56,866 bases of DNA, taken from Candidatus Eisenbacteria bacterium. GTDB taxonomy: Bacteria; Eisenbacteria; RBG-16-71-46; SZUA-252. Numbering within the stretch: the first letter of the stretch is position 1; each line of letters begins with the position of its first letter. A program made the position numbers and the translations under genes. The notes below the pieces were generated by a model that was not told the DNA's origin, searched no databases, and saw only the letters and a list, made by a program, of their open reading frames with translations. The stretch covers positions 1 to 56,866 of the forward strand of contig VBOW01000068.1 in assembly GCA_005893275.1 (NCBI GenBank), read 5' to 3'. Shown here piece by piece: positions 1-56,866 of the stretch.

Positions 1-1
1 C

Positions 2-1915
2 CGCGTCCTTTTCTTTCGGGACGCCCGCCTGGAGCATCTCTCGGCGGATAACCTGTGGCGTATTTTCACCGAGCCCTTCTACGCCAGCTTTCACCCACTC
101 ACGACCCTGACCATGGCGTTCGACCGCTTGGTTTGGGGAACGTGGGTACCCGGCTTCCACGTGACGCAGCTCGCCTTTTACGCCGGGGGAATTCTGGGCC
201 TCTACTTCCTCTTCCTCCGAGTTCTCGGGCGCCGAGCGGAGGCCTTTGTTGCGGCGGCGATCTACGCGACGCATACGATCCATGTGGAGTCTGTCGCCTG
301 GCTGGCCTCGCGCAAGGATGTGGTCTGCCTCTTCTTCTATGCTTTCGCACTGCTCGCTTACGGCCAATACGCCGGTTCCACCAACGGCCGGTGGCGCCCG
401 TACGCCCTCTGCCTGCTCCTCACGGTCGCCGCTCTGCTGTCGAAGGGCTACGCCTTGATCCTGCCCGTTGTGTTCTTCGCCTATGACCTCTGCTTCTCGC
501 CGCGGATCACGCTCCGGCACATCCTCGATAAGGCGCCCTTCGTCGCTCTGGCGGCGGTGGCGACCTTCCTAACGATTCAAGCCCAGGAAAGCAGCAGCGC
601 ATTGGTCCAAGCCTCGCTCACGGTGGGAGAGCGCGTGATGCGGTTGGCGGAGGTCTTGGCTCGCTACGGCGCCCACACGCTTTTCCCCATTCGGCTCTCG
701 GCATTCTATCCGACAGGTCTCGAACCGGCGGTCGTTCCGATCGCGTTGCTCGGAGCCCTCCTCGCGCTTGTTCTCGCCGCCGCCTTCGTCGTGTTGCGCC
801 GCAGGGTCCCCGTCGCAGCGTTCGGGATTGCCCTTTTCGTGCTACCCCTGGCGACGGTCTTGAATGGGGTTTTCACCTTGAGCGCCTGGATGGCGGACCG
901 GTGGCTCTTCTTCCCGACCATTGGATCTTCCCTCACGATCGTCGCGCTCGCGGCGTCGCTCTACCGGAAACGAGAGAGGGTCAAGGGAGTTATCGCCTCG
1001 CGAGCCACCGGCAGAAGACTTGCGGTCATGGGAGCTTTGCTCATCGCACTCTATTCCACCTTGACCATCGCGCGCATCGGCGTGTGGACGAGCGGTATCA
1101 AACTGTGGAGTGACACGGTGCGCAAGCAGCTCCATCTCGGGGGGTCGGGGCCTCTTACGGCGAGCGAGCTCAGCCGCGCGAGGACCCGGCGATTGGTCGA
1201 TCGTGGCCCGGTCGTCAGCCTCTCGCGAGCCTATGAAGCCGAGGGCAATACTGTGGAGGCGGGCCGGATTAGCAGCTTGCTGAGCCGCAAGGAAGAAGCC
1301 GGCGAGGAGCACGGCGAGATGAGGCTCGCGCGGGAAGATTTCGCCGCGCGGCGGTACGACGAGGTGCTGCGCCGTCTCAAGCCCGTTGCGGAGGGCAGGT
1401 CATGGCTTGCGCCTCTGGCGATGTTTCGAATAGGCGTGGCGGAGGAATGGATGGGAAACGCGGAAGCCTCACGCAAGACCTATCAGCGGGCGATCGAGAT
1501 GTACCGCGATCGCAGCCAGCCTGCCACCGACGCTTTTCTGGAGGTTGGCACCGAGGAGTTCGTCAGGCGCAACTTCCCCAAGGCGGCCGAGTGGTTCCGC
1601 CTCGCCTATCGGGAGTCACCGCATGAGGCGACCGCCCCGTTTTTTCTAGGATTATGCATGGAGGAGATGGGAAATCCCTCGGAGGCGTTGCCCCTGTATC
1701 AGAAGATCGCCGCGGGGGACATGGTCATTGCGCCCGACAGCCAGTTCACGATCCTCGACGTGTATCTACAGATGGGTCTCGTCGCGCAGAAACTCGGTCG
1801 TCTGAAGGAAGCGATTGATTATTTCCAGGAGGTTCTCCGGCGCGCGCCGAACCACCCGCAACGGCAGGGCATCTTGGCCCAGATCGCTGCCCTCCGCGCG
1901 GCCTCCGCCCGGTAA
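2..1915 (+). CDS. Polytopic membrane protein with C-terminal TPRs (TMTC/PMT-like), 5' truncated by window edge
   Basis: The reading frame is open from base 2, with no stop back to the window edge, so the true start lies upstream. An internal ATG at 113 is inside conserved sequence (FHPLTTLTMAFDRLVWG) and is not the start. About 637 residues are visible. The N-terminal two thirds hold many hydrophobic helices and the motif HVESVAWLASRKDV, shared with the gene at 1946-3889 (HVESVAWIAERKDV). The last 250 residues are TPR-like helical pairs. The architecture matches the bacterial TMTC/PMT-like family (GT-C fold glycosyltransferase-related proteins with TPR tails), which sit in the inner membrane with a periplasmic or cytoplasmic TPR tail. 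Substrate is unknown. It is tail to tail with its paralogue. Confidence 0.75.
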   Translation, partial: RVLFFRDARLEHLSADNLWRIFTEPFYASFHPLTTLTMAFDRLVWGTWVPGFHVTQLAFYAGGILGLYFLFLRVLGRRAEAFVAAAIYATHTIHVESVAWLASRKDVVCLFFYAFALLAYGQYAGSTNGRWRPYALCLLLTVAALLSKGYALILPVVFFAYDLCFSPRITLRHILDKAPFVALAAVATFLTIQAQESSSALVQASLTVGERVMRLAEVLARYGAHTLFPIRLSAFYPTGLEPAVVPIALLGALLALVLAAAFVVLRRRVPVAAFGIALFVLPLATVLNGVFTLSAWMADRWLFFPTIGSSLTIVALAASLYRKRERVKGVIASRATGRRLAVMGALLIALYSTLTIARIGVWTSGIKLWSDTVRKQLHLGGSGPLTASELSRARTRRLVDRGPVVSLSRAYEAEGNTVEAGRISSLLSRKEEAGEEHGEMRLAREDFAARRYDEVLRRLKPVAEGRSWLAPLAMFRIGVAEEWMGNAEASRKTYQRAIEMYRDRSQPATDAFLEVGTEEFVRRNFPKAAEWFRLAYRESPHEATAPFFLGLCMEEMGNPSEALPLYQKIAAGDMVIAPDSQFTILDVYLQMGLVAQKLGRLKEAIDYFQEVLRRAPNHPQRQGILAQIAALRAASAR

Positions 1916-1918
1916 CTC

Positions 1919-1937
1919 GTGCTCACCGGGGGAGCAC
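1919..1937. terminator. Hairpin between convergent genes
   Basis: A perfect 6-bp stem GTGCTC/GAGCAC with a 7-base loop sits in the 30-bp gap between two convergent stop codons. There is no T tract on either side, so a terminator role is inferred from its position only. Confidence 0.35.
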
Positions 1938-1945
1938 ACTCGGCA

Positions 1946-3889
1946 TCACCCACCCAACTCCCGTAAATACGCGGCCTCCACCTTCGCCCCCAGCCGCGCG
2001 GCCTCCCGGGCATCGCTCAGGGCCCTGGCTGAATCGTGCAGGGCCCACCACGCCTGGCTCCGGCGGAGGTAATAGTTCCCGACCCGCTGCGCGTCGCCGG
2101 CAGGCGCGAGACGAATCGCCTCGTCGTAGGCGGCGATCGCCTCTCGCGGGCGATTCAGCTGCTGCAGGGCTAAACCGATCGAGCCGTGGTGCAGGTAGTT
2201 GCCCGGGTGTTTCGGGTCCAGCTCGATGGCGCGGCGGCGGTCGGCGATCGACTTCTCGTACTCCTTCATCTTGAAGTAAACGAAGGCACGATTGCCGTAC
2301 GCGTCGCGGAAGGTCGGGTTCAGCGCGATCGCGCGTGAGAAGTCCTCGACCGCCCCGGCGAGATCGCCCCGCCGCGTCTTGATGCCGCCCCGGTTGCTCA
2401 AGGCCTCAGGGTAATTCGGCTTGAGCTCGATCGCGCGCTCGAAACAGACGTACGCGGAATCGTTGCGATTCAGCTCCGCCAGCACGTCTCCTTTGTTGAC
2501 CCACACGCGCGCGACCTTGGAGTTGAGCGCCAGCGCCTGATCGAAATCCGCGAGCGCCTCCTCGGGCCGATGGATCGCGAGGTAATAGTACCCGCGGTTG
2601 TTGTACGCATCGACGATCCGGCCCGGGTAGTTCCGGATCGTGTCGTTCCAGAGCGTCCCTGCGTTCTGCCACACGTCGCATCGGCGCCAGGTCTGGACCA
2701 GCGATACCGGGACCAGGAGAAGCATCACCCCGGCCACGAGAGGCTTCACGGGCACACCGGCCGGGCTGGGCCCGGGCTTCTCGTCCAGCCACCACGCCAA
2801 GCCGAAGAAGAGCCCGATGTAGGGCAGGTAGGTGTAGCGGTCGGCCATGACCGCTTGTCCTACGCTGAAGAATTGGAGCACGAGGGCGATGTTGAGGAAG
2901 AAAAACGCGAGACCGAACAGGACGACTCGGTTTCGGCGGCATAGGTACACGACGGCCGGGAGGAGACTCGCAAGCCCAACGAACGCGACGTAGAACTCCC
3001 GGCCGATCGGCGCCCCCTCAACCGTGGGATAGGGGTAAATCGCGGAAAGCCCCAGCGGCGCGAAGAGCTTCACGACATACATCACGGTGCCGTAGGAGGC
3101 AAACAGGACCTTCTGAAAGACGGTCCACTGGTGGGGCGCTGCGACAGCCCCGGCCGATTGCTGCGCGGTCACCGTGAGGACACCGGCGGCGACCGAGACG
3201 ACAAGAAAGGGGATCTTCTCCAGCATGACCCGCGGCTTCCACGGCCGGCGGCGAAAGAAATCGATGGCCAGGAGGGTCAGCGGAAACACGACCGCCGCGG
3301 GCTTGGAAGCCACCGACAAGACGAAGGCGAGCCACGTCGCGATGAGCCACGCGCCCCGCCGCGCTTCAAGATACCTCAGATACGCGATGAGCCCGAGCAG
3401 GTAGAACAAGGCGTAGAGGACGTCCTTGCGCTCCGCGATCCAGGCCACCGACTCCACGTGCATGGGATGGATACCGAAGAAAAGCGCGGCTGCGATGGTC
3501 GTCCAGAGTCTCCCGCCGGATAGCCTTCGGATGAAGAAAAACACCAAGGCGGTGTTCGCCACATGAAGCAGCAGATTGAGCCAGTGATACGGAGCCGGGC
3601 GCGGCCCGGACCAATGGTAGTTCAGCGCGAGCGACGCCATGGTCAGCGGATGGTAGTTGCCCCCAAAGGGGGCGGTCAGCAGCGCCTTGAAATCAGGATG
3701 GGTCACGAGGGGATTCTCGGTGACGTAGTAGTTGTCGTCCCAGTTGGTGAAGTCGTTATCGAGGCTTGGCAGGTAGACCACGAACGTGAGGACGAGAATG
3801 GCGCCCAGCCAAAGCAGCCACCTCCCGAGGCCGGACGATCGCTTGTGCTTCTCCTGTTTCTGCGGGGACTTGGCCCGATTTTTCGCCAT
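1946..3889 (-). CDS. Polytopic membrane protein with C-terminal TPR array (TMTC/PMT-like)
   Basis: 647 residues. A basic cytoplasmic N-terminus (residues 1-22) precedes a first membrane helix (about 23-43) and a loop with NWDDNYYV, the position where GT-C enzymes carry their acidic catalytic residues. About ten more hydrophobic helices follow. From about residue 425 there are at least five TPR units (for example AYNNRGYYYLAI, ARVWVNKGDVLAEL, PEALSNRGGIKTRR, RDAYGNRAFVYFKM). The family is thought to transfer sugars from lipid carriers, as eukaryotic TMTC proteins do to cadherins; the bacterial members are mostly uncharacterised. It is a clear paralogue of the gene at 2-1915 and is related in design to the partial gene at 55689-56866. 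The start ATG at 3889 fits the N-terminal basic segment. Confidence 0.8.
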   Translation of the reverse strand: MAKNRAKSPQKQEKHKRSSGLGRWLLWLGAILVLTFVVYLPSLDNDFTNWDDNYYVTENPLVTHPDFKALLTAPFGGNYHPLTMASLALNYHWSGPRPAPYHWLNLLLHVANTALVFFFIRRLSGGRLWTTIAAALFFGIHPMHVESVAWIAERKDVLYALFYLLGLIAYLRYLEARRGAWLIATWLAFVLSVASKPAAVVFPLTLLAIDFFRRRPWKPRVMLEKIPFLVVSVAAGVLTVTAQQSAGAVAAPHQWTVFQKVLFASYGTVMYVVKLFAPLGLSAIYPYPTVEGAPIGREFYVAFVGLASLLPAVVYLCRRNRVVLFGLAFFFLNIALVLQFFSVGQAVMADRYTYLPYIGLFFGLAWWLDEKPGPSPAGVPVKPLVAGVMLLLVPVSLVQTWRRCDVWQNAGTLWNDTIRNYPGRIVDAYNNRGYYYLAIHRPEEALADFDQALALNSKVARVWVNKGDVLAELNRNDSAYVCFERAIELKPNYPEALSNRGGIKTRRGDLAGAVEDFSRAIALNPTFRDAYGNRAFVYFKMKEYEKSIADRRRAIELDPKHPGNYLHHGSIGLALQQLNRPREAIAAYDEAIRLAPAGDAQRVGNYYLRRSQAWWALHDSARALSDAREAARLGAKVEAAYLRELGG

Positions 3890-4003
3890 GCGTACCTGGA
3901 CGTCGTGTTAGGAGGTAGAAGACCGCCAGTCTAGTCCAAGATAGCCGCTGGCGGATAGGGAGGTGATGCACTAGATTACTGGACAACCCCTATCGGAGGC
4001 CCG

Positions 4004-6406
4004 ATGTCCGCAACCCCCCGGCGACGATGGTCTTTCTTCCTCATCTCCGCACTGGGTCTTCTCGTCGGCCTGTGGGGCATGAAGGGGCTCTCGCAACTTT
4101 CCACCCTTCCCCTCGGTTTCGCCCCGGAAGGGGTCCGGTATCCGGCGCGGGTCGGTCGCGCGGTCGTCGCTTCGCCGGCCGAGCTTCGCTTCATTGCCGA
4201 ATCGCGACCCATCGGATCGATCATCGAAATCATCTCGGACGCGGGCGTCGCCAGGGTTCGCCTCGAGCCCAAGCTCACGAAGCTCCATTACGGCATCGTT
4301 TTCTTCGAAGGGCTCCTATTCTTGGCCGTCAACTTCCTTGTCTTCTGTCCCCGCGTCGATCGCGGACCCGTGCGCGACCTCTACTGGTGCACGCTCCTCT
4401 ACGGCATCGCGATCATGGTCGGGGGTCTCTATTTTCCGCGAACGTTGGCGTGGACCGAATCGATTCTGCCTCTCGTCTGGATCGCGTGTCTCACGCTGTT
4501 GCCCGCCTTTTTCTTTCGCATGGCGCTGACCTTCCCGAGGCGGCGAAAAGTTCTCGACCGGCACCCTGGGGTGATGCGCGGCCTCTGGGTCACCGCCGCG
4601 ATCCTCTTTGCGTGGCAGGCGGTCGCATTGCTCTGGTACTTCGCGGACCCGAGGCCGGCGCTGTGGCAGGGGGCCGCGCTTCCACGTTTCTGGGCCCAAG
4701 TGTTCCTCGTCTCGATCGTGGGTCTCGGTTGTCTGGCCCTGTACCGCGCCGGCCGGAAGCTCGAGCTTTCCAGGGAGCGGGAGCAAACCAAGTGGCTGCT
4801 GTGGGGATTTGCGATCGGCGTCGCTCCCTACGTTTTCCTCCGAACCCTTCCAAGGCTGGCCGGGTTCGAGTCCTCCCTGCCTCCCGAGCTGGACCGTCTC
4901 TTCGGGCTGGCGATCCCCATCGCGCTCACCTTCGCCGTCGTGCGCTACCGGTTTCTCGACATCGACATCATCATCCGCCGAAGCCTGATCTATGGGACCT
5001 TGGCCGCGGTTCTGGCCGGCGCCTACCTCCTCGTCGGCGTGCTTGCCGGCCAGAGCCTCATGGTCCACTTTCCACGCTACGCCGCGCTCATCCAGATCCT
5101 CTCCGTCGCGATCCCGGTCATCCTCTACACGCCGGCCCGACGTTGGATCAGCACGTGGGTCGACCGCATCTTCTTCAAGATCCAATACAACTATTCCGAG
5201 GCGCTCGTGGCGTTTCAGCAGCTCGTGCGCAGCGCCTCCAGCCAGGAGGAGATCGCCGACCTGACGCAACGCTTCGTCACGGATGAGCTCCGGCTTCAAA
5301 GGGCGGTCGTCCTCGCGCGAAAGGGAGCGGCGCTTCAGGTCGCGGGGGAGCTCGACGAATCCGCCGAGGAGGTGCTCGCGACCGAGGAGACTCTCGCGGC
5401 GGAGCCATCCGCGAATTCCCGGCGCATGCTCGCGTCTCCGAACAGCACGAGCCGCCCGGATCTCGAGGATCTGGACTTTCCCAAGCCTCTGGCGCGCGAG
5501 GGCCTCCGGCTCGCCTTGCCCCTTTCCCAGAATGGGAAGCGTCTCGGGATGATCCTGGTGGGGGAGAAGGAGTCGGAGCGGCGATTCATCGAGGAAGATC
5601 TGAAGCTCCTTCACGCCGTCCGCGCCGAGACCGCCGCCGCCCTGGAGCGGGTGGCGCTCGTTCAGGTCGCCGCCGAAGAGGCTCTCCAGCGCGAGAGGGT
5701 CCAGGAGCTGGAACGGCTGAAGGGCGATTTCTTCTCGCGCGTGGCGCACGATCTCCGCACCCCGCTCACATCGATCCGTTGGACGGTGCAGAACCTGCTC
5801 GAAGGAGTCCGCGGGACTCCGGGTTCGGATCCGCTGCCGCAGCTGCAGGCGGTGGACGCCGCGGCCAATCAGCTCGGCAGGCTCGTGAACAACCTCCTCG
5901 ACTTGAGCCGGCTGGAGCATCCGGGCACGCGCACGGAGCTCGGGCCGGTGGATCTCCTCCCTCTGGTCGAGGAAGCGATCGGCGCCATCCGGCCGATCGC
6001 CAAGGCGCGAAACGTCCGCTTCGAGCTGGGCATCGACCCGAAGCTCAAGCCGGTATGCGGCGATCGGGGCAAGCTTGTCGAAATCGTGGCCAACCTTCTC
6101 GAGAACGCGACGCGATACTCACCGGATGGCCAGCCGGTCGAGATCGCGCTGGACTGCGGCGCCGAGGGACAGATCCTGACCGTGCGCGACCACGGTCCGG
6201 GGATCTCGCCGCAGGAATCGGAGCGGATCTTTGAACGCTTCGAGCAGGGCCGGCCGAGCCCGTATTCCCGGGACCGGGGCTTCGGTCTCGGCCTCTACGT
6301 CGCGAAGTCCTATCTGGAATTGATGCACGGGACCATACGGGCGGGAAACCATCCCGGCGGGGGAGCGAGGTTCGTCTGCGTGCTGGCGGAATGGAAGGGG
6401 CCGTGA
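4004..6406 (+). CDS. Membrane sensor histidine kinase (orphan)
   Basis: 800 residues. One N-terminal membrane helix (about 10-30), an extracytoplasmic segment of about 60 residues, then seven or more hydrophobic helices (about 95-390) make up the sensor region. A GAF-like region (about 400-560) follows. The HisKA dimerisation domain carries the phosphoacceptor His582 in RVAHDLRTPLTS, and the HATPase_c domain shows the N box (NLLENATRYSPDG), G1 (DHGPGIS), F box (IFERFEQG) and G2 (GFGLGLYVAKS). It would autophosphorylate and pass phosphate to a response regulator, but none is encoded next to it. A TCGGAGG site lies just upstream of ATG 4004. The gene is divergent from the membrane-TPR gene across a 114-bp gap. 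The signal sensed is unknown. Confidence 0.92.
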   Translation: MSATPRRRWSFFLISALGLLVGLWGMKGLSQLSTLPLGFAPEGVRYPARVGRAVVASPAELRFIAESRPIGSIIEIISDAGVARVRLEPKLTKLHYGIVFFEGLLFLAVNFLVFCPRVDRGPVRDLYWCTLLYGIAIMVGGLYFPRTLAWTESILPLVWIACLTLLPAFFFRMALTFPRRRKVLDRHPGVMRGLWVTAAILFAWQAVALLWYFADPRPALWQGAALPRFWAQVFLVSIVGLGCLALYRAGRKLELSREREQTKWLLWGFAIGVAPYVFLRTLPRLAGFESSLPPELDRLFGLAIPIALTFAVVRYRFLDIDIIIRRSLIYGTLAAVLAGAYLLVGVLAGQSLMVHFPRYAALIQILSVAIPVILYTPARRWISTWVDRIFFKIQYNYSEALVAFQQLVRSASSQEEIADLTQRFVTDELRLQRAVVLARKGAALQVAGELDESAEEVLATEETLAAEPSANSRRMLASPNSTSRPDLEDLDFPKPLAREGLRLALPLSQNGKRLGMILVGEKESERRFIEEDLKLLHAVRAETAAALERVALVQVAAEEALQRERVQELERLKGDFFSRVAHDLRTPLTSIRWTVQNLLEGVRGTPGSDPLPQLQAVDAAANQLGRLVNNLLDLSRLEHPGTRTELGPVDLLPLVEEAIGAIRPIAKARNVRFELGIDPKLKPVCGDRGKLVEIVANLLENATRYSPDGQPVEIALDCGAEGQILTVRDHGPGISPQESERIFERFEQGRPSPYSRDRGFGLGLYVAKSYLELMHGTIRAGNHPGGGARFVCVLAEWKGP

Positions 6407-6416
6407 GCGACGGGTG

Positions 6417-6775
6417 ATGAAGGCCAAGGTCCTGGTCAAGCCGTTGACCCCGCGACGCTGGGACGACCTCAAGCGGCTATTCCAAGCGAACAGCGTTTGC
6501 CGTGGCTGCTGGTGCATGTACTGGCGGCGGCGGGGGCGTGGCTCACCGTGAAGCTCCTCCGCGCGGCGTCGGCCTACGCCCGCACGCGGGGCGCCAGGAT
6601 CCTCGAGGGCTATCCGAGCGACACGCGCGGAAAACGGACCGCCGATCCGTGGGTGTACACGGGTCTTCTTCCGGCGTTCGAGAAGGCGGGATTTCGGGAG
6701 GTCGCTCGACGCTCGAAGAGCCGGCCCATCGTGCGCCGGCGGCTCTCCCGGCGTTCACCGGGGCGAATGGAGTAG
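6417..6775 (+). pseudogene. GNAT-family N-acetyltransferase, internally deleted and frameshifted
   Basis: The ATG at 6417 opens a frame that reads a typical GNAT start (LTPRRWDDLKRLF, then CRGCWCMYWRRR) and stops at 6551. A different frame, continuous from about 6530 to 6775, reads the usual end of the same family (LLRAASAYARTRGARILEGYP, TGLLPAFEKAGFREVARRS, RPIVRR). The roughly 80-110 residues that normally lie between these blocks, including the acetyl-CoA binding core, are absent, and the two ends are out of frame. The junction is near 6528-6550. It lies between the kinase gene and the YkgJ gene, with the kinase stop 10 bases upstream. Either a real deletion or an assembly collapse could explain it. 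Confidence 0.75.
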
Positions 6776-6778
6776 GCG

Positions 6779-7270
6779 ATGCCGAGAAGAAAAGACAGAT
6801 CCGGCCAGCACAGCGCGAATCCCCATGCTCCGATCGACCGCGAGAGGACCGCGCCCCTGCGGCCTCCGCGGGCGCCCATCGGGCTGCCCCTCCTTCCGAG
6901 CGGGCGGATCGCGTTGCCGGAGGGGAACCCCTGCGAGGGCTGCGACCATTGCTGCCGCTACGTGTCGCTTCAGATCGACCGGCCCCGAAGCCGACGCGAT
7001 TTCGAAAACATCCGGTGGTATCTGCTCCACAAGAACGTTTCCGTGATGATCGACTGGGAGGGGGACTGGCTGATCCAGTTCGACACTCCGTGCGAGTGGC
7101 TCGTGGAGGGAAGATGCACGCACTACGAGCTGCGGCCGGAGATCTGCCGCGACTACGATCCCGCCGAATGCGAGCGTTACGCCGGACCCGGCGAGAAGGT
7201 CCTCCTGCGCACGCCGGACGACCTCGAGCGTTACCTGAACGGCCGGCGGAGGAAGAGCAAGTCGGGATGA
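6779..7270 (+). CDS. YkgJ-family cysteine cluster protein
   Basis: 163 residues. The core shows the CxxCxxCC signature (NPCEGCDHCCRYV, around residues 52-62) and later cysteines in TPCEWL, EGRCTHY, PEICRDY and PAEC, the pattern of the UPF0153/YkgJ family, which probably binds zinc or an iron-sulfur cluster. The N-terminal 40 residues are basic and proline-rich and may be disordered. The stop overlaps the start of the next gene (ATGA at 7267-7270), so the two are probably translated together. No enzymatic role is established for the family. Confidence 0.85.
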   Translation: MPRRKDRSGQHSANPHAPIDRERTAPLRPPRAPIGLPLLPSGRIALPEGNPCEGCDHCCRYVSLQIDRPRSRRDFENIRWYLLHKNVSVMIDWEGDWLIQFDTPCEWLVEGRCTHYELRPEICRDYDPAECERYAGPGEKVLLRTPDDLERYLNGRRRKSKSG

Positions 7271-9192
7271 TGCGGTTCACCGCCGCCATCCTCGTTGCGC
7301 TCCTTCTGGGCGCCGCCCCTGCGTCGGCGCAGGCGCCCGGGGACCGCGAGGGGCTCCGGAGCGGCCCGCGCGTGAAGCGCGACCACGAGATTCGTTGGCG
7401 GGAATGGGGCCCCGCCGCCTTCCAGGAGGCCAGGCGGGAGAAGCGCCTCGTGCTCCTCGACCTCACGGCGGTCTGGTGCCATTGGTGCCACGTGATGGAC
7501 GAAACCTCCTACTCCGACCCCGAAGTGATCCAGACCCTGAACGCCGAGTTCATCCCGATCCGGGTCGACGCCGACCGGCGTCCCGACGTGAGAGATCGCT
7601 ACATCGCGGGGGGCTGGCCCACGACCTCGATTCTGAGCCCCGAGGGCCACGTCCTGGTCGCGCGAACCTACGTTCCCCCCGGCCAGCTCAAGCAAATGCT
7701 CGGCGAGATCCGCGATCTCTACCGCAAGAACAAGACCGATCTGGATCGGAAGATCGCCGAGATGGAGAAGAGCGTTCGGGCCACTTGGCGGAGCGAGCCG
7801 ATCGATTCGGCGTCCCTCGTCCGGGCGGAGGATCTGGTCGACCGGACGATCGACGCGCTCAAGGATTCGGAGGACAAAGAGCACGGCGGGTTCGGCGGGG
7901 AGCCGCGTTTCCACAACCCCGACGCCGTCTCGCTTCTTCTGCGTGTGTCCGCGGCCCGCAAGGACTCGGTGCTCCGTGCGATGGCCGTGCACGCCGTCGA
8001 CGGGCTTCTCCTGCTTCAGGACTCCGTCTGGGGCGGCTTCTACCGCTACGCGACCAAGTCGGACTGGTCCCATCCCCACTTCGAGAAGATGCTCGACGGC
8101 AACGCGCGGGCGATCGAATCGTGTCTCGAGATCCATCGCGCGACCGGGGACAGGAAATACCTCGACGCGGCTCGCAAGGCCGTGCGCTATGTGGACCGCT
8201 GGCTCTGGGATGAGCGCGGCGGTGGTTACTGGGGGAGCCAGGACGCGGACGTCGGGAGCCGCGAGCCCTCGAAGGCGTTCACGGCGGGCGAGGACTATTA
8301 CAACCTGGGCGAAGCCTATCGCCGGAAGCTCGGGGCGCCCGCCGTGGATTCGACCTACTACACCGATGCCAACGCGCGGATGGCCTCGGCGATGCTCCAG
8401 GGTGTGCTCTCGGGGTCATGGGACGAAGCCATGGCGGTGCGGTCGCTCCGGGCGCTCGATCGGCTATGGGCCGAGCAGCGCGCGTCGGACGGGTCGCTCT
8501 ACCACGCGATGGCGGGGGGGCGGGGAATCGCGCCGGGGCTCGCGGAGGATCAAGTGCTCGCGGCTCTGGCGTTCCTCGATGCGTACGAGGTGACGGGGGC
8601 GCCGCGCTATCTCGCCCGGGCGCGCACCCTCGCCGAGTGGACCGCCGCCCATCTGGAAGATCGCGTCGGGGGCGGGTTCCGCTACGCTTCGCTGGACACA
8701 TCGGCCGTGGGGCGACTGCTCGCGGGCGACAAGGCGGGGGACGCGACCGTGGAAGCCGCCACGCTTTTCTTGCGGTTCTACTGGCTCGAGGAACGGGCGG
8801 AGGATCTCGCGACGGCCGAGCGTGCGTTCGCCTACCTGCGATCGGGCGGAGCGGTGGTCATCGATCCTGCCCGCGCCCGGCTCGCTCTGCGCATGACGGC
8901 GACCCCGGTCCGGATCGCGGTCGTGGGCGGCTCGAGCGCCGCCGCGGCGCTCCGGCGAGCCAGCTTTCGTGTCGTGGCCCCCGACCGGGTGCTGAGGTTC
9001 TATCCAAGGGGAGGCCGCGCGGCGCGCTGGGGGGACATTCAATTTCCGGCGAGTCCTGCCACCGCTCTCTACGTGTGCGGCGATCACGCGTGCGCGCCGC
9101 CGATCACCGAACCGGGCCGCGTCGTGTCTCAGGTCAGCGCGTTTCTCAGGGCCGGGGCTGAATCTCGCGCACCAGGTCCATCGGATCCTTGA
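7267..9192 (+). CDS. Secreted SPATA20/YyaL-like thioredoxin-domain protein (DUF255)
   Basis: 641 residues from ATG 7267 (an alternative ATG follows directly at 7270). This start gives a clean signal peptide (AAILVALLLGAAPASAQA). The N-terminal thioredoxin-like domain carries the family hallmark WCHWCHVMDETSYSD, with two CxxC-type cysteines, and GGWPTT, the cis-proline region. The rest resembles the alpha/alpha-toroid of YyaL/SPATA20 proteins (GGFGGEPRFHNPD, GGFYRYATKSDWSHPHFEKML, GGGYWGSQDADV). Most family members are cytoplasmic, so a signal peptide is worth noting. It is coupled to the YkgJ gene upstream and overlaps the convergent BshB1-like gene by 47 bp. The function is probably thiol-redox related; the substrate is unknown. 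Confidence 0.88.
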   Translation: MMRFTAAILVALLLGAAPASAQAPGDREGLRSGPRVKRDHEIRWREWGPAAFQEARREKRLVLLDLTAVWCHWCHVMDETSYSDPEVIQTLNAEFIPIRVDADRRPDVRDRYIAGGWPTTSILSPEGHVLVARTYVPPGQLKQMLGEIRDLYRKNKTDLDRKIAEMEKSVRATWRSEPIDSASLVRAEDLVDRTIDALKDSEDKEHGGFGGEPRFHNPDAVSLLLRVSAARKDSVLRAMAVHAVDGLLLLQDSVWGGFYRYATKSDWSHPHFEKMLDGNARAIESCLEIHRATGDRKYLDAARKAVRYVDRWLWDERGGGYWGSQDADVGSREPSKAFTAGEDYYNLGEAYRRKLGAPAVDSTYYTDANARMASAMLQGVLSGSWDEAMAVRSLRALDRLWAEQRASDGSLYHAMAGGRGIAPGLAEDQVLAALAFLDAYEVTGAPRYLARARTLAEWTAAHLEDRVGGGFRYASLDTSAVGRLLAGDKAGDATVEAATLFLRFYWLEERAEDLATAERAFAYLRSGGAVVIDPARARLALRMTATPVRIAVVGGSSAAAALRRASFRVVAPDRVLRFYPRGGRAARWGDIQFPASPATALYVCGDHACAPPITEPGRVVSQVSAFLRAGAESRAPGPSDP

Positions 9193-9877
9193 TCCGAAGC
9201 GGAGAGGTTGCCAGGAACGACTGGGCGTGGCGCACGCCGATCGGCCAGCCGTGGGTCTGGGACAGGGTTCCAATATATTCGGAAACCTCGGGGACGGCCG
9301 TGGTCGGCTTGGGCTTGTCGGGATTGTGGAACTGCGTCTTGTGGCACGCGAGCGCCGCCATCCACGTATCGAAATATCGGCTCACATCGACCGTGAACGT
9401 CGGGCGCATGCCCGGCGGGATGAAGTAATAGTAGACCGCCTTGGCCTGATGCGGATCCCCCTCCACCGGCGCCTTCGCAAGATGCGCGAGGTTGAACGCC
9501 TGCGCGACGAGAATCCCCGTCTTGAAATGGTCATTGTGTCCGAGGCCGCGCCCGATCGGCAGATCGTAGTAGGGAGCGAAGAGGATCTCGGGTCGGTATT
9601 TCCGTATCGTGGCGGCCACCTTGCAGCGATTCTCGAACGTGTCCTCGATCCGGTTGTCGCCCAGGTCCAGATTGGCCCGCACGTCGAGCTGGAGGATTTT
9701 CGCGGCCTCCGCGCACTCCCGATCCCGCTCTTCCGGAGTGCCCCATCCCATGTCTCCGCGGGTCATGTCCACGATTCCGGTCTTGTGGCCCAAATCCTTC
9801 ATCTTGAGCAGGAGGCCCCCGGCGCCGATTTCGGCGTCGTCGGGATGGGGCCCGAAGACGAGCACGTTGAGCTTCAT
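9146..9877 (-). CDS. bshB1: PIG-L family deacetylase, BshB1-like (bacillithiol pathway type)
   Basis: 243 residues. The metal site HPDD (His11-Asp14) in GPHPDDAEIGAGG, the TRGDMGWGTPEER loop and GLGHNDHFKTG are characteristic of BshB1, the enzyme that removes the acetyl group from GlcNAc-malate to give GlcN-malate in bacillithiol synthesis. The other bacillithiol genes (bshA, bshC) are not in this window, so a different GlcNAc-linked substrate cannot be excluded. The ATG overlaps the stop of the upstream zinc-ribbon gene (ATGA at 9874-9877), indicating one minus-strand operon. The 3' end overlaps the convergent SPATA20-like gene. Confidence 0.85.
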   Translation of the reverse strand: MKLNVLVFGPHPDDAEIGAGGLLLKMKDLGHKTGIVDMTRGDMGWGTPEERDRECAEAAKILQLDVRANLDLGDNRIEDTFENRCKVAATIRKYRPEILFAPYYDLPIGRGLGHNDHFKTGILVAQAFNLAHLAKAPVEGDPHQAKAVYYYFIPPGMRPTFTVDVSRYFDTWMAALACHKTQFHNPDKPKPTTAVPEVSEYIGTLSQTHGWPIGVRHAQSFLATSPLRIKDPMDLVREIQPRP

Positions 9878-10179
9878 TCGCGGTCAGGCTCCTTGGTTTT
9901 GAAAAGCTGATCCAGCTTCGAGCGCGCCGTCGACGCGCGGTCCTTTCCGGCGCCCCCTTTGCCCGCTGGATTGAGGGAAAAATATTCGCAAAAGTTCCGC
10001 CGCTCACGGTCCGTGACCCATTCCGCCTGGGGCTCGCGGCACATGTTGTGCGCGTTCCGGTCGAAGTGCCGGCATTGCACGCAGGCGTGCAGGTCCCGTC
10101 GGCACGAAGGGCACTCCGTGTCCCGGACGATCCGCAGCTTGGGATCGAGCGATGTCCCGCAGAAAAAGCAGGCGCTCAT
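9874..10179 (-). CDS. Small zinc-ribbon protein
   Basis: 101 residues from ATG 10179, chosen because an excellent Shine-Dalgarno sequence (GGAGGTGATC) lies directly upstream and the first residues start the first Cys pair. An in-frame start further up at 10344 would run through non-conserved sequence. Paired cysteines, CFFCG, CPSC, CVQC and later NMCRE and FCEYF, suggest two zinc-binding knuckles. The C-terminal third is basic and low in complexity. It is the first gene of a two-gene operon with bshB1, coupled by an ATGA overlap. No function is known to me; a metal-binding or protein-binding role is inferred. Confidence 0.75.
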   Translation of the reverse strand: MSACFFCGTSLDPKLRIVRDTECPSCRRDLHACVQCRHFDRNAHNMCREPQAEWVTDRERRNFCEYFSLNPAGKGGAGKDRASTARSKLDQLFKTKEPDRE

Positions 10180-10334
10180 CGGATCACCTCCATAGGTAGC
10201 TCTCCTCGCCATGATAGGGAGCCCCGGCGCCGCGCGGCCAGCGCTTTCTAATCCCTCCCTTGACTCGACCCTGGGGGCTGGTGGATCATCGGAGCGACTT
10301 GGTTCTCCCGTCCAATCGGAGGCTTTCGCGACCG

Positions 10335-11213
10335 ATGAATACACGCGCTGGGGGTTGGGTCGCCGGAACGCTTGCCGTGTCCTTGTTCGCCGTGGGCTGC
10401 ATGCAGGCGAAGAAGCCGGTGCCCGCGGGGATCGAATGGAACAAGGCTTTCGACGCGGCGCTGAGCGACGCGCAAGCCCATCACCGGCCGATCCTCCTCG
10501 ACTTCTACACAGACTGGTGAATGTGGTGTAAGGCTCTGGAAGAGTCTACCTACGTCGACCCGACATTCATCCAGTTCTCCAAGCGGTTCACCTGCGCCAA
10601 GCTGAACGCCGAAGTCGATACCACGACGGCCGCGCGGTATCGCGTGCTGAGCTATCCCACCATCATGGTGCTCAACGAGAAGGGGGAGGAGCTGGACCGC
10701 GTCGTCGGCTACTACCGTGCGCCGCAGTTCGTGTCCCAGGTCGAAGACTATCTCGCCGGCCGGAATACGCTCGGCTCGATGATCGCGGAAGAGCCCGCCA
10801 AGCGGGACAGCGCGGAATTCGTCTACCGGCTGGCGGATCGATTCGCGGACCACGGCCTGTTCGACGAGTCGCGGAAACGGTTCCTCCGGTTCGTGACGCT
10901 CGACCCGAAAAACGTGTCGGGCCGCGTGGACGACGCGCTCTACCGGCTCGCCCGCATGGCGCGGAAGGAGCACGACTACGCCTCGGACCGGAAATACGCG
11001 CAGATGATCCTCGATCGTTACCCCGGCAGCGACATGATGAGGCCCGCCTTTCTGGAGTTGGGCCAGGGGTACCGGAAAGACGGTCACCTCACGAAAGCGC
11101 GCACGATCTTCCTGGACTACGCGAAGCGCTTCCCGGATGACGAGGACGCTCCGTGGGCCCGGGAGCAGGCGGACAGCCTCGCCCTGCAGATCGCCAACCG
11201 CCCCGGCGCCTGA
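10335..11213 (+). CDS. Thioredoxin-fold selenoprotein lipoprotein (in-frame TGA read as Sec62) with TPR-like C-terminus
   Basis: The frame runs from ATG 10335 (GGAGG at 10318-10322) to the TGA at 11211 with one internal TGA at 10518-10520. With that codon read as selenocysteine the product has 292 residues. It starts with a signal peptide and a lipobox-like LFAVGC, then a thioredoxin_7-type domain: ILLDFYTDW, then Sec62-Met-Trp-Cys65-Lys, then SYPTIMVLNEKG with the cis-proline. The TGA falls exactly on the first Cys of the CxxC redox site. The last 120 residues form TPR-like helical pairs. A stem-loop right after the TGA resembles a bacterial SECIS. A weak promoter (TTGACT, 18-bp spacer, GATCAT) is possible at 10260-10289. 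It is likely anchored on the periplasmic side of a membrane. A Cys-to-stop mutation is the alternative. Confidence 0.85.
10525..10550 (+). promoter_or_regulatory. Candidate bacterial SECIS element
   Basis: Five bases after the in-frame TGA (10518-10520) the mRNA can fold into a lower stem GGU/ACC (10525-10527 with 10548-10550), a 3-base bulge, and a 7-bp upper stem AGGCUCU/AGAGUCU (10531-10537 with 10541-10547) capped by GGA. The apical loop begins 17 bases past the TGA and has G in its first positions, matching the general form of bacterial SECIS elements, which recruit SelB and Sec-tRNA. The fold was made by eye. Confidence 0.65.
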
Positions 11214-11237
11214 CGGCGCCCCCCGCGCCCTGGCCGC

Positions 11238-12314
11238 ATGAAGATCGGGATCCTGGGGCTTCCCCAGGCCGGCAAGACCACCCTGTTCCAGGCGCTCACC
11301 CGCGGCCAGGCGCAAGCCTCCTCATCGCGGGGCGAAAAGGTTCACCTGGGCTCGGTGGCCGTCCCCGACCGCCGGCTCGACCATTTGGGCGAGATGTACA
11401 AGCCGAAGAAGTTCACCCCCGCCAAGGTCGATTACGTGGACGCTCCCGCGCTCGAGACGAGCGGCCGGGAGCGCGGGGCGCTTGCCGCGCTCGCACCGCT
11501 TCGGGACGTGGACGCCTACGCGCTCGTTGTGCGCGCGTTCGCGGATCCTACCGTGGCTCACGTGATGGAGACCGTGGATCCGGCGCGCGACGCCGCATGG
11601 CTCCTGGGGGAGCTTCTGCTCGAGGACCTGGCCGTCGTGGAGCGGCGGCTCGACCGGATCGACAAGGCGCTCAAGGTCGGCAAGAAGCCCGAGGATGCAA
11701 ACGAGTACGAGGCGCTGAAGCTCGCGCGCGCGGCGCTCGAATCGGAGCGGCCCGTGGGCGCCGCCGGGCTGAGCGCGGCCCAGGAGCGAAGCATCCGCGG
11801 ATTCCAGCTTTTCTCGATGAGACCCTGGATCTTCGTGGTGAATGCGGACGACGAGCAGATGAGAACGGGGGAAGCCTCGCTGGTCGAACCGCTCGCTAGC
11901 CGTTTTCCCGCGATCCGCGCGATCGCCCTCTCGGCCAAGACCGAGTCCGAGCTGGCCCTGCTCCCCGAGGAGGAAGCCGGGGAGTTCATGGGGGTTCTTG
12001 GAATCCATGAGCCCGGTCTCACGCGGATGATCCGGATCTGCTTCGACGCGCTCGGGCTCCTGTCCTTCTTCACGGTCGGACCCGACGAGGTCCGGGCGTG
12101 GACGATCCGAAACGGGTCCACGGCACCCCAGGCGGCGGGCGTGATCCACAGCGACCTCGAGCGCGGCTTCATCCGCGCCGAGGTGATCGCCTACGACGAT
12201 CTCGCGAAGTCCCAAACCATGGCGAGAGCGCGGGAGCAGGGTCTCTTGCGCACCGAGGGGCGAGACTATAGAGTCCACGACGGCGACATCCTGAATATCC
12301 GCTTCAGCGTGTGA
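11238..12314 (+). CDS. ychF: YchF/OLA1-family P-loop ATPase
   Basis: 358 residues, normal length for the family. The P loop is GLPQAGKTT (residues 7-15); the usual DxxG region reads DYVDAPAL. A helical insertion follows (about 100-200), and the C-terminal TGS domain reads WTIRNGSTAPQAAGVIHSD and GFIRAEVIAYDDL. YchF binds ATP in preference to GTP, associates with ribosomes and is linked to oxidative-stress responses. The nucleotide-specificity motif is degenerate (NADDEQ), as expected for ATP users. It follows the selenoprotein gene by 24 bases on the same strand and may be co-transcribed. Confidence 0.93.
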   Translation: MKIGILGLPQAGKTTLFQALTRGQAQASSSRGEKVHLGSVAVPDRRLDHLGEMYKPKKFTPAKVDYVDAPALETSGRERGALAALAPLRDVDAYALVVRAFADPTVAHVMETVDPARDAAWLLGELLLEDLAVVERRLDRIDKALKVGKKPEDANEYEALKLARAALESERPVGAAGLSAAQERSIRGFQLFSMRPWIFVVNADDEQMRTGEASLVEPLASRFPAIRAIALSAKTESELALLPEEEAGEFMGVLGIHEPGLTRMIRICFDALGLLSFFTVGPDEVRAWTIRNGSTAPQAAGVIHSDLERGFIRAEVIAYDDLAKSQTMARAREQGLLRTEGRDYRVHDGDILNIRFSV

Positions 12315-12388
12315 GAAGGAAACTCGGCCCTCCCGGCGAGCGTAGTGGGGTGAAGCCTCTGCCCATACGTTTCGCGAGGAGGGGAGCC

Positions 12389-13276
12389 ATGAGCGTTTCC
12401 ATGAGAATAGCCACGGGTCTGGGACTCGGTTTTCTCGTCGTCGCCGCAGGCGGCGGGGTTCAAGGCCGGGCGCAGGCGGCTGAAGTCCGCAGCGTCTCCG
12501 AGCGCCTCATTCCGTTCGAGGCGGGGGGATCGATCCGTATCCAGGACAAGAACGGCCGCCTCACCGTGGAGGGGTGGCCGCGCAACGAGGTCCGGATTGA
12601 GATCACGCGCAACGTCAGGGCGGAGGACAAGGCCAAGGCCGAGCGCCTCATGAAGGAGCTCAGGGCGGACGTGGAGGTCCGCAATGGGCGCATCGATATC
12701 GTGAGCCACTTCCCCAAGCGCCGTGAGACGATCGGAATCTGGGACATCCTGGGGCGCAAGGTCGCGTCTCTCCAGATCAGCTATTACGTCCAGGTGCCGG
12801 CCGAGACCGATCTGATGCTCGGGACCACCAACGGCGAGGTCCGGGTCCACGGGGTGAAGGGCCGCGTGGAAGCCACGACGACGAACGGCGACATCCGGGT
12901 CGGGGACGTCCGGGGCGGGGTCACGCTCGCGACCACGAACGGAGAGATCGAGCTCACGGGCATGACCGGAGAGGCCGCGGCGCGCACCACCAACGGCAGC
13001 GTCGTCGCAGAAGTTCGCGGCGTGTCCCCGACCGGCGGAATCGACCTCATGACCACCAACGGAAACGTCGAGGCGTATTTCCCGAACGATCTCAAGGCGG
13101 CGGTGGAGGCGGTGACCACGAACGGGCGCGTGGCGATCACGTTTCCGATCACGAGCCGCGGGGTGATGACTTCCAAATCGATTCGAGGCACCATTAACGG
13201 AGGGGGCGCTACCATCTCGCTCGCCACCACCAACGGGAACGTCGAAGTACGCCGGCTGGGGGAGCGCCGGCCCTAA
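12389..13276 (+). CDS. Exported DUF4097 beta-repeat protein with seven TTNG repeats
   Basis: 295 residues from ATG 12389, preceded by GAGGAGGGG; an in-frame upstream start at 12311 overlaps ychF and lacks a signal peptide at its end. The N-terminus is a signal sequence (MRIATGLGLGFLVVAAGGG). From about residue 145 the chain repeats TTNG followed by a short strand (TTNGEVRV, TTNGDIRV, TTNGEIEL, TTNGSVVA, TTNGNVEA, TTNGRVAI, TTNGNVEV), mostly spaced 18-22 residues, which predicts a right-handed beta-solenoid. DUF4097 proteins are often linked to envelope stress sensing or adhesion, but no precise function is established. Confidence 0.85.
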   Translation: MSVSMRIATGLGLGFLVVAAGGGVQGRAQAAEVRSVSERLIPFEAGGSIRIQDKNGRLTVEGWPRNEVRIEITRNVRAEDKAKAERLMKELRADVEVRNGRIDIVSHFPKRRETIGIWDILGRKVASLQISYYVQVPAETDLMLGTTNGEVRVHGVKGRVEATTTNGDIRVGDVRGGVTLATTNGEIELTGMTGEAAARTTNGSVVAEVRGVSPTGGIDLMTTNGNVEAYFPNDLKAAVEAVTTNGRVAITFPITSRGVMTSKSIRGTINGGGATISLATTNGNVEVRRLGERRP

Positions 13277-13297
13277 CGAATCCATGGGAGGAACGGA

Positions 13298-13870
13298 GTG
13301 AGCACCGAGGTTCCGCAATCGACCATCCGGATCTCCGGCCCCATGACGCGGGGCGATTTGCTCCTGCTCCTGTGCTGGTTCGCGGATACCAACTCGGTCC
13401 CGGAAGTCCGCGGCATCAAGGGCCTCTCGCGGCTGACACGCCTCTCGCTGATCCTGGGAGATGAGCTGGGCCTCCGGCGAACGATCCAGCCTTTCTTCGA
13501 ATACCATCGTACCCCCTCGGGCGGGATCGCGAGCCCCGAGGTATGGGGCGAGCTTCTCGCGCTCCGCGCGTACCAGGTGCTACAGCCCCTCCCCGCGGAC
13601 GAGCCGACGCCCCCGGAGGAGATCGAGGAGCGCCGCTACTTGCTCGAGCACCACATTCCGGCTCATGAGCGCTCGCGGTATCCGATGCCCGCCTATTTCG
13701 AACGGGACGTGCTGACGAACAAGGGAACCTTTTTCGCGGCGAAGCGCGAGGACCAGACGATCCAGCGCTGGATCAAAGTCTTCAAGACGACGGCCGAGCT
13801 CAATCAACTCCCCCTTTCGGATCTGACCGCCCGCGCGCTCCCGCTCCTGGGAGCCCATGTGGCCCGTTAG
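13298..13870 (+). CDS. Hypothetical protein
   Basis: 190 residues from GTG 13298, with GGGAGGAACGG just upstream. The product is soluble, with no signal peptide or membrane helix. The first half (TRGDLLLLLCWFADTN, KGLSRLTRLSLILGDELGL, FFEYHRTPSGGIASPEVW) looks like a small winged-helix fold and faintly recalls YwgA-type proteins, but I do not recognise the family with confidence. It lies 21 bases after the DUF4097 gene on the same strand. Confidence 0.65.
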   Translation: MSTEVPQSTIRISGPMTRGDLLLLLCWFADTNSVPEVRGIKGLSRLTRLSLILGDELGLRRTIQPFFEYHRTPSGGIASPEVWGELLALRAYQVLQPLPADEPTPPEEIEERRYLLEHHIPAHERSRYPMPAYFERDVLTNKGTFFAAKREDQTIQRWIKVFKTTAELNQLPLSDLTARALPLLGAHVAR

Positions 13871-13906
13871 GCCCGGCGGTCGTCACTTCCGGCGCGCGGC
13901 AGGTTC

Positions 13907-14131
13907 ATGTTCCGGTTCTTGATCCGCCTCCTTCTCGCAATCTTCACTTTTCGCGTTCTGATCGGTCTCGTGCGGTTCGCGGCGAGGATCGCGTCGCGGG
14001 ACCCCGCCGCCCGTGTCGGCTCGCGGCGGGGGGATGGACCGGGAGAACCGCGCGAGCGCGCGCCGCGGCCCCTCGTCGACCGCGCTTCGGCGATCGACGT
14101 TCCATTCACCGAAGAGAGCAGGGAGTCCTGA
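13907..14131 (+). CDS. Small membrane protein
   Basis: 74 residues. An N-terminal hydrophobic helix (MFRFLIRLLLAIFTFRVLIG, continuing through about residue 28) is followed by a polar, Arg/Pro-rich tail ending in ASAIDVPFTEESRES. Small proteins of this design, one helix and a charged tail, are frequent next to housekeeping genes. The reading frame ends one base before the next start codon, consistent with an operon. Function unknown. Confidence 0.55.
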   Translation: MFRFLIRLLLAIFTFRVLIGLVRFAARIASRDPAARVGSRRGDGPGEPRERAPRPLVDRASAIDVPFTEESRES

Positions 14132-14132
14132 C

Positions 14133-14498
14133 ATGGCCGTCGTCCGCTATCTGGTCGATGATGTCGATCGCGCCGTGGAGTTCTATACGAAGAAGCTCGG
14201 CTTCAGCCTGGTCGAGCGGCGGGGGAAGCCGTTCGCGATGGTCGGTTTCGGCGACACCACGCTCTGGCTGAGCGGACCGGAGAGCTCCGCCGCGCGGCCG
14301 ATGCCGGATGGAAGGAAGCCCGTCCCCGGGGGATGGAATCGCCTCGTGGTGGAGGTCTCGGACCTCGAGTCTCGGGTCGGGGTCATGAAGCGGGACGGCG
14401 TTACGTTTCGAAACGAGATCGTCTCGGGCCCGGGCGGGAAACAGATCCTGATCGAGGACGGGTGCGGGAACGTCGTGGAGCTTTTCCAGCCTGCGTGA
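14133..14498 (+). CDS. VOC-family (glyoxalase/dioxygenase fold) protein
   Basis: 121 residues from ATG 14133; GGGAG lies 8 bases upstream. The sequence starts directly with the VOC beta-alpha-beta pattern (VVRYLVDDVDRAVEFYTKKLGF) and ends with GNVVELFQPA, the usual metal-ligand Glu strand. The His expected in the first strand is replaced (VVRYLV), so the metal site may be incomplete and the role may be binding and not catalysis. The substrate cannot be predicted. Confidence 0.85.
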   Translation: MAVVRYLVDDVDRAVEFYTKKLGFSLVERRGKPFAMVGFGDTTLWLSGPESSAARPMPDGRKPVPGGWNRLVVEVSDLESRVGVMKRDGVTFRNEIVSGPGGKQILIEDGCGNVVELFQPA

Positions 14499-14526
14499 CC
14501 GTCCGGAGCCGGAGCGGGAGAGCCGA

Positions 14527-14934
14527 GTGGGCAAGAGCAGCCACATCCTGGAAGTTCACACCCGCGCGCGCACAGAGTTCGTTCCGCTGAGCGATCGCAT
14601 CAGGGATGAGGCGTCCGATCTTCTCACAGGCTCGGGTGTCCTCCATCTCTACGTACCTCATACGACCGCCGGCATTTGCGTGAATGAAGGGGCGGACCCG
14701 GACGTCGTGGCCGACCTGGGGCGCGTCCTCGAACGGCTCGTCCCGTGGACCGACGGCTACCGCCACGCCGAGGGGAACGCCGCGGCCCACCTGAAGGCGG
14801 CCTTCGTCGGAACATCGGCCCTGGTGCCGGTTCGAAATTCGAAGCTAACGCTGGGGCGCTGGCAGGAAATTTTCTTCTGCGAATTCGACGGACCGCGGCA
14901 CCGCACCGTCGAGCTCCAATTCCTCTCGGCATGA
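14527..14934 (+). CDS. YjbQ family protein (UPF0047, thiamine-phosphate-synthase-like)
   Basis: 135 residues from GTG 14527, with GGGAGAG upstream. The family signature is complete: SGVLHLYVPHTTAGICVNEG near residue 45, AAHLKAAFVGTSALVPV, and GRWQEIFFCEFDGPRHR. Members of the YjbQ family show weak thiamine-phosphate synthase activity in some bacteria, but the physiological role is uncertain. The length is typical. Confidence 0.9.
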   Translation: MGKSSHILEVHTRARTEFVPLSDRIRDEASDLLTGSGVLHLYVPHTTAGICVNEGADPDVVADLGRVLERLVPWTDGYRHAEGNAAAHLKAAFVGTSALVPVRNSKLTLGRWQEIFFCEFDGPRHRTVELQFLSA

Positions 14935-14962
14935 GAACGCCGGCTCCGCGGACACCGATCTC

Positions 14963-16357
14963 ATGACAGAGCCCCTGGACCTCTTTCCGGAAGAGTCGCG
15001 GCGCCGCGCCAAGCGTCCCCCTCTCGCCGAGCGGATGCGTCCTCGGAGCTTCGAGGAATTCCTCGGTCAGGAGGAGCTCTTGAGGCCCGGAAGCCTTCTC
15101 AAGAGCGCGGTCGAGCGAGGAGAGCTTCCGTCGGTGATTTTCTGGGGTCCGCCGGGCTCGGGCAAGACCACGCTCGCGCGCCTCATCGCGCGGGCGAGCG
15201 GGAGCCATTTCGTCGCGTTCAGCGCGGTCACCTCGGGCGTCAAGGAAGTCCGCGAGGTGATCGAGCGCGCCCGCCTGGAGAAGAAGGCCCGCGGCGTGGC
15301 CACGCTTCTTTTTGTCGACGAGATCCACCGCTTCAATAAGGCACAGCAGGACGCGTTCTTGCCGCACGTCGAGGACGGCACGATCGTGCTCATGGGAGCC
15401 ACGACGGAGAATCCTTCCTTCGAGGTCATCAATGCCCTCCTCTCGCGGATGCAGGTCATCGTGCTGCCCGCGCTCTCGGAGGGGGCGATCGTGGAGATCC
15501 TGAAGCGCGCCGCCGCCGACCCGGAACGGGGCCTGGGGGCGCATCCGCCCGAGGTCGCGGAGGAGACGCTGAAGCTGATCGCGCGGCTCTCCGGCGGCGA
15601 TGCCCGGATCGCGCTCAACATACTCGAGGGCGCCGCGATGATCGCGGCGGGCGCCGGCGCGCGCGCCCTTACGGAGATGGAAGTGCGCGAGGCGGCCCAG
15701 CGGAAGATGCTCCCGTACGACCGCGCGGGGGAGGAGCATTTCAACATCATCTCGGCGCTCCACAAGAGTCTCCGCGGAAGCGATCCCGACGCCGGGCTCT
15801 ACTGGCTCGCGCGGATGCTCGAGGCGGGGGAAGATCCGCTCTACGTGGCGCGAAGGCTCATGCGATTCGCCTCCGAAGACGTGGGTCTCGCCGATCCCGA
15901 GGCGCTTCGGCTCGCGGTCGCGGTCAAAGATGCCGTGCACTTTCTCGGGATGCCGGAGGGCAACACCGCCCTCGCCGAGCTTACGGTCTATCTCGCGCTC
16001 GCGCCCAAGAGCAACTCGGTCTACCTTGCCTACGAGCGTGCCTCGCGTGACGCGCTGGAGAAGCCGCCGTACCCGGTGCCGCTCTCCATCCGAAACGCCC
16101 CCACGCCGCTCATGAAAGGCCTCGGATACGGCAAGGGCTACGAGTACGCCCACGACTACGAGGACGCGATCGTCGGCCAGCGCTACCTTCCCGAAGAGCT
16201 TCAAGACGTCCGCTACTGGGAAGGCGTTCCGCGCGGCCAGGAGGCCGAGCTCGTGGAGAGGCTCAAGCGCCTGAATGCGGAGAAAGCGAGACGCCGCGGC
16301 GGGGCCGGACCCGAGGGACCGCCTCGAGGCCCCAGGCGCGGGAAGCCGTCCGGATGA
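14963..16357 (+). CDS. rarA: Replication-associated recombination protein A, AAA+ ATPase
   Basis: 464 residues. The N-terminal PLAERMRPRSFEEFLGQEELL, the Walker A motif GPPGSGKTTLA (near residue 59), Walker B DEIHRFNKAQQDAFLP, and sensor ATTENPSFEVI identify RarA/MgsA, the bacterial homologue of eukaryotic WRNIP1. The C-terminal half contains the tetramerisation and DnaX-like region (FNIISALHKSLRGSDPDAGLYWLARM). It acts at stalled replication forks. The ATGA overlap with the next gene suggests translational coupling. Confidence 0.95.
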   Translation: MTEPLDLFPEESRRRAKRPPLAERMRPRSFEEFLGQEELLRPGSLLKSAVERGELPSVIFWGPPGSGKTTLARLIARASGSHFVAFSAVTSGVKEVREVIERARLEKKARGVATLLFVDEIHRFNKAQQDAFLPHVEDGTIVLMGATTENPSFEVINALLSRMQVIVLPALSEGAIVEILKRAAADPERGLGAHPPEVAEETLKLIARLSGGDARIALNILEGAAMIAAGAGARALTEMEVREAAQRKMLPYDRAGEEHFNIISALHKSLRGSDPDAGLYWLARMLEAGEDPLYVARRLMRFASEDVGLADPEALRLAVAVKDAVHFLGMPEGNTALAELTVYLALAPKSNSVYLAYERASRDALEKPPYPVPLSIRNAPTPLMKGLGYGKGYEYAHDYEDAIVGQRYLPEELQDVRYWEGVPRGQEAELVERLKRLNAEKARRRGGAGPEGPPRGPRRGKPSG

Positions 16358-18330
16358 TCCTGGTCCGCCTCGACCGGGTCACCCACGGATTCGGCGCCCG
16401 CACCCTGTTCGAGGATCTCTCGTTCCGCGCCGGCGACGAGGCGCGCATCGGTTTGGTCGGTCGAAACGGCACCGGCAAGACGACCCTGCTCCGCATTCTG
16501 GCCGGCACGGTCCAACCGGAGCGAGGAACCCGGTCGGTCTCACCCCACGTCCGCGTCGCGATGCTCGACCAGCAGGTAGCGCCCGACGGCGAGGAAACCG
16601 CGTTCGGGTACGCGCGCGGGGCCTTCCGGGAGCTGCTCCTCCTGATGGAGCGCGAGGAGGCGGTCCGGGCGGAGCTTCTGGGGCGCGGGGACGCGCCTCC
16701 GGAAGAGCTGACGGCCCTCGCCCACGAGCTGGGACACCTCCACGATCACTTCGCGAGGATGGGCGGCCACTCGATCGAGAGCCGCGTGGAGGAGATCCTC
16801 GAGGGCCTGGGTGTCGGACGACCCCTGTGGGCGCAGCCGCTCCGGACCCTGAGCGGCGGCGAGAAGGGGCGGGTCGCGATCGCCCGGCTCATCCTCTCGG
16901 CGCCCGATCTCCTTCTCCTGGACGAGCCCACGAACCACCTCGACATGGCGGCCACCGAATGGCTCGAGAACTTCCTCGCCCGCTCGAGCGATCCCTTCGT
17001 GCTCGTCTCGCACGACCGGACCCTCCTCGATCGCGTCTGCACGTCGGTTGCCGAGATCGAGCACGGCGGGCTCGAGCAGCACGCCGGGAACTACTCCCAG
17101 TTTGCCCGCAAGAAACGTGCGCGGATGGAGCAGGAGGCCAAGCGCTACGCCCTGGACGTGAAGGAGCGCGAGCGGCAGGAAGAATTCATCCGGAGAAACA
17201 TCGCGGGGCAGAAAACCAAGCAGGCGCAAAGCCGGCGGAAGCGCCTCGAGCGTGAGGGTCCTCTCGAGCGGCCGAGGGGGGAGACGGACGAGGTCGCGAC
17301 GTTCGACCGGTTACGCGCCTCGCGTTCCGGCTCCCACGTCATCGCGGCCCGCGACGTCACGATGGGCTATGGATCGCGCGCGCTGTTCCGCGGTCTTTCG
17401 CTCGACCTGATGCGTGGAGACAGGCTCGGCATCGTCGGCGGAAACGGGGCGGGGAAGACGACGCTCTTGCGGGTATTGAACGGCGAGCTCGCGCCGCTCG
17501 AGGGAACGATCGAGTGGGGAGCCGGCGTGACGCAAGGGGGGCTCGATCAGGAGGCCCAGGCCCTGCTTCCAACCTCCTCCGTCCTCGACACGCTCTGGGA
17601 TTTGAGACCGACGACCGACGAGGTCCAAGTCCGGAATTTCCTCGGCGGATTCCTCTTCCGCGGCGACGAGGTGCATCGCAAGGTGGGCACGCTCAGCGGC
17701 GGCGAGCGCACGCGGTTGGGTTTGGCCCGGCTGATCTGGTCCGGGCCCAACTTGATCTTTCTGGATGAGCCGACCAATCACCTCGACATCGCCTCGCGCG
17801 AATCGCTCGAGGCGGCGCTCCAGGCCTACGATGGAACGCTGGTCGTCGTGTCGCACGACCGGTACTTCCTGGACGCGGTCGCGACGCAGATCCTATGGCT
17901 CGACGCGGGGGAGGCGCGCTCGTATCGCGGTACCTTCTCGGAAGCGCGCGAGAAACGAGCGGCGGAGGCGCGGAGGGAGGCGGCGGCCCGAGCAGGGGCG
18001 GGCGCGGCGCGGGGCGCGGCGGCGGCCCCGGCGGCGCCGAAGGCGCCCGCGCGCACCGCCCCGCCCGGATCCACGAAGGAATCGCGCGCCCGCGAGCGCG
18101 CGGAGCGTGACCGGGCCGAGCGGGAACGGAGAAAGCGCCGCAAGGCAAAGCAATCGCTCGAGGCGGAGATCGCGGTCCTCGAAAAGAGGCTCGCCGAGCT
18201 CACCGCCGCGATGGAGGACGATTCGGCCAAAGGGGATCTCGCCGCGCTGCGCGTGGCGAGCGAGGACTACGGCCGCGCCCGCTCCCAGCTCGATGAGCTG
18301 CTCGCGCGCTGGGTGGAGATCGCGGAGTGA
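16354..18330 (+). CDS. ABC-F family ATPase (Uup-like)
   Basis: 658 residues with two ABC domains and no membrane segments. Domain 1 has Walker A GRNGTGKTT (near residue 36), signature LSGGEKGRVAIA and Walker B LLLLDEPTNHLD. A charged helical linker follows (KERERQEEFIRRNIAGQKT). Domain 2 has GGNGAGKTT, LSGGERTRLGLARL and LIFLDEPTNHLD. An Ala-rich low-complexity stretch (about residues 530-575) leads to a C-terminal coiled coil as in Uup. ABC-F proteins act on ribosomes or DNA branch structures. It is coupled by ATGA to rarA and by GTGA to the MFS gene, so the three form an operon. Confidence 0.92.
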   Translation: MILVRLDRVTHGFGARTLFEDLSFRAGDEARIGLVGRNGTGKTTLLRILAGTVQPERGTRSVSPHVRVAMLDQQVAPDGEETAFGYARGAFRELLLLMEREEAVRAELLGRGDAPPEELTALAHELGHLHDHFARMGGHSIESRVEEILEGLGVGRPLWAQPLRTLSGGEKGRVAIARLILSAPDLLLLDEPTNHLDMAATEWLENFLARSSDPFVLVSHDRTLLDRVCTSVAEIEHGGLEQHAGNYSQFARKKRARMEQEAKRYALDVKERERQEEFIRRNIAGQKTKQAQSRRKRLEREGPLERPRGETDEVATFDRLRASRSGSHVIAARDVTMGYGSRALFRGLSLDLMRGDRLGIVGGNGAGKTTLLRVLNGELAPLEGTIEWGAGVTQGGLDQEAQALLPTSSVLDTLWDLRPTTDEVQVRNFLGGFLFRGDEVHRKVGTLSGGERTRLGLARLIWSGPNLIFLDEPTNHLDIASRESLEAALQAYDGTLVVVSHDRYFLDAVATQILWLDAGEARSYRGTFSEAREKRAAEARREAAARAGAGAARGAAAAPAAPKAPARTAPPGSTKESRARERAERDRAERERRKRRKAKQSLEAEIAVLEKRLAELTAAMEDDSAKGDLAALRVASEDYGRARSQLDELLARWVEIAE

Positions 18331-19574
18331 GGGAACCGGAGCCGTCCCCGCACGCCGGCGGGGCGCAAGCTCCCGGGGGCTGGCTCAACCGCAACGTCTG
18401 GGCGCTCGCCGTCACGAGCTTTCTCTCCGACCTCGGGCACGAAACGGCGACCGCGGCGCTGCCCTCCTTCCTCGCCGCGCTCGGCGCCCCGCCCGTCACG
18501 CTGGGTGCGATCGAGGGCATCGCGGATGCGGCCTCCAGCTCCGTGAAGCTCCTCACAGGCTGGATCTCCGACCTCGTGGGCCGGAGGAAGCCGTTCGTCG
18601 TGGCGGGCTACCTCATCACCGGCGTCTCCACCGGCGTCTACGCGCTCGCGAATTCCTGGGTCGCGATCCTGGGCGCCCGGACGGTCGGCTGGATCTCCCG
18701 CGGCGCGCGGGGACCGCTGCGCGACGTCATCCTCACGCAATCCGTGCCGGCAGAGGCCCGCGGCCGCGCCTTTGGGTTCCATCGGGCGGGGGACACGGTG
18801 GGAGCTGTGCTCGGGCCGCTGTTCGCGGCGGCGGCGCTGCCGTGGCTCGCCTCGAGGTTGGACGGCCGTCCCACCGATCCCTTCCGCTGGGTGTTCCTGC
18901 TTTCCGTCATCCCCGGCGTCCTTTCGGGCCTTGTCGTCTGGGCCTTCGTGACCGAGCGGGTGGGCGCGAGGCCGAATGTGCCGCGCTTTCTGGCCACCCT
19001 CCGGGGTCTTCCGCGGGCGTTCCGCCGCTACCTCGTGGGCGTCGGCATCTTCGGCGCCGGAGACTTCGCGCACACGCTTCTCATCATGGGCGCCGCGCAC
19101 GTGCTCGCGCCGAGCCACGGGCCCATGAAAGCGGCGGCGATGGGAGCGCTCCTCTTCGTGGTGCACAACGTTCTCTACGCGGTGACGCCTTTTCCGGTCG
19201 GCTGGCTCAGCGACCGCATCGGTCGCCGCGGGCTCCTCGCGCTGGGCTACGGGGTGGGCGCCGTGATGGCGATCTCGGCGGGGATCGTATTCGCGCGGGG
19301 AATCGACGACATCGGCGTGCTCGCGGGAGTGTTCGCCCTCGCGGGCATCGTCGCGGGAGTGGAAGACACCCTCGAGGGAGCCGCCACCGCCGATTTTGCC
19401 CCAGAGGAAACGCGCGGGACCGCGTTCGGCGTTCTCGGTCTCGTGAACGGCGCCGGCGACCTGGTCTCGAGCCTCGTCGTAGGGGCGCTTTGGCTCGCCA
19501 ATCCCCTCCTCGGATTCGGCTACGCCGCCCTCATGATGGCGATCGGCGCCACGCTCGTGTACCGCGTGCGGTAG
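18327..19574 (+). CDS. Major facilitator superfamily transporter
   Basis: 415 residues from GTG 18327, which overlaps the ABC-F stop (GTGA). About twelve hydrophobic helices are visible. The loop between helices 2 and 3 reads GWISDLVGRRKPFVVAGY, a good MFS motif A, and the matching loop in the second half reads GWLSDRIGRRGLLALGY. The short charged N-terminus is Pro-rich. The substrate cannot be inferred; related sequences are generally annotated as MFS carriers without a known substrate. Confidence 0.88.
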   Translation: MREPEPSPHAGGAQAPGGWLNRNVWALAVTSFLSDLGHETATAALPSFLAALGAPPVTLGAIEGIADAASSSVKLLTGWISDLVGRRKPFVVAGYLITGVSTGVYALANSWVAILGARTVGWISRGARGPLRDVILTQSVPAEARGRAFGFHRAGDTVGAVLGPLFAAAALPWLASRLDGRPTDPFRWVFLLSVIPGVLSGLVVWAFVTERVGARPNVPRFLATLRGLPRAFRRYLVGVGIFGAGDFAHTLLIMGAAHVLAPSHGPMKAAAMGALLFVVHNVLYAVTPFPVGWLSDRIGRRGLLALGYGVGAVMAISAGIVFARGIDDIGVLAGVFALAGIVAGVEDTLEGAATADFAPEETRGTAFGVLGLVNGAGDLVSSLVVGALWLANPLLGFGYAALMMAIGATLVYRVR

Positions 19575-19625
19575 CGCCCACGCCCTCGTTGTGACGTATG
19601 GAACGACCTGCTAGTCTCCGCCGCC

Positions 19626-20888
19626 ATGACGCTTCCCCTCGAGCGCCATTGGAAAAACGTCGCCTGGGCTCTGTGCGTGGAGGCGTTCTGGGGCCTCTCC
19701 TTGGCGCTCATTTCGGTGGTTGCCATCGTCCCCGTTTTTCTCTCGCACCTGGGCGCCTCGAACACGGTTTTGGGCGCGCTTCCGGCGGTGTGGACGCTCA
19801 TGGCGTATCTGCCCGGCGCCTTGGGCTCCCACTTCACGAGCCACCTTCCGCTCCGCAAGCAGGCGGTATTCCTGTTTCACGCCGCCGCGGGGATCCCGTG
19901 GGTGCTGGCGGCGTTTTGGTTCGGCATGGGCGCGCGGCGGAGCCCCGGGCTCGACATCACGGTCTTCCTGGTCTTGTGGGGTGCGGCGTGGGGCTTCATG
20001 GGGCTTTTCATTCCGGTCTGGATCAATTTCATCGGGAAGGTGACGCGCCCCGAGCTTCGCGCGACCTCGTTCGGGATCATTTTCTTCTTCCAGACCCTGA
20101 TGGGGGTGATCGGCGGCTGGATCGCGAATCGAATTCTTTCCAGCGCGCTGCCGTTTCCTCAGAACTACGCCCTCGGATTTCTCGTCGCGGGGATTGCCAT
20201 GACCGCCGGCGCCTTCTTTTTTCTCCCCGTGGTGGAGGACCCTGGCGCCACCGTCCCGCAGGGCCAGGCTGTCGCGACGGTGATCCGCCATATGCGCGAG
20301 GTGCTCTCCGATCGGGGCGGTGTGCGGGTCTATCTCGCGATCGTCCTGCTCACCGTCGGGGGATGGCTCCTCATCTCCTACTATCCGGTCTTCGCCGAGA
20401 GGCGATTCGGATTGCGGGCTCGCGATTCCGCGATCTTCACCGCGGTGTGCATGGCGGGACAGATGATCGGAAGCGTCCTGACCGGAATCGTGGGGGACCG
20501 CTTCGGATACGCGAAGGTCTCGATCGTGTCTGTCGTCTCGCTTACGATCGGGCTCGCCGTGGCGATCTGGGGATCGCATCCAGCGTCTTATTACGTCACC
20601 GCGTTCGCCACCGGTCTTTACATCGTGACGGACCGGCTCGCGCAGTTCAATCTCTCGATGGCGTTTTGCCCGCACGAGGACAACACGGCGTGGCTGGGCG
20701 CGATCCCGGCGATCACCGCCCCCGTGGTGGCGCTGGTCGCGGGGTCGGGGGGGAGCTTCATCGACCGGTTCGGCTTCTCGAGCGTCGCCTGCGTCGGGCT
20801 CGCGGTCTCCGTCGCGGCTCTGTACCTTGCGTTGTTCCGGTTGAGGGAGCCGGCTTACTCACTCGCAGGAAGGGGGAAGGCAACATGA
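19626..20888 (+). CDS. Major facilitator superfamily transporter, coupled to a heme-barrel gene
   Basis: 420 residues with about twelve membrane helices; the motif between helices 8 and 9 reads GIVGDRFGYAKVS. It is not closely similar to the MFS protein just upstream. The last bases overlap the start of the next gene (ATGA at 20885-20888), so its product is probably made in proportion to the CxxCH-containing barrel protein. The gene begins 51 bases after the previous stop. Substrate unknown; the pairing with a heme-binding outer-membrane type protein suggests a small metal, heme or anion cargo, which is speculation. Confidence 0.85.
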   Translation: MTLPLERHWKNVAWALCVEAFWGLSLALISVVAIVPVFLSHLGASNTVLGALPAVWTLMAYLPGALGSHFTSHLPLRKQAVFLFHAAAGIPWVLAAFWFGMGARRSPGLDITVFLVLWGAAWGFMGLFIPVWINFIGKVTRPELRATSFGIIFFFQTLMGVIGGWIANRILSSALPFPQNYALGFLVAGIAMTAGAFFFLPVVEDPGATVPQGQAVATVIRHMREVLSDRGGVRVYLAIVLLTVGGWLLISYYPVFAERRFGLRARDSAIFTAVCMAGQMIGSVLTGIVGDRFGYAKVSIVSVVSLTIGLAVAIWGSHPASYYVTAFATGLYIVTDRLAQFNLSMAFCPHEDNTAWLGAIPAITAPVVALVAGSGGSFIDRFGFSSVACVGLAVSVAALYLALFRLREPAYSLAGRGKAT

Positions 20889-22021
20889 TACCCGCGGTTC
20901 GGTCCTCAGGTCGTTGGATGCGCGTCTTGGGATCAACCTTGTTCTCGCTGACGGCGCTGGCCATGGCGTCCGCGCCGCGCGCCGGAGCGCTGCCCCTCTA
21001 CGCATCGCGCGAGGGGAAGACATGCGTTTCGTGTCACTTCGACCCGAACGGCGGCGGGATGCGGAACGATTTCGGCTTTCTCTACTGCAAGAATCGCCAC
21101 GGTCTCGATACGGAAGCGAAGTGGGCCAACGTGACGGTGGATCCCCGATTGAATGAGTGGGTCTCGATCGGAGTCGACACCCGGCTCCTCTACATTGCTT
21201 CGCATTTGAGCGGCGGGTCGACGCTTGCGACCTCGACCTTTCTCCCCATGCAGGGGCAGCTCAACGTGGCGCTTACCCCGCATGATTACCTGACCATGGT
21301 CATGAGCCGCGGGATCACGATCGACCCGGATGAGTTCCAGGCGCGCGAGCTGTACGGCCTGATCCACGGGCTTCCGCACGGTCTTTACGCCAAGCTCGGG
21401 CGGTTTCGCCTTCCGTTCGGGTTGAGGCAGGACGACCACACATCCTATGTCCGCGTTCCCTTCTTCCTTCCCTATGATTCGCAGAAGGACGACGCCGGGC
21501 TCGAGGTCGGGGCGGCCGGCTCGAGGTACTTCGGCCAGCTCTCGTTCACGAACGGCTCGGGAACCATCAGCCCCGAGCGGGCGCAGACCCTCGCCGGCAA
21601 AGTCGGCATGAGCGGGAAGCGGCTCGGGGGGGGCGTTTCGGGATTCCACCAGTATCGCGAGCTGTTGCGGACCACGCAGGACCGTTGGGGCCTCTACGCG
21701 ATGAGCACGTGGCAAAAATTTACCGCGATCGGCGAGTATGCAGGGGGAACCCAGGAGGCACCGCTCGGCGGCACGAAGAATCTCTGGGCCGCCTTCGCGG
21801 AGGTGGATTATCGAGTGGCGCGGGGGATCAATGTCCGCGGCAAGCTCGATTATCTGGAGCCAAACCGGGGCGTATCGGGGGATCTCTATAGGCGCTGGCT
21901 GATCGAAGCGGACGTGGCGCCCGTGCCGTTCACCGAGGCCAAATTATCGTTTCGGGATCACCACGAGGAGCTGCTCGGGAACTACCAGGAGTACCTCGTT
22001 CAGTTCTTCTTTCCGTTCTAG
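20885..22021 (+). CDS. Exported outer-membrane barrel-like protein with a heme c (CxxCH) motif
   Basis: 378 residues. A signal peptide (residues 1-36, LGSTLFSLTALAMASAPRAGA) is followed at once by GKTCVSCHFDPNGGGMRNDFG, a single CxxCH heme-attachment site. The rest is rich in alternating polar and hydrophobic strands with GLYAKLGRFRLPFGLRQDD, like phosphate- or porin-type barrels, and the chain ends in Phe (QFFFPF), as outer-membrane barrels do. It probably sits in the outer membrane with the heme on the periplasmic side. Coupled by ATGA to the MFS gene upstream. Confidence 0.75.
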   Translation: MIPAVRSSGRWMRVLGSTLFSLTALAMASAPRAGALPLYASREGKTCVSCHFDPNGGGMRNDFGFLYCKNRHGLDTEAKWANVTVDPRLNEWVSIGVDTRLLYIASHLSGGSTLATSTFLPMQGQLNVALTPHDYLTMVMSRGITIDPDEFQARELYGLIHGLPHGLYAKLGRFRLPFGLRQDDHTSYVRVPFFLPYDSQKDDAGLEVGAAGSRYFGQLSFTNGSGTISPERAQTLAGKVGMSGKRLGGGVSGFHQYRELLRTTQDRWGLYAMSTWQKFTAIGEYAGGTQEAPLGGTKNLWAAFAEVDYRVARGINVRGKLDYLEPNRGVSGDLYRRWLIEADVAPVPFTEAKLSFRDHHEELLGNYQEYLVQFFFPF

Positions 22022-22038
22022 GCCGGCGGGCGCCGGCC
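22021..22038. terminator. GC-rich hairpin between convergent genes
   Basis: A perfect 8-bp stem GGCCGGCG/CGCCGGCC lies directly after the barrel-gene stop and before the convergent acyl-CoA dehydrogenase stop. There is no T run, so it is only a candidate bidirectional terminator. Confidence 0.4.
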
Positions 22039-22058
22039 GGCGGGCGGGACGGTGGCGG

Positions 22059-23225
22059 CTACTTGTATGCCGGGATTCCCGTGATGGTCTCGCCGATGAC
22101 CAAGGTGTGGATATCGTGCGTGCCCTCGTAGGTATAGACCGACTCGATATTGCACATGTGGCGTCCGCACTGATATTCGTCCGTGATGCCGCTGGCGCCC
22201 AGGATCTCCCGGGCGAGCCGCGCGATCTCGCGCGCGATGTGGATGTTGTTCATTTTCCCGAGGGAGATGTGATGCGGCTGCACGCGGCCGGCATCCTTGA
22301 GCCGGCCGATCTGGAGCGCGAGGAGCTGCGCCTTCGTGATCTCGCGAATCATCCAGGCGAGCTTTTCCTGCACCATCTGGAATGAGGCGATCGGCTTGTC
22401 GAACTGGATGCGGGTTTTCGCGTAGTTCAGCGCCTCGTGATAGCAGGCCATCGCGGAGCCGATCCCGCCCCAGGCGATACCGTATCGCGCCTGATTCAAA
22501 CAGCCGAGCGGGCCTTTCAGGCCCTCGACATTGGGCAACAGGTTCTTCAGGGGAATCCGGCAGTCCTGGAATGTGAGCTCGGAGGTGACCGAGGCGCGCA
22601 GGGAAAACTTTCCGTGCACGTCCTTGGTCGAGTAGCCCGGCGTCCCTTTCTCGACGATGAACCCGCGAATCACGCCGTCGAGCCGCCCCCACACGATCGC
22701 GATGTCCGCGATCCCGCCGTTCGTGATCCACATCTTGCTTCCGTTCAGGAGGTAGGAGTCCCCGTCCTTGCGGGCCACCGTTCGCATCCCGGACGGATTG
22801 CTCCCGAAATCGGCTTCGGTGAGGCCGAAGCAGCCGATCACCTTTCCGCGCGCCATCTCGGGCAGGTACTTGTTCTTCTGCTCGTCGGAGCCGTAGGTCA
22901 GGATCGGATACATGCAGAGCGCGCCCTGCACCGAGACGAACGAGCGAAGCCCGCTGTCGCCCCGCTCCAGCTCCTGCATGATGAGCCCGTAGGCGACGTT
23001 GTTGAGCCCCGCGCAGCCGTATCCGTGGATGTTCGCGCCGTAAAATCCAAGCTCCGCCATCTCGGGGATGAGGTCCATGGGGAAGGTCCCGGCGCGGTTG
23101 TGCTTTTCGATGACGGGCATAAGCCGGTCCGTCACGAATTGGCGGGTGAGGCCCCTTACCGCGAGCTCTTCTTCGTTGAAGAGGCCGTCGATTTCGAGGA
23201 AATCGACGCCGTCGAACCGCTGCAT
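22059..23225 (-). CDS. gcdH: Acyl-CoA dehydrogenase, glutaryl-CoA dehydrogenase type
   Basis: 388 residues from ATG 23225, which has a clear GGAGG upstream; a longer in-frame start at 23414 adds 63 unconserved residues and was rejected. FAD and substrate segments FGLTEADFGSNPSGM, WITNGGIADIAIVW, LNQARYGIAWG and the catalytic-Glu stretch YEGTHDIHTLVIGE match glutaryl-CoA dehydrogenases, which oxidise and decarboxylate glutaryl-CoA to crotonyl-CoA in Lys/Trp breakdown. Some close homologues act on other acyl-CoAs, so the substrate is likely but not certain. No electron-transfer flavoprotein genes are nearby. Confidence 0.88.
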   Translation of the reverse strand: MQRFDGVDFLEIDGLFNEEELAVRGLTRQFVTDRLMPVIEKHNRAGTFPMDLIPEMAELGFYGANIHGYGCAGLNNVAYGLIMQELERGDSGLRSFVSVQGALCMYPILTYGSDEQKNKYLPEMARGKVIGCFGLTEADFGSNPSGMRTVARKDGDSYLLNGSKMWITNGGIADIAIVWGRLDGVIRGFIVEKGTPGYSTKDVHGKFSLRASVTSELTFQDCRIPLKNLLPNVEGLKGPLGCLNQARYGIAWGGIGSAMACYHEALNYAKTRIQFDKPIASFQMVQEKLAWMIREITKAQLLALQIGRLKDAGRVQPHHISLGKMNNIHIAREIARLAREILGASGITDEYQCGRHMCNIESVYTYEGTHDIHTLVIGETITGIPAYK

Positions 23226-23346
23226 GAATCCTCCGGAAACGTTCCGCGAAGCGGGGAAATCGAGACTAGAAAAGCGAGGATAGCCGCCGCGGATGGCTCC
23301 GGCAACGGGGGATTTGCCGGGGAGGCGGCGCGCGTGGAGGGCGAAT

Positions 23347-23375
23347 TTGACCGGGGCGGCGACCGGCGTTATAGT
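23347..23375 (+). promoter_or_regulatory. Sigma-70-type promoter for tRNA-Glu
   Basis: TTGACC (23347-23352), a 17-base spacer and TATAGT (23370-23375) match the -35/-10 consensus well. Transcription would begin near 23382, about 45 bases before the tRNA. The site lies between the dehydrogenase start and the tRNA. Confidence 0.65.
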
Positions 23376-23425
23376 CTTGCGCGCCTTAGGCGTGTCTCCC
23401 GCTAAAATCCTCACGCGTTGAGGTT

Positions 23426-23503
23426 GTCCCCATCGTCTAGCCTGGCCTAGGACACCGCCCTTTCACGGCGGCAACAGGGGTTCGAATCCCCTTGGGGACA
23501 CCA
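23426..23503 (+). tRNA. tRNA-Glu (anticodon TTC)
   Basis: The acceptor stem GTCCCCA (23426-23432) pairs with TGGGGAC ending at 23499; the D arm is GTCTAGCC...GGCCTAGGAC. The anticodon stem CCGCC/GGCGG holds the loop CTTTCAC with anticodon TTC. The T arm is AGGGG-TTCGAAT-CCCCT. The discriminator A at 23500 is followed by an encoded CCA (23501-23503). A putative island begins directly downstream. Confidence 0.95.
23492..23501 (+). repeat. Putative attachment-site half: tRNA-Glu 3' end
   Basis: TTGGGGACAC at the tRNA 3' end is repeated exactly at 28307-28316, just past the methyltransferase gene. A repeat of a tRNA 3' end flanking foreign genes is the usual outcome of site-specific integration. 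Ten bases is short, so chance is possible. Confidence 0.35.
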
Positions 23504-23533
23504 CAATTCCTTCGGGCCGGTGAGACTATACGA

Positions 23534-24700
23534 TCAGCGCGCTCTGGCGTGACCCGCGTGTCCGGTCCGGGAGGGACCCGCACGCTTAGACTTCGAGCCT
23601 GCCCTCATCGTGCAGCCTACGTTGGTTATCCACCGATACAGGAGCACCAGGGTGCTTCCGAGCACAGTCAGCATCCCGCCTACCGCGACCAAGGTGAGAC
23701 CTCTCTTCGATGCGGGGATCGCAGGGAACGCGAGAGCGACGAGCGGCACAGCCACCCCGACCACGATCAGCCACGCGAGATGCGCGAACATCGCGCGTAG
23801 ACGAGTTAGGTTCTGATGGTGGATCTCGATCGAGAGTTCCCGTGCGCGGGACGCCAACTCCAGCGTGTCGTTGATGAGGTCCTCCCAGAACGAAAGGGAC
23901 TGCCAAGAGCCTGTGGCAGCGGCCTCGGGACGGATGCGCTCCACCGCGTTCATCACGCCCGGCCAGGTGGCCAGGACCACGTCGTGCAGGCTGGTGACAC
24001 CGGCGGCCGGGCCGCCGCCTAGCTCCTCCACGAAATATCGGTAGTGCTTCGGGCGCGTCAACGTTCCGCTCAGTTGCTCCAGAGCGTCGACGATGTCGCT
24101 GATCTTCTGGACGCCAATCAGCCTGCCGCCCGTATCGCTTCCGTCGTACACGCTCCACTCGAAGCCGACCCGATGCACGCATTCCAGGAAGCGGGTCAGG
24201 TGCTCGCCCTTGTTCGTCCTGTTGTTGAAGTTGGTCTCCAGCATGTCGAACGCGCGGCGGATTGGTTGAAGCTCCCTCTGACACTCCCGCAGCGCCTCCA
24301 CTCTGCGCCTCCGCAACTCCTTGGTCTGTGCCGTCGCGCTCATCAGCCCCGCCGCGAGTAGGCCGGACGTGAGCGACGCGGCCGGAAGAACAGCGCGCAA
24401 CAACCCATCTACGTTGGTTGTCATCGGCACCAGGCGCCACCCGAGGAAGTACAGACCGAAGCACGTTGCGGCCGGCAGCGGCAAGGCTGCAGCCCACCGC
24501 CACCACGCCCGCACGCGATAGGCGAGCCGCGCGAGCCCGATGTCCTCTGTGGCCCACATCCGCGGCGCCGGGCTGCGGCCGGCCACGGCGACGACCAGCC
24601 TCCGGAACATCCGCAGCCGCGCGAAGAGCCTGTGGCGGGCCGAGGGCTTCCAGCGGTTGGGGTCAAGACCGACTGGTTCAGCGAGTGGCCGGTGTTCCAT
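23534..24700 (-). CDS. Hypothetical membrane protein, island gene
   Basis: 388 residues. Two hydrophobic helices at about 68-90 and 98-122, a soluble helical middle (about 125-305), and two further helices at about 307-334 and 340-363. The start ATG at 24700 has only a weak ribosome site (GGA). The C-terminal 25 residues are basic and low in complexity. I do not recognise the family. It sits between tRNA-Glu and a restriction-type DNA methyltransferase, so a role in defence or in an integrated element is plausible but not shown. Confidence 0.65.
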   Translation of the reverse strand: MEHRPLAEPVGLDPNRWKPSARHRLFARLRMFRRLVVAVAGRSPAPRMWATEDIGLARLAYRVRAWWRWAAALPLPAATCFGLYFLGWRLVPMTTNVDGLLRAVLPAASLTSGLLAAGLMSATAQTKELRRRRVEALRECQRELQPIRRAFDMLETNFNNRTNKGEHLTRFLECVHRVGFEWSVYDGSDTGGRLIGVQKISDIVDALEQLSGTLTRPKHYRYFVEELGGGPAAGVTSLHDVVLATWPGVMNAVERIRPEAAATGSWQSLSFWEDLINDTLELASRARELSIEIHHQNLTRLRAMFAHLAWLIVVGVAVPLVALAFPAIPASKRGLTLVAVGGMLTVLGSTLVLLYRWITNVGCTMRAGSKSKRAGPSRTGHAGHARAR

Positions 24701-24721
24701 GGAGTCCGTTCTCGCGTAGGA

Positions 24722-24922
24722 TCATCGTGCGTTCGGCCCCTTGAGCGGCTCGGAGCGCGGCGGCCTCGCGGGTGACTCGCGCGGCGCAGACGGGTCGCGC
24801 GCCACAGGCTCTCGCAGTAGCTCGGCGACCGAGGCGCCGTCGTCCGGCTCGCGCCAGCCCATCGCCCACGACCGGCGTAGCCGGCGGACAGCGAGGATTC
24901 GGCGGAGCGTTCGAGGGTCCAT
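24722..24922 (-). CDS. Small basic hypothetical protein
   Basis: 66 residues from ATG 24922, with GGGAGGG placed 7-8 bases upstream. The sequence (RRILAVRRLRRSWAMGW, then ASVAELLREPVARDP) is basic with one helical stretch. It ends 22 bases before the start of the 388-aa membrane protein gene and would be the first gene of that operon. It is divergent from the methyltransferase gene across a 75-bp gap. If it is not real, 24701-24997 is a non-coding gap of 297 bases. Confidence 0.45.
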   Translation of the reverse strand: MDPRTLRRILAVRRLRRSWAMGWREPDDGASVAELLREPVARDPSAPRESPARPPRSEPLKGPNAR

Positions 24923-24997
24923 CTGATGCCCTCCCTGAGACCACTCGGCTTCTGGTAAGTTCCTTCTTCATCCAGTCTACACGAGGGGGGAGGCCGC

Positions 24998-27900
24998 ATG
25001 GAGGCGACAACCCGCGCCAAGCTACACGAGGGGCTCGATCAGAAGACCCGAGGCGCGCTTCAGCGATTCATCCGCGACCTGCGCGGGCTGAAGAACGAGG
25101 CTCAGAAGACCCACCGGTTCCTCGCTCTCGTCGGCGAGCTGTTCCCCGACGCGGCCACCCGGCAGCTATCGGAGGGGATCGAGAAGGTTGTCCGAGTCGA
25201 GACGGATCGCGGTCGTGCTCTCCGCCGGATCGACGCCTACCACGGCAACGCCATCTTCGAGTTCGAGAACTCACTCCGGGTAAGCGAGGGCACAGCTCTC
25301 GGCCAGCTTCGCGAGCAGGCTGCCGGGGTCTGGGGCGAGGACAAGGGGGGCCCACGTCGCCCCCTTGTCTGCATCGCCACGGACGGCATCGTGTGGAAGG
25401 TGTTCCGCCCGCGCCTGCGAGACGGCGCACCCGCGTCACCCCGGCCCGCTGATGTTGAGCTTGAACCCCTGCGCACGCTCACGCTCTCCGACGATTCCCT
25501 CCGGGAGTTCTGGCTCTGGCTCAACAGCGTGCTCTACGGCGGCGGCGGCAGGCGTCCGACGACGGACGGCTTCAAGAACGACTTCGGAGCCACAAGCCCT
25601 GCCTTCGCGGACGCGATGGCCGCGTTGCGCGAGGTATGGAACTCCGCCCGCGCGCTTCCGGAGCCGCAACTCGCGTTCGCGACCTGGCAGCGATACCTGG
25701 CAGTCACGTACGGGCAAGTCGGCGGTGCCGATAAGCAGGCCGAACTCGAAGAACTATTCCTCAAACATACCTACCTGGCCACGACGGCGCGGTTCCTCGT
25801 CTGGGGCGCGCTGTCTCGCGGTAAGTTCGGGGGAAGCCTTCGCGCCGAAGTGGACAGCGTTCTCGCCGGGGAGTTCTTCCGTGCCCGTAACGTCGAGAAC
25901 CTCGCGGAGGATGACTTCTTCCAGTGGGTCCGGCGCCGTGAGGCGGCGGAGATGCTCGCGCCGGTCTGGGAGCGCCTGCTTCGGCAGGTCATCACCTACG
26001 ACCTCGGGCGCCTCGACGAGGACGTGCTCAAGGGCGTCTATCAGGAACTCGTGGACCCAAAGGACCGGCACGATCTCGGGGAGTACTACACGCCGGAGTG
26101 GCTGTGCGAGCGGATCGTCAGTGAGCTTCTCCCCGCGCGTGGATGGGTCAGCGTGATCGACCCGACGTGCGGGTCCGGTAGCTTCCTCCGCGCCGCGATC
26201 GCGCATCTGCTTCACGCGAACCGAGGCGACACCGGGACGCTTCGGAACGTCCTCGAACATGTCGTCGGCATCGACATCCATCCGCTCGCCGTCATCATCG
26301 CGCGGGCGACGTACGTGCTGGCCGTAAGCCATCTCGTCCGGCAGGCGAGGCGCCCGGTGCAGGTCCCGGTCTACCTTGCCGACTCGCTGTTCCTCCCGAG
26401 CGAGGTGAAGCAGCAGCGGATGTTCGAGACGCCCGGCTACGAGATCAGGTTCGGGGACAAGAAGGTCTCGGTACCCGAGGAGGTCGTCATCGACCCCGAC
26501 GCCTTCGATCCCGCGATCAACGCCGCGACCCGTGTCGCGAGCGACCTCGCGGCCGGCGGCAACGAGTCGGAGAAGACCCTGAACGCATACCTGCGCCGCC
26601 ACGTCCCAGTCCTCGCGGGCCGCGCCGACTTCGACGTGATCGTCGCTGCGCTGTGGCGCTTCACGAGCGAACTCGCGGACCTCATTAAGCGGCAGAAGAA
26701 CTCGATCTGGGCGTTCATCATCCGCAACGCCTACCGCCCGGCGATGCTCCGCGCGCGGTTCGACTTCGTGGTCGGGAATCCGCCCTGGCTCTCCTATCGA
26801 TACATCACCGACACCGACTACCAGGCCGAAGTGAAGCGGCGCGCCGTGGTGGAGTATAAGGTCGCGCCGACTAGCCAGAAGCTCATCACGCAGATGGAGC
26901 TTGCGACGGTGTTCCTCGTCCACACGCTATCCACGTTCGGGCGTCCGGGTGCGCGGCTCGGCTTCGTGATGCCGCGCAGCGTTCTGAGCGCGGATCAGCA
27001 CGCGAAATTCCGCGACGGCTCGCACGCCGCCCCGATCCGTCTCGAGGGCTACTGGGACCTGCTCGAAGTGTCGCGGGTTTTCAACGTCCCCTCATGCGTC
27101 GTGTTCGCGACCCACGTCGCTCTCGACCCGAACGGACACGTGAGGACAACGTACGGGAAGCTCCCGGCCGTCGAGTTCGAGGGGAAGCTCCTCGTCCGCG
27201 ACGCGCCGTGGTCGGAGGCTCAGCCGCATCTCGCGGAGAACAGGCGTACCGCGAAGCTCGTGTCGATGGGCGGACGTACAGCCTACTCGACGACCGCGAA
27301 GTCCGCCGCCGCCGCGCCCGCGAGCCCCTACGCGAAGCTGTTCCGGCAGGGCGCGACCATCGTCCCGCGGAGCTTCTACTTCGTGCGTGTGAGGGACCTC
27401 AACGGCAAGGTGGATCCGGAGCGCGTGTACTGGGCCGAGACCGACCCGGAGCAGGCCGAATCCGCGAAGCCGCCGTATGACGAGGTCCGGCTGTCCGGGC
27501 GGATCGAGGGCCGGTTCCTGTTCACGTCGGCGCTCTCGAAGCACCTGCTGCCGTTCGCGCTCGTCGAGCCGCCTATCGTGTTCCTGCCCATCGAGGAGCA
27601 GGACGACGGCATCGGGATTCTCAGCGCGAACGAACTCCGCGCCTCGGGATACCGCGAAGCCGCGAAGTGGATGGCGGAGGCGGAGCGAACCTGGGCAGAG
27701 AAGCGGCGCGGTAAGGCCGAGCGGCAGTCGGTCTACCAGCGGCTCGACTACAGCCGCGAACTCAGCCATCAGAGCCTACGCTCGCGGTTCCTCGCGCTCT
27801 ACAACGCCTCGGGATCGAACCTGAGCGCTGCGGCCGTAGACTGCCACACGCTGCCGGAGCGGTACGTCGTGGATCACAAGACCTACTGGGCGCGATGTCG

Positions 27901-28231
27901 GTCCCGAGACGAGGCGGACTACCTCGCGGCCATCCTGAACGCCCCGGCTCTCGACGAGGCCATCAAGCCCTTCCAGAGCATGGGGCTGATCGGTGAGAGG
28001 GACATCCACAAGAAGGTCCTGGAGGCGCCGATCCCGCTGTTCGATCCGAACAAGCCGGCGCTCGCGAAGCTCGCGCGGCTCGGGGCGGAGGCTCGTGCTG
28101 AGGCGGCTCGGGTGGTCGGTCGCGGCGATCTCCCGCCGTCCCTCGCGCGACGGCGCGCGTTCATCCGAGAGGCCACCGCCGAGACGGTCGAACGGATCGA
28201 CGAGGCGGTCCGGGCGCTGCTCGGGCTCTGA
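24998..28231 (+). CDS. N6-adenine DNA methyltransferase, type IIG-like restriction-modification protein
   Basis: 1077 residues. An N-terminal domain with RRIDAYHGNAIFEFENSLRV is similar in pattern to the PD-(D/E)xK nuclease part of type IIG enzymes, although the lysine is not in place. The methyltransferase core shows HDLGEYYTPEWL (motif X), DPTCGSGSFLRAAI (motif I, near residue 388) and the catalytic NPPW (near residue 593, GNPPWLSYRYI). The C-terminal third (about 800-1060) would be the target-recognition region. No separate restriction or specificity subunit lies beside it, so it is either a single-polypeptide system or a solitary methyltransferase. It is the likely cargo of a tRNA-linked island. 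Confidence 0.85.
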   Translation: MEATTRAKLHEGLDQKTRGALQRFIRDLRGLKNEAQKTHRFLALVGELFPDAATRQLSEGIEKVVRVETDRGRALRRIDAYHGNAIFEFENSLRVSEGTALGQLREQAAGVWGEDKGGPRRPLVCIATDGIVWKVFRPRLRDGAPASPRPADVELEPLRTLTLSDDSLREFWLWLNSVLYGGGGRRPTTDGFKNDFGATSPAFADAMAALREVWNSARALPEPQLAFATWQRYLAVTYGQVGGADKQAELEELFLKHTYLATTARFLVWGALSRGKFGGSLRAEVDSVLAGEFFRARNVENLAEDDFFQWVRRREAAEMLAPVWERLLRQVITYDLGRLDEDVLKGVYQELVDPKDRHDLGEYYTPEWLCERIVSELLPARGWVSVIDPTCGSGSFLRAAIAHLLHANRGDTGTLRNVLEHVVGIDIHPLAVIIARATYVLAVSHLVRQARRPVQVPVYLADSLFLPSEVKQQRMFETPGYEIRFGDKKVSVPEEVVIDPDAFDPAINAATRVASDLAAGGNESEKTLNAYLRRHVPVLAGRADFDVIVAALWRFTSELADLIKRQKNSIWAFIIRNAYRPAMLRARFDFVVGNPPWLSYRYITDTDYQAEVKRRAVVEYKVAPTSQKLITQMELATVFLVHTLSTFGRPGARLGFVMPRSVLSADQHAKFRDGSHAAPIRLEGYWDLLEVSRVFNVPSCVVFATHVALDPNGHVRTTYGKLPAVEFEGKLLVRDAPWSEAQPHLAENRRTAKLVSMGGRTAYSTTAKSAAAAPASPYAKLFRQGATIVPRSFYFVRVRDLNGKVDPERVYWAETDPEQAESAKPPYDEVRLSGRIEGRFLFTSALSKHLLPFALVEPPIVFLPIEEQDDGIGILSANELRASGYREAAKWMAEAERTWAEKRRGKAERQSVYQRLDYSRELSHQSLRSRFLALYNASGSNLSAAAVDCHTLPERYVVDHKTYWARCRSRDEADYLAAILNAPALDEAIKPFQSMGLIGERDIHKKVLEAPIPLFDPNKPALAKLARLGAEARAEAARVVGRGDLPPSLARRRAFIREATAETVERIDEAVRALLGL

Positions 28232-28232
28232 G

Positions 28233-28320
28233 CTACGCGGCGAGCGGGAGCCGGAGGTCGTCCCACTCGCGGAGCCGGGCGAGGAGACAGTTCGTAACGG
28301 CGCCCGTTGGGGACACTTTT
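28233..28320 (-). pseudogene. Possible gene remnant at the island border
   Basis: On the minus strand a frame without stops ends at 28233-28235 and reads VTNCLLARLREWDDLRLP before LAA and a stop. It looks like a protein C-terminus without any upstream part. It lies directly after the methyltransferase stop and includes the TTGGGGACAC repeat at its upstream side. It may be the tail of a gene cut by the insertion event. The evidence is slight. Confidence 0.25.
28307..28316 (+). repeat. Putative attachment-site half, distal copy
   Basis: An exact copy of TTGGGGACAC from the tRNA-Glu 3' end, same orientation, 76 bases after the methyltransferase stop. It is followed by a small palindrome TTGGC-TGCG-GCCAA (about 28324-28337). 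Confidence 0.35.
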
Positions 28321-28355
28321 ATTTGGCTGCGGCCAACTGTCTTAGGAGGCACCGT

Positions 28356-29186
28356 ATGGACACGAAGGCTCCATCAGACGTGGATGCTCTCAAGGAGCGT
28401 CTCAGGAGTACCTGGACCGCGGGCGATTTCGGGATTGTCGCCCGCCTTGTCGAGGAGGCGAACGAAGAGATCGTGGCCCGCCTCGACATCAAGCGTGGGA
28501 CCAAAGTGCTGGACGTGGCGTGCGGCACCGGGAATTCGGCGATCCCCGCGGCGAAACGCAGGGCCGACGTCACCGGCGTTGATATCGCCGCCAACCTGAT
28601 CGAGCAGGCAAAGGCGCGCGCCAAGGATGCCGGGCTTGAGATCCGCTTCGAGGAAGGCGACGCCGAGCAGCTCTCCTTCCCGGACTCGTCGTTCGACCTG
28701 GTGATTTCGATCTTCGGCGCCATGTTCGCGCCCCGGCCCGACATCGTGGCCTCCGAGCTGAAACGCGTTTGCCGGGCGGGTGGCAGGATCGTGATGGGGA
28801 ATTGGACGCCGGGCGGCTTCGCCGGAAAGATGTTTCGATTGGGCGGTCAGTACGTCGCACCCCCACAAGGCATGGCGCCGCCCGTCCAATGGGGCGACGA
28901 GGCCGTGGTACGGGAGCGGTTTCGGCAAGGTATTTCCGAGCTCAAGATGACCCGTCGAATCGCGCTCTTCCGGCTCCCGTTCGACGAGGCGGAGACGGTC
29001 GAGCACTACCGGAGGTACTTCGGGCCCACCCTGCGTACCTTCGAGGCGCTCGACTCAAAAGGTCGTGACGCCTTCCGCCGGGATTCCGAAGCGCTGTTTA
29101 GGGAAAACAACCGAGCGACGGACGGCACCGTTTTGATCGAGAGCGAGTTTCTGGAGGTCGTTGCCACCGCGCTTGACAGGCCCTAA
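28356..29186 (+). CDS. Class I SAM-dependent methyltransferase
   Basis: 276 residues from ATG 28356, with TAGGAGG 7 bases upstream. The SAM-binding motif I is VLDVACGTGNSAIPAA (near residue 50), followed by VTGVDIAANLIEQA and the motif IV region FDLVISIFGAMFAPRP. The C-terminal half (FRLPFDEAETVEHYRRYFGPT) is typical of UbiE/Methyltransf_11-type small-molecule methyltransferases in this size range. The substrate is unknown. The gene follows the putative island border. Confidence 0.88.
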   Translation: MDTKAPSDVDALKERLRSTWTAGDFGIVARLVEEANEEIVARLDIKRGTKVLDVACGTGNSAIPAAKRRADVTGVDIAANLIEQAKARAKDAGLEIRFEEGDAEQLSFPDSSFDLVISIFGAMFAPRPDIVASELKRVCRAGGRIVMGNWTPGGFAGKMFRLGGQYVAPPQGMAPPVQWGDEAVVRERFRQGISELKMTRRIALFRLPFDEAETVEHYRRYFGPTLRTFEALDSKGRDAFRRDSEALFRENNRATDGTVLIESEFLEVVATALDRP

Positions 29187-29212
29187 CCGCGACCTCGCAA
29201 GGAGGCTTGAAC

Positions 29213-29911
29213 ATGAAGGGACTCGTAAGGTGGATCGGATTCGCCGCGTTCGTGGCGTTGGTTTCGCTGGCGCCCCCATCGCCGGCGAAAGAGGACGCGG
29301 ATACCAAGCTCGGGGAGAGGCTCCTGGAAGCCAAGGCCGTGTACCAGGAGCTGCTGTCGACGCCGGACCGGAGCGTGCCCGAACAGCTTCAGGAAAACTG
29401 CAAGTGCATCGTCGTGATCCCGGGCATGATCAAGGGCGCCCTCGGTTTTGGCGCCCGGTGGGGGAAAGGCGTGATGAGCTGCCGGAACGGTCAGGGCGGC
29501 TGGAGCCCGCCGATTTTCGTGTCGCTCAAGGGGGGAAGCTGGGGCTTGCAGATCGGCGCTGAGAAAACTGACCTTGTTCTCTTCTTCATGACCGAGCGGG
29601 GCGCGCGCTCGCTGGTCACCAGCAGCAAGTTCACCCTGGGTGGAAAGATCAGCGTCGCGGCCGGGCCCCTGGGCCGGAGCGGGGAGGCGAGCACCGACCT
29701 CAAGCTCAACGCGGAGATCTACTCGTACGCCAAATCGAAGGGCCTTTTCGCCGGCATCTCGCTCGAGGGCGCGCGTCTCGCTCCCCAGAAGGACGCGAAC
29801 GCGGAGTATTACGGCAAACCGATCGGCGCCCAGGACCTCCTCTTCGGGCACAACGCCCCGGTGGTCCGCGCCGAGGCGAAGGAGTTCCTCGCGGCGTTGC
29901 CGCAGGGATAG
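29213..29911 (+). CDS. SYLF-domain (YSC84-like) lipid-binding protein, exported
   Basis: 232 residues from ATG 29213; AAGGAGG lies 7 bases upstream. A signal peptide (residues 1-25) precedes the SYLF/Ysc84 domain: CIVVIPGMIKGALGFGARWGKG, then CRNGQGGWSPPIFVSLKGG and DLVLFFMTERGARSLVTSSKF. The domain binds phosphoinositides in eukaryotes; in bacteria it occurs in periplasmic proteins of unclear role. The length is typical. It is 26 bases after the methyltransferase gene. Confidence 0.9.
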   Translation: MKGLVRWIGFAAFVALVSLAPPSPAKEDADTKLGERLLEAKAVYQELLSTPDRSVPEQLQENCKCIVVIPGMIKGALGFGARWGKGVMSCRNGQGGWSPPIFVSLKGGSWGLQIGAEKTDLVLFFMTERGARSLVTSSKFTLGGKISVAAGPLGRSGEASTDLKLNAEIYSYAKSKGLFAGISLEGARLAPQKDANAEYYGKPIGAQDLLFGHNAPVVRAEAKEFLAALPQG

Positions 29912-29951
29912 CGGGTGGGCGCGGCGTCGACCGGCAGCACGCGAACCGCTG

Positions 29952-29960
29952 TGCTACACT
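29952..29960 (+). promoter_or_regulatory. Possible extended -10 promoter of the ferritin gene
   Basis: TGCTACACT has the extended TG plus TACACT, four of six matches to TATAAT, 65 bases before the ferritin ATG. No good -35 is visible, so this is tentative. Confidence 0.3.
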
Positions 29961-30025
29961 CCTGCCCCTCTCGATGAATCGACAACGTTCCGACGGTCCC
30001 GTCCGTCCCGGGGAGGAGGAGTGAC

Positions 30026-30535
30026 ATGCTGATCAGCGACAAGATGGTGGCGGCGATCAATAAGCAGATCGGAAACGAGTTCGGCGCCTACCTGCAGTAT
30101 GTCGCGATTGCCGCGTATTTCGGCAACGAGAGCCTCCCCGAGCTGAGCAAGCATTTCAACAAGCAGGCCAGGGAAGAGAGCGAGCACGCGATGAAGTTCG
30201 TGAATTACGTCCTGGACGCGGGCGGCCTTCCCGAGATTCCCGCAATCCCGGCGCCGAAGTCGCGCTTCGCGAGCGCGGAGGAGGCGGTGAAGCTCTCGCT
30301 CGACTGGGAGCTGACCGTCACGAAGCAGATCAACGACCTGGTCGATCTCGCCGGCAAGGAGAACGACCACACGTCCCACTCGTTCTTGCAGTGGTTTGTG
30401 AACGAGCAGCTGGAGGAAGTCTCGAGCATGGACATGCTGCTCAAGATCGTCCGTCGCGCAGGGCAGAATCTCTTGTTCGTCGAGGATTATCTCGCGCGCA
30501 AGGGGCTCAGGCCCGCCGCGCCCGCGGCGGGGTGA
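30026..30535 (+). CDS. ftn: Ferritin-like non-heme iron storage protein
   Basis: 169 residues from ATG 30026 with GGGGAGGAGGAG upstream. The four-helix ferritin fold shows the ferroxidase ligands in NEFGAYLQYVAIAAYF, REESEHAMKFVNYVLD and, in the third helix, WELTVTKQIND, with FVNEQLEEVSSMD later. The length and motifs match bacterial FtnA proteins, which oxidise Fe(II) and store iron in a 24-mer shell. A strong hairpin follows the gene. Confidence 0.92.
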   Translation: MLISDKMVAAINKQIGNEFGAYLQYVAIAAYFGNESLPELSKHFNKQAREESEHAMKFVNYVLDAGGLPEIPAIPAPKSRFASAEEAVKLSLDWELTVTKQINDLVDLAGKENDHTSHSFLQWFVNEQLEEVSSMDMLLKIVRRAGQNLLFVEDYLARKGLRPAAPAAG

Positions 30536-30572
30536 CGCGGCACGGACGCCGGGGGCGGCGCCAAGCGACCCA

Positions 30573-30605
30573 AAGGGGCCGATCCCAATTCGGGACCAGC
30601 CCCTT
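30573..30605. terminator. Bidirectional terminator between ferritin and M16 genes
   Basis: A 7-bp outer stem AAGGGGC/GCCCCTT (30573-30579 with 30599-30605) encloses an inner stem TCCC/GGGA. It sits between convergent genes, 30 bases before the M16 stop. The T tract is poor on both sides. Confidence 0.55.
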
Positions 30606-30635
30606 CGATTGGGCCGTTCGCAATCTTCGCTCCGG

Positions 30636-33494
30636 CTAGTTCGTCGCCGACGCGGTTACTTCCTTCCCGTCCAGGTCCCTGTAGGCAACCCCGCCCAATT
30701 TCAGTTTCGAGATCTGGGGCTCGATTTTCGCGCGGTCCCCGACCGCGATCACGAGCATGCGGTCCGGGACGAGATACTTCTTCGACACCGCTTGAACGTC
30801 CGCCGCGGTGATCCCCGAGATCCGACCGGGCAAGGTTTGATAATAATCCGGTGGAAGATCGTAGAGGTACAGGGTCGCGATCGTGCCCGCGGCGCTTCCG
30901 GTGGTTTGGAACAGGGCAGGAAGCGTCCGCACGGTGGACTCCTTCGCCATGCGCAGCTCCTCGTCGGTCACGGGTTTCTCGACCATGCTCTTCACTTCTT
31001 TGAGGATCTCGTCGATCGATGCCCCGGTCACGTCGGCCCGCACGCTGGTGCCGATCAGAAACGGACCCTGCCCCCGGTTTTCCGAAAGCGCGGAGAACGC
31101 GCCGTACGTGTACCCGTGCGCCTCACGAAGGTTCATGTTGATCCGGCTCGAGAAGAGGCCGCCCAAGATCGTGTTCGCGAGATCGAATCTCTCGAAATCA
31201 GGGTCGGAGCGCATGAGCCCGAGCTGCACGACGCGCAGGGCGGTCTGGGGCATTCCCGGCTTATCGACGATGACCACGCGCGAGGAGATCATCGTGCCCG
31301 TGGGCGGCCGCGGGGTTTCGGTCGGGGGGCCGGTCCAGGAGCCGAGCGCATCCGTCGCGAGCTTCTTGGCTTCCGATTCGGTCAGATCCCCGACGAACAC
31401 GAGCGCCGCATTCTGCGGCGTGAAGTAGGCCTGGTAGAACTTGCGCATGTCGTCACGCGAGATCTTCTTCAAGGCCTCGGCCGTCCCGAGCGTTATGTGT
31501 CCGTACGGGTGGCTCGGACCGTAGAGGCAGTTCCACATGATGCGGCTCGCGGTCTGATTCGGGCTGTCGCGCTGCTGGAGGAGCGCGGTCACGCGCTCGT
31601 CGCGGACCCGCTCGATGTCCTTCTCGGGGAAGGCGGGGTGCAGGGCGACATCCGATAGGATCGACATCGTCGCTCCGGCGGTCTGCTTCAAGGAGCGGCA
31701 CGCAATCGTGCTCCCGTCGACGCTCGAGGCCGTGCTCAACGAGGCGCCGAGCCCATGAAGCTCGTTCGCGATCGTGAGCGCGGGCCTTTTTTCCGTCCCT
31801 TCATCGAGCATGCTCGAGGTGAATCCGGCGAGGCCCGACAGATCTTGCGGATCTTGCGCGCTGCCCGAGCGAAGCACCAACGTGCCGGCGACGACCGGGA
31901 GCCGGTGCGACTCGACGAGGAGAACCGTGAGCCCGTTCTGGAGCTGGAACCGCTTCGCCATGGGAAGCTTCACGACGGTGGTGGGACCCGCGCCGGGCAT
32001 GGTGTTGCGCCAGGGCTCCTTCGATTCCACCTTGGCTTCGGTCTTGGCCGGAGGCTCGGGGGTCGGAGGCGCGGGCGGGATCACCTTCTCGCCGGGGATG
32101 GCGTACACCACCGCCCGGTGATCCTTCGCGAGCTGTTCGGCAGCGAATCTCTTGATGCCGTCGGGCGTGACCGCCGCGTGGCGCGCCAGGTCCTGGTTCA
32201 GATAGCCGGGGTCGTGGGTATGCTGGTTGTACATGTTGAGCCGATCGGCCACGCCCCCGAAGCCTCCGATCCGCTCCAGGCTCGAGATGATTCCGGAATA
32301 GGTCGAGGTCTGCGATGCCGCAAGCTCCGCCGGGGTCGGTCCCTCGGCCGCGAGGCGTTGAAGCTCGGCGTCGATCGCGGCTTCCAGCTCTTCCGCGCTG
32401 TGACCGGGCTTCGCGGTCGCGATGATCTCGAAGACCGATCCGAGCGTCAACGATTGCTGGCTCGCGTTCACGTCCTGGGCGATCTGCTTGTCATACACGA
32501 GAGACTTGTAGAGGCGGCTCGATTTCCCGCCGCCGAGGATATCCGCCGTGAGATTCGCTTCGGCATCCCCGGGCTTGAATATCGGCGAGGTGATCCACCC
32601 CATGAACACCCGCGGCAGCTCGACTTTGTCCGTGACCTTGGCGCGGCGTTCCTGGGTGATCGGAGGCGTCGTCGCCTCGATCGCCGGCACGTCTTGTCCG
32701 CGCGGGACCGTGGCGAAGTACTTTGTGACCAAGGCCTTCGCCTTGGCTTTGTCGATATCCCCGGCGATCACGAGGGTCGCGTTGTTCGGAACGTAGTAGC
32801 GCTTGAAGAACTCGCGTATGTCGTCGACCTTCGCGTTCTGGATGTCCACGTGCGATCCGATGACCGACGCGTAGTAGGGATGGTTTTTCGGGAAGAGCTG
32901 GTGGAAGAGCTCCTCCTCGACCAGGCCGTAGGGCGCGTTTTCCACGCTCTGCCGGCGCTCGTTGCGGACCACGTCCTGCTGATTCGCGAACGAGGCCGCG
33001 TCGAGACGGTCCAGGAGAAAGCCCATCCGGTCGCTCTCCAGCCACAGGGCGAGCTCCAGCTGATTCGAGGGGATGTCCTCGAGATAATTCGTGCGGTCGA
33101 AATCGGTGGAGCCGTTGACAAAGGAGGCGCCCGCCGCCTCGAGGTACTTGAAGTACGAGTCCTCGGGCACGTGGCCTGAAGATTGGAACATGAGGTGCTC
33201 GAAGAGATGGGCGAACCCGGTCTGGCCCGCCTTCTCGTTCGCGGGACCGGCGTGATACCAGATGTTCACGCCGACGATGGGAAGCTGGTGGTCTTCGTGG
33301 AGAATGACCTCGAGACCGTTCGGAAGGGTGTACTTCTCGAACTCCAGCTTGACCTGGGGCGGTTTTGACGTTTCCTTAGCGGCTGCCCGACCGGTCCCCG
33401 CGACCAAGAGGAACGCGGAGCACGCGAGCACGAGGGCGGGGAGCGCGAAAAAATGTCCCGCGCGCCCGCCGGGAGTTGGGGCTGCTTGTTTCAT
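30636..33494 (-). CDS. M16-family zinc metalloprotease (pitrilysin/PqqL-like), double domain, exported
   Basis: 952 residues. A signal peptide (about residues 12-38) precedes the first M16 domain, with the inverted zinc motif HLFEH (His96, Glu99, His100). The second half, from about 500, is an M16 repeat (NGLTVLLVESHRLPVVAGT) that lacks HxxEH, as in other two-domain periplasmic M16 proteases where one half is inactive and closes the chamber. It would degrade short peptides in the periplasm. The start at 33494 has AGGAGAA upstream. It is divergent from the DMFase-like gene with only 48 bases between. Confidence 0.92.
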   Translation of the reverse strand: MKQAAPTPGGRAGHFFALPALVLACSAFLLVAGTGRAAAKETSKPPQVKLEFEKYTLPNGLEVILHEDHQLPIVGVNIWYHAGPANEKAGQTGFAHLFEHLMFQSSGHVPEDSYFKYLEAAGASFVNGSTDFDRTNYLEDIPSNQLELALWLESDRMGFLLDRLDAASFANQQDVVRNERRQSVENAPYGLVEEELFHQLFPKNHPYYASVIGSHVDIQNAKVDDIREFFKRYYVPNNATLVIAGDIDKAKAKALVTKYFATVPRGQDVPAIEATTPPITQERRAKVTDKVELPRVFMGWITSPIFKPGDAEANLTADILGGGKSSRLYKSLVYDKQIAQDVNASQQSLTLGSVFEIIATAKPGHSAEELEAAIDAELQRLAAEGPTPAELAASQTSTYSGIISSLERIGGFGGVADRLNMYNQHTHDPGYLNQDLARHAAVTPDGIKRFAAEQLAKDHRAVVYAIPGEKVIPPAPPTPEPPAKTEAKVESKEPWRNTMPGAGPTTVVKLPMAKRFQLQNGLTVLLVESHRLPVVAGTLVLRSGSAQDPQDLSGLAGFTSSMLDEGTEKRPALTIANELHGLGASLSTASSVDGSTIACRSLKQTAGATMSILSDVALHPAFPEKDIERVRDERVTALLQQRDSPNQTASRIMWNCLYGPSHPYGHITLGTAEALKKISRDDMRKFYQAYFTPQNAALVFVGDLTESEAKKLATDALGSWTGPPTETPRPPTGTMISSRVVIVDKPGMPQTALRVVQLGLMRSDPDFERFDLANTILGGLFSSRINMNLREAHGYTYGAFSALSENRGQGPFLIGTSVRADVTGASIDEILKEVKSMVEKPVTDEELRMAKESTVRTLPALFQTTGSAAGTIATLYLYDLPPDYYQTLPGRISGITAADVQAVSKKYLVPDRMLVIAVGDRAKIEPQISKLKLGGVAYRDLDGKEVTASATN

Positions 33495-33542
33495 GGGTTT
33501 TTTCTCCTAGTTGGGTGGCCAGTGGCCGGTGGGGAGCACCGC

Positions 33543-35132
33543 ATGGCAATACCGACAATCGGGCGCACATGTTCCGCCAAGTTGTCCCTCAAGTCAAGGC
33601 GAGTCGCAGTCGCCTGGCTCACCTTTCTGGGCGCCCTGGGTCAGGCTGCGCCGGGCGCCCCGGCCCCGGCCCACGGGGAACCCGGTCCGATCACGATCGA
33701 AAACGCGCGCTCCGGGTACCCCCAATGGGAGCTCGCCAACCCCGCGTTGGCCCACGAGATCGAGGGATACGCCGGCGACACGCTCCGGCTCTACGTCAGC
33801 TCCAAGTCCCCGACTTTTGCGGTCGAGGTCTTTCGGATGGGGTGGTACGGGGGGGCGGGGGCCCGGCGGGTGCTTGAGCTTCGGGCGTTATCGGGGGGGC
33901 AACGGGCGATTCCCAAGCCTCGGGGAGACGACGGTCTCGTCGAGTGCGGCTGGCCCCTTTCCTGTCGATTGCCGGTCGGGTCCGGCTGGGTGACCGGCGT
34001 CTACCTGGCGCGCCTGACCGGGTCGCGCGACGGAAAGCAATCCTTCGTTCCCTTCGTCGTCCGGGAGGCCTCCCGGGAGTCTGGCGACGCCCCGCGCCGC
34101 GCCCCGGTCCTGATCCAATGCTCCACCAATACGTGGCAGGCCTACAACAACTGGGGGGGGAAGAGCCTGTACGACTTCAATAGCTTCGGCGGGCGCGCGC
34201 TCCGCGTCTCGTTCGATCGACCGTACGCCGCGAGCGCCCAGGGGATGCGCGGCGCCGGCGCGGGAGAATTCCTCGGTGTCAGCCACGCCTCTCGCGCGGG
34301 GGGGTGGGAATACCCGTTCGTGCGGTGGATCGAGAGGAACGGCTACGACGTGGCCTACGCGACGAACCTGGACGTCCACCGCGACGCGTCGCTCTGCTCG
34401 GGGCGAAAGGCGGTGCTCCTGGTCGGGCACGATGAGTACTGGAGCCGCGCGATGCGCAACCACCTCGAGCGGGCGCGGGATGAAGGGGTCAATCTCGGTG
34501 TCTTCGCGGCGAACGTCGGGTACTGGCAGGTTCGCCTCGAGCCATCCTTGTCCGGCGTCAAGGACCGGATCCTGTTTTGCGCGAAGGAGCCGGACCGGGA
34601 CCCTCTCTACAACACGGCGAAGGACCCGGACCTCACGGTGCGCTTCCGAAATCTGAACCCGCCCCGGCCCGAGGTTTCCCTCGTCGGCATGATGATGAGC
34701 GCCGAGGACGTCGAGGGGGACTTTACGCCCGTCCCGGAATTGCGAAGCCACTGGGTGTTTCGGGGCACCGGCATCGCGTCCGGGCGGACGCGGACCGTCC
34801 CCGGGATCCTCGGATACGAAGTCGATCGCAGCTTCGCGAACGACCGGACGTACGGCCGGTGGTCGCCGCGCAAGCTCACCGTCCTCGCGCGCACGTGGGT
34901 CCAGCAGATGAAGGAGGAGCGGGCGCCGACGGAAACGACGATCTACGCCGCGCGCTCGGGCGCGTGGGTGTTCTCGGCGGGCACGATGCAATGGTCCTGG
35001 GGGCTCGATGACTGGGGCGCGCCGGCGCTGCACCCCGCGCGGCGCCACCCGGATATCGAGGGAATCACGAAGAACGTGCTCGAGAGATTCCTCGGTACCG
35101 GGCCAGGGCCAAGTCCACGATCTCCTGGATGA
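33543..35132 (+). CDS. N,N-dimethylformamidase-like large-subunit-domain protein, exported
   Basis: 529 residues from ATG 33543; a longer frame up to 33453 overlaps the divergent gene start and was rejected. A hydrophobic signal-like segment (about 20-45, ending AAPGAPAPAHG) leads to a beta-rich domain (ENARSGYPQWEL, SPTFAVEVFRMGWYGG) and then the hallmark DMFase region: CSTNTWQAYNNWGGKSLYDF, VLLVGHDEYWSRAMRNHLE and GVFAANVGYW. These match the N,N-dimethylformamidase beta-subunit-like family; only a few members hydrolyse DMF, and most act on unknown substrates, possibly envelope sugars or amides. The final 68 bases overlap the convergent ATP-grasp gene. Confidence 0.8.
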   Translation: MAIPTIGRTCSAKLSLKSRRVAVAWLTFLGALGQAAPGAPAPAHGEPGPITIENARSGYPQWELANPALAHEIEGYAGDTLRLYVSSKSPTFAVEVFRMGWYGGAGARRVLELRALSGGQRAIPKPRGDDGLVECGWPLSCRLPVGSGWVTGVYLARLTGSRDGKQSFVPFVVREASRESGDAPRRAPVLIQCSTNTWQAYNNWGGKSLYDFNSFGGRALRVSFDRPYAASAQGMRGAGAGEFLGVSHASRAGGWEYPFVRWIERNGYDVAYATNLDVHRDASLCSGRKAVLLVGHDEYWSRAMRNHLERARDEGVNLGVFAANVGYWQVRLEPSLSGVKDRILFCAKEPDRDPLYNTAKDPDLTVRFRNLNPPRPEVSLVGMMMSAEDVEGDFTPVPELRSHWVFRGTGIASGRTRTVPGILGYEVDRSFANDRTYGRWSPRKLTVLARTWVQQMKEERAPTETTIYAARSGAWVFSAGTMQWSWGLDDWGAPALHPARRHPDIEGITKNVLERFLGTGPGPSPRSPG

Positions 35133-36120
35133 GATCGGCGTGCTCGCGTCCCGACTGCTTCGCCGCGAGCGCGAACTCGGCCGTCGAATGGAGCCATGGA
35201 TTCGGGTTCACCTCGAGCGTGTAGAACCGACGCTTCGGCGTGAGCCGGATATCGACGCGCGCATAGTCGCGGATTTCCAGCGCTTGGCAGGCCTTGACCG
35301 CCGTCTCCTGAATCTCCGCGAGCAGGCTCTCGCCGATGTCCTCGGGGAAGCGAAGCTTCGTCTTGCGGTAGGCGGCCGTGCCTCGCTCCCATTTGACCTC
35401 CGTGCCCGCGATGCGGGGGGTCCCTTCCGGCAGATCGTCCAGGTTCAGCTCGAGGACCGGGAGTGCGACCGGAGGATCGTTGCCTAGCACCGAGACGTAC
35501 AGCTCGCGTCCCTCGATGTACTCCTCGATGAGAACCGGTGCGTCGAGATCGGCGTGGAGCGCGTCGATCCTCTCCATCAGCTCCTTGATCGAGCCCGCCA
35601 CGGCGCTGAAGGCGATCCCGATCGATCCGTCCTCGCGCTTCGGTTTCACGATCACGGGGAAGTGGACATCGTCCGCCCACTGAAGCCGCCCCTGATACAC
35701 CGTCGCGAAATTCGGTGTGCGGATTCCGTGGAAGGAGAAGAGGCGCTTCGCGACCGCTTTGTCCTGGGCGAGGTGGAGCCCGGAAGGTCCGGATCCCGTG
35801 TAGGGAATCCCGAGAAGATCGAGGTAGGCGGCGATGTTGATGTCCTTGGTGTCGTCCCCTCCGTAGGATTCGGTGAGGTTGAACATGACGTCCACCTCGG
35901 CGGAGGTGAGCGCTTTGAGCGTCTTGGGGCGGCCGTCGAGGCAGAAGTAGGTCGGCTGGTGTCCCTTCTTGGTCAGAGCCTCGAAGATCTCTTCTCGATC
36001 GGGCTTGTCCAGGCGCCGCCGGCGCTTTCCGACTTTCTCAGGGATCGGTTCGGCGGCCGGTTGCTGATCCTCGACCCATTCGTCGTAGAGCACGCCGATT
36101 CGAAGCGACGATGAATCCAA
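35065..36120 (-). CDS. ATP-grasp ligase, D-alanine-D-alanine ligase family
   Basis: 351 residues. The ATP-grasp core shows LDLLGIPYTGSGPSGLHLAQD, VIVKPKREDGSIGI, LIEEYIEGRELYVSVLGN and the Mg-binding VDIRLTPKRRFYTLEVNPNPW. The N-terminal region (DKPDREEIFEALTKKGHQPT) is shorter than in Ddl and the peptide-forming loops differ, so it may join other amino acids. It is 9 bases downstream of a zinc metallopeptidase gene in the same operon; the paired genes suggest that the products make and cleave one kind of peptide bond. This is an inference. Confidence 0.85.
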   Translation of the reverse strand: MDSSSLRIGVLYDEWVEDQQPAAEPIPEKVGKRRRRLDKPDREEIFEALTKKGHQPTYFCLDGRPKTLKALTSAEVDVMFNLTESYGGDDTKDINIAAYLDLLGIPYTGSGPSGLHLAQDKAVAKRLFSFHGIRTPNFATVYQGRLQWADDVHFPVIVKPKREDGSIGIAFSAVAGSIKELMERIDALHADLDAPVLIEEYIEGRELYVSVLGNDPPVALPVLELNLDDLPEGTPRIAGTEVKWERGTAAYRKTKLRFPEDIGESLLAEIQETAVKACQALEIRDYARVDIRLTPKRRFYTLEVNPNPWLHSTAEFALAAKQSGREHADLIQEIVDLALARYRGISRARSS

Positions 36121-36129
36121 GTGGCACCC

Positions 36130-37140
36130 CTAGACTTTGTGGTATTTCCCTCGCGTCAGGTAGTTGATCGCGAGCGCGGTCGAGTAGGCGGTCAGGTGCA
36201 CCAGATATTCCTTCTCCTTGCCTCGGACTCCGCGGAATCCGCGGTCGCGGCAGGCGGCCGCGATGGAGTGGACGAGCTCGCGGACCACGGGGCGTCTCAC
36301 CCCCGTCCACGTCGCGATCACGTTCGTGAGCGCGATCTCGTGCTCCTCGACGATCTTCCACGCCGGGCGTGAGCCCGGGCGGCGCGCGCCCGGCCGGAGG
36401 AAGATATCCTCCAAGTGGTGGTCGAACGCCGATCCGAACACCGCGCGGGTACGCGCCGCGGTCTTGATGAAGTACTCACCGACGGTCATGCTCATGTCGT
36501 CGGTCGTGACGTCCGGGCGGCCGCGCTTCACGAGCGGCTCCCGGTTCGCGTTCTCTCTCACCAGCCGGTCCACGAGCAGAAGCTTTCTCTTGCACGGCCA
36601 GCCGCGGTATCTCCGCCTCCACTCCGATTTCGGCGTGAGCCAAACGGCGAAGGATTCCGCGAAGTCCTCGTCCGGATGTTTTTGCGCGTACCACCCCGGC
36701 AGGTGGCGCACATAGTCGCGGCTGAAGGGAACCGGCCGGTAATCGTCGCTGTAGAGACGGCGGTACGGCCCGAACGTATCACGCCATTCCGGCAGTCGGT
36801 AGAGCCGATACGCGTAGTTGAACGCGTGTCCCGCTTCGTGGCGCAGATACATCATGATCTCGCGAGGGTTCTCGAGATCGTTCATCTCCTTCTCGATCCG
36901 GGCGAGCTCCGGGTGCGCAAGATAGAAGGGGACGCCGATGACCGGTTGCCCGGAGGGGCAGCCCCACTCGTCCGTGAGGTAATAGTCGGGGCGGAAGCGC
37001 TTCAGCTTCCGGCTCAGCTCCCGCTCGAGCCTCTGGATCAGCCGCTCCACGGGCGAGTCCTTGAGGCTCAAGTCCAGGTTCCGGATGGGCATCCGCCAGA
37101 GGGCCCGCCGCCTGGGCGATTTTCGAATCCGCAACTTCAT
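36130..37140 (-). CDS. Putative zinc-binding metallopeptidase (COG4307-like)
   Basis: 336 residues. The zinc motif HEAGH (His101, Glu102, His105) lies in MMYLRHEAGHAFNYAY, with a downstream acidic motif DEDFAESFAVWL that could supply the third ligand. The rest is basic and largely alpha-helical; there is no signal peptide, so it appears cytoplasmic. It precedes the ATP-grasp ligase gene by 9 bases. The start ATG at 37140 begins the conserved basic N-terminus. The nearest family I know of is the putative zinc-binding metallopeptidases, whose substrate is unknown. Confidence 0.8.
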   Translation of the reverse strand: MKLRIRKSPRRRALWRMPIRNLDLSLKDSPVERLIQRLERELSRKLKRFRPDYYLTDEWGCPSGQPVIGVPFYLAHPELARIEKEMNDLENPREIMMYLRHEAGHAFNYAYRLYRLPEWRDTFGPYRRLYSDDYRPVPFSRDYVRHLPGWYAQKHPDEDFAESFAVWLTPKSEWRRRYRGWPCKRKLLLVDRLVRENANREPLVKRGRPDVTTDDMSMTVGEYFIKTAARTRAVFGSAFDHHLEDIFLRPGARRPGSRPAWKIVEEHEIALTNVIATWTGVRRPVVRELVHSIAAACRDRGFRGVRGKEKEYLVHLTAYSTALAINYLTRGKYHKV

Positions 37141-37396
37141 ACCGGATATAGAGTAACACCAAATCCAAGATTTTTGTTGTGATCCTATGGGATTTGACCG
37201 ATACTACCTCCAAGCAGTTGCCTGGCGGTTGTCGCGTAGTGCGTGGGTTGGAATTAGCGCCGCAGGGGAAGTTGCCTGCGGCTTTTCTTGTATCTGGGCG
37301 ATTCGTCGTCCGGAGGCTCGACCAAAGTGGCCGAGCCGTGCGCCCGCAAGGGCGTTGTGTGGGGGCGATGCCCCGGTTAGTAGAAGGAGTTTGCAA
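37141..37396 (+). promoter_or_regulatory. Structured leader of the cold-shock gene with an intrinsic terminator
   Basis: This 256-base gap holds an inverted repeat CAAATCC/GGATTTG (37160-37166 with 37190-37196), a perfect intrinsic terminator (8-bp stem GCCGCAGG/CCTGCGGC at 37259-37282 followed by TTTTCTT), then three further hairpins: GGCTCG/CGAGCC, CGCCC-GCAA-GGGCG with a GNRA loop, and GGGGC/GCCCC, just before the ribosome site AAGGAG at 37384. The terminator before the coding sequence suggests attenuation or a separate short RNA. Long structured leaders are typical of cold-shock genes. Confidence 0.55.
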
Positions 37397-37597
37397 GTGG
37401 CAAACGGAACGGTGAAGTGGTTCAACGAAGCGAAGGGTTTTGGTTTCATCCAGCAGGAGGGTGGCGAGGACGTGTTCGTTCACTACTCCGCGATCCAGGG
37501 CGAGGGCTTCAAGACGCTGGCCGAAGGCGAGCGGCTCGAGTTCGATATCGTCCGTGGACCGAAGGGACTTCAGGCCGCGAACGTGCGTAAAGCGTAA
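37397..37597 (+). CDS. cspA: Cold-shock protein (CspA family)
   Basis: 66 residues from GTG 37397 with AAGGAG 9 bases upstream. The RNP-1 motif KGFGFI and RNP-2 motif DVFVHYSAI are intact, and the N-terminal [12 protein letters not shown] is canonical. It binds single-stranded RNA and DNA and acts as an RNA chaperone. A longer in-frame reading from 37187 is the leader and not coding. A strong terminator follows at 37629. Confidence 0.95.
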
Positions 37598-37628
37598 GCG
37601 GTTCGAACCCACTTCACCCGGCAGTGCT

Positions 37629-37667
37629 GCGGGGCGGCTGTTCATCGGCCGCCCCGCTTGTTATTTT
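37629..37667 (+). terminator. Rho-independent terminator of the cold-shock gene
   Basis: A 10-bp perfect GC stem GCGGGGCGGC/GCCGCCCCGC (37629-37638 with 37648-37657) is followed by TTGTTATTTT. This is the best terminator in the window. Confidence 0.9.
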
Positions 37668-37678
37668 CGTACGCGCGA

Positions 37679-38482
37679 ATGAAACCGCCCGCCGAAAGAA
37701 AAATCCAGAGTCCCGCGCCGCCCCTCTACCAGAGCCCCGACATCTACGATGTCGCATTCGGCTGGGATATGGGACTGGAGCTGGATTTCATCGAATCCTG
37801 CCTCGCGCGGCATGTCCCCGGTCCGGTGGAAAGGATCCTGGAGCCCGCCTGCGGGACGGGCCGGATTCTCGCCGCGTTCGCGCAGCGGGGCTACGAGGTG
37901 GCGGGCTACGACCTGCGCCCGGAGATGGTGGCTTACGCGGCGGCCAAAGTCGCTCCTTACGGCGGGCGGGTGATGCGCGGCGACATGGCGACGTTCCGGC
38001 CACCCGGCCGCTTCGATGCGGCGATCAACCTGGTCAATTCGATTGGTTACCTTCTCGACGACGCTCCGGTCGCGTCGCACTTCGAGCGGATCGCCGGAGC
38101 CCTTCGCCCCGGCGGCGTCTACCTGGTCCAGTTCAGCTACGGGGGCGAGCCGCCGGAGCAGAGCGTGTTCGGCCCCTGGTCGAACGCGCGCGGCGGCCTG
38201 GAAACGACGCTCACCTGGAGCGTCCTTCGCGAGGATCCCGCGTCGCGGCGGTCCTACCAGCATTGTAGGATCAGCGCCCGGCGGGGAACGGAGAGCCGGG
38301 TCATCGAGGAATCGCACGTGCTCCGGTATTGGACGCAGGAGGAATTCGACCGAATCCTGGAGCGGAGCCCCTTCGAGCTGGCCGCGGTCTACTTCGACCG
38401 CTTCGAGGAGCATCCTCTCGAGGAGCCGCGCGCGGGAGCGGACGGCAATCTGTATCACGTGCTGCGCCGGCGCGACGCGTGA
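37679..38482 (+). CDS. Class I SAM-dependent methyltransferase
   Basis: 267 residues from ATG 37679; the upstream in-frame start at 37658 would lie in the terminator. The SAM motif I is ILEPACGTGRILAAFA (near residue 52), followed by YEVAGYDLRPEMV and RFDAAINLVNSIGYLLDD. The C-terminal sheet (RVIEESHVLRYWTQEEFDRIL) is typical of Methyltransf_25-type small-molecule methyltransferases. The substrate is not predictable. It is convergent with the SDR gene, 10 bases away. Confidence 0.85.
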   Translation: MKPPAERKIQSPAPPLYQSPDIYDVAFGWDMGLELDFIESCLARHVPGPVERILEPACGTGRILAAFAQRGYEVAGYDLRPEMVAYAAAKVAPYGGRVMRGDMATFRPPGRFDAAINLVNSIGYLLDDAPVASHFERIAGALRPGGVYLVQFSYGGEPPEQSVFGPWSNARGGLETTLTWSVLREDPASRRSYQHCRISARRGTESRVIEESHVLRYWTQEEFDRILERSPFELAAVYFDRFEEHPLEEPRAGADGNLYHVLRRRDA

Positions 38483-38492
38483 AGCGCGGGCT

Positions 38493-39269
38493 CTATTTCC
38501 CCCGGCGATGCACCGCGTGGGCCGAGGCCTGATCGGTGGGAAGAATGAGCACCGACTGCACGTTCACGTGCGGCGGACGGGTGAGGCACCAAACCACCGC
38601 GTCGGCGACATCCTCGCCGCGGAGCGGCGTCATTCCCTCGTAGACGCTCTGGGCGCGGCTCACGTCTCCCCTGAAGCGGACCTCGCTGAATTCGGTCTCC
38701 GCCAAACCGGGCTCCACATTCGAGACCCGCACCCCCTTGCCGAGGACGTCGTAGCGCAGCGCGTCGGAGATCGCGCGGACCGCGTATTTCGTCGCGCTGT
38801 ACACGGCGCCTCCGGCATAGGTCTGATGGCCCGCGACCGATCCGATGTTCACGATGTGGCCGCGTCCCCGCTCCACCATCCCGGGGAGCACCGTTCGTGT
38901 GACGTAGAGAAGGCCCTTCACGTTGGTGTCGATCATCCGGTCCCAGTCGGCGGGGTCCCCCGTCTGGATCGGATCGAGCGCCAAGGCCAGCCCGGCGTTG
39001 TTGACGACGATGTCCAGCTTCGAGAGCAGGCCGCGCGCGCCCTCGAGCGAGGACCGCACCTGGGAGAGCTCGCGCACATCGAAGCGGAGCGCGAGCGCAT
39101 CGACCCGGTGGCGATCGCGTATCTCGTTCGCGACCGCCTGGAGCCGGTCGTCGCGTCGTCCCGTGATCGCGACGTGACAGCCTTGTGCCGCGAGGGCGCG
39201 GGCCGTGGCCAGCCCGAACCCGCTCGTCGCTCCGGTGACGAGCGCCCAGCGTCCCTTGAGGTCGGTCAT
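38493..39269 (-). CDS. Short-chain dehydrogenase/reductase (YdfG-like)
   Basis: 258 residues from ATG 39269, with GGAGG 7 bases upstream. The Rossmann motif TGATSGFGLATARAL, the NNAG motif (VVNNAGLAL) and the catalytic triad Ser in GSVAGHQTYAG with YSATK identify a classical SDR. The C-terminus NVEPGLAETEF, followed by DVADAVVWCLTRPPHVNV, resembles YdfG-type enzymes that act on 3-hydroxy acids such as L-allo-threonine or serine. It is divergent from glpD. Cofactor NADP is likely from TGRRDD after the second strand. Confidence 0.9.
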   Translation of the reverse strand: MTDLKGRWALVTGATSGFGLATARALAAQGCHVAITGRRDDRLQAVANEIRDRHRVDALALRFDVRELSQVRSSLEGARGLLSKLDIVVNNAGLALALDPIQTGDPADWDRMIDTNVKGLLYVTRTVLPGMVERGRGHIVNIGSVAGHQTYAGGAVYSATKYAVRAISDALRYDVLGKGVRVSNVEPGLAETEFSEVRFRGDVSRAQSVYEGMTPLRGEDVADAVVWCLTRPPHVNVQSVLILPTDQASAHAVHRRGK

Positions 39270-39396
39270 CGTTCCTCCGAAGTGCGCGGAAAGACGGCGA
39301 GCATAGCGAACTCGCTGGAGATGATCCAGCCGCTCCCCTAGAATCGCGCGCCGGAGCGGCCCCGCGGCGCGTGGTGGGAGAGGGGAGGGACGCAGC

Positions 39397-40887
39397 GTGA
39401 CATACGACCTCCTCGTCGTGGGGGGCGGCATCCAAGGCGCCGCGGTCGCAAGGGACGCGGCCCTTCGCGGGCTTCGCGTGCTCCTCCTCGAGCGGGGCGA
39501 TCTCGCCTCGGGGACCAGCAGCCGTTCCTCCAAGTTGATCCACGGCGGCATCCGCTATCTGGAGACCGGCCAGTTTCGCCTGGTCCGGGAGGCGCTGCGC
39601 GAGAGATCGCTCCTGTTGGAGCTGGCACCCGAATACGTCCGGCCGCTTCCCTTCCTGATTCCTCATTATCGAGGCGAGGGCCGATCGCGGCTCGCGGTCC
39701 GCGCGGGTCTCGCGCTCTACGCGGCCCTCGCGGGCAGGCATCCGCTTGCCGATCATGGCACCGTGGGTGCCGCCGAGGCGCTCGCGCTCGAGCCGGCCCT
39801 CCGGCCGGAAGGCCTCCTGGGCGGCTCGCTTTACTGGGACGCCCAAATGGACGACGCGCTCCTCTGCGTTGCCGTGGCCCTCGACGCGGAGCGGGGGGGA
39901 GCGACGCTCCACACCTACACGGAGCTCGTGAGCCTCGTCCCGGAGGGCTCGGGCTGGCGGGGGCGGTTTCGACATGTCGACACCGGAGAGGAAGGGGAGG
40001 CGGAGGCGCACTCGGTCGTGAACGCGGCCGGTCCCTGGGCAGGGGAGGTCCGCGCGCTCGTGAGCCCGTTCCCGCGCACCGGAATCCGCCGCACGCGCGG
40101 TACCCATATCGTCCTCCCGGGCTTCACGCGCGAGCGCGCGCTGCTCCTGTCCGCGCGCCGCGACGGACGCGTGTTCTTCGTCCTGCCTTGGGGGGACTAT
40201 TCCCTCGTCGGGACGACCGACGTGGACGATGCCGAGGCTCCGGAGCGGGTCAGACCGCGCCCCGAGGACATACGCTACCTCCTCGAGGAGACGGCCCGGG
40301 TTCTGCCGCGGCACACGGCCGCCCGGCCGCTCCGCGCGTTCGCGGGGGTGCGCTCGCTGGCCCAAGGGAGCGCGATCCGTCCGTGGACCAACTCGCGCGA
40401 GCACAGGATCCTCGAGGAGGGATCGATGCTCACCCTGATCGGCGGGAAATATACGACGCACCGGAGCATGGCCGAGCGGGTCGTGGACCGCGTAGCGCGG
40501 AGAGCCGGGATCCGCGCCGGTCCGTGCCGGACCGGGATCACACCCCTCCCCGCGGGACGCGCGCAGAGGATCGCCACTCTTGCGGCCCGCTACCCGGGGC
40601 AGCTGAAGGCGGCCGGGCCGCTCGAAATCTCGGAGGCCGAGGCCGTGCACGCCGTCCAGGCGGAGCGCGTGCGGCATCTCGAAGACGTGCTCGAGCGCCG
40701 GACCCGGCTCTGGCTCGGCTCCGAGGCGATGCGCCGGGCGGCGGGGCCGGTCGCCGGCTGGATGGCGCCGCACCTGGGTTGGGATGATGGGGCCCGGGCC
40801 CGCGAGGTGAGCCGAGTCGTGGACGCGCTCGATGAGGAAAGCGAAATAGTCGAGGCCGCGCGGAACGCGCCGGGGGAGGCAGGGTGA
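39397..40887 (+). CDS. glpD: Glycerol-3-phosphate dehydrogenase, FAD-dependent
   Basis: 496 residues from GTG 39397, with GGGAGGG upstream. The FAD motif GGGIQGAAVARDAALRG and the substrate-site stretches SSRSSKLIHGGIRYLE, GTHIVLPGF and VGTTDVDD are those of GlpD/GlpA. The C-terminal domain (HLGWDDGARAREVSRVVD) is helical. It oxidises glycerol-3-phosphate to DHAP at the membrane, passing electrons to quinone. The stop overlaps the start of glpK (GTGA), so both are translated together. Confidence 0.93.
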   Translation: MTYDLLVVGGGIQGAAVARDAALRGLRVLLLERGDLASGTSSRSSKLIHGGIRYLETGQFRLVREALRERSLLLELAPEYVRPLPFLIPHYRGEGRSRLAVRAGLALYAALAGRHPLADHGTVGAAEALALEPALRPEGLLGGSLYWDAQMDDALLCVAVALDAERGGATLHTYTELVSLVPEGSGWRGRFRHVDTGEEGEAEAHSVVNAAGPWAGEVRALVSPFPRTGIRRTRGTHIVLPGFTRERALLLSARRDGRVFFVLPWGDYSLVGTTDVDDAEAPERVRPRPEDIRYLLEETARVLPRHTAARPLRAFAGVRSLAQGSAIRPWTNSREHRILEEGSMLTLIGGKYTTHRSMAERVVDRVARRAGIRAGPCRTGITPLPAGRAQRIATLAARYPGQLKAAGPLEISEAEAVHAVQAERVRHLEDVLERRTRLWLGSEAMRRAAGPVAGWMAPHLGWDDGARAREVSRVVDALDEESEIVEAARNAPGEAG

Positions 40888-42383
40888 GAGCCGAATTCAT
40901 TCTCGCGATAGACCAGGGCACCACGGGCACGACGGTACTCGCCTTCGACCGCGCGGGAAGCCTCCGCGCGCGCGGATACGCGGAGCTTCCGCAGCATTTC
41001 CCGCGCCCGGGCTGGGTGGAGCACCGCGGCGAGGAGATCTGGGGAACCACGCTGCGCGCGCTTCGCGTGGCGTTGAGACCGCTCGGAGGAGCGCGCGCGC
41101 GGATCGCGGCAATCGGGCTCACGAACCAACGCGAGACGACCTTGGTCTGGGACCGCGCGAGCTCGAAGCCGGCCGCGCCCGCGATCGTCTGGCAGGACCG
41201 CCGCACGGCGGAACGCTGCGCGGCCTTGAAGCGCGCCGGTAACGAGGCCGAGGTATCCCGCCGCACGGGTCTCAAGCTGGACCCCTACTTCTCGGGCACG
41301 AAGCTCGAGTGGCTGCTCCGAAACGTGGGGGGGCTCCGGGCCCGCGCGCGGCGAGGCCGCCTCGCCTTCGGCACCGTCGATTCGTGGCTCCTGTGGCGGC
41401 TCACCGGGGGGAGAGCCCACGCCACGGATGCCACCAATGCGAGTCGGACTCTTCTCTACGACATTCGCCGCCACCGGTGGGATCCCGACCTGCTTCGTCT
41501 CTTCGGGGTGCCCGATTCCATGCTTCCCGAAGTGCGCCCCTCGCGCGCCGACTTCGGCGTCACCCGTGGAGTTCCCGGGCTCCCCGACGACGTGCCGGTG
41601 CTCGGGATCGCGGGGGACCAGCAGGCGGCGCTCTTCGGGCAAGGCTGCGTCGAGGCGGGCGGACTCAAGAACACCTACGGGACGGGTTGCTTCCTCCTGC
41701 TCCACACCGGCTCCAAGCTCGTTCGGTCGCGGAGCGGGCTCCTGACAACGATTGCCTGCGGCCCGCGGGGCGAGCCGCGCTACGCGCTCGAGGGGAGCGT
41801 CTTCATCGCGGGCGCCGCGATTCAGTGGCTCCGCGACGGTTTGGGAATCTTGAAAAGCGCCGAGCAGAGCGAAGCGCTCGCCCGCCAGGTCCCCGACGCG
41901 GGAGGCACCATCCTCGTTCCGGCCTTCGCGGGCCTCGGCGCCCCCTACTGGAGACCCGAGGCGCGCGGGATCTGGTGCGGGTTGACGCGTGGCACGACCC
42001 GGGCGCATCTGATCCGCGCGGCGCTCGAATCGATCGCCTATCAGTCTCGAGATCTCGTCGAAGCGATGGAGCGCGAGTCGGGCGTAGGCGTGCGCGTGCT
42101 GCGGGTCGACGGCGGGGCGTCCCTCAACGCGTTTCTGATGCAATTTCAGGCGGACCTCCTGGGTATTCGCATCGCCCGGCCCGGCCTTGTCGAGACGACC
42201 GCGCTCGGCGCGGCGCTCCTCGCGGGAATCGGGACGGGATGGTGGAAGCGAAGCACGGAGCTCAGGGCCCTGAGAGGAGGCAGGCGCGAGTTTCGTCCGC
42301 GGATGCGGCGTGCCGAGCGCGATCGGCTCTATCGCGGATGGAAGGACGCCGTGGGGGTGTTGCTGGGCGCGGGCTCCCCGTGA
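40884..42383 (+). CDS. glpK: Glycerol kinase
   Basis: 499 residues from GTG 40884 overlapping the glpD stop. The N-terminal phosphate loop is IDQGTTGTTVLAFD; RETTLVWDRASSKP, AIVWQDRRTAE, the ATDATNASRTLLYDI substrate segment, and GIAGDQQAALFGQGC are canonical. The C-terminal VDGGASLNAFLMQFQADLL is the adenosine-binding motif. It phosphorylates glycerol to glycerol-3-phosphate, the substrate of the coupled glpD. The 3' end overlaps the convergent hydrolase gene by 55 bp. No glycerol facilitator is in the window. Confidence 0.95.
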   Translation: MRAEFILAIDQGTTGTTVLAFDRAGSLRARGYAELPQHFPRPGWVEHRGEEIWGTTLRALRVALRPLGGARARIAAIGLTNQRETTLVWDRASSKPAAPAIVWQDRRTAERCAALKRAGNEAEVSRRTGLKLDPYFSGTKLEWLLRNVGGLRARARRGRLAFGTVDSWLLWRLTGGRAHATDATNASRTLLYDIRRHRWDPDLLRLFGVPDSMLPEVRPSRADFGVTRGVPGLPDDVPVLGIAGDQQAALFGQGCVEAGGLKNTYGTGCFLLLHTGSKLVRSRSGLLTTIACGPRGEPRYALEGSVFIAGAAIQWLRDGLGILKSAEQSEALARQVPDAGGTILVPAFAGLGAPYWRPEARGIWCGLTRGTTRAHLIRAALESIAYQSRDLVEAMERESGVGVRVLRVDGGASLNAFLMQFQADLLGIRIARPGLVETTALGAALLAGIGTGWWKRSTELRALRGGRREFRPRMRRAERDRLYRGWKDAVGVLLGAGSP

Positions 42384-43270
42384 CGCGGCCGTCCCAGGGT
42401 CCGCTCGAGCCAGGCCACGACCTCTTCCAAGATCGCCGGACCCTCGGGCTCGTTCAGAACCTCGTGAAAAAGCCCCGGGTACTCCCGGTAGGTCACCCTG
42501 CCCGGCTTCGCGGCCCGGGCCCACAGCGCGGATCCCACGCAGCTCGTCACGGGATCGGCCTGCCCCTGGATGAGCAGGGTCGGGATCGAGAGCGTCCCGG
42601 CGGCCTTGGCGAGCGAGCGGCGGATCGATTGCAGCTCCAGAAAGAGCCGCGCGCTGATCCGGAAATGGACGTACGGGTCCGCGCGGTGCGCACGGATCAC
42701 TTCCGGGTCGTGCGTGAGGAGCGACGGCGGAATTTGATTTCCCTGAGTGAACGCCGGCCACAAAAGCCCGATCAGGCGCGCGGCGTGAACCTTGAGCGCG
42801 GCCGGGCGGAGCGACAGCTCGAACGGGGGGGCCGAGAGAACGAGGGCGTCGATGGAGCCCGGGTTCCGGAGGGCCCAATCGAGCGCGACGAGCGCGCCCA
42901 TGCTGTGCGCCAAGAGCGCCCAGCGCCGCTCGCCTTCCTGTTCGCGGAGCATTTCCATCCAGCGCGTGACCGCCACCCGGTAATCGTCCCAGGAGCGGAG
43001 GTGTCCGCGTTTTCCCTCCGATCGCCCGTGGCCCGGCAGATCGAGCGCGCAGGCCGCAAATCCACGCGCCGCGAGCGTCCGGCCGACCCGCTCCCAGCGC
43101 CCCGAATGGTCGCCCAGGCCGTGGATGATCCCAACCGCGGGGGCCGAAGCGTCGTCTCCCCACGCGCGCGCGAAGAGCTGACCCCCGGGCACCTCGAACC
43201 ATGTGTCACGGGACGTTGTTTCGAGCAAATCCCCTCCACGGTACCGGCGCGTGTCGGCGCACGGTCCCAC
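42329..43270 (-). CDS. Alpha/beta hydrolase, monoacylglycerol-lipase-like
   Basis: 313 residues from GTG 43270; the exact start is uncertain because the first 25 residues are not conserved-looking. The pattern VGIIHGLGDHSGRWERVGR, the nucleophile elbow AHSMGAL (Ser near 121), and HEVLNEPEGPAILEEV with the catalytic His match the Hydrolase_4/monoglyceride lipase group. It would release glycerol from monoacylglycerol, which fits the neighbouring glpD-glpK, but related enzymes have other esters as substrates. Confidence 0.85.
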   Translation of the reverse strand: MGPCADTRRYRGGDLLETTSRDTWFEVPGGQLFARAWGDDASAPAVGIIHGLGDHSGRWERVGRTLAARGFAACALDLPGHGRSEGKRGHLRSWDDYRVAVTRWMEMLREQEGERRWALLAHSMGALVALDWALRNPGSIDALVLSAPPFELSLRPAALKVHAARLIGLLWPAFTQGNQIPPSLLTHDPEVIRAHRADPYVHFRISARLFLELQSIRRSLAKAAGTLSIPTLLIQGQADPVTSCVGSALWARAAKPGRVTYREYPGLFHEVLNEPEGPAILEEVVAWLERTLGRPRHGEPAPSNTPTASFHPR

Positions 43271-43331
43271 AATACAGGAATCCTCCGGGGGCGGCGAGAA
43301 TCCGGACCCCGGCGCCCGAATCTAATGTGGC

Positions 43332-44321
43332 ATGGCCACCCAGGACGATACCCGCACTCTGGACGCCTACTCGCACGCCGTGGTCAAGGCGGTGGAGCGC
43401 GTCAGCCCGTCGGTCGTGAACATCGAGACGAGGCGCGCGGCGTCTCAAGGGCAGCCGGTCCGGGACCCGCGCGGGCTCGGCGGCAGCGCCTCCGGTTTCA
43501 TCTTCACTCCCGACGGCTTCATCCTCACGAATAGCCACGTCGTCCACGGCGCGGAATCCATCCACGTGACGCGCGCCGACGGACAGGCGCGCGAAGCCCA
43601 GCTCGTCGGCGACGATCCTGAAACGGACCTCGCGGTCGTGCGGATCGGGCCCGACTCGCTCGTTCCTGCCTCGCTCGGCGATTCCGGGGCCGTGCGCGTC
43701 GGCCAGGTCGCGATCGCGATCGGGAACCCGTACGGATTCCAGACCACCGTGACCACGGGGGTTGTGAGCGCATTGGGACGATCGCTGCGCGCGCAATCCG
43801 GACGCCTGATCGACAACATCATCCAGACCGACGCGGCGCTGAACCCGGGAAACTCGGGCGGCCCGCTCGTCGACTCGCGCGGCGAGGTAATCGGCGTGAA
43901 CACCGCTGTGATCATGCCGGCCCAGGGGCTTTGCTTCGCAATCGGGATCAACACCGCGAAGTTCGTGGCGGCCCGCCTCATCCGCGACGGCAAGGTCACG
44001 CGGAGCTACATCGGGGTCGGCGGGCAGACCGTCCAGGTGGCGCGCCGGGTGGCGCGTTTTCATCAACTTTCCGTGGGGAGCGGAGTTTTGGTACTCTCTA
44101 TTGAGGCGGGCGGGCCCGCCGAGCGAGCCGGCGTGCGGCTGGGCGACATCATCGTCGGCTTCAACAGCCAGCCCGTCAGGGGAATCGACGATCTGCAGCA
44201 GATGCTCACCGAGCAACAGGTGGGCGTCCCGTCGCAAATAATGGTTCTCAGGCGGACCGAGAAGCTCGACCTCGAGGTTCGGCCTGGAGTCTCCCCGAGC
44301 GGCACGGTCGCCAAGGGCTAG
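43332..44321 (+). CDS. HtrA-like S1C serine protease with one PDZ domain
   Basis: 329 residues. The trypsin-like triad is His69 (TNSHVVHG), Asp99 (DPETDLAVVRI) and Ser175 (NPGNSGGPLV). One PDZ domain follows (about 235-320, AGGPAERAGVRLGDIIVGFNSQPV). There is no signal peptide or N-terminal membrane helix from ATG 43332, so the protein seems cytoplasmic, unlike typical DegP/DegS. An upstream start is not evident. It is divergent from the hydrolase gene and is followed by a hairpin with a T6 run. Confidence 0.9.
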   Translation: MATQDDTRTLDAYSHAVVKAVERVSPSVVNIETRRAASQGQPVRDPRGLGGSASGFIFTPDGFILTNSHVVHGAESIHVTRADGQAREAQLVGDDPETDLAVVRIGPDSLVPASLGDSGAVRVGQVAIAIGNPYGFQTTVTTGVVSALGRSLRAQSGRLIDNIIQTDAALNPGNSGGPLVDSRGEVIGVNTAVIMPAQGLCFAIGINTAKFVAARLIRDGKVTRSYIGVGGQTVQVARRVARFHQLSVGSGVLVLSIEAGGPAERAGVRLGDIIVGFNSQPVRGIDDLQQMLTEQQVGVPSQIMVLRRTEKLDLEVRPGVSPSGTVAKG

Positions 44322-44327
44322 AGCCGG

Positions 44328-44352
44328 CCGGCATCGCTGCCGCTGGTTTTTT
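44328..44352 (+). terminator. Weak intrinsic terminator after the protease gene
   Basis: A 5-bp stem CCGGC/GCTGG (one G-U pair) with a 9-base loop is followed by six Ts. Its stem is short, so termination may be partial. Confidence 0.45.
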
Positions 44353-44418
44353 GTCTCGCCGAATTTTCGCTTCACCCGTGCGCAAGACCATGAAGAGATA
44401 GGGAGGCCTGATCGCGTC

Positions 44419-46044
44419 ATGTCTCGTTCGGAACGAATCGCCGCGCGGCGTCGGCTCTGTTGGCCCGCGCTGACGCTTCTCTTCGCGCTCGCGCCGCACC
44501 CCGCGGGCGCGGCCGTCCTTCTCGAAACCAATCCCGACAGCACCCTCACGGTCACCATTCAAAAGATCGAAGGCGCCCCGATCTCGCTCGACGAAGCCTT
44601 GCGCCTCGCGTTGATCCAAGCCACGAGGGTCCGCGAGGCGGAAGCCGCGATGCGAGCCGCGCGCGGGGCGCTCCGGCACGAGAGCGGCGCCTTCGATCCG
44701 GAGCTTTTTCTCGACGCGAATCGCACCGGAGTCGAGCAACCGACCGCGTCCCCGTTTTCAGGGGGCGCGCCTCTGCCTTCCGGGGCGACGCTCGTCAAGA
44801 CGACCCAGACCCAGGCCTCGACCGGGGCTCGGGTCACGCTGCCGACCGGCACCGAGCTATCGGCCTCGCTCCTGACGACGAAGCGTGAGACCAACTCCAC
44901 GTTCTCTCTGCTCGAGCCGCAGTACGATACCGACGGCGTGCTGAGCGTGAAGCAGCCCCTCCTGAAGGGATTCGGACCGGGTACCTGGGGAGATCGCTCC
45001 GCGGCGGCCCGCGAGTTCGAAGCGGCCCGCGCGCGTTACGAAGATGCGGTTCTGGACGTGCGCGCTCAGGTGGAGCGCGCGTACTGGGATCTCTACGCGG
45101 CCGTACGCGACTACGGGGTCCAGCAGATCATCCGCGGCCGGGCCAAGGCTCTCCTCGACGAGACGGAGCTTCGGGCGGGGACGGGGCTCGTGGGGCCGGG
45201 CGCTGTCGCGAACGCACGGGTCTTCCTCGCGCAGCAGGAACAGGCGGTGCTCGATGGCGAGGAAACGCTCGACCAGGTCTCCGACCGGGTCGCGACCCTG
45301 ATCGGCAGGCGCCCCGAGGCGGGCGCCGCGCGATTCAAACCCACCAACGAGCCGCCCCGGGAGTTCAACGTGGAGCCCGAGGAATCGCTCGTCGCGCGCG
45401 TCTTGCGCGACAGCCGGGAGCTCCAGAGCGCCGAGCGGGAGCTGGCCGCGGCGCGCGCGCGCACCTCGAGCGCATGGTGGAACAAGCTGCCGGCGCTCGA
45501 TCTGAGAGGCTCGATGGGGGGGAAGGGGCTCTCGGGAACCGGGCGGGATTTCACCAACCCGTTCACGGGCCAACCCGACCGGATCAATCTCGACGGCGGG
45601 TTCGCCGACACGTGGAGCCAGGTCCGGAAGCGCGAATTCCCCACGTGGAGCGCGGGGCTATCGCTCAGCATTCCGATCGGCTTCCGGTCGGGGGCGGGGG
45701 ACCACCAGCGCCTGCGGGCCGAGGCGGATCAGGCAGAGCAGCAGATGATCGCGATGAGGCGCTCGCTCGAAGAACGGGTGCGTGCGGGCTATCGCGAGCT
45801 GGTCCACGCGTCGAAACGGAGGGAGGCGGCGCAAACCGGCGTCAACGCCTCACTCGAGCAGGTGCGTATCGGGATCGTCCAGTACCGCAACGGAAAAACG
45901 ACCGCCTTCGAGCTGACGCGCGTTGCCGCGGATCTGGCCACGGCGCAACAGCGGCTATCCCAGGCCCTCGTGCGGACCGCCAAGGCGGTTGCCGATTTGA
46001 AGCGTCTGACGTCGGAAGGGCTGTCTCCGACAAAAACCCAATGA
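44419..46044 (+). CDS. TolC-family outer-membrane efflux protein
   Basis: 541 residues. A signal peptide (about residues 12-33, LTLLFALAPHPAGA) is followed by two TolC-type helical repeats: SLDEALRLALIQATRVREAEAAMRA-like helices with strands (ASTGARVTLPTGTELSASL) and, in the second half, LVARVLRDSRELQSAEREL and RVRAGYRELVHASKRREAAQ. The end KTTAFELTRVAADLATAQQRLSQAL is characteristic. It forms the outer-membrane channel of the efflux complex. Its stop overlaps an ATG in the adaptor frame. Confidence 0.92.
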   Translation: MSRSERIAARRRLCWPALTLLFALAPHPAGAAVLLETNPDSTLTVTIQKIEGAPISLDEALRLALIQATRVREAEAAMRAARGALRHESGAFDPELFLDANRTGVEQPTASPFSGGAPLPSGATLVKTTQTQASTGARVTLPTGTELSASLLTTKRETNSTFSLLEPQYDTDGVLSVKQPLLKGFGPGTWGDRSAAAREFEAARARYEDAVLDVRAQVERAYWDLYAAVRDYGVQQIIRGRAKALLDETELRAGTGLVGPGAVANARVFLAQQEQAVLDGEETLDQVSDRVATLIGRRPEAGAARFKPTNEPPREFNVEPEESLVARVLRDSRELQSAERELAAARARTSSAWWNKLPALDLRGSMGGKGLSGTGRDFTNPFTGQPDRINLDGGFADTWSQVRKREFPTWSAGLSLSIPIGFRSGAGDHQRLRAEADQAEQQMIAMRRSLEERVRAGYRELVHASKRREAAQTGVNASLEQVRIGIVQYRNGKTTAFELTRVAADLATAQQRLSQALVRTAKAVADLKRLTSEGLSPTKTQ

Positions 46045-46058
46045 GGGAGACTGAATCC

Positions 46059-47156
46059 ATGATTGCCCCATCAACCGTCACGGCCCGGCTCGGGCGCTGG
46101 GCTCGACCGGCGGCTTTGATCCTCTTCATCAGCGTCGCAGGCTGCGCCGGAGGCGGAGGCGCGGGCGGCTTTCGGCCGCCGCCCATGCCGGTGGAGACAG
46201 CTTCGGTCATCCAGGAGCCCGTTGCGGATCGATTCGAGGCGGTCGGCACCATCGAAGCCGCGGACGCGATCACGGCCGTTTCGGAAATCGACGGCCTGGT
46301 CGTCGACCTTCCCTTCCGCGAAGGAAGCACCGTGGAACGCGGCGGGATCATCGCCCAGTTGGACGACGCCGAGCTGCGCGCCGAGGTCGAGCGCACGGAG
46401 GCGCTTCGCGACCAGGCCCTAAACACCTACAATCGGGTGGAGGCCGTCGTGAACCAGGGCGCCGGCGCCCAGCAAGATCTGGACGACGCCGCGGCGGCCC
46501 TCAAGGTGGCCGAAGCGAATCTCGCCCTCGCCAAGGCGCGGCTTTCGAAGACGAGGATCGTCGCCCCCTTCGCGGGAATCCTGGGCGCGCGCCGGGTGAG
46601 TCCGGGGGCGTTCATCCGCGCGGGCCAGGCGATCACCGACTTGGCGAAGCTCGACGAGCTGCGCGTGAATTTCTCGGCCCCGGAGCGATACGTTCCGCTG
46701 CTCCGGCGTGGGGCGGAAGTCAGGATATCGACGACCGCCTATCCCGGATACGAGCTCAAGGGCCGCGTCGACGTGGTCGAGCCCGTGCTCGATCCCGGCA
46801 CGAGGAGCGCGCGCATCGTCGCGCGCCTGCGCAATCCGGGGGGCAGATTCCGGCCGGGCATGTCGGCCAACGTCTCGGCGGTGCTGGGTCAGCGCCCCAA
46901 GGCGCTCACGATCCCGAGCGAGGCGGTATTCGCGGAAGGGGACCAATCGTTCGCGTACGTCGTGAAGCCGGATAGCACCGTGACCCGCAGCGCGCTCACG
47001 CTGGGGACGCGGCTTTCCGACGCCGTCGAGGTGGTGAAGGGCCTGGAGCCCGGCATGATGGTCGTCCGCACCGGGCACCAGAAGCTCTTCGAAGGAGCGA
47101 AGGTGATCCCCGTCTCGAGCCGGCCCGGCGGTGAGAGCGGAGGAGTGGCTCAATGA
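46059..47156 (+). CDS. RND efflux periplasmic adaptor (membrane fusion) lipoprotein
   Basis: 365 residues from ATG 46059, with GAGGGAGA upstream; an earlier in-frame ATG at 46041 overlaps the TolC stop and adds six residues. The lipobox FISVAGC (Cys near residue 29) predicts a lipoprotein. The adaptor layout is complete: barrel-sandwich hybrid (SEIDGLVVDLPFREGSTV), hairpin (VEAVVNQGAGAQQDLDDAAA), ARLSKTRIVAPFAGILG, and a beta barrel (FRPGMSANVSAVLGQRPKAL). It bridges the RND pump and the TolC channel. Confidence 0.92.
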   Translation: MIAPSTVTARLGRWARPAALILFISVAGCAGGGGAGGFRPPPMPVETASVIQEPVADRFEAVGTIEAADAITAVSEIDGLVVDLPFREGSTVERGGIIAQLDDAELRAEVERTEALRDQALNTYNRVEAVVNQGAGAQQDLDDAAAALKVAEANLALAKARLSKTRIVAPFAGILGARRVSPGAFIRAGQAITDLAKLDELRVNFSAPERYVPLLRRGAEVRISTTAYPGYELKGRVDVVEPVLDPGTRSARIVARLRNPGGRFRPGMSANVSAVLGQRPKALTIPSEAVFAEGDQSFAYVVKPDSTVTRSALTLGTRLSDAVEVVKGLEPGMMVVRTGHQKLFEGAKVIPVSSRPGGESGGVAQ

Positions 47157-50100
47157 AGCTCAGCGAAGTCTCCATACGGCGCCCCGTCTTTGCGACGGTG
47201 ATGAGCCTCGCGATCATCCTGTTCGGGGTGATTTCGTTCACGCGGCTCCCGGTACGCGAGTACCCGGACATCGACCCGCCGATCGTCTCGATCACGACGT
47301 TTTATCGCGGCGCGAGCCCGAACGTGGTCGAGACCGAGGTCACCGATGTTCTGGAAGAGCAGCTCGCGACGCTCGAGGGGGTGAAGACGATCCAATCCTC
47401 GAGCCTCGAGCAGGGCTCCAGCATCACCGTCGAATTCGAGCTGAGCCGAAACGTGGAGCAGGCTGCGAACGACGTGCGTGACAAGGTTGCGCGCGTGCGG
47501 GGCCAGCTCCCGAGGGAAGCGGACGACCCGATCGTCGCCAAGGTGGACGTGAACGCCCAGCCGATCGTGTGGCTCGCCCTTTCCAGCACGAGCCACAACG
47601 GTCTGGAGCTGACCGAGACCGCCGAGCTGGTCCTCAAAGATCGCCTCCAGCATGTTCCGGGAGTCGGATCGATCTTCATCGGCGGCGGGCGGCGCTACGC
47701 GATGCGCGTCTGGCTTGATCCGCTGCGGATGGCGAGCCGCGGAATTACCACGCAGGACGTGGAGCGCGCCATCCGGGAGGAAAACGCCGAAATCCCGGGG
47801 GGCCGGGTCGAGGGGAAAGGACGCGAGTTCGCGGTCCGGACGCGCGGGGAGCTGACCAAACCCGACGAGTTCGCGTCGCTCGTCGTCTCCCAGTCGGGCA
47901 ACGACGTCGTTCGCCTCGGAGACGTAGCGAGGGTCGAAGTCGGTCCCGAGGACGAGCGGACCGCGGTCCGCTGGAACGGGCAGCAGGCGGTCGGGCTCGG
48001 AATCATCAAGCAATCCAAGGCGAGCACGCTGGATGTGGCGTCCGGAGTCCGGAAGATCTTGCCCGAGCTGAGGCAGTTGATTCCGCCCGGGATGATCCTC
48101 GACGTCGCCTACGATTCATCGAGCTTCATCCAGGATTCGATCAACGAGGTCTCGCATACGATCCTCATCGCGATGTGTCTCGTGGTGCTCGTGATCATCG
48201 TCTTCCTCAAGAGCTTCCGCGCCACGTTCATACCCGCGGTCGCGATCCCGATCTCGATTGTCGGCGCCCTGGCGGTGGCCTACTTCCTCGGATTCACCAT
48301 CAACATCCTGACGCTCCTCTCGCTGGTTTTGGCGATCGGCCTCGTGGTGGACGACGCAATCGTCATGCTGGAGAACGTGTATCGCCATCTGGAAATGGGA
48401 AAAACCCGCAGGCAAGCGGCCCTCGATGGGTCGAAGGAGATCGGGTTCGCGATCATGGCGACGACGATCTCGCTCGTCGCGGTCTTCGTGCCGGTCGCTT
48501 TCCTCCAGGGGACGGTGGGACGGCTCTTCAACGAGTTTGGGATCACGCTGGCGGTCGCCGTGCTGATCTCCGGATTCGTCGCGCTCTCGCTCACGCCGAT
48601 GCTCACCTCGCGGATGCTCAAGCCGCTCCACGGCGGATCCGACACGTGGGCGTCGCGGACCTTCGACGCCTTCTTTGACTGGTTGAACCGGTTCTACGAT
48701 CGCGTGCTTCGTGGCGCCCTGCGTCACCGGGGGCGCGTGTTCGGTGTGGCGGCGCTCCTCGTCTTGATCGCGGGGGCCGCCTTCTTCTTCATGAGGCGCG
48801 AGCTGGTTCCGACCGAAGACCGCGGGATCGCATTCGGAATCGTGATCGCGCCCGAAGGCTCGACCCTTCTCTACACGGATCGCTACATGCGCCAGATCGA
48901 GTCGATTCTGCTCCGGCTTCCCGAGCGGAGGGGGCTGTTCACCGCCACCGGTTTGGGATTCGGGGGACCGGGCCAGGTGACCAACGGGTTCATTTTCGTG
49001 AATCTGAAGCCCCGGCATGAGCGGCACAAATCGCAGCAGCAGATCGTCCAGGAGCTTTTCCCGCAGCTCTTCTCGATACCGGGTGTCTTGGCGTTCGTGA
49101 TCAACCCGCCTAGCCTCGGCGGAAGGTTCTCGTCCTCCGCAGTCGAATACGTTCTCGAAGCGGATAGCTACGAGGAGCTGCGGCAGGCGACCGCGACGAT
49201 GATGGCGAAGGCTTCGCAACTCGCGATCGGGAAGCCGCCGAAGGCCTTTCCCTATCTGATCAACCTCGATTCCGACCTGAAGCTCAACAAGCCTCAGCTC
49301 GAGATCTCGATCGACCGCGACCGGGCCGCGGGGTTGGGTGTCTCGGTGACGGAAATCGGCACGACGCTCGAGACGTTGCTCGGCGGCCGCGAGGTCACCG
49401 ATTTCAAGCGCGGGTCCAAGCAGTACCACGTGATCGCGCAGGTCCCCGCCTCCGGGCGCGCGACGCCCGACGTGATCGAGGAGATCTACGTACGGGGCAA
49501 CGAGGGGCTGGTTCAGCTCGCAAATGTCGTGAAGGTGAAGGAGACCGTGGCCCCGAAGGAGCTCAACCACTACAACCGCGTCCGCTCGGCGACGATCAGC
49601 GCGAACCTGATCCCCGTTGTCTCCCTGGGACAAGCCCTGGATGACCTGGACAGGATCGCCCAGGCCGATTTGCCACCGACCGTCCGCCACGAGCTCGCCG
49701 GGCAGTCGAAGGAGTTCCGCGAATCGAGCAACAGCCTCTACTTCCTGTTTCTCCTCGCGGTGGTATTCATCTACCTCGTGCTCGCCGCCCAGTTCGAGAG
49801 CTTCATCCACCCGCTCACCATTCTCCTGTCCGTGCCGCTGGCCGTGGTCGGGGCCCTGATCTCGCTCTTCGTCTTTGGCCAGAGCATGAACATATTCTCG
49901 CAGATCGGGCTCATCATGCTCATCGGGCTCGTGACGAAAAATTCGATCCTGATTGTCGAGTACTCGAACCAGCTTCGAGCCAGGGGACGCGAGGTCACGG
50001 AGGCCGTCGTGGAGGCCGCGAAGATCCGGCTTCGTCCGATCCTCATGACCTCCTTCGCCACGGTATTCGGGATTCTGCCGATCGCGATCGGCTTCGGGGC

Positions 50101-50323
50101 CGGAGCGGAATCACGGCGTCCGCTGGGGATCGCGGTGGTAGGAGGACTTATCTTTTCGACCTTCCTCACCCTTCTCCTTGTTCCGTCCATGTACACCCTG
50201 CTGGCAAGGTTTTCCAGGGCCGAGGGAGGAGAGGCTGCGGAAAGGGCAGTCGCGACGCCCGCCCGAGAGCAGGGAGCACCCGAGCCCGAAGAGACGCTCG
50301 TCGCCGCAAGAACCTCGAAATGA
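47153..50323 (+). CDS. RND multidrug efflux permease (HAE1 type)
   Basis: 1056 residues, standard length, with about twelve membrane helices and two large periplasmic loops. The N-terminus SIRRPVFATVMSLAIILFG and the helix-4 proton-relay VVDDAIVMLENVYRH are those of AcrB/MexB-like pumps, as are GAEVTDFKRGSKQY-type docking segments. It uses proton flow to expel drugs or other hydrophobic compounds. The ATG overlaps the adaptor stop (ATGA), so the three genes TolC, adaptor and pump form one operon. No regulator lies next to it. Confidence 0.95.
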   Translation: MKLSEVSIRRPVFATVMSLAIILFGVISFTRLPVREYPDIDPPIVSITTFYRGASPNVVETEVTDVLEEQLATLEGVKTIQSSSLEQGSSITVEFELSRNVEQAANDVRDKVARVRGQLPREADDPIVAKVDVNAQPIVWLALSSTSHNGLELTETAELVLKDRLQHVPGVGSIFIGGGRRYAMRVWLDPLRMASRGITTQDVERAIREENAEIPGGRVEGKGREFAVRTRGELTKPDEFASLVVSQSGNDVVRLGDVARVEVGPEDERTAVRWNGQQAVGLGIIKQSKASTLDVASGVRKILPELRQLIPPGMILDVAYDSSSFIQDSINEVSHTILIAMCLVVLVIIVFLKSFRATFIPAVAIPISIVGALAVAYFLGFTINILTLLSLVLAIGLVVDDAIVMLENVYRHLEMGKTRRQAALDGSKEIGFAIMATTISLVAVFVPVAFLQGTVGRLFNEFGITLAVAVLISGFVALSLTPMLTSRMLKPLHGGSDTWASRTFDAFFDWLNRFYDRVLRGALRHRGRVFGVAALLVLIAGAAFFFMRRELVPTEDRGIAFGIVIAPEGSTLLYTDRYMRQIESILLRLPERRGLFTATGLGFGGPGQVTNGFIFVNLKPRHERHKSQQQIVQELFPQLFSIPGVLAFVINPPSLGGRFSSSAVEYVLEADSYEELRQATATMMAKASQLAIGKPPKAFPYLINLDSDLKLNKPQLEISIDRDRAAGLGVSVTEIGTTLETLLGGREVTDFKRGSKQYHVIAQVPASGRATPDVIEEIYVRGNEGLVQLANVVKVKETVAPKELNHYNRVRSATISANLIPVVSLGQALDDLDRIAQADLPPTVRHELAGQSKEFRESSNSLYFLFLLAVVFIYLVLAAQFESFIHPLTILLSVPLAVVGALISLFVFGQSMNIFSQIGLIMLIGLVTKNSILIVEYSNQLRARGREVTEAVVEAAKIRLRPILMTSFATVFGILPIAIGFGAGAESRRPLGIAVVGGLIFSTFLTLLLVPSMYTLLARFSRAEGGEAAERAVATPAREQGAPEPEETLVAARTSK

Positions 50324-50506
50324 AAGAGCCGCTTTAGAATTTTGCTGCGTCCGTAGCTTTACGCGAGCGAGAGCGCACGCAACGGGAGACTTGCTGGCCT
50401 CCTAGGTACACGCTTCTTTCGGCGTAATGGGTGCTCTTCTTGCACGCTCCGATGCATCTCGCATTCCAGCAACACTCAGGTAATCCCCGACCCCAAAATC
50501 AGGAAA

Positions 50507-50521
50507 TGGCACAGAATCTGC
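50507..50521 (+). promoter_or_regulatory. Sigma-54-like -24/-12 element
   Basis: TGGCACAGAATCTGC has the conserved GG and GC at the correct 10-base separation and matches TGGCAC-N5-TTGC with one mismatch. It lies 67 bases before the secreted-protein gene and is the only recognisable element in the 265-base gap 50324-50588, in which I saw no gene. No enhancer-binding regulator is nearby. Confidence 0.4.
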
Positions 50522-50588
50522 GGAGGTTCTGGGAAACCCCAATCGCCGGCGATTTAGTACATCTCAGCACCCCAGCAAAGGAAGGCTT

Positions 50589-52352
50589 ATGGGCCACCGT
50601 CGCCGGCGGCTATCCGTCTGCGCAACAAGCGTCGCGATTCTCGTCTCACTCGTCCCGGCTGTCCCTTCCGTATTCACACCTAATCCGGCATTCGCCGCGT
50701 CGGCCACGCTTCTCTGGACCGCGCCCGGAGACGATGGTTCGGTGGGGCGCGCCTCACAGTACGCCCTTCGGATCAGCACGAACGCGATCTCCGCAAAGGA
50801 CACGCTCTCCTGGTGGAATGCCGCCACGAGCCTGAGCATGGCCGGAAAGATCCCGGCGGTCGCCGGCACGCTCGACTCCACGGTTGTGAGCGGGCTCACC
50901 TCGGGCACGCGCTATTACGCGATCATTCGCGCCGCGGACGAGGTGCCGAATTGGAGCGGCTTCTCGAACGTCGCGGCGATCGATGCCGCCCTCGTTGCCG
51001 CGGTCACGGTGACCGGGACGGTGAGGGAATCCTCGACGGGGATCGCGATCGGAGGCGCGGCGGTGCACGAGAGCGGGAGCGGCGTCATCGTGTATACGCA
51101 GCCCGACGGCACATACTCCCTTTCGGTACCCGCGGGGACGCTCAGCATCACCGCGTCCAAGTACGGCTACAGCCCGGTGACCTCGAGCGTCGCCGCCGCC
51201 TCGGCAAGCTCGAAGACGCTCGACTTCACGCTCCCCAAGATTCCGACCGGAACGCTCTCCGGCGTCGTGTTCCGGGCCAACGACGGGACATTCGTGAGCG
51301 GGGCCGAGATCACTTCCCCCGGCACGCCGCTCCAGGGGGTGACAGGATCCGACGGCAAATTCGCTTTGGTTGTTCCGCAGAGCACCGTGACCCTCCGCTG
51401 CGACCGGCCGGGCTTCAAGCTCTTCACAAGGAGCGTGACGATCACGGCCGGGAAAGCCCAGGTGGTCAATTTCTCGCTGACGCCCGCCGTCTATTACGAC
51501 GACGCTGAGACCGACATGGGGTGGAGCCTGAGCGCGGTGGGAGACGACGCTGTGACCGGGAAATGGGTTCGCGCGGCTCCGGTCGGCACGATCGCCGGGA
51601 CGGTGGAAGTGCAGCCCTCCAAGGACCACACGCCCGGCGCCGGGACCGCGTGCTTCGTCACGGGCAATGGCACCAAGGCCACGGACCTCGGCGAAGCGGA
51701 CGTGGACGGCGGTCGCACCACGCTCACGAGCCCTGCCCTTCGCCTCGCGGGAATTGTGGATCCGCGGATCGTCTATTGGCGCTGGTTCAGCAACGACGCG
51801 AGCTCCAACCCCGGAGAAGATGCTTTCCTCACACAGATCTCGAATAACGGAGGGGCGTGGGTCACCGTCAGCAATCTGTACACGACGCGTAACTACTGGG
51901 AGAGGATGGAGATTGCCGTAAAGAGCTATTTCTCCCAGCCGGGCAACGTGCAGGTGCGCTTCATCGCCAAGGACCTCGGGAACACGTCGATTGTCGAGGC
52001 GGCGATCGACGACCTGATGTACTACTCCGGGACCACCGTGACCGCCGTTTACGAGGAAGAAGGAGCCCCCTCGCCGGGGCTGGTCATCGGCGCTCCGAGG
52101 CCCTCCCCTACGCGCGGGCCCACAGAGATCAGCCTCGAGCTCCCCAAAGCCGCGGAGATCGTGGCAGACATCTTCAACGTTCAGGGGAGGCTGGTCCGGA
52201 CCCTCGGCCGGCGCACTCTGCCGGCGGGACGCCACATGCTGCGATGGGACGGGAGGCTCGACGCGGGGGGCAACGCCGCGTCCGGCGTGTACTGGCTCAA
52301 GGTTGGGGCCGGAGACGTGGAGAAGCGCTTCAAGCTCGTGGTCGTGCGCTAG
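50589..52352 (+). CDS. Secreted multidomain protein with FlgD-like C-terminal tail
   Basis: 587 residues. An N-terminal signal peptide (ATSVAILVSLVPAVPSVFT) precedes a fibronectin-like strand region (TSGTRYYAIIRAADEVPNWS), then two carboxypeptidase-regulatory-like repeats (VTGTVRESSTGIAIGGAAV, TLSGVVFRANDGTFVSGAE), a beta-jelly-roll region with VYWRWFSNDASSNPGEDAF, and a C-terminal FlgD-Ig-like tail (NVQGRLVRTL, LRWDGRLDAGGNAASGVYW). Tails of this type serve as sorting signals in FCB and Eisenbacteria-type genomes. The protein is probably exported or surface attached. It stands alone between the efflux operon and the oxidase gene. Confidence 0.85.
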   Translation: MGHRRRRLSVCATSVAILVSLVPAVPSVFTPNPAFAASATLLWTAPGDDGSVGRASQYALRISTNAISAKDTLSWWNAATSLSMAGKIPAVAGTLDSTVVSGLTSGTRYYAIIRAADEVPNWSGFSNVAAIDAALVAAVTVTGTVRESSTGIAIGGAAVHESGSGVIVYTQPDGTYSLSVPAGTLSITASKYGYSPVTSSVAAASASSKTLDFTLPKIPTGTLSGVVFRANDGTFVSGAEITSPGTPLQGVTGSDGKFALVVPQSTVTLRCDRPGFKLFTRSVTITAGKAQVVNFSLTPAVYYDDAETDMGWSLSAVGDDAVTGKWVRAAPVGTIAGTVEVQPSKDHTPGAGTACFVTGNGTKATDLGEADVDGGRTTLTSPALRLAGIVDPRIVYWRWFSNDASSNPGEDAFLTQISNNGGAWVTVSNLYTTRNYWERMEIAVKSYFSQPGNVQVRFIAKDLGNTSIVEAAIDDLMYYSGTTVTAVYEEEGAPSPGLVIGAPRPSPTRGPTEISLELPKAAEIVADIFNVQGRLVRTLGRRTLPAGRHMLRWDGRLDAGGNAASGVYWLKVGAGDVEKRFKLVVVR

Positions 52353-52363
52353 CGCCCGCCCCG

Positions 52364-52402
52364 GCGCGCCACGCCGTAGCGCGCCACGCCGTAGCGCGCC
52401 AC
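52364..52402 (+). repeat. 15-bp tandem repeat, about 2.6 copies
   Basis: GCGCGCCACGCCGTA occurs at 52364-52378 and 52379-52393, with a partial third copy to 52402. It lies directly after the secreted-protein gene. Confidence 0.85.
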
Positions 52403-52507
52403 CGTCGCTGTTCGTGCCCCCCGCGGTCAGGAAAATCCTTGCCAGTGCGCGCGGCTCGGGGCAACATGGTGCGCTTCGAACGCTGATAGGTTCTTCGAGG
52501 GCACCCG

Positions 52508-53284
52508 ATGGAAGCGGCGGCGCACCCCCACAGTCACGAGCCGGTCCCGAGCCGATGGCCGATCATCACGGCGTTGGGCGCCGGGCTGATTCCGGTCGGG
52601 CTTGTGTCCGCGGCCCACGGCTGGAAGCAAGGGCTCGGCGTTCTGATGCTGGGCTTCGCCGTCATGCTCTACGGGGCTTCCCGGTGGTGGGCGGAGCTCC
52701 TTCACGACCGCTTCTTCGGCAGCGAGGCCGTGGATGCCGAGAGACGCCTCACGACGGCGATGGCGTTCTTCATCGCCTCGGAAGCCGCGATTTTCGCCTC
52801 CTTCTTCGCGGCGCTCATCTACGCGCGGCACCATGCTCCCTCCTGGCCGCCCCAGGGAATGCCGCATTTCGAGATCTTCGTTCCGGCGGTCAACACGTTC
52901 ATCCTTCTCTTCAGCAGCGTGACCCTCCACCTGGGGCACGCCGCGCTGGAGCGGGACCGCCGCGACGGAGTGATCGCCTCGATCCTCATGACGATCTTCC
53001 TGGGCGCGATCTTCCTCTGCGGCCAGGCTTACGAATACGGCTTCCTGAACGGATCGGCGTTCAGTATCAAGAGCGGGATCTTCGGGACCACGTTCTTCAT
53101 GCTCACCGGCTTCCACGGGCTCCACGTCCTGATGGGGCTGATCTTTCTCAACGTGGTCTACGGGGCGGTGCTCCGCGGCCGGATCACGCCGCAGCAGCAC
53201 TTCCCGTTCCGGGCGGCGTCCTGGTACTGGCACTTTGTGGACGTGGTCTGGCTGTTCGTGTTCACCATCGTCTACCTCCTGTAG
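52508..53284 (+). CDS. Cytochrome c oxidase subunit III-like protein
   Basis: 258 residues with seven hydrophobic helices and a His-rich N-terminus (HPHSHEPVPS). Family hallmarks are MAFFIASEAAIFASFFAALIY, NTFILLFSSVTLHLGHAAL, FFMLTGFHGLHVLMGLIF and SWYWHFVDVVWLFVFTIVYL. It would be part of a heme-copper oxidase, stabilising the proton-pumping core. Subunits I and II are not encoded nearby, so it must partner with proteins encoded elsewhere or belong to a dispersed locus. Confidence 0.92.
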   Translation: MEAAAHPHSHEPVPSRWPIITALGAGLIPVGLVSAAHGWKQGLGVLMLGFAVMLYGASRWWAELLHDRFFGSEAVDAERRLTTAMAFFIASEAAIFASFFAALIYARHHAPSWPPQGMPHFEIFVPAVNTFILLFSSVTLHLGHAALERDRRDGVIASILMTIFLGAIFLCGQAYEYGFLNGSAFSIKSGIFGTTFFMLTGFHGLHVLMGLIFLNVVYGAVLRGRITPQQHFPFRAASWYWHFVDVVWLFVFTIVYLL

Positions 53285-53286
53285 CG

Positions 53287-53715
53287 ATGCGGGCCCGGCT
53301 GCGCACGGCTTTGCTGGTCGGGGCCCTCCTCGCCGCCCCATCCTGCCAGTGGGCGGGGGACACGAAGGCCGCCCGCGTCTCCTTCGCAGCGCTCAAGGAA
53401 AGCGTCGAGGATGTGAACGCGCGCTTGACCTCCGCCGTCGAGGAGGGTTCCGGCGATCGCGTCCTTGGCCTCGATCGCGAGCTGAACACCGTCCTCGACG
53501 CTGCCATGAATCAATCCTCCGCGATGAACATCCTGGATCGCGAGCATCTCTCGATCAGCGTCGCCACGGCGCGGCGATGCCTCACGGCCATGGACCGGTA
53601 CGCGCAGTCCGGAGACGCGGAGCTCTTGCGCGCGCAGAACCAGCAGCTCCAGCCCACGATCGTAGAGATCCAGGAGCTCCTCGACCGCGCCGACCGCACG
53701 ACCACCGCCGAGTGA
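53287..53715 (+). CDS. Small exported lipoprotein-like hypothetical protein
   Basis: 142 residues from ATG 53287, two bases after the oxidase stop. A signal-like N-terminus ends in LLAAPSC, a plausible lipobox. The mature part is mostly alpha-helical and charged (FAALKESVEDVNARLTSAVE, ILDREHLSISVATARRC). I do not recognise the family. The close spacing suggests co-transcription with the oxidase subunit and with the following TPR-zincin gene. Confidence 0.6.
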   Translation: MRARLRTALLVGALLAAPSCQWAGDTKAARVSFAALKESVEDVNARLTSAVEEGSGDRVLGLDRELNTVLDAAMNQSSAMNILDREHLSISVATARRCLTAMDRYAQSGDAELLRAQNQQLQPTIVEIQELLDRADRTTTAE

Positions 53716-53716
53716 T

Positions 53717-54430
53717 GTGACGCCGGAATCCGATCCCCTCGAGGCGCTCGCCGCGGAAGCGGACACGGCTCTCCAAGACGGGGAATACGAGATCGCGCTC
53801 GAGCTGTTCGAGGATCTGCTGCGGCAGGATCCCCAACATTGGGGCGCCATGCTGGGCCGGGTCGAATGCATCCACCTCCTCTGGAGAAGCGACGAAGCGC
53901 TGGGCGCCGTGCGCGCCCTGGCGCCGCCCGCGGAGGAGGAGGACGATCCCGAGCGCGCGGAGCTGGAAGGGATGGTTCTCGAAGCGCTGGGACGCTTCGA
54001 GGAGGCGGACCGCTTCTTCGCCGAGGCGCATCGGATCGCGCCCGAGGATTTCTCCCTGCCGATCCGGCTTTCGCCCGAGGATTTCAAGGGTATGCTCGAC
54101 AAGGTGCTGGCCTCGTTGCCGCGGGTGATCCGCGAGGCTGTGCTCGAGGTGCCGGTCTTGGCGGAGCCGAAGCCGACGCGCGAGATTGCGGAGCACGAGC
54201 CGGCCATCAACCCCGAGGTCCTGGGCCTATTCGTGGGCACGCCGGTGGGGCAGAAGCTTCGGGGTGGGAGCGGCTACGGCGACGTGGTGCTTCTCTTTCA
54301 GAAGAACCTGGAACGGGCGGGACGGAGCCGCCAAGAGGTTTCGAAGGAGATGAAGATCACCCTCCTCCACGAATACGGGCACTATCTGGGGTTCGATGAG
54401 GAAGAGCTGGAGCATCTCGGGTTGGGGTAG
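53717..54430 (+). CDS. TPR protein fused to a C-terminal zincin-type metallopeptidase domain
   Basis: 237 residues from GTG 53717. The N-terminal 95 residues are TPR-like helices (LAAEADTALQDGEYEIALEL, MLEGMVLEALGRFEEADRFF in type). The C-terminal 120 residues match the zincin_1 family, with HEYGHYLGFDEEELEHLG (His218, Glu219, His222 and a late Glu). Zincin_1 proteins are normally small single-domain proteins, so the TPR extension is unusual. The substrate is unknown; no signal peptide is present. Confidence 0.85.
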   Translation: MTPESDPLEALAAEADTALQDGEYEIALELFEDLLRQDPQHWGAMLGRVECIHLLWRSDEALGAVRALAPPAEEEDDPERAELEGMVLEALGRFEEADRFFAEAHRIAPEDFSLPIRLSPEDFKGMLDKVLASLPRVIREAVLEVPVLAEPKPTREIAEHEPAINPEVLGLFVGTPVGQKLRGGSGYGDVVLLFQKNLERAGRSRQEVSKEMKITLLHEYGHYLGFDEEELEHLGLG

Positions 54431-54433
54431 AGC

Positions 54434-55708
54434 ATGACGGCTCGAAGGATCGCGATCGTCGGCGCGGGTCCGATGGGTTTGGAAGCGGCGCTCTTCGCGC
54501 GTCACGCGGGCCACGAAGTCACGGTCTTCGAGTCGGCCAGCGTCGGGGAGCACTTTCGTCTGTACGGTCCCGTTCCCCTTTTTACCCCGTTTCACATGAA
54601 CTCGACCGATCTGGGTCGCAGCCGGCTTCGCGCCGCGGGCATCAAGCTCCCCGGCAATGAAGAGACGCTCACGGCCGCGGAGCTCCGCGAACGCTACATT
54701 CTCCCCCTCTCACGCCTCCCCGAGCTGAACGATGCCGTCCAGGAGGGCGCCAAGGTCGCGGCGATCGCGCGCGAGGGGACCACGAAATCGCGGTCGATTG
54801 CCGCGACCGGGGATCGCTCGCGCTCGCGCAGACCGTTCCTCCTCCGCGTCGAGTCATCGAAGGGCGGCGCGCGCTGGGTCCGCGCGGACGTCGTGATCGA
54901 CGCCAGCGGAGTCTATGCCACGGCGAACGCCACGGGGCCGGGAGGGCTGGCGGCCTTCGGGGAGGACGCCCTCGGAGAGAGGCTGGAGCAGCGCCTTCCC
55001 GCGATCTCGGGCGGGGCAAGCTCCCGCTACGCGGGAGCGCGGATCCTGCTCGTGGGCGACGGACGCTCCGCGGCAAACGCGATCGTCGATTTCGACGCCT
55101 TGGTGCGCGCGGGAGGCGCTGGCGCGCGGACGCGCGTGGCGTGGGTTCATCGCGATCGCGGCGAGGAGGTCTTCGCTCCGGTGCCCCAGGCGGAGCTCGA
55201 GCTCCTCCCGGTCCTGCGCGAGCTGGACCGGCGCGCGAACCGGATCGCGCGCGAGGTGGGGTGGATGACCCGGTACCCGGGCGCCACGGTGACGTCCTAT
55301 CGGACGCTCGCGTCCGGGGCCCTCGAAGCCACGCTTGCCGATTCGCGAGGGAAGGAGAACCTGGTCGAGGTGGATCGCGTGCTCGCGCTCGTCGGCTATC
55401 GCCCGGACCTCTCGCTCTTCCGCGAGCTCCAGATCCACCTCTGCTATGCCTCGGAGGGTCCCATGGCGCTGGCTTCGGCGATCCTCGCGTCGCAGGGGAA
55501 GGAGCCCGCGGCGGTGCAGGGATGCCTTGGGCAGGTCTCGCATGGTCCGGAGAGCCTGAAAAGCCCCGAGCCGGATTTCTACCTTCTGGGCTCGAAGAGC
55601 TACGGCCGCAATCCCAACTTCCTCCTGACGCTCGGCCACCGGCAGATCGCCGACGCGTTCGCTTTGATCGGCGCAGCGGAACCCCGGCTCAACGTGGCGT
55701 CGGGCTGA
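54434..55708 (+). CDS. FAD-dependent NAD(P)-binding oxidoreductase
   Basis: 424 residues. The N-terminal FAD-binding motif is IVGAGPMGLEAALFARHAG, and a second Rossmann motif reads ARILLVGDGRSAANAIVDF (near residue 202), followed by VAWVHRDRGEEVF. The sequence VLALVGYRPDLSLFREL resembles thioredoxin-reductase/flavin-monooxygenase-type proteins, but there is no CxxC. It is probably a flavoprotein monooxygenase or reductase of unknown substrate. The 3' end overlaps the convergent membrane-TPR gene by 20 bp. Confidence 0.8.
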   Translation: MTARRIAIVGAGPMGLEAALFARHAGHEVTVFESASVGEHFRLYGPVPLFTPFHMNSTDLGRSRLRAAGIKLPGNEETLTAAELRERYILPLSRLPELNDAVQEGAKVAAIAREGTTKSRSIAATGDRSRSRRPFLLRVESSKGGARWVRADVVIDASGVYATANATGPGGLAAFGEDALGERLEQRLPAISGGASSRYAGARILLVGDGRSAANAIVDFDALVRAGGAGARTRVAWVHRDRGEEVFAPVPQAELELLPVLRELDRRANRIAREVGWMTRYPGATVTSYRTLASGALEATLADSRGKENLVEVDRVLALVGYRPDLSLFRELQIHLCYASEGPMALASAILASQGKEPAAVQGCLGQVSHGPESLKSPEPDFYLLGSKSYGRNPNFLLTLGHRQIADAFALIGAAEPRLNVASG

Positions 55709-56866
55709 CCCGGCCGCTGTCGGGGCCCAGCCCCCCGAAGTGGCGCACGAGCGCCCGCTTCGCCAGCGCGTAGCCGGGCCAGCGGCGCACCACCTCGGTC
55801 CACACCGCGCGGGCCGAGTCCACTTTCCCTGCGCTGTAGAGCGCGACCCCGAGGTTGTTGAGGTAATCGGGCCTGGGCCCCGAAAGCCGGATCGCTTCGC
55901 GAAAACGCGCCACCGCGGCGGCGTACTGGCGCTTCAACGTGAGGCAGTTTCCGAGGTCGTAGTAGGCATCGTGCCGACCTGGCCCGCGCCGGATTCCCTC
56001 CTCGAGCACGGGGATCGCCTCGTCGTAGCGTCCCAGGTTGTAGAGGGCCGCGCCGGTCTTGACCCAGTAGCGCGGGTTCGTGGGCTCGGCCGCCCGCGCC
56101 CGCTCCGCATGGATCAGCGCGCGAGCGTGGTCATTGCGATCCTCATGGTAACTCGCGAGAAGCTCGTTCCCGTAGGCCCGCCCATAGGCCGTGATTTTCG
56201 CCCCCGGCCCGACAAGCGTCTCGAACCGGCGGATTCCCGAAGCCTCGTTCGCGTTCACGAGGACGAAGGAGAGCATGGCGCCCGTGCCAAGCATCGCGAG
56301 CGCCGCGGCGCGCCTCCCTCGAAGCGGGGCTTTGGGAATCGAGCATCCCGCCCTCGCTCCCAGCAAGGCGAGCGGGAGGAGGAGGAGCGACGTCAGGTCC
56401 CAGTCCTGGGCGGGAGGCACCGGGAGGACGAGCGCTGCGGCGATGATGAGACCGGGCAGGGCGGCAGCGGCGAGGAACGTCGCGGCGGCATCGCGACCGG
56501 AACCCATCCGCGTCGTCGCGTCGCGGTCGGCCCCGGGGCCCACGCCGGCGGACAGAAGCAGGAGCGCCGGAACCGGGAGGACGAGAAGAGCCGCGTTCAA
56601 CAGATCCCACGCGTGTCCGAGCGAAAGCGGAGTGTACGGTTTCGCGAACACCGCGATGTCGTGCCCCGGCTGCACGGCGCGGGCCACGATCTTGAAGGAT
56701 ACGAGCCATTCCGAAGGCTGGAATCCCAATAGGATCAGGATTGCGGCGACCCCAGCGAGCGGCAGAACGGCAAGGACGGCGCGATGGAGGAGCGGCTGTT
56801 TGCCCCGGGAAAGCAGATAGAGGTAGGAGGGAGCGAGATAGAGGGCCGCCAAGTGGAACGTGATCG
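55689..56866 (-). CDS. Membrane protein with C-terminal TPRs, 5' truncated by window edge
   Basis: The frame is still open at the window end (upstream codons read ITFHLAALYLAPS), so the TTG at 56852 is not the start. About 392 residues are visible. Four or more hydrophobic helices (for example LLHRAVLAVLPLAGVAAILI and LLVLPVPALLLLSAGVG) are followed from about residue 250 by TPRs (PTNPRYWVKTGAALYNLGRY, DAYYDLGNCLTLKRQYAAAV, DYLNNLGVALYSAGKVDSA). The design recalls the two genes at the other end of the window, but the membrane part is not obviously homologous. Function unknown. Confidence 0.7.
   Translation of the reverse strand, partial: ITFHLAALYLAPSYLYLLSRGKQPLLHRAVLAVLPLAGVAAILILLGFQPSEWLVSFKIVARAVQPGHDIAVFAKPYTPLSLGHAWDLLNAALLVLPVPALLLLSAGVGPGADRDATTRMGSGRDAAATFLAAAALPGLIIAAALVLPVPPAQDWDLTSLLLLPLALLGARAGCSIPKAPLRGRRAAALAMLGTGAMLSFVLVNANEASGIRRFETLVGPGAKITAYGRAYGNELLASYHEDRNDHARALIHAERARAAEPTNPRYWVKTGAALYNLGRYDEAIPVLEEGIRRGPGRHDAYYDLGNCLTLKRQYAAAVARFREAIRLSGPRPDYLNNLGVALYSAGKVDSARAVWTEVVRRWPGYALAKRALVRHFGGLGPDSGRVSPTPR

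What the first reader, a model, noticed from the sequence alone, without database searches (positions are those of the whole stretch)
10335..11213. Probable selenoprotein: thioredoxin-fold lipoprotein with Sec-x-x-Cys in place of CxxC
Seen: one continuous frame from 10335 to 11213 is broken only by a TGA at 10518-10520. The codons around it read ILLDFYTDW, TGA, MWCK, so the stop sits precisely where thioredoxin-like proteins carry the first Cys of the redox site. The code on both sides is a coherent signal-peptide/thioredoxin/TPR protein. Known: Sec-for-Cys replacement in UxxC thioredoxin-like proteins is documented in several bacteria and metagenomes. Inference: a membrane-anchored, periplasm-facing selenoprotein with a TPR tail; I know of no characterised protein of this architecture.
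Basis: partly seen in the sequence, partly recalled or inferred. Interest (0 to 1): 0.85.

Follow-up and report, generated by a model that had tools for sequence, protein, structure and literature searches.

The report
Thioredoxin-TPR lipoprotein selenoprotein in Eisenbacteria
A gene in an uncultured soil and groundwater bacterium has a TGA 'stop' that is almost certainly read as selenocysteine, giving an exported, probably membrane-anchored thiol-redox protein of a domain layout not found among the catalogued selenoproteins.

Summary
In Candidatus Eisenbacteria, one frame (10335-11213) is interrupted only by TGA at 10518, at the first Cys of a thioredoxin CxxC. All 9 family genomes and one from another family keep TGA there; other relatives have TGC/TGT. 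The genome carries selA, selB, selD and a tRNA-Sec with anticodon TCA.

(1) A 30-nt block after codon 63 is identical in all 9 genomes; the next longest invariant run is 6 nt, and synonymous third positions there differ in 0/144 comparisons versus 49% overall. (2) It folds into a hairpin fitting the published bacterial SECIS model. A second Sec-type Trx gene in the same genomes has the same hairpin at the same spacing, with 5 of 7 pairs changed on both sides.

Sec forms also occur outside the class. UxxC thioredoxin-like selenoproteins are a known kind; this architecture matches no curated model above its cut-off. It resembles DsbD-gamma (Trx) and, in layout, the cytoplasmic chaperedoxin CnoX. 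Selenium incorporation and function are untested.

The parts
10318..10322 (+). GGAGG ribosome-binding site, 12 nt before ATG
   Evidence: sequence; A/G-rich RBS-like stretches before several, not all, homologous starts
10335..11213 (+). Selenoprotein gene (292 aa read through the TGA): lipoprotein-type signal, Trx domain, TPR tail
10335..10400 (+). Signal peptide with lipobox-like LFAVGC ending at Cys22; a Cys near this position is present in all 9 family members
   Evidence: sequence and alignment; -3 residue is Ala, a non-ideal lipobox
10431..10754 (+). Thioredoxin domain (about residues 33-140), DsbD-gamma-like; cis-Pro loop YPT at 10653-10661
   Evidence: Pfam; AlphaFold block pLDDT 91-97 and Foldseek hits to the DsbD C-terminal domain, TM(target) 0.70-0.80
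10518..10520 (+). In-frame TGA read as selenocysteine 62 (first residue of UxWC)
   Evidence: invariant TGA in 10 genomes, Cys in other relatives
10524..10553 (+). 30-nt block identical in nine genomes (TGGTGTAAGGCTCTGGAAGAGTCTACCTAC), containing the core of the bSECIS element
10527..10529 (+). Resolving Cys65 of the U-x-x-C pair
   Evidence: invariant in alignment A1
10531..10547 (+). bSECIS upper stem (7 bp, 10531-10537 with 10541-10547) and GGA apical loop (10538-10540), 17 nt after the UGA
   Evidence: model constraints from PMC13188914
10770..11195 (+). TPR tail (residues 146-287, all-helical)
   Evidence: Pfam TPR_14/TPR_6; AlphaFold helices; Foldseek to YbgF TPR domain 2xev, TM(target) 0.87

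Best explanation
The gene encodes a genuine selenoprotein. SHOWN BY SEQUENCE: a TGA at the first active-site Cys codon is conserved as TGA across a bacterial family and replaced by Cys codons in relatives, is followed by a bacterial SECIS-type hairpin under nucleotide-level selection, and lies in a genome with the complete Sec machinery. INFERRED: SelB brings Sec-tRNA(Sec) to the UGA using the hairpin 17 nt downstream. The protein is exported, cleaved before Cys22, lipidated and anchored facing the periplasm. There Sec62 and Cys65 act as a selenol/thiol pair that reduces or isomerises disulfides or other oxidised groups in proteins or small molecules, with the TPR tail binding client or partner proteins. 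Electrons could come from the CcdA-type membrane protein found elsewhere in the genome. My confidence per step: Sec insertion about 0.96; exported and membrane-anchored about 0.85; reductase/isomerase with TPR-bound clients about 0.5. The overall confidence given is for the selenoprotein claim.
For: TGA in 9/9 family genomes plus G025; Cys in L047, L048 and others, with Sec in L101, L103, L105, L112, L113 from bacterial families outside the class. The label changes at least 6 times on the tree (quick tree, several weak branches). 30-nt invariant run versus 6 nt next best; 9/9 aa-invariant degenerate codons there use one codon versus 12/76 elsewhere, Fisher p 7e-7. At 42 nt the hairpins of the nine members are matched or beaten by only 0-13 of 500 synonymous recodings. 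It meets the four published bSECIS constraints (loop 3 nt and stem 7 bp, GG in loop, 17-nt spacing, MFE -14.4 kcal/mol). Same geometry in a second Sec-type gene with 5 of 7 pairs compensated. selB 359 bits, selA 576 bits, tRNA-Sec with TCA anticodon next to selD; tRNA-Sec in 8/9 family genomes. Fold: Trx like DsbD-gamma, TPR like YbgF. CcdA beside a TlpA-like lipoprotein.
Against: No proteomic or selenium data. The stem sequence never varies inside the window's own family, so compensation is seen only against a paralogous family and one distant homologue, which amounts to very few independent events. tRNA-Sec was not found in G003 (91% complete). SECIS-like folds are less clear in L103, L105, L112 and L113. 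Substrate, partner and electron donor are unknown; the lipobox -3 position is Ala.
Confidence: 0.93

Rival explanations
1. Nonsense mutation, pseudogene or sequencing error at one base of a normal CxxC protein.
For: A single TGA differs from TGC/TGT by one base, and the data are metagenome assemblies.
Against: TGA is present in nine family genomes at 59-88% protein identity and in another family. dN is below dS downstream of the TGA. A 30-nt block after it is identical.
Confidence: 0.01
2. Two separate, translationally coupled genes: a 61-aa signal/half-Trx peptide and a 230-aa protein starting at the ATG directly after the TGA (TGAATG).
For: In the window the codon after the TGA is ATG, and a mechanical ORF list splits the gene there.
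Against: The ATG is unique to the window's genome; relatives have ACG, AGC, GGC, ACT, AGG, CAG, CAA or GTG at that codon. Both halves form one Trx fold and one continuous block in the Cys homologues.
Confidence: 0.01
3. TGA is read through as another amino acid (suppression or code reassignment), or serves as a regulated stop producing a short product.
For: Hairpins after stop codons can also promote read-through in other systems (general knowledge).
Against: Ordinary genes in the window end in TGA. The position is the catalytic Cys, for which Sec is the usual replacement. tRNA-Sec, SelA, SelB and SelD are present. The hairpin matches the bSECIS model and recurs in a second Sec-type gene.
Confidence: 0.03
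4. A functional reading within the selenoprotein explanation: it works as an envelope chaperedoxin (CnoX-like), the TPR tail holding unfolding clients while the selenol active site repairs their oxidised thiols.
For: Same domain order as E. coli YbbN/CnoX, the best PDB hit by E-value (1.1e-7). Caulobacter CnoX combines holdase and Trx reductase activity (PMC6282202).
Against: Full-length superposition is poor (TM 0.27, rmsd 23 A). CnoX acts in the cytoplasm with GroEL and DnaK, which are not periplasmic. The TPR_20 model matches only 1 of 12 members.
Confidence: 0.25

Closest known systems
Sec-containing 'thiol:disulfide interchange protein' / Trx-like 2 family (PF13098, cd02953, UxxC; PMC13188914, PMC2398784)
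   Same: Thioredoxin_2 match and DsbD-gamma-like domain with UxxC, Sec replacing the first Cys, many Cys homologues
   Different: The listed family is described by the Trx domain alone; here there is a lipoprotein-type signal and a C-terminal TPR domain
DsbD C-terminal (gamma) domain and TsoB rhodanese/DsbD fusion selenoprotein (NF045694)
   Same: Best NCBIfam matches, covering the Trx domain only (about 62 bits each)
   Different: Far below the curated cut-offs (330 and 805 bits); no match to the rest of either model
CnoX/YbbN chaperedoxin
   Same: N-terminal Trx fused to C-terminal TPR
   Different: Cytoplasmic, SxxC or CxxC, no export signal, different overall arrangement of the domains
Bacterial SECIS elements (bSECIS consensus model, PMC13188914)
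   Same: G in first two loop positions, 17-nt spacing, stem length, energy
   Different: Outer stem and 3-nt bulge are peculiar to this pair of genes; not compared base by base with the E. coli formate dehydrogenase elements

Membership tests
Bacterial selenoprotein | In-frame TGA at a conserved redox Cys, with Sec/Cys alternation in homologues | tested here: met
Bacterial selenoprotein | SECIS hairpin right after the TGA fitting the bSECIS model | tested here: met
Bacterial selenoprotein | selA, selB, selC, selD in the genome | tested here: met
   (selD recognised by its sequence, not by a family search)
Bacterial selenoprotein | Selenium present in the protein | not testable with these tools
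   needs mass spectrometry or 75Se labelling
Trx-like UxxC family (thiol:disulfide interchange, PF13098) | Match to PF13098 above gathering cut-off with UxxC | tested here: met
   35.6 bits versus 27
TsoB / DsbD | NCBIfam score above curated cut-off | tested here: not met
   62.2 versus 805 and 61.7 versus 330 bits
CnoX/YbbN chaperedoxin | Trx domain followed by TPR domain | tested here: met
CnoX/YbbN chaperedoxin | Cytoplasmic (no export signal) | tested here: not met
   hydrophobic N-terminus with lipobox-like Cys in all 9 family members, read from the sequences
CnoX/YbbN chaperedoxin | Overall fold and TPR type of YbbN | tested here: not met
   TM 0.27 over the full length; TPR_20 in 1 of 12 members
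CnoX/YbbN chaperedoxin | Holdase activity and transfer of clients to GroEL/DnaK | not testable with these tools
   biochemistry needed
Bacterial lipoprotein | Signal peptide ending in a lipobox Cys | tested here: inconclusive
   Cys present in 9/9 family members, but the -3 residue varies and is Ala here; no lipoprotein predictor was available

The most novel reading that the evidence does not exclude
A broadly distributed, previously uncatalogued selenoprotein family: exported Sec-Trx-TPR proteins, with a cytoplasmic Sec-Trx sister in the same genomes, acting as selenium-dependent chaperedoxins, so that some bacteria use a selenol to repair oxidised envelope proteins.
Probability: 0.25. Interest if true: 0.7.

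Novelty: new member of a known kind. Interest (0 to 1): 0.48.

Why it matters
It adds a selenoprotein family with an architecture (envelope-targeted Trx + TPR) not seen in the 2026 inventory passages read and not covered by any NCBIfam model above its cut-off, in a phylum for which no selenocysteine paper was found in the library searched. Standard gene calling splits or truncates such genes, so the catalytic half is lost in databases. Two Sec-type genes sharing one hairpin geometry with different stem sequences give a naturally compensated SECIS pair, useful for predicting SelB recognition in uncultured phyla.

Tried and rejected
Pseudogene/error, split genes and code reassignment were considered and rejected (see rivals). 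Plasmid collection: only weak thioredoxin matches below 60% identity. The first translation script ignored strand for '-' loci and was replaced. A first pattern for the second Sec family failed and was corrected. Literature searches for Eisenbacteria with selenocysteine, or for a thioredoxin/TPR selenoprotein, found nothing relevant; only open-licence papers are held. The gene neighbourhood (divergent PIG-L and small Cys-rich protein upstream; YchF, DUF4097 downstream) is conserved in the family but gives no functional clue.

Full report
OBSERVATION. The frame 10335-11213 reads as 292 residues with a single internal TGA, codon 62, inside FYTDW-U-MWCK. Pfam places a thioredoxin domain at residues 37-136 and TPR repeats between about 160 and 272.

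ORGANISM AND RELATIVES. The window lies in a 2.88 Mb genome, 99.65% complete. Its nearest named relatives are Candidatus Eisenbacteria MAGs, and one labelled Latescibacterota. The protein was found in all nine genomes of the family at 59-100% identity, each with one TGA inside. In the phylum, one further TGA form occurs (G025, another family) and two Cys forms pass the same threshold (G022, G023). The alignment puts the TGA in one column throughout, where L047 and L048 have Cys.

WIDER DISTRIBUTION. A profile search of 385 genomes found related proteins in 59 at E <= 1e-25. Sec forms lie outside the class too: L101, L103, L105, L112, L113. L101 also carries a lipobox-like Cys and a UxWC motif. 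On a quick tree of 30 proteins, Sec/Cys changes at least six times; several branches are weak and some rows are long, so the number is rough.

MACHINERY. The genome has selA (576 bits), selB (359 bits), and tRNA-Sec with anticodon TCA (69 bits), with a selD-like gene adjacent (recognised by its sequence, not by a family search). tRNA-Sec was found in 8 of 9 family genomes. In the phylum, 41 of 47 genomes have selB-model hits at E <= 1e-50, 37 of them over the cut-off. SelB is thus common in the phylum, so its presence alone is not discriminating.

SELECTION ACROSS THE TGA. dN is below dS on both sides of the TGA in all pairs tested. The nucleotide pattern is more striking: TGGTGTAAGGCTCTGGAAGAGTCTACCTAC (10524-10553) is identical in all nine genomes, while the next longest invariant run in the gene is 6 nt. 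Fourfold-degenerate third positions differ in 0 of 144 comparisons there, against 49% overall. All nine amino-acid-invariant degenerate codons there use a single codon, against 12 of 76 elsewhere (Fisher p 7e-7). A search allowing three mismatches finds a 27-nt part of the block once per family genome and nowhere else in the phylum. In three Cys homologues of another family, synonymous changes do occur after the Cys codon.

SECIS. The block folds into a 7-bp stem with a GGA loop 17 nt after the UGA, MFE -14.4 kcal/mol for 42 nt. At 42 nt the hairpins of the nine family members are matched or beaten by only 0-13 of 500 synonymous recodings; for the more distant L046 it is 51 of 500 at 42 nt and 29 at 48 nt. 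This meets the published bSECIS constraints (PMC13188914). A second Sec-type gene (motif AAPxU[S/G]GCARLE, no evident signal peptide, Trx domain plus C-terminal repeat-like region) occurs in five genomes of the family and one other. In the five whose hairpin was extracted, the stem has the same length, loop and 17-nt spacing but a different sequence. Across eleven sequences, including L101 from outside the class, 5 of 7 pairs are changed on both sides and 98.7% of cells pair, against 63% in shuffles and 30-56% when slid. This reflects one or few events, because sequences within each family barely vary in the stem. The CTGGAA codons of the loop encode Leu-Glu in both proteins, so loop conservation may be partly protein-driven.

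ALTERNATIVES. A coupled second gene starting at the ATG after the TGA is excluded by the absence of that ATG in relatives. Code reassignment is disfavoured because ordinary genes here end in TGA. An error or decayed gene is excluded by conservation in nine genomes.

STRUCTURE AND MECHANISM. AlphaFold gives mean pLDDT 88.6 with a low-confidence first 29 residues, a Trx fold and an all-helical tail. The Trx part matches DsbD-gamma (TM by target mostly 0.70-0.80) and the tail matches the YbgF TPR domain (0.87). The best full-length layout match is E. coli YbbN/CnoX, but without a common overall arrangement. The inferred picture is an exported, probably lipidated protein with a Sec62-Cys65 redox pair and a client- or partner-binding tail. 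A CcdA-type transporter next to a TlpA-like lipoprotein is encoded elsewhere and could supply electrons. None of these functional steps is shown.

NOVELTY. Bacterial UxxC Trx-like selenoproteins are well documented (PMC2398784; PMC13188914). No NCBIfam model reaches its cut-off, and the 2026 inventory passages read here list no Trx-TPR or lipoprotein entry (12 of 16 passages shown, 'lipoprotein' 0 occurrences). I therefore call it a new member of a known kind with a new architecture.

Noticed in passing
G000:C13:82543-83103 (L076) and L074, L075, L077, L078, L079: A second, apparently signal-less Sec-type Trx protein with a C-terminal repeat-like region (U[S/G]GC motif), in six Eisenbacteria genomes; same hairpin geometry as the window gene in the five checked.
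   Followed up: partly
window 6502-9192 (+): 896-aa DUF255/Thioredox_DsbH protein (CxxC type) close upstream of the selenoprotein gene; conserved neighbour in several family members.
   Followed up: partly
window 9874-10179 (-): 101-aa Cys-rich protein of no Pfam family, divergently placed next to the selenoprotein gene in all nine family genomes, together with a PIG-L deacetylase.
   Followed up: partly
L112 and L113: Related Trx proteins outside the class with a TGA at the same position but weaker or non-standard hairpins downstream.
   Followed up: no
L116 (G000:C31), 945-2211: TlpA-like lipoprotein gene directly followed by a CcdA-type gene; candidate electron supply to envelope thioredoxins.
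   Followed up: no
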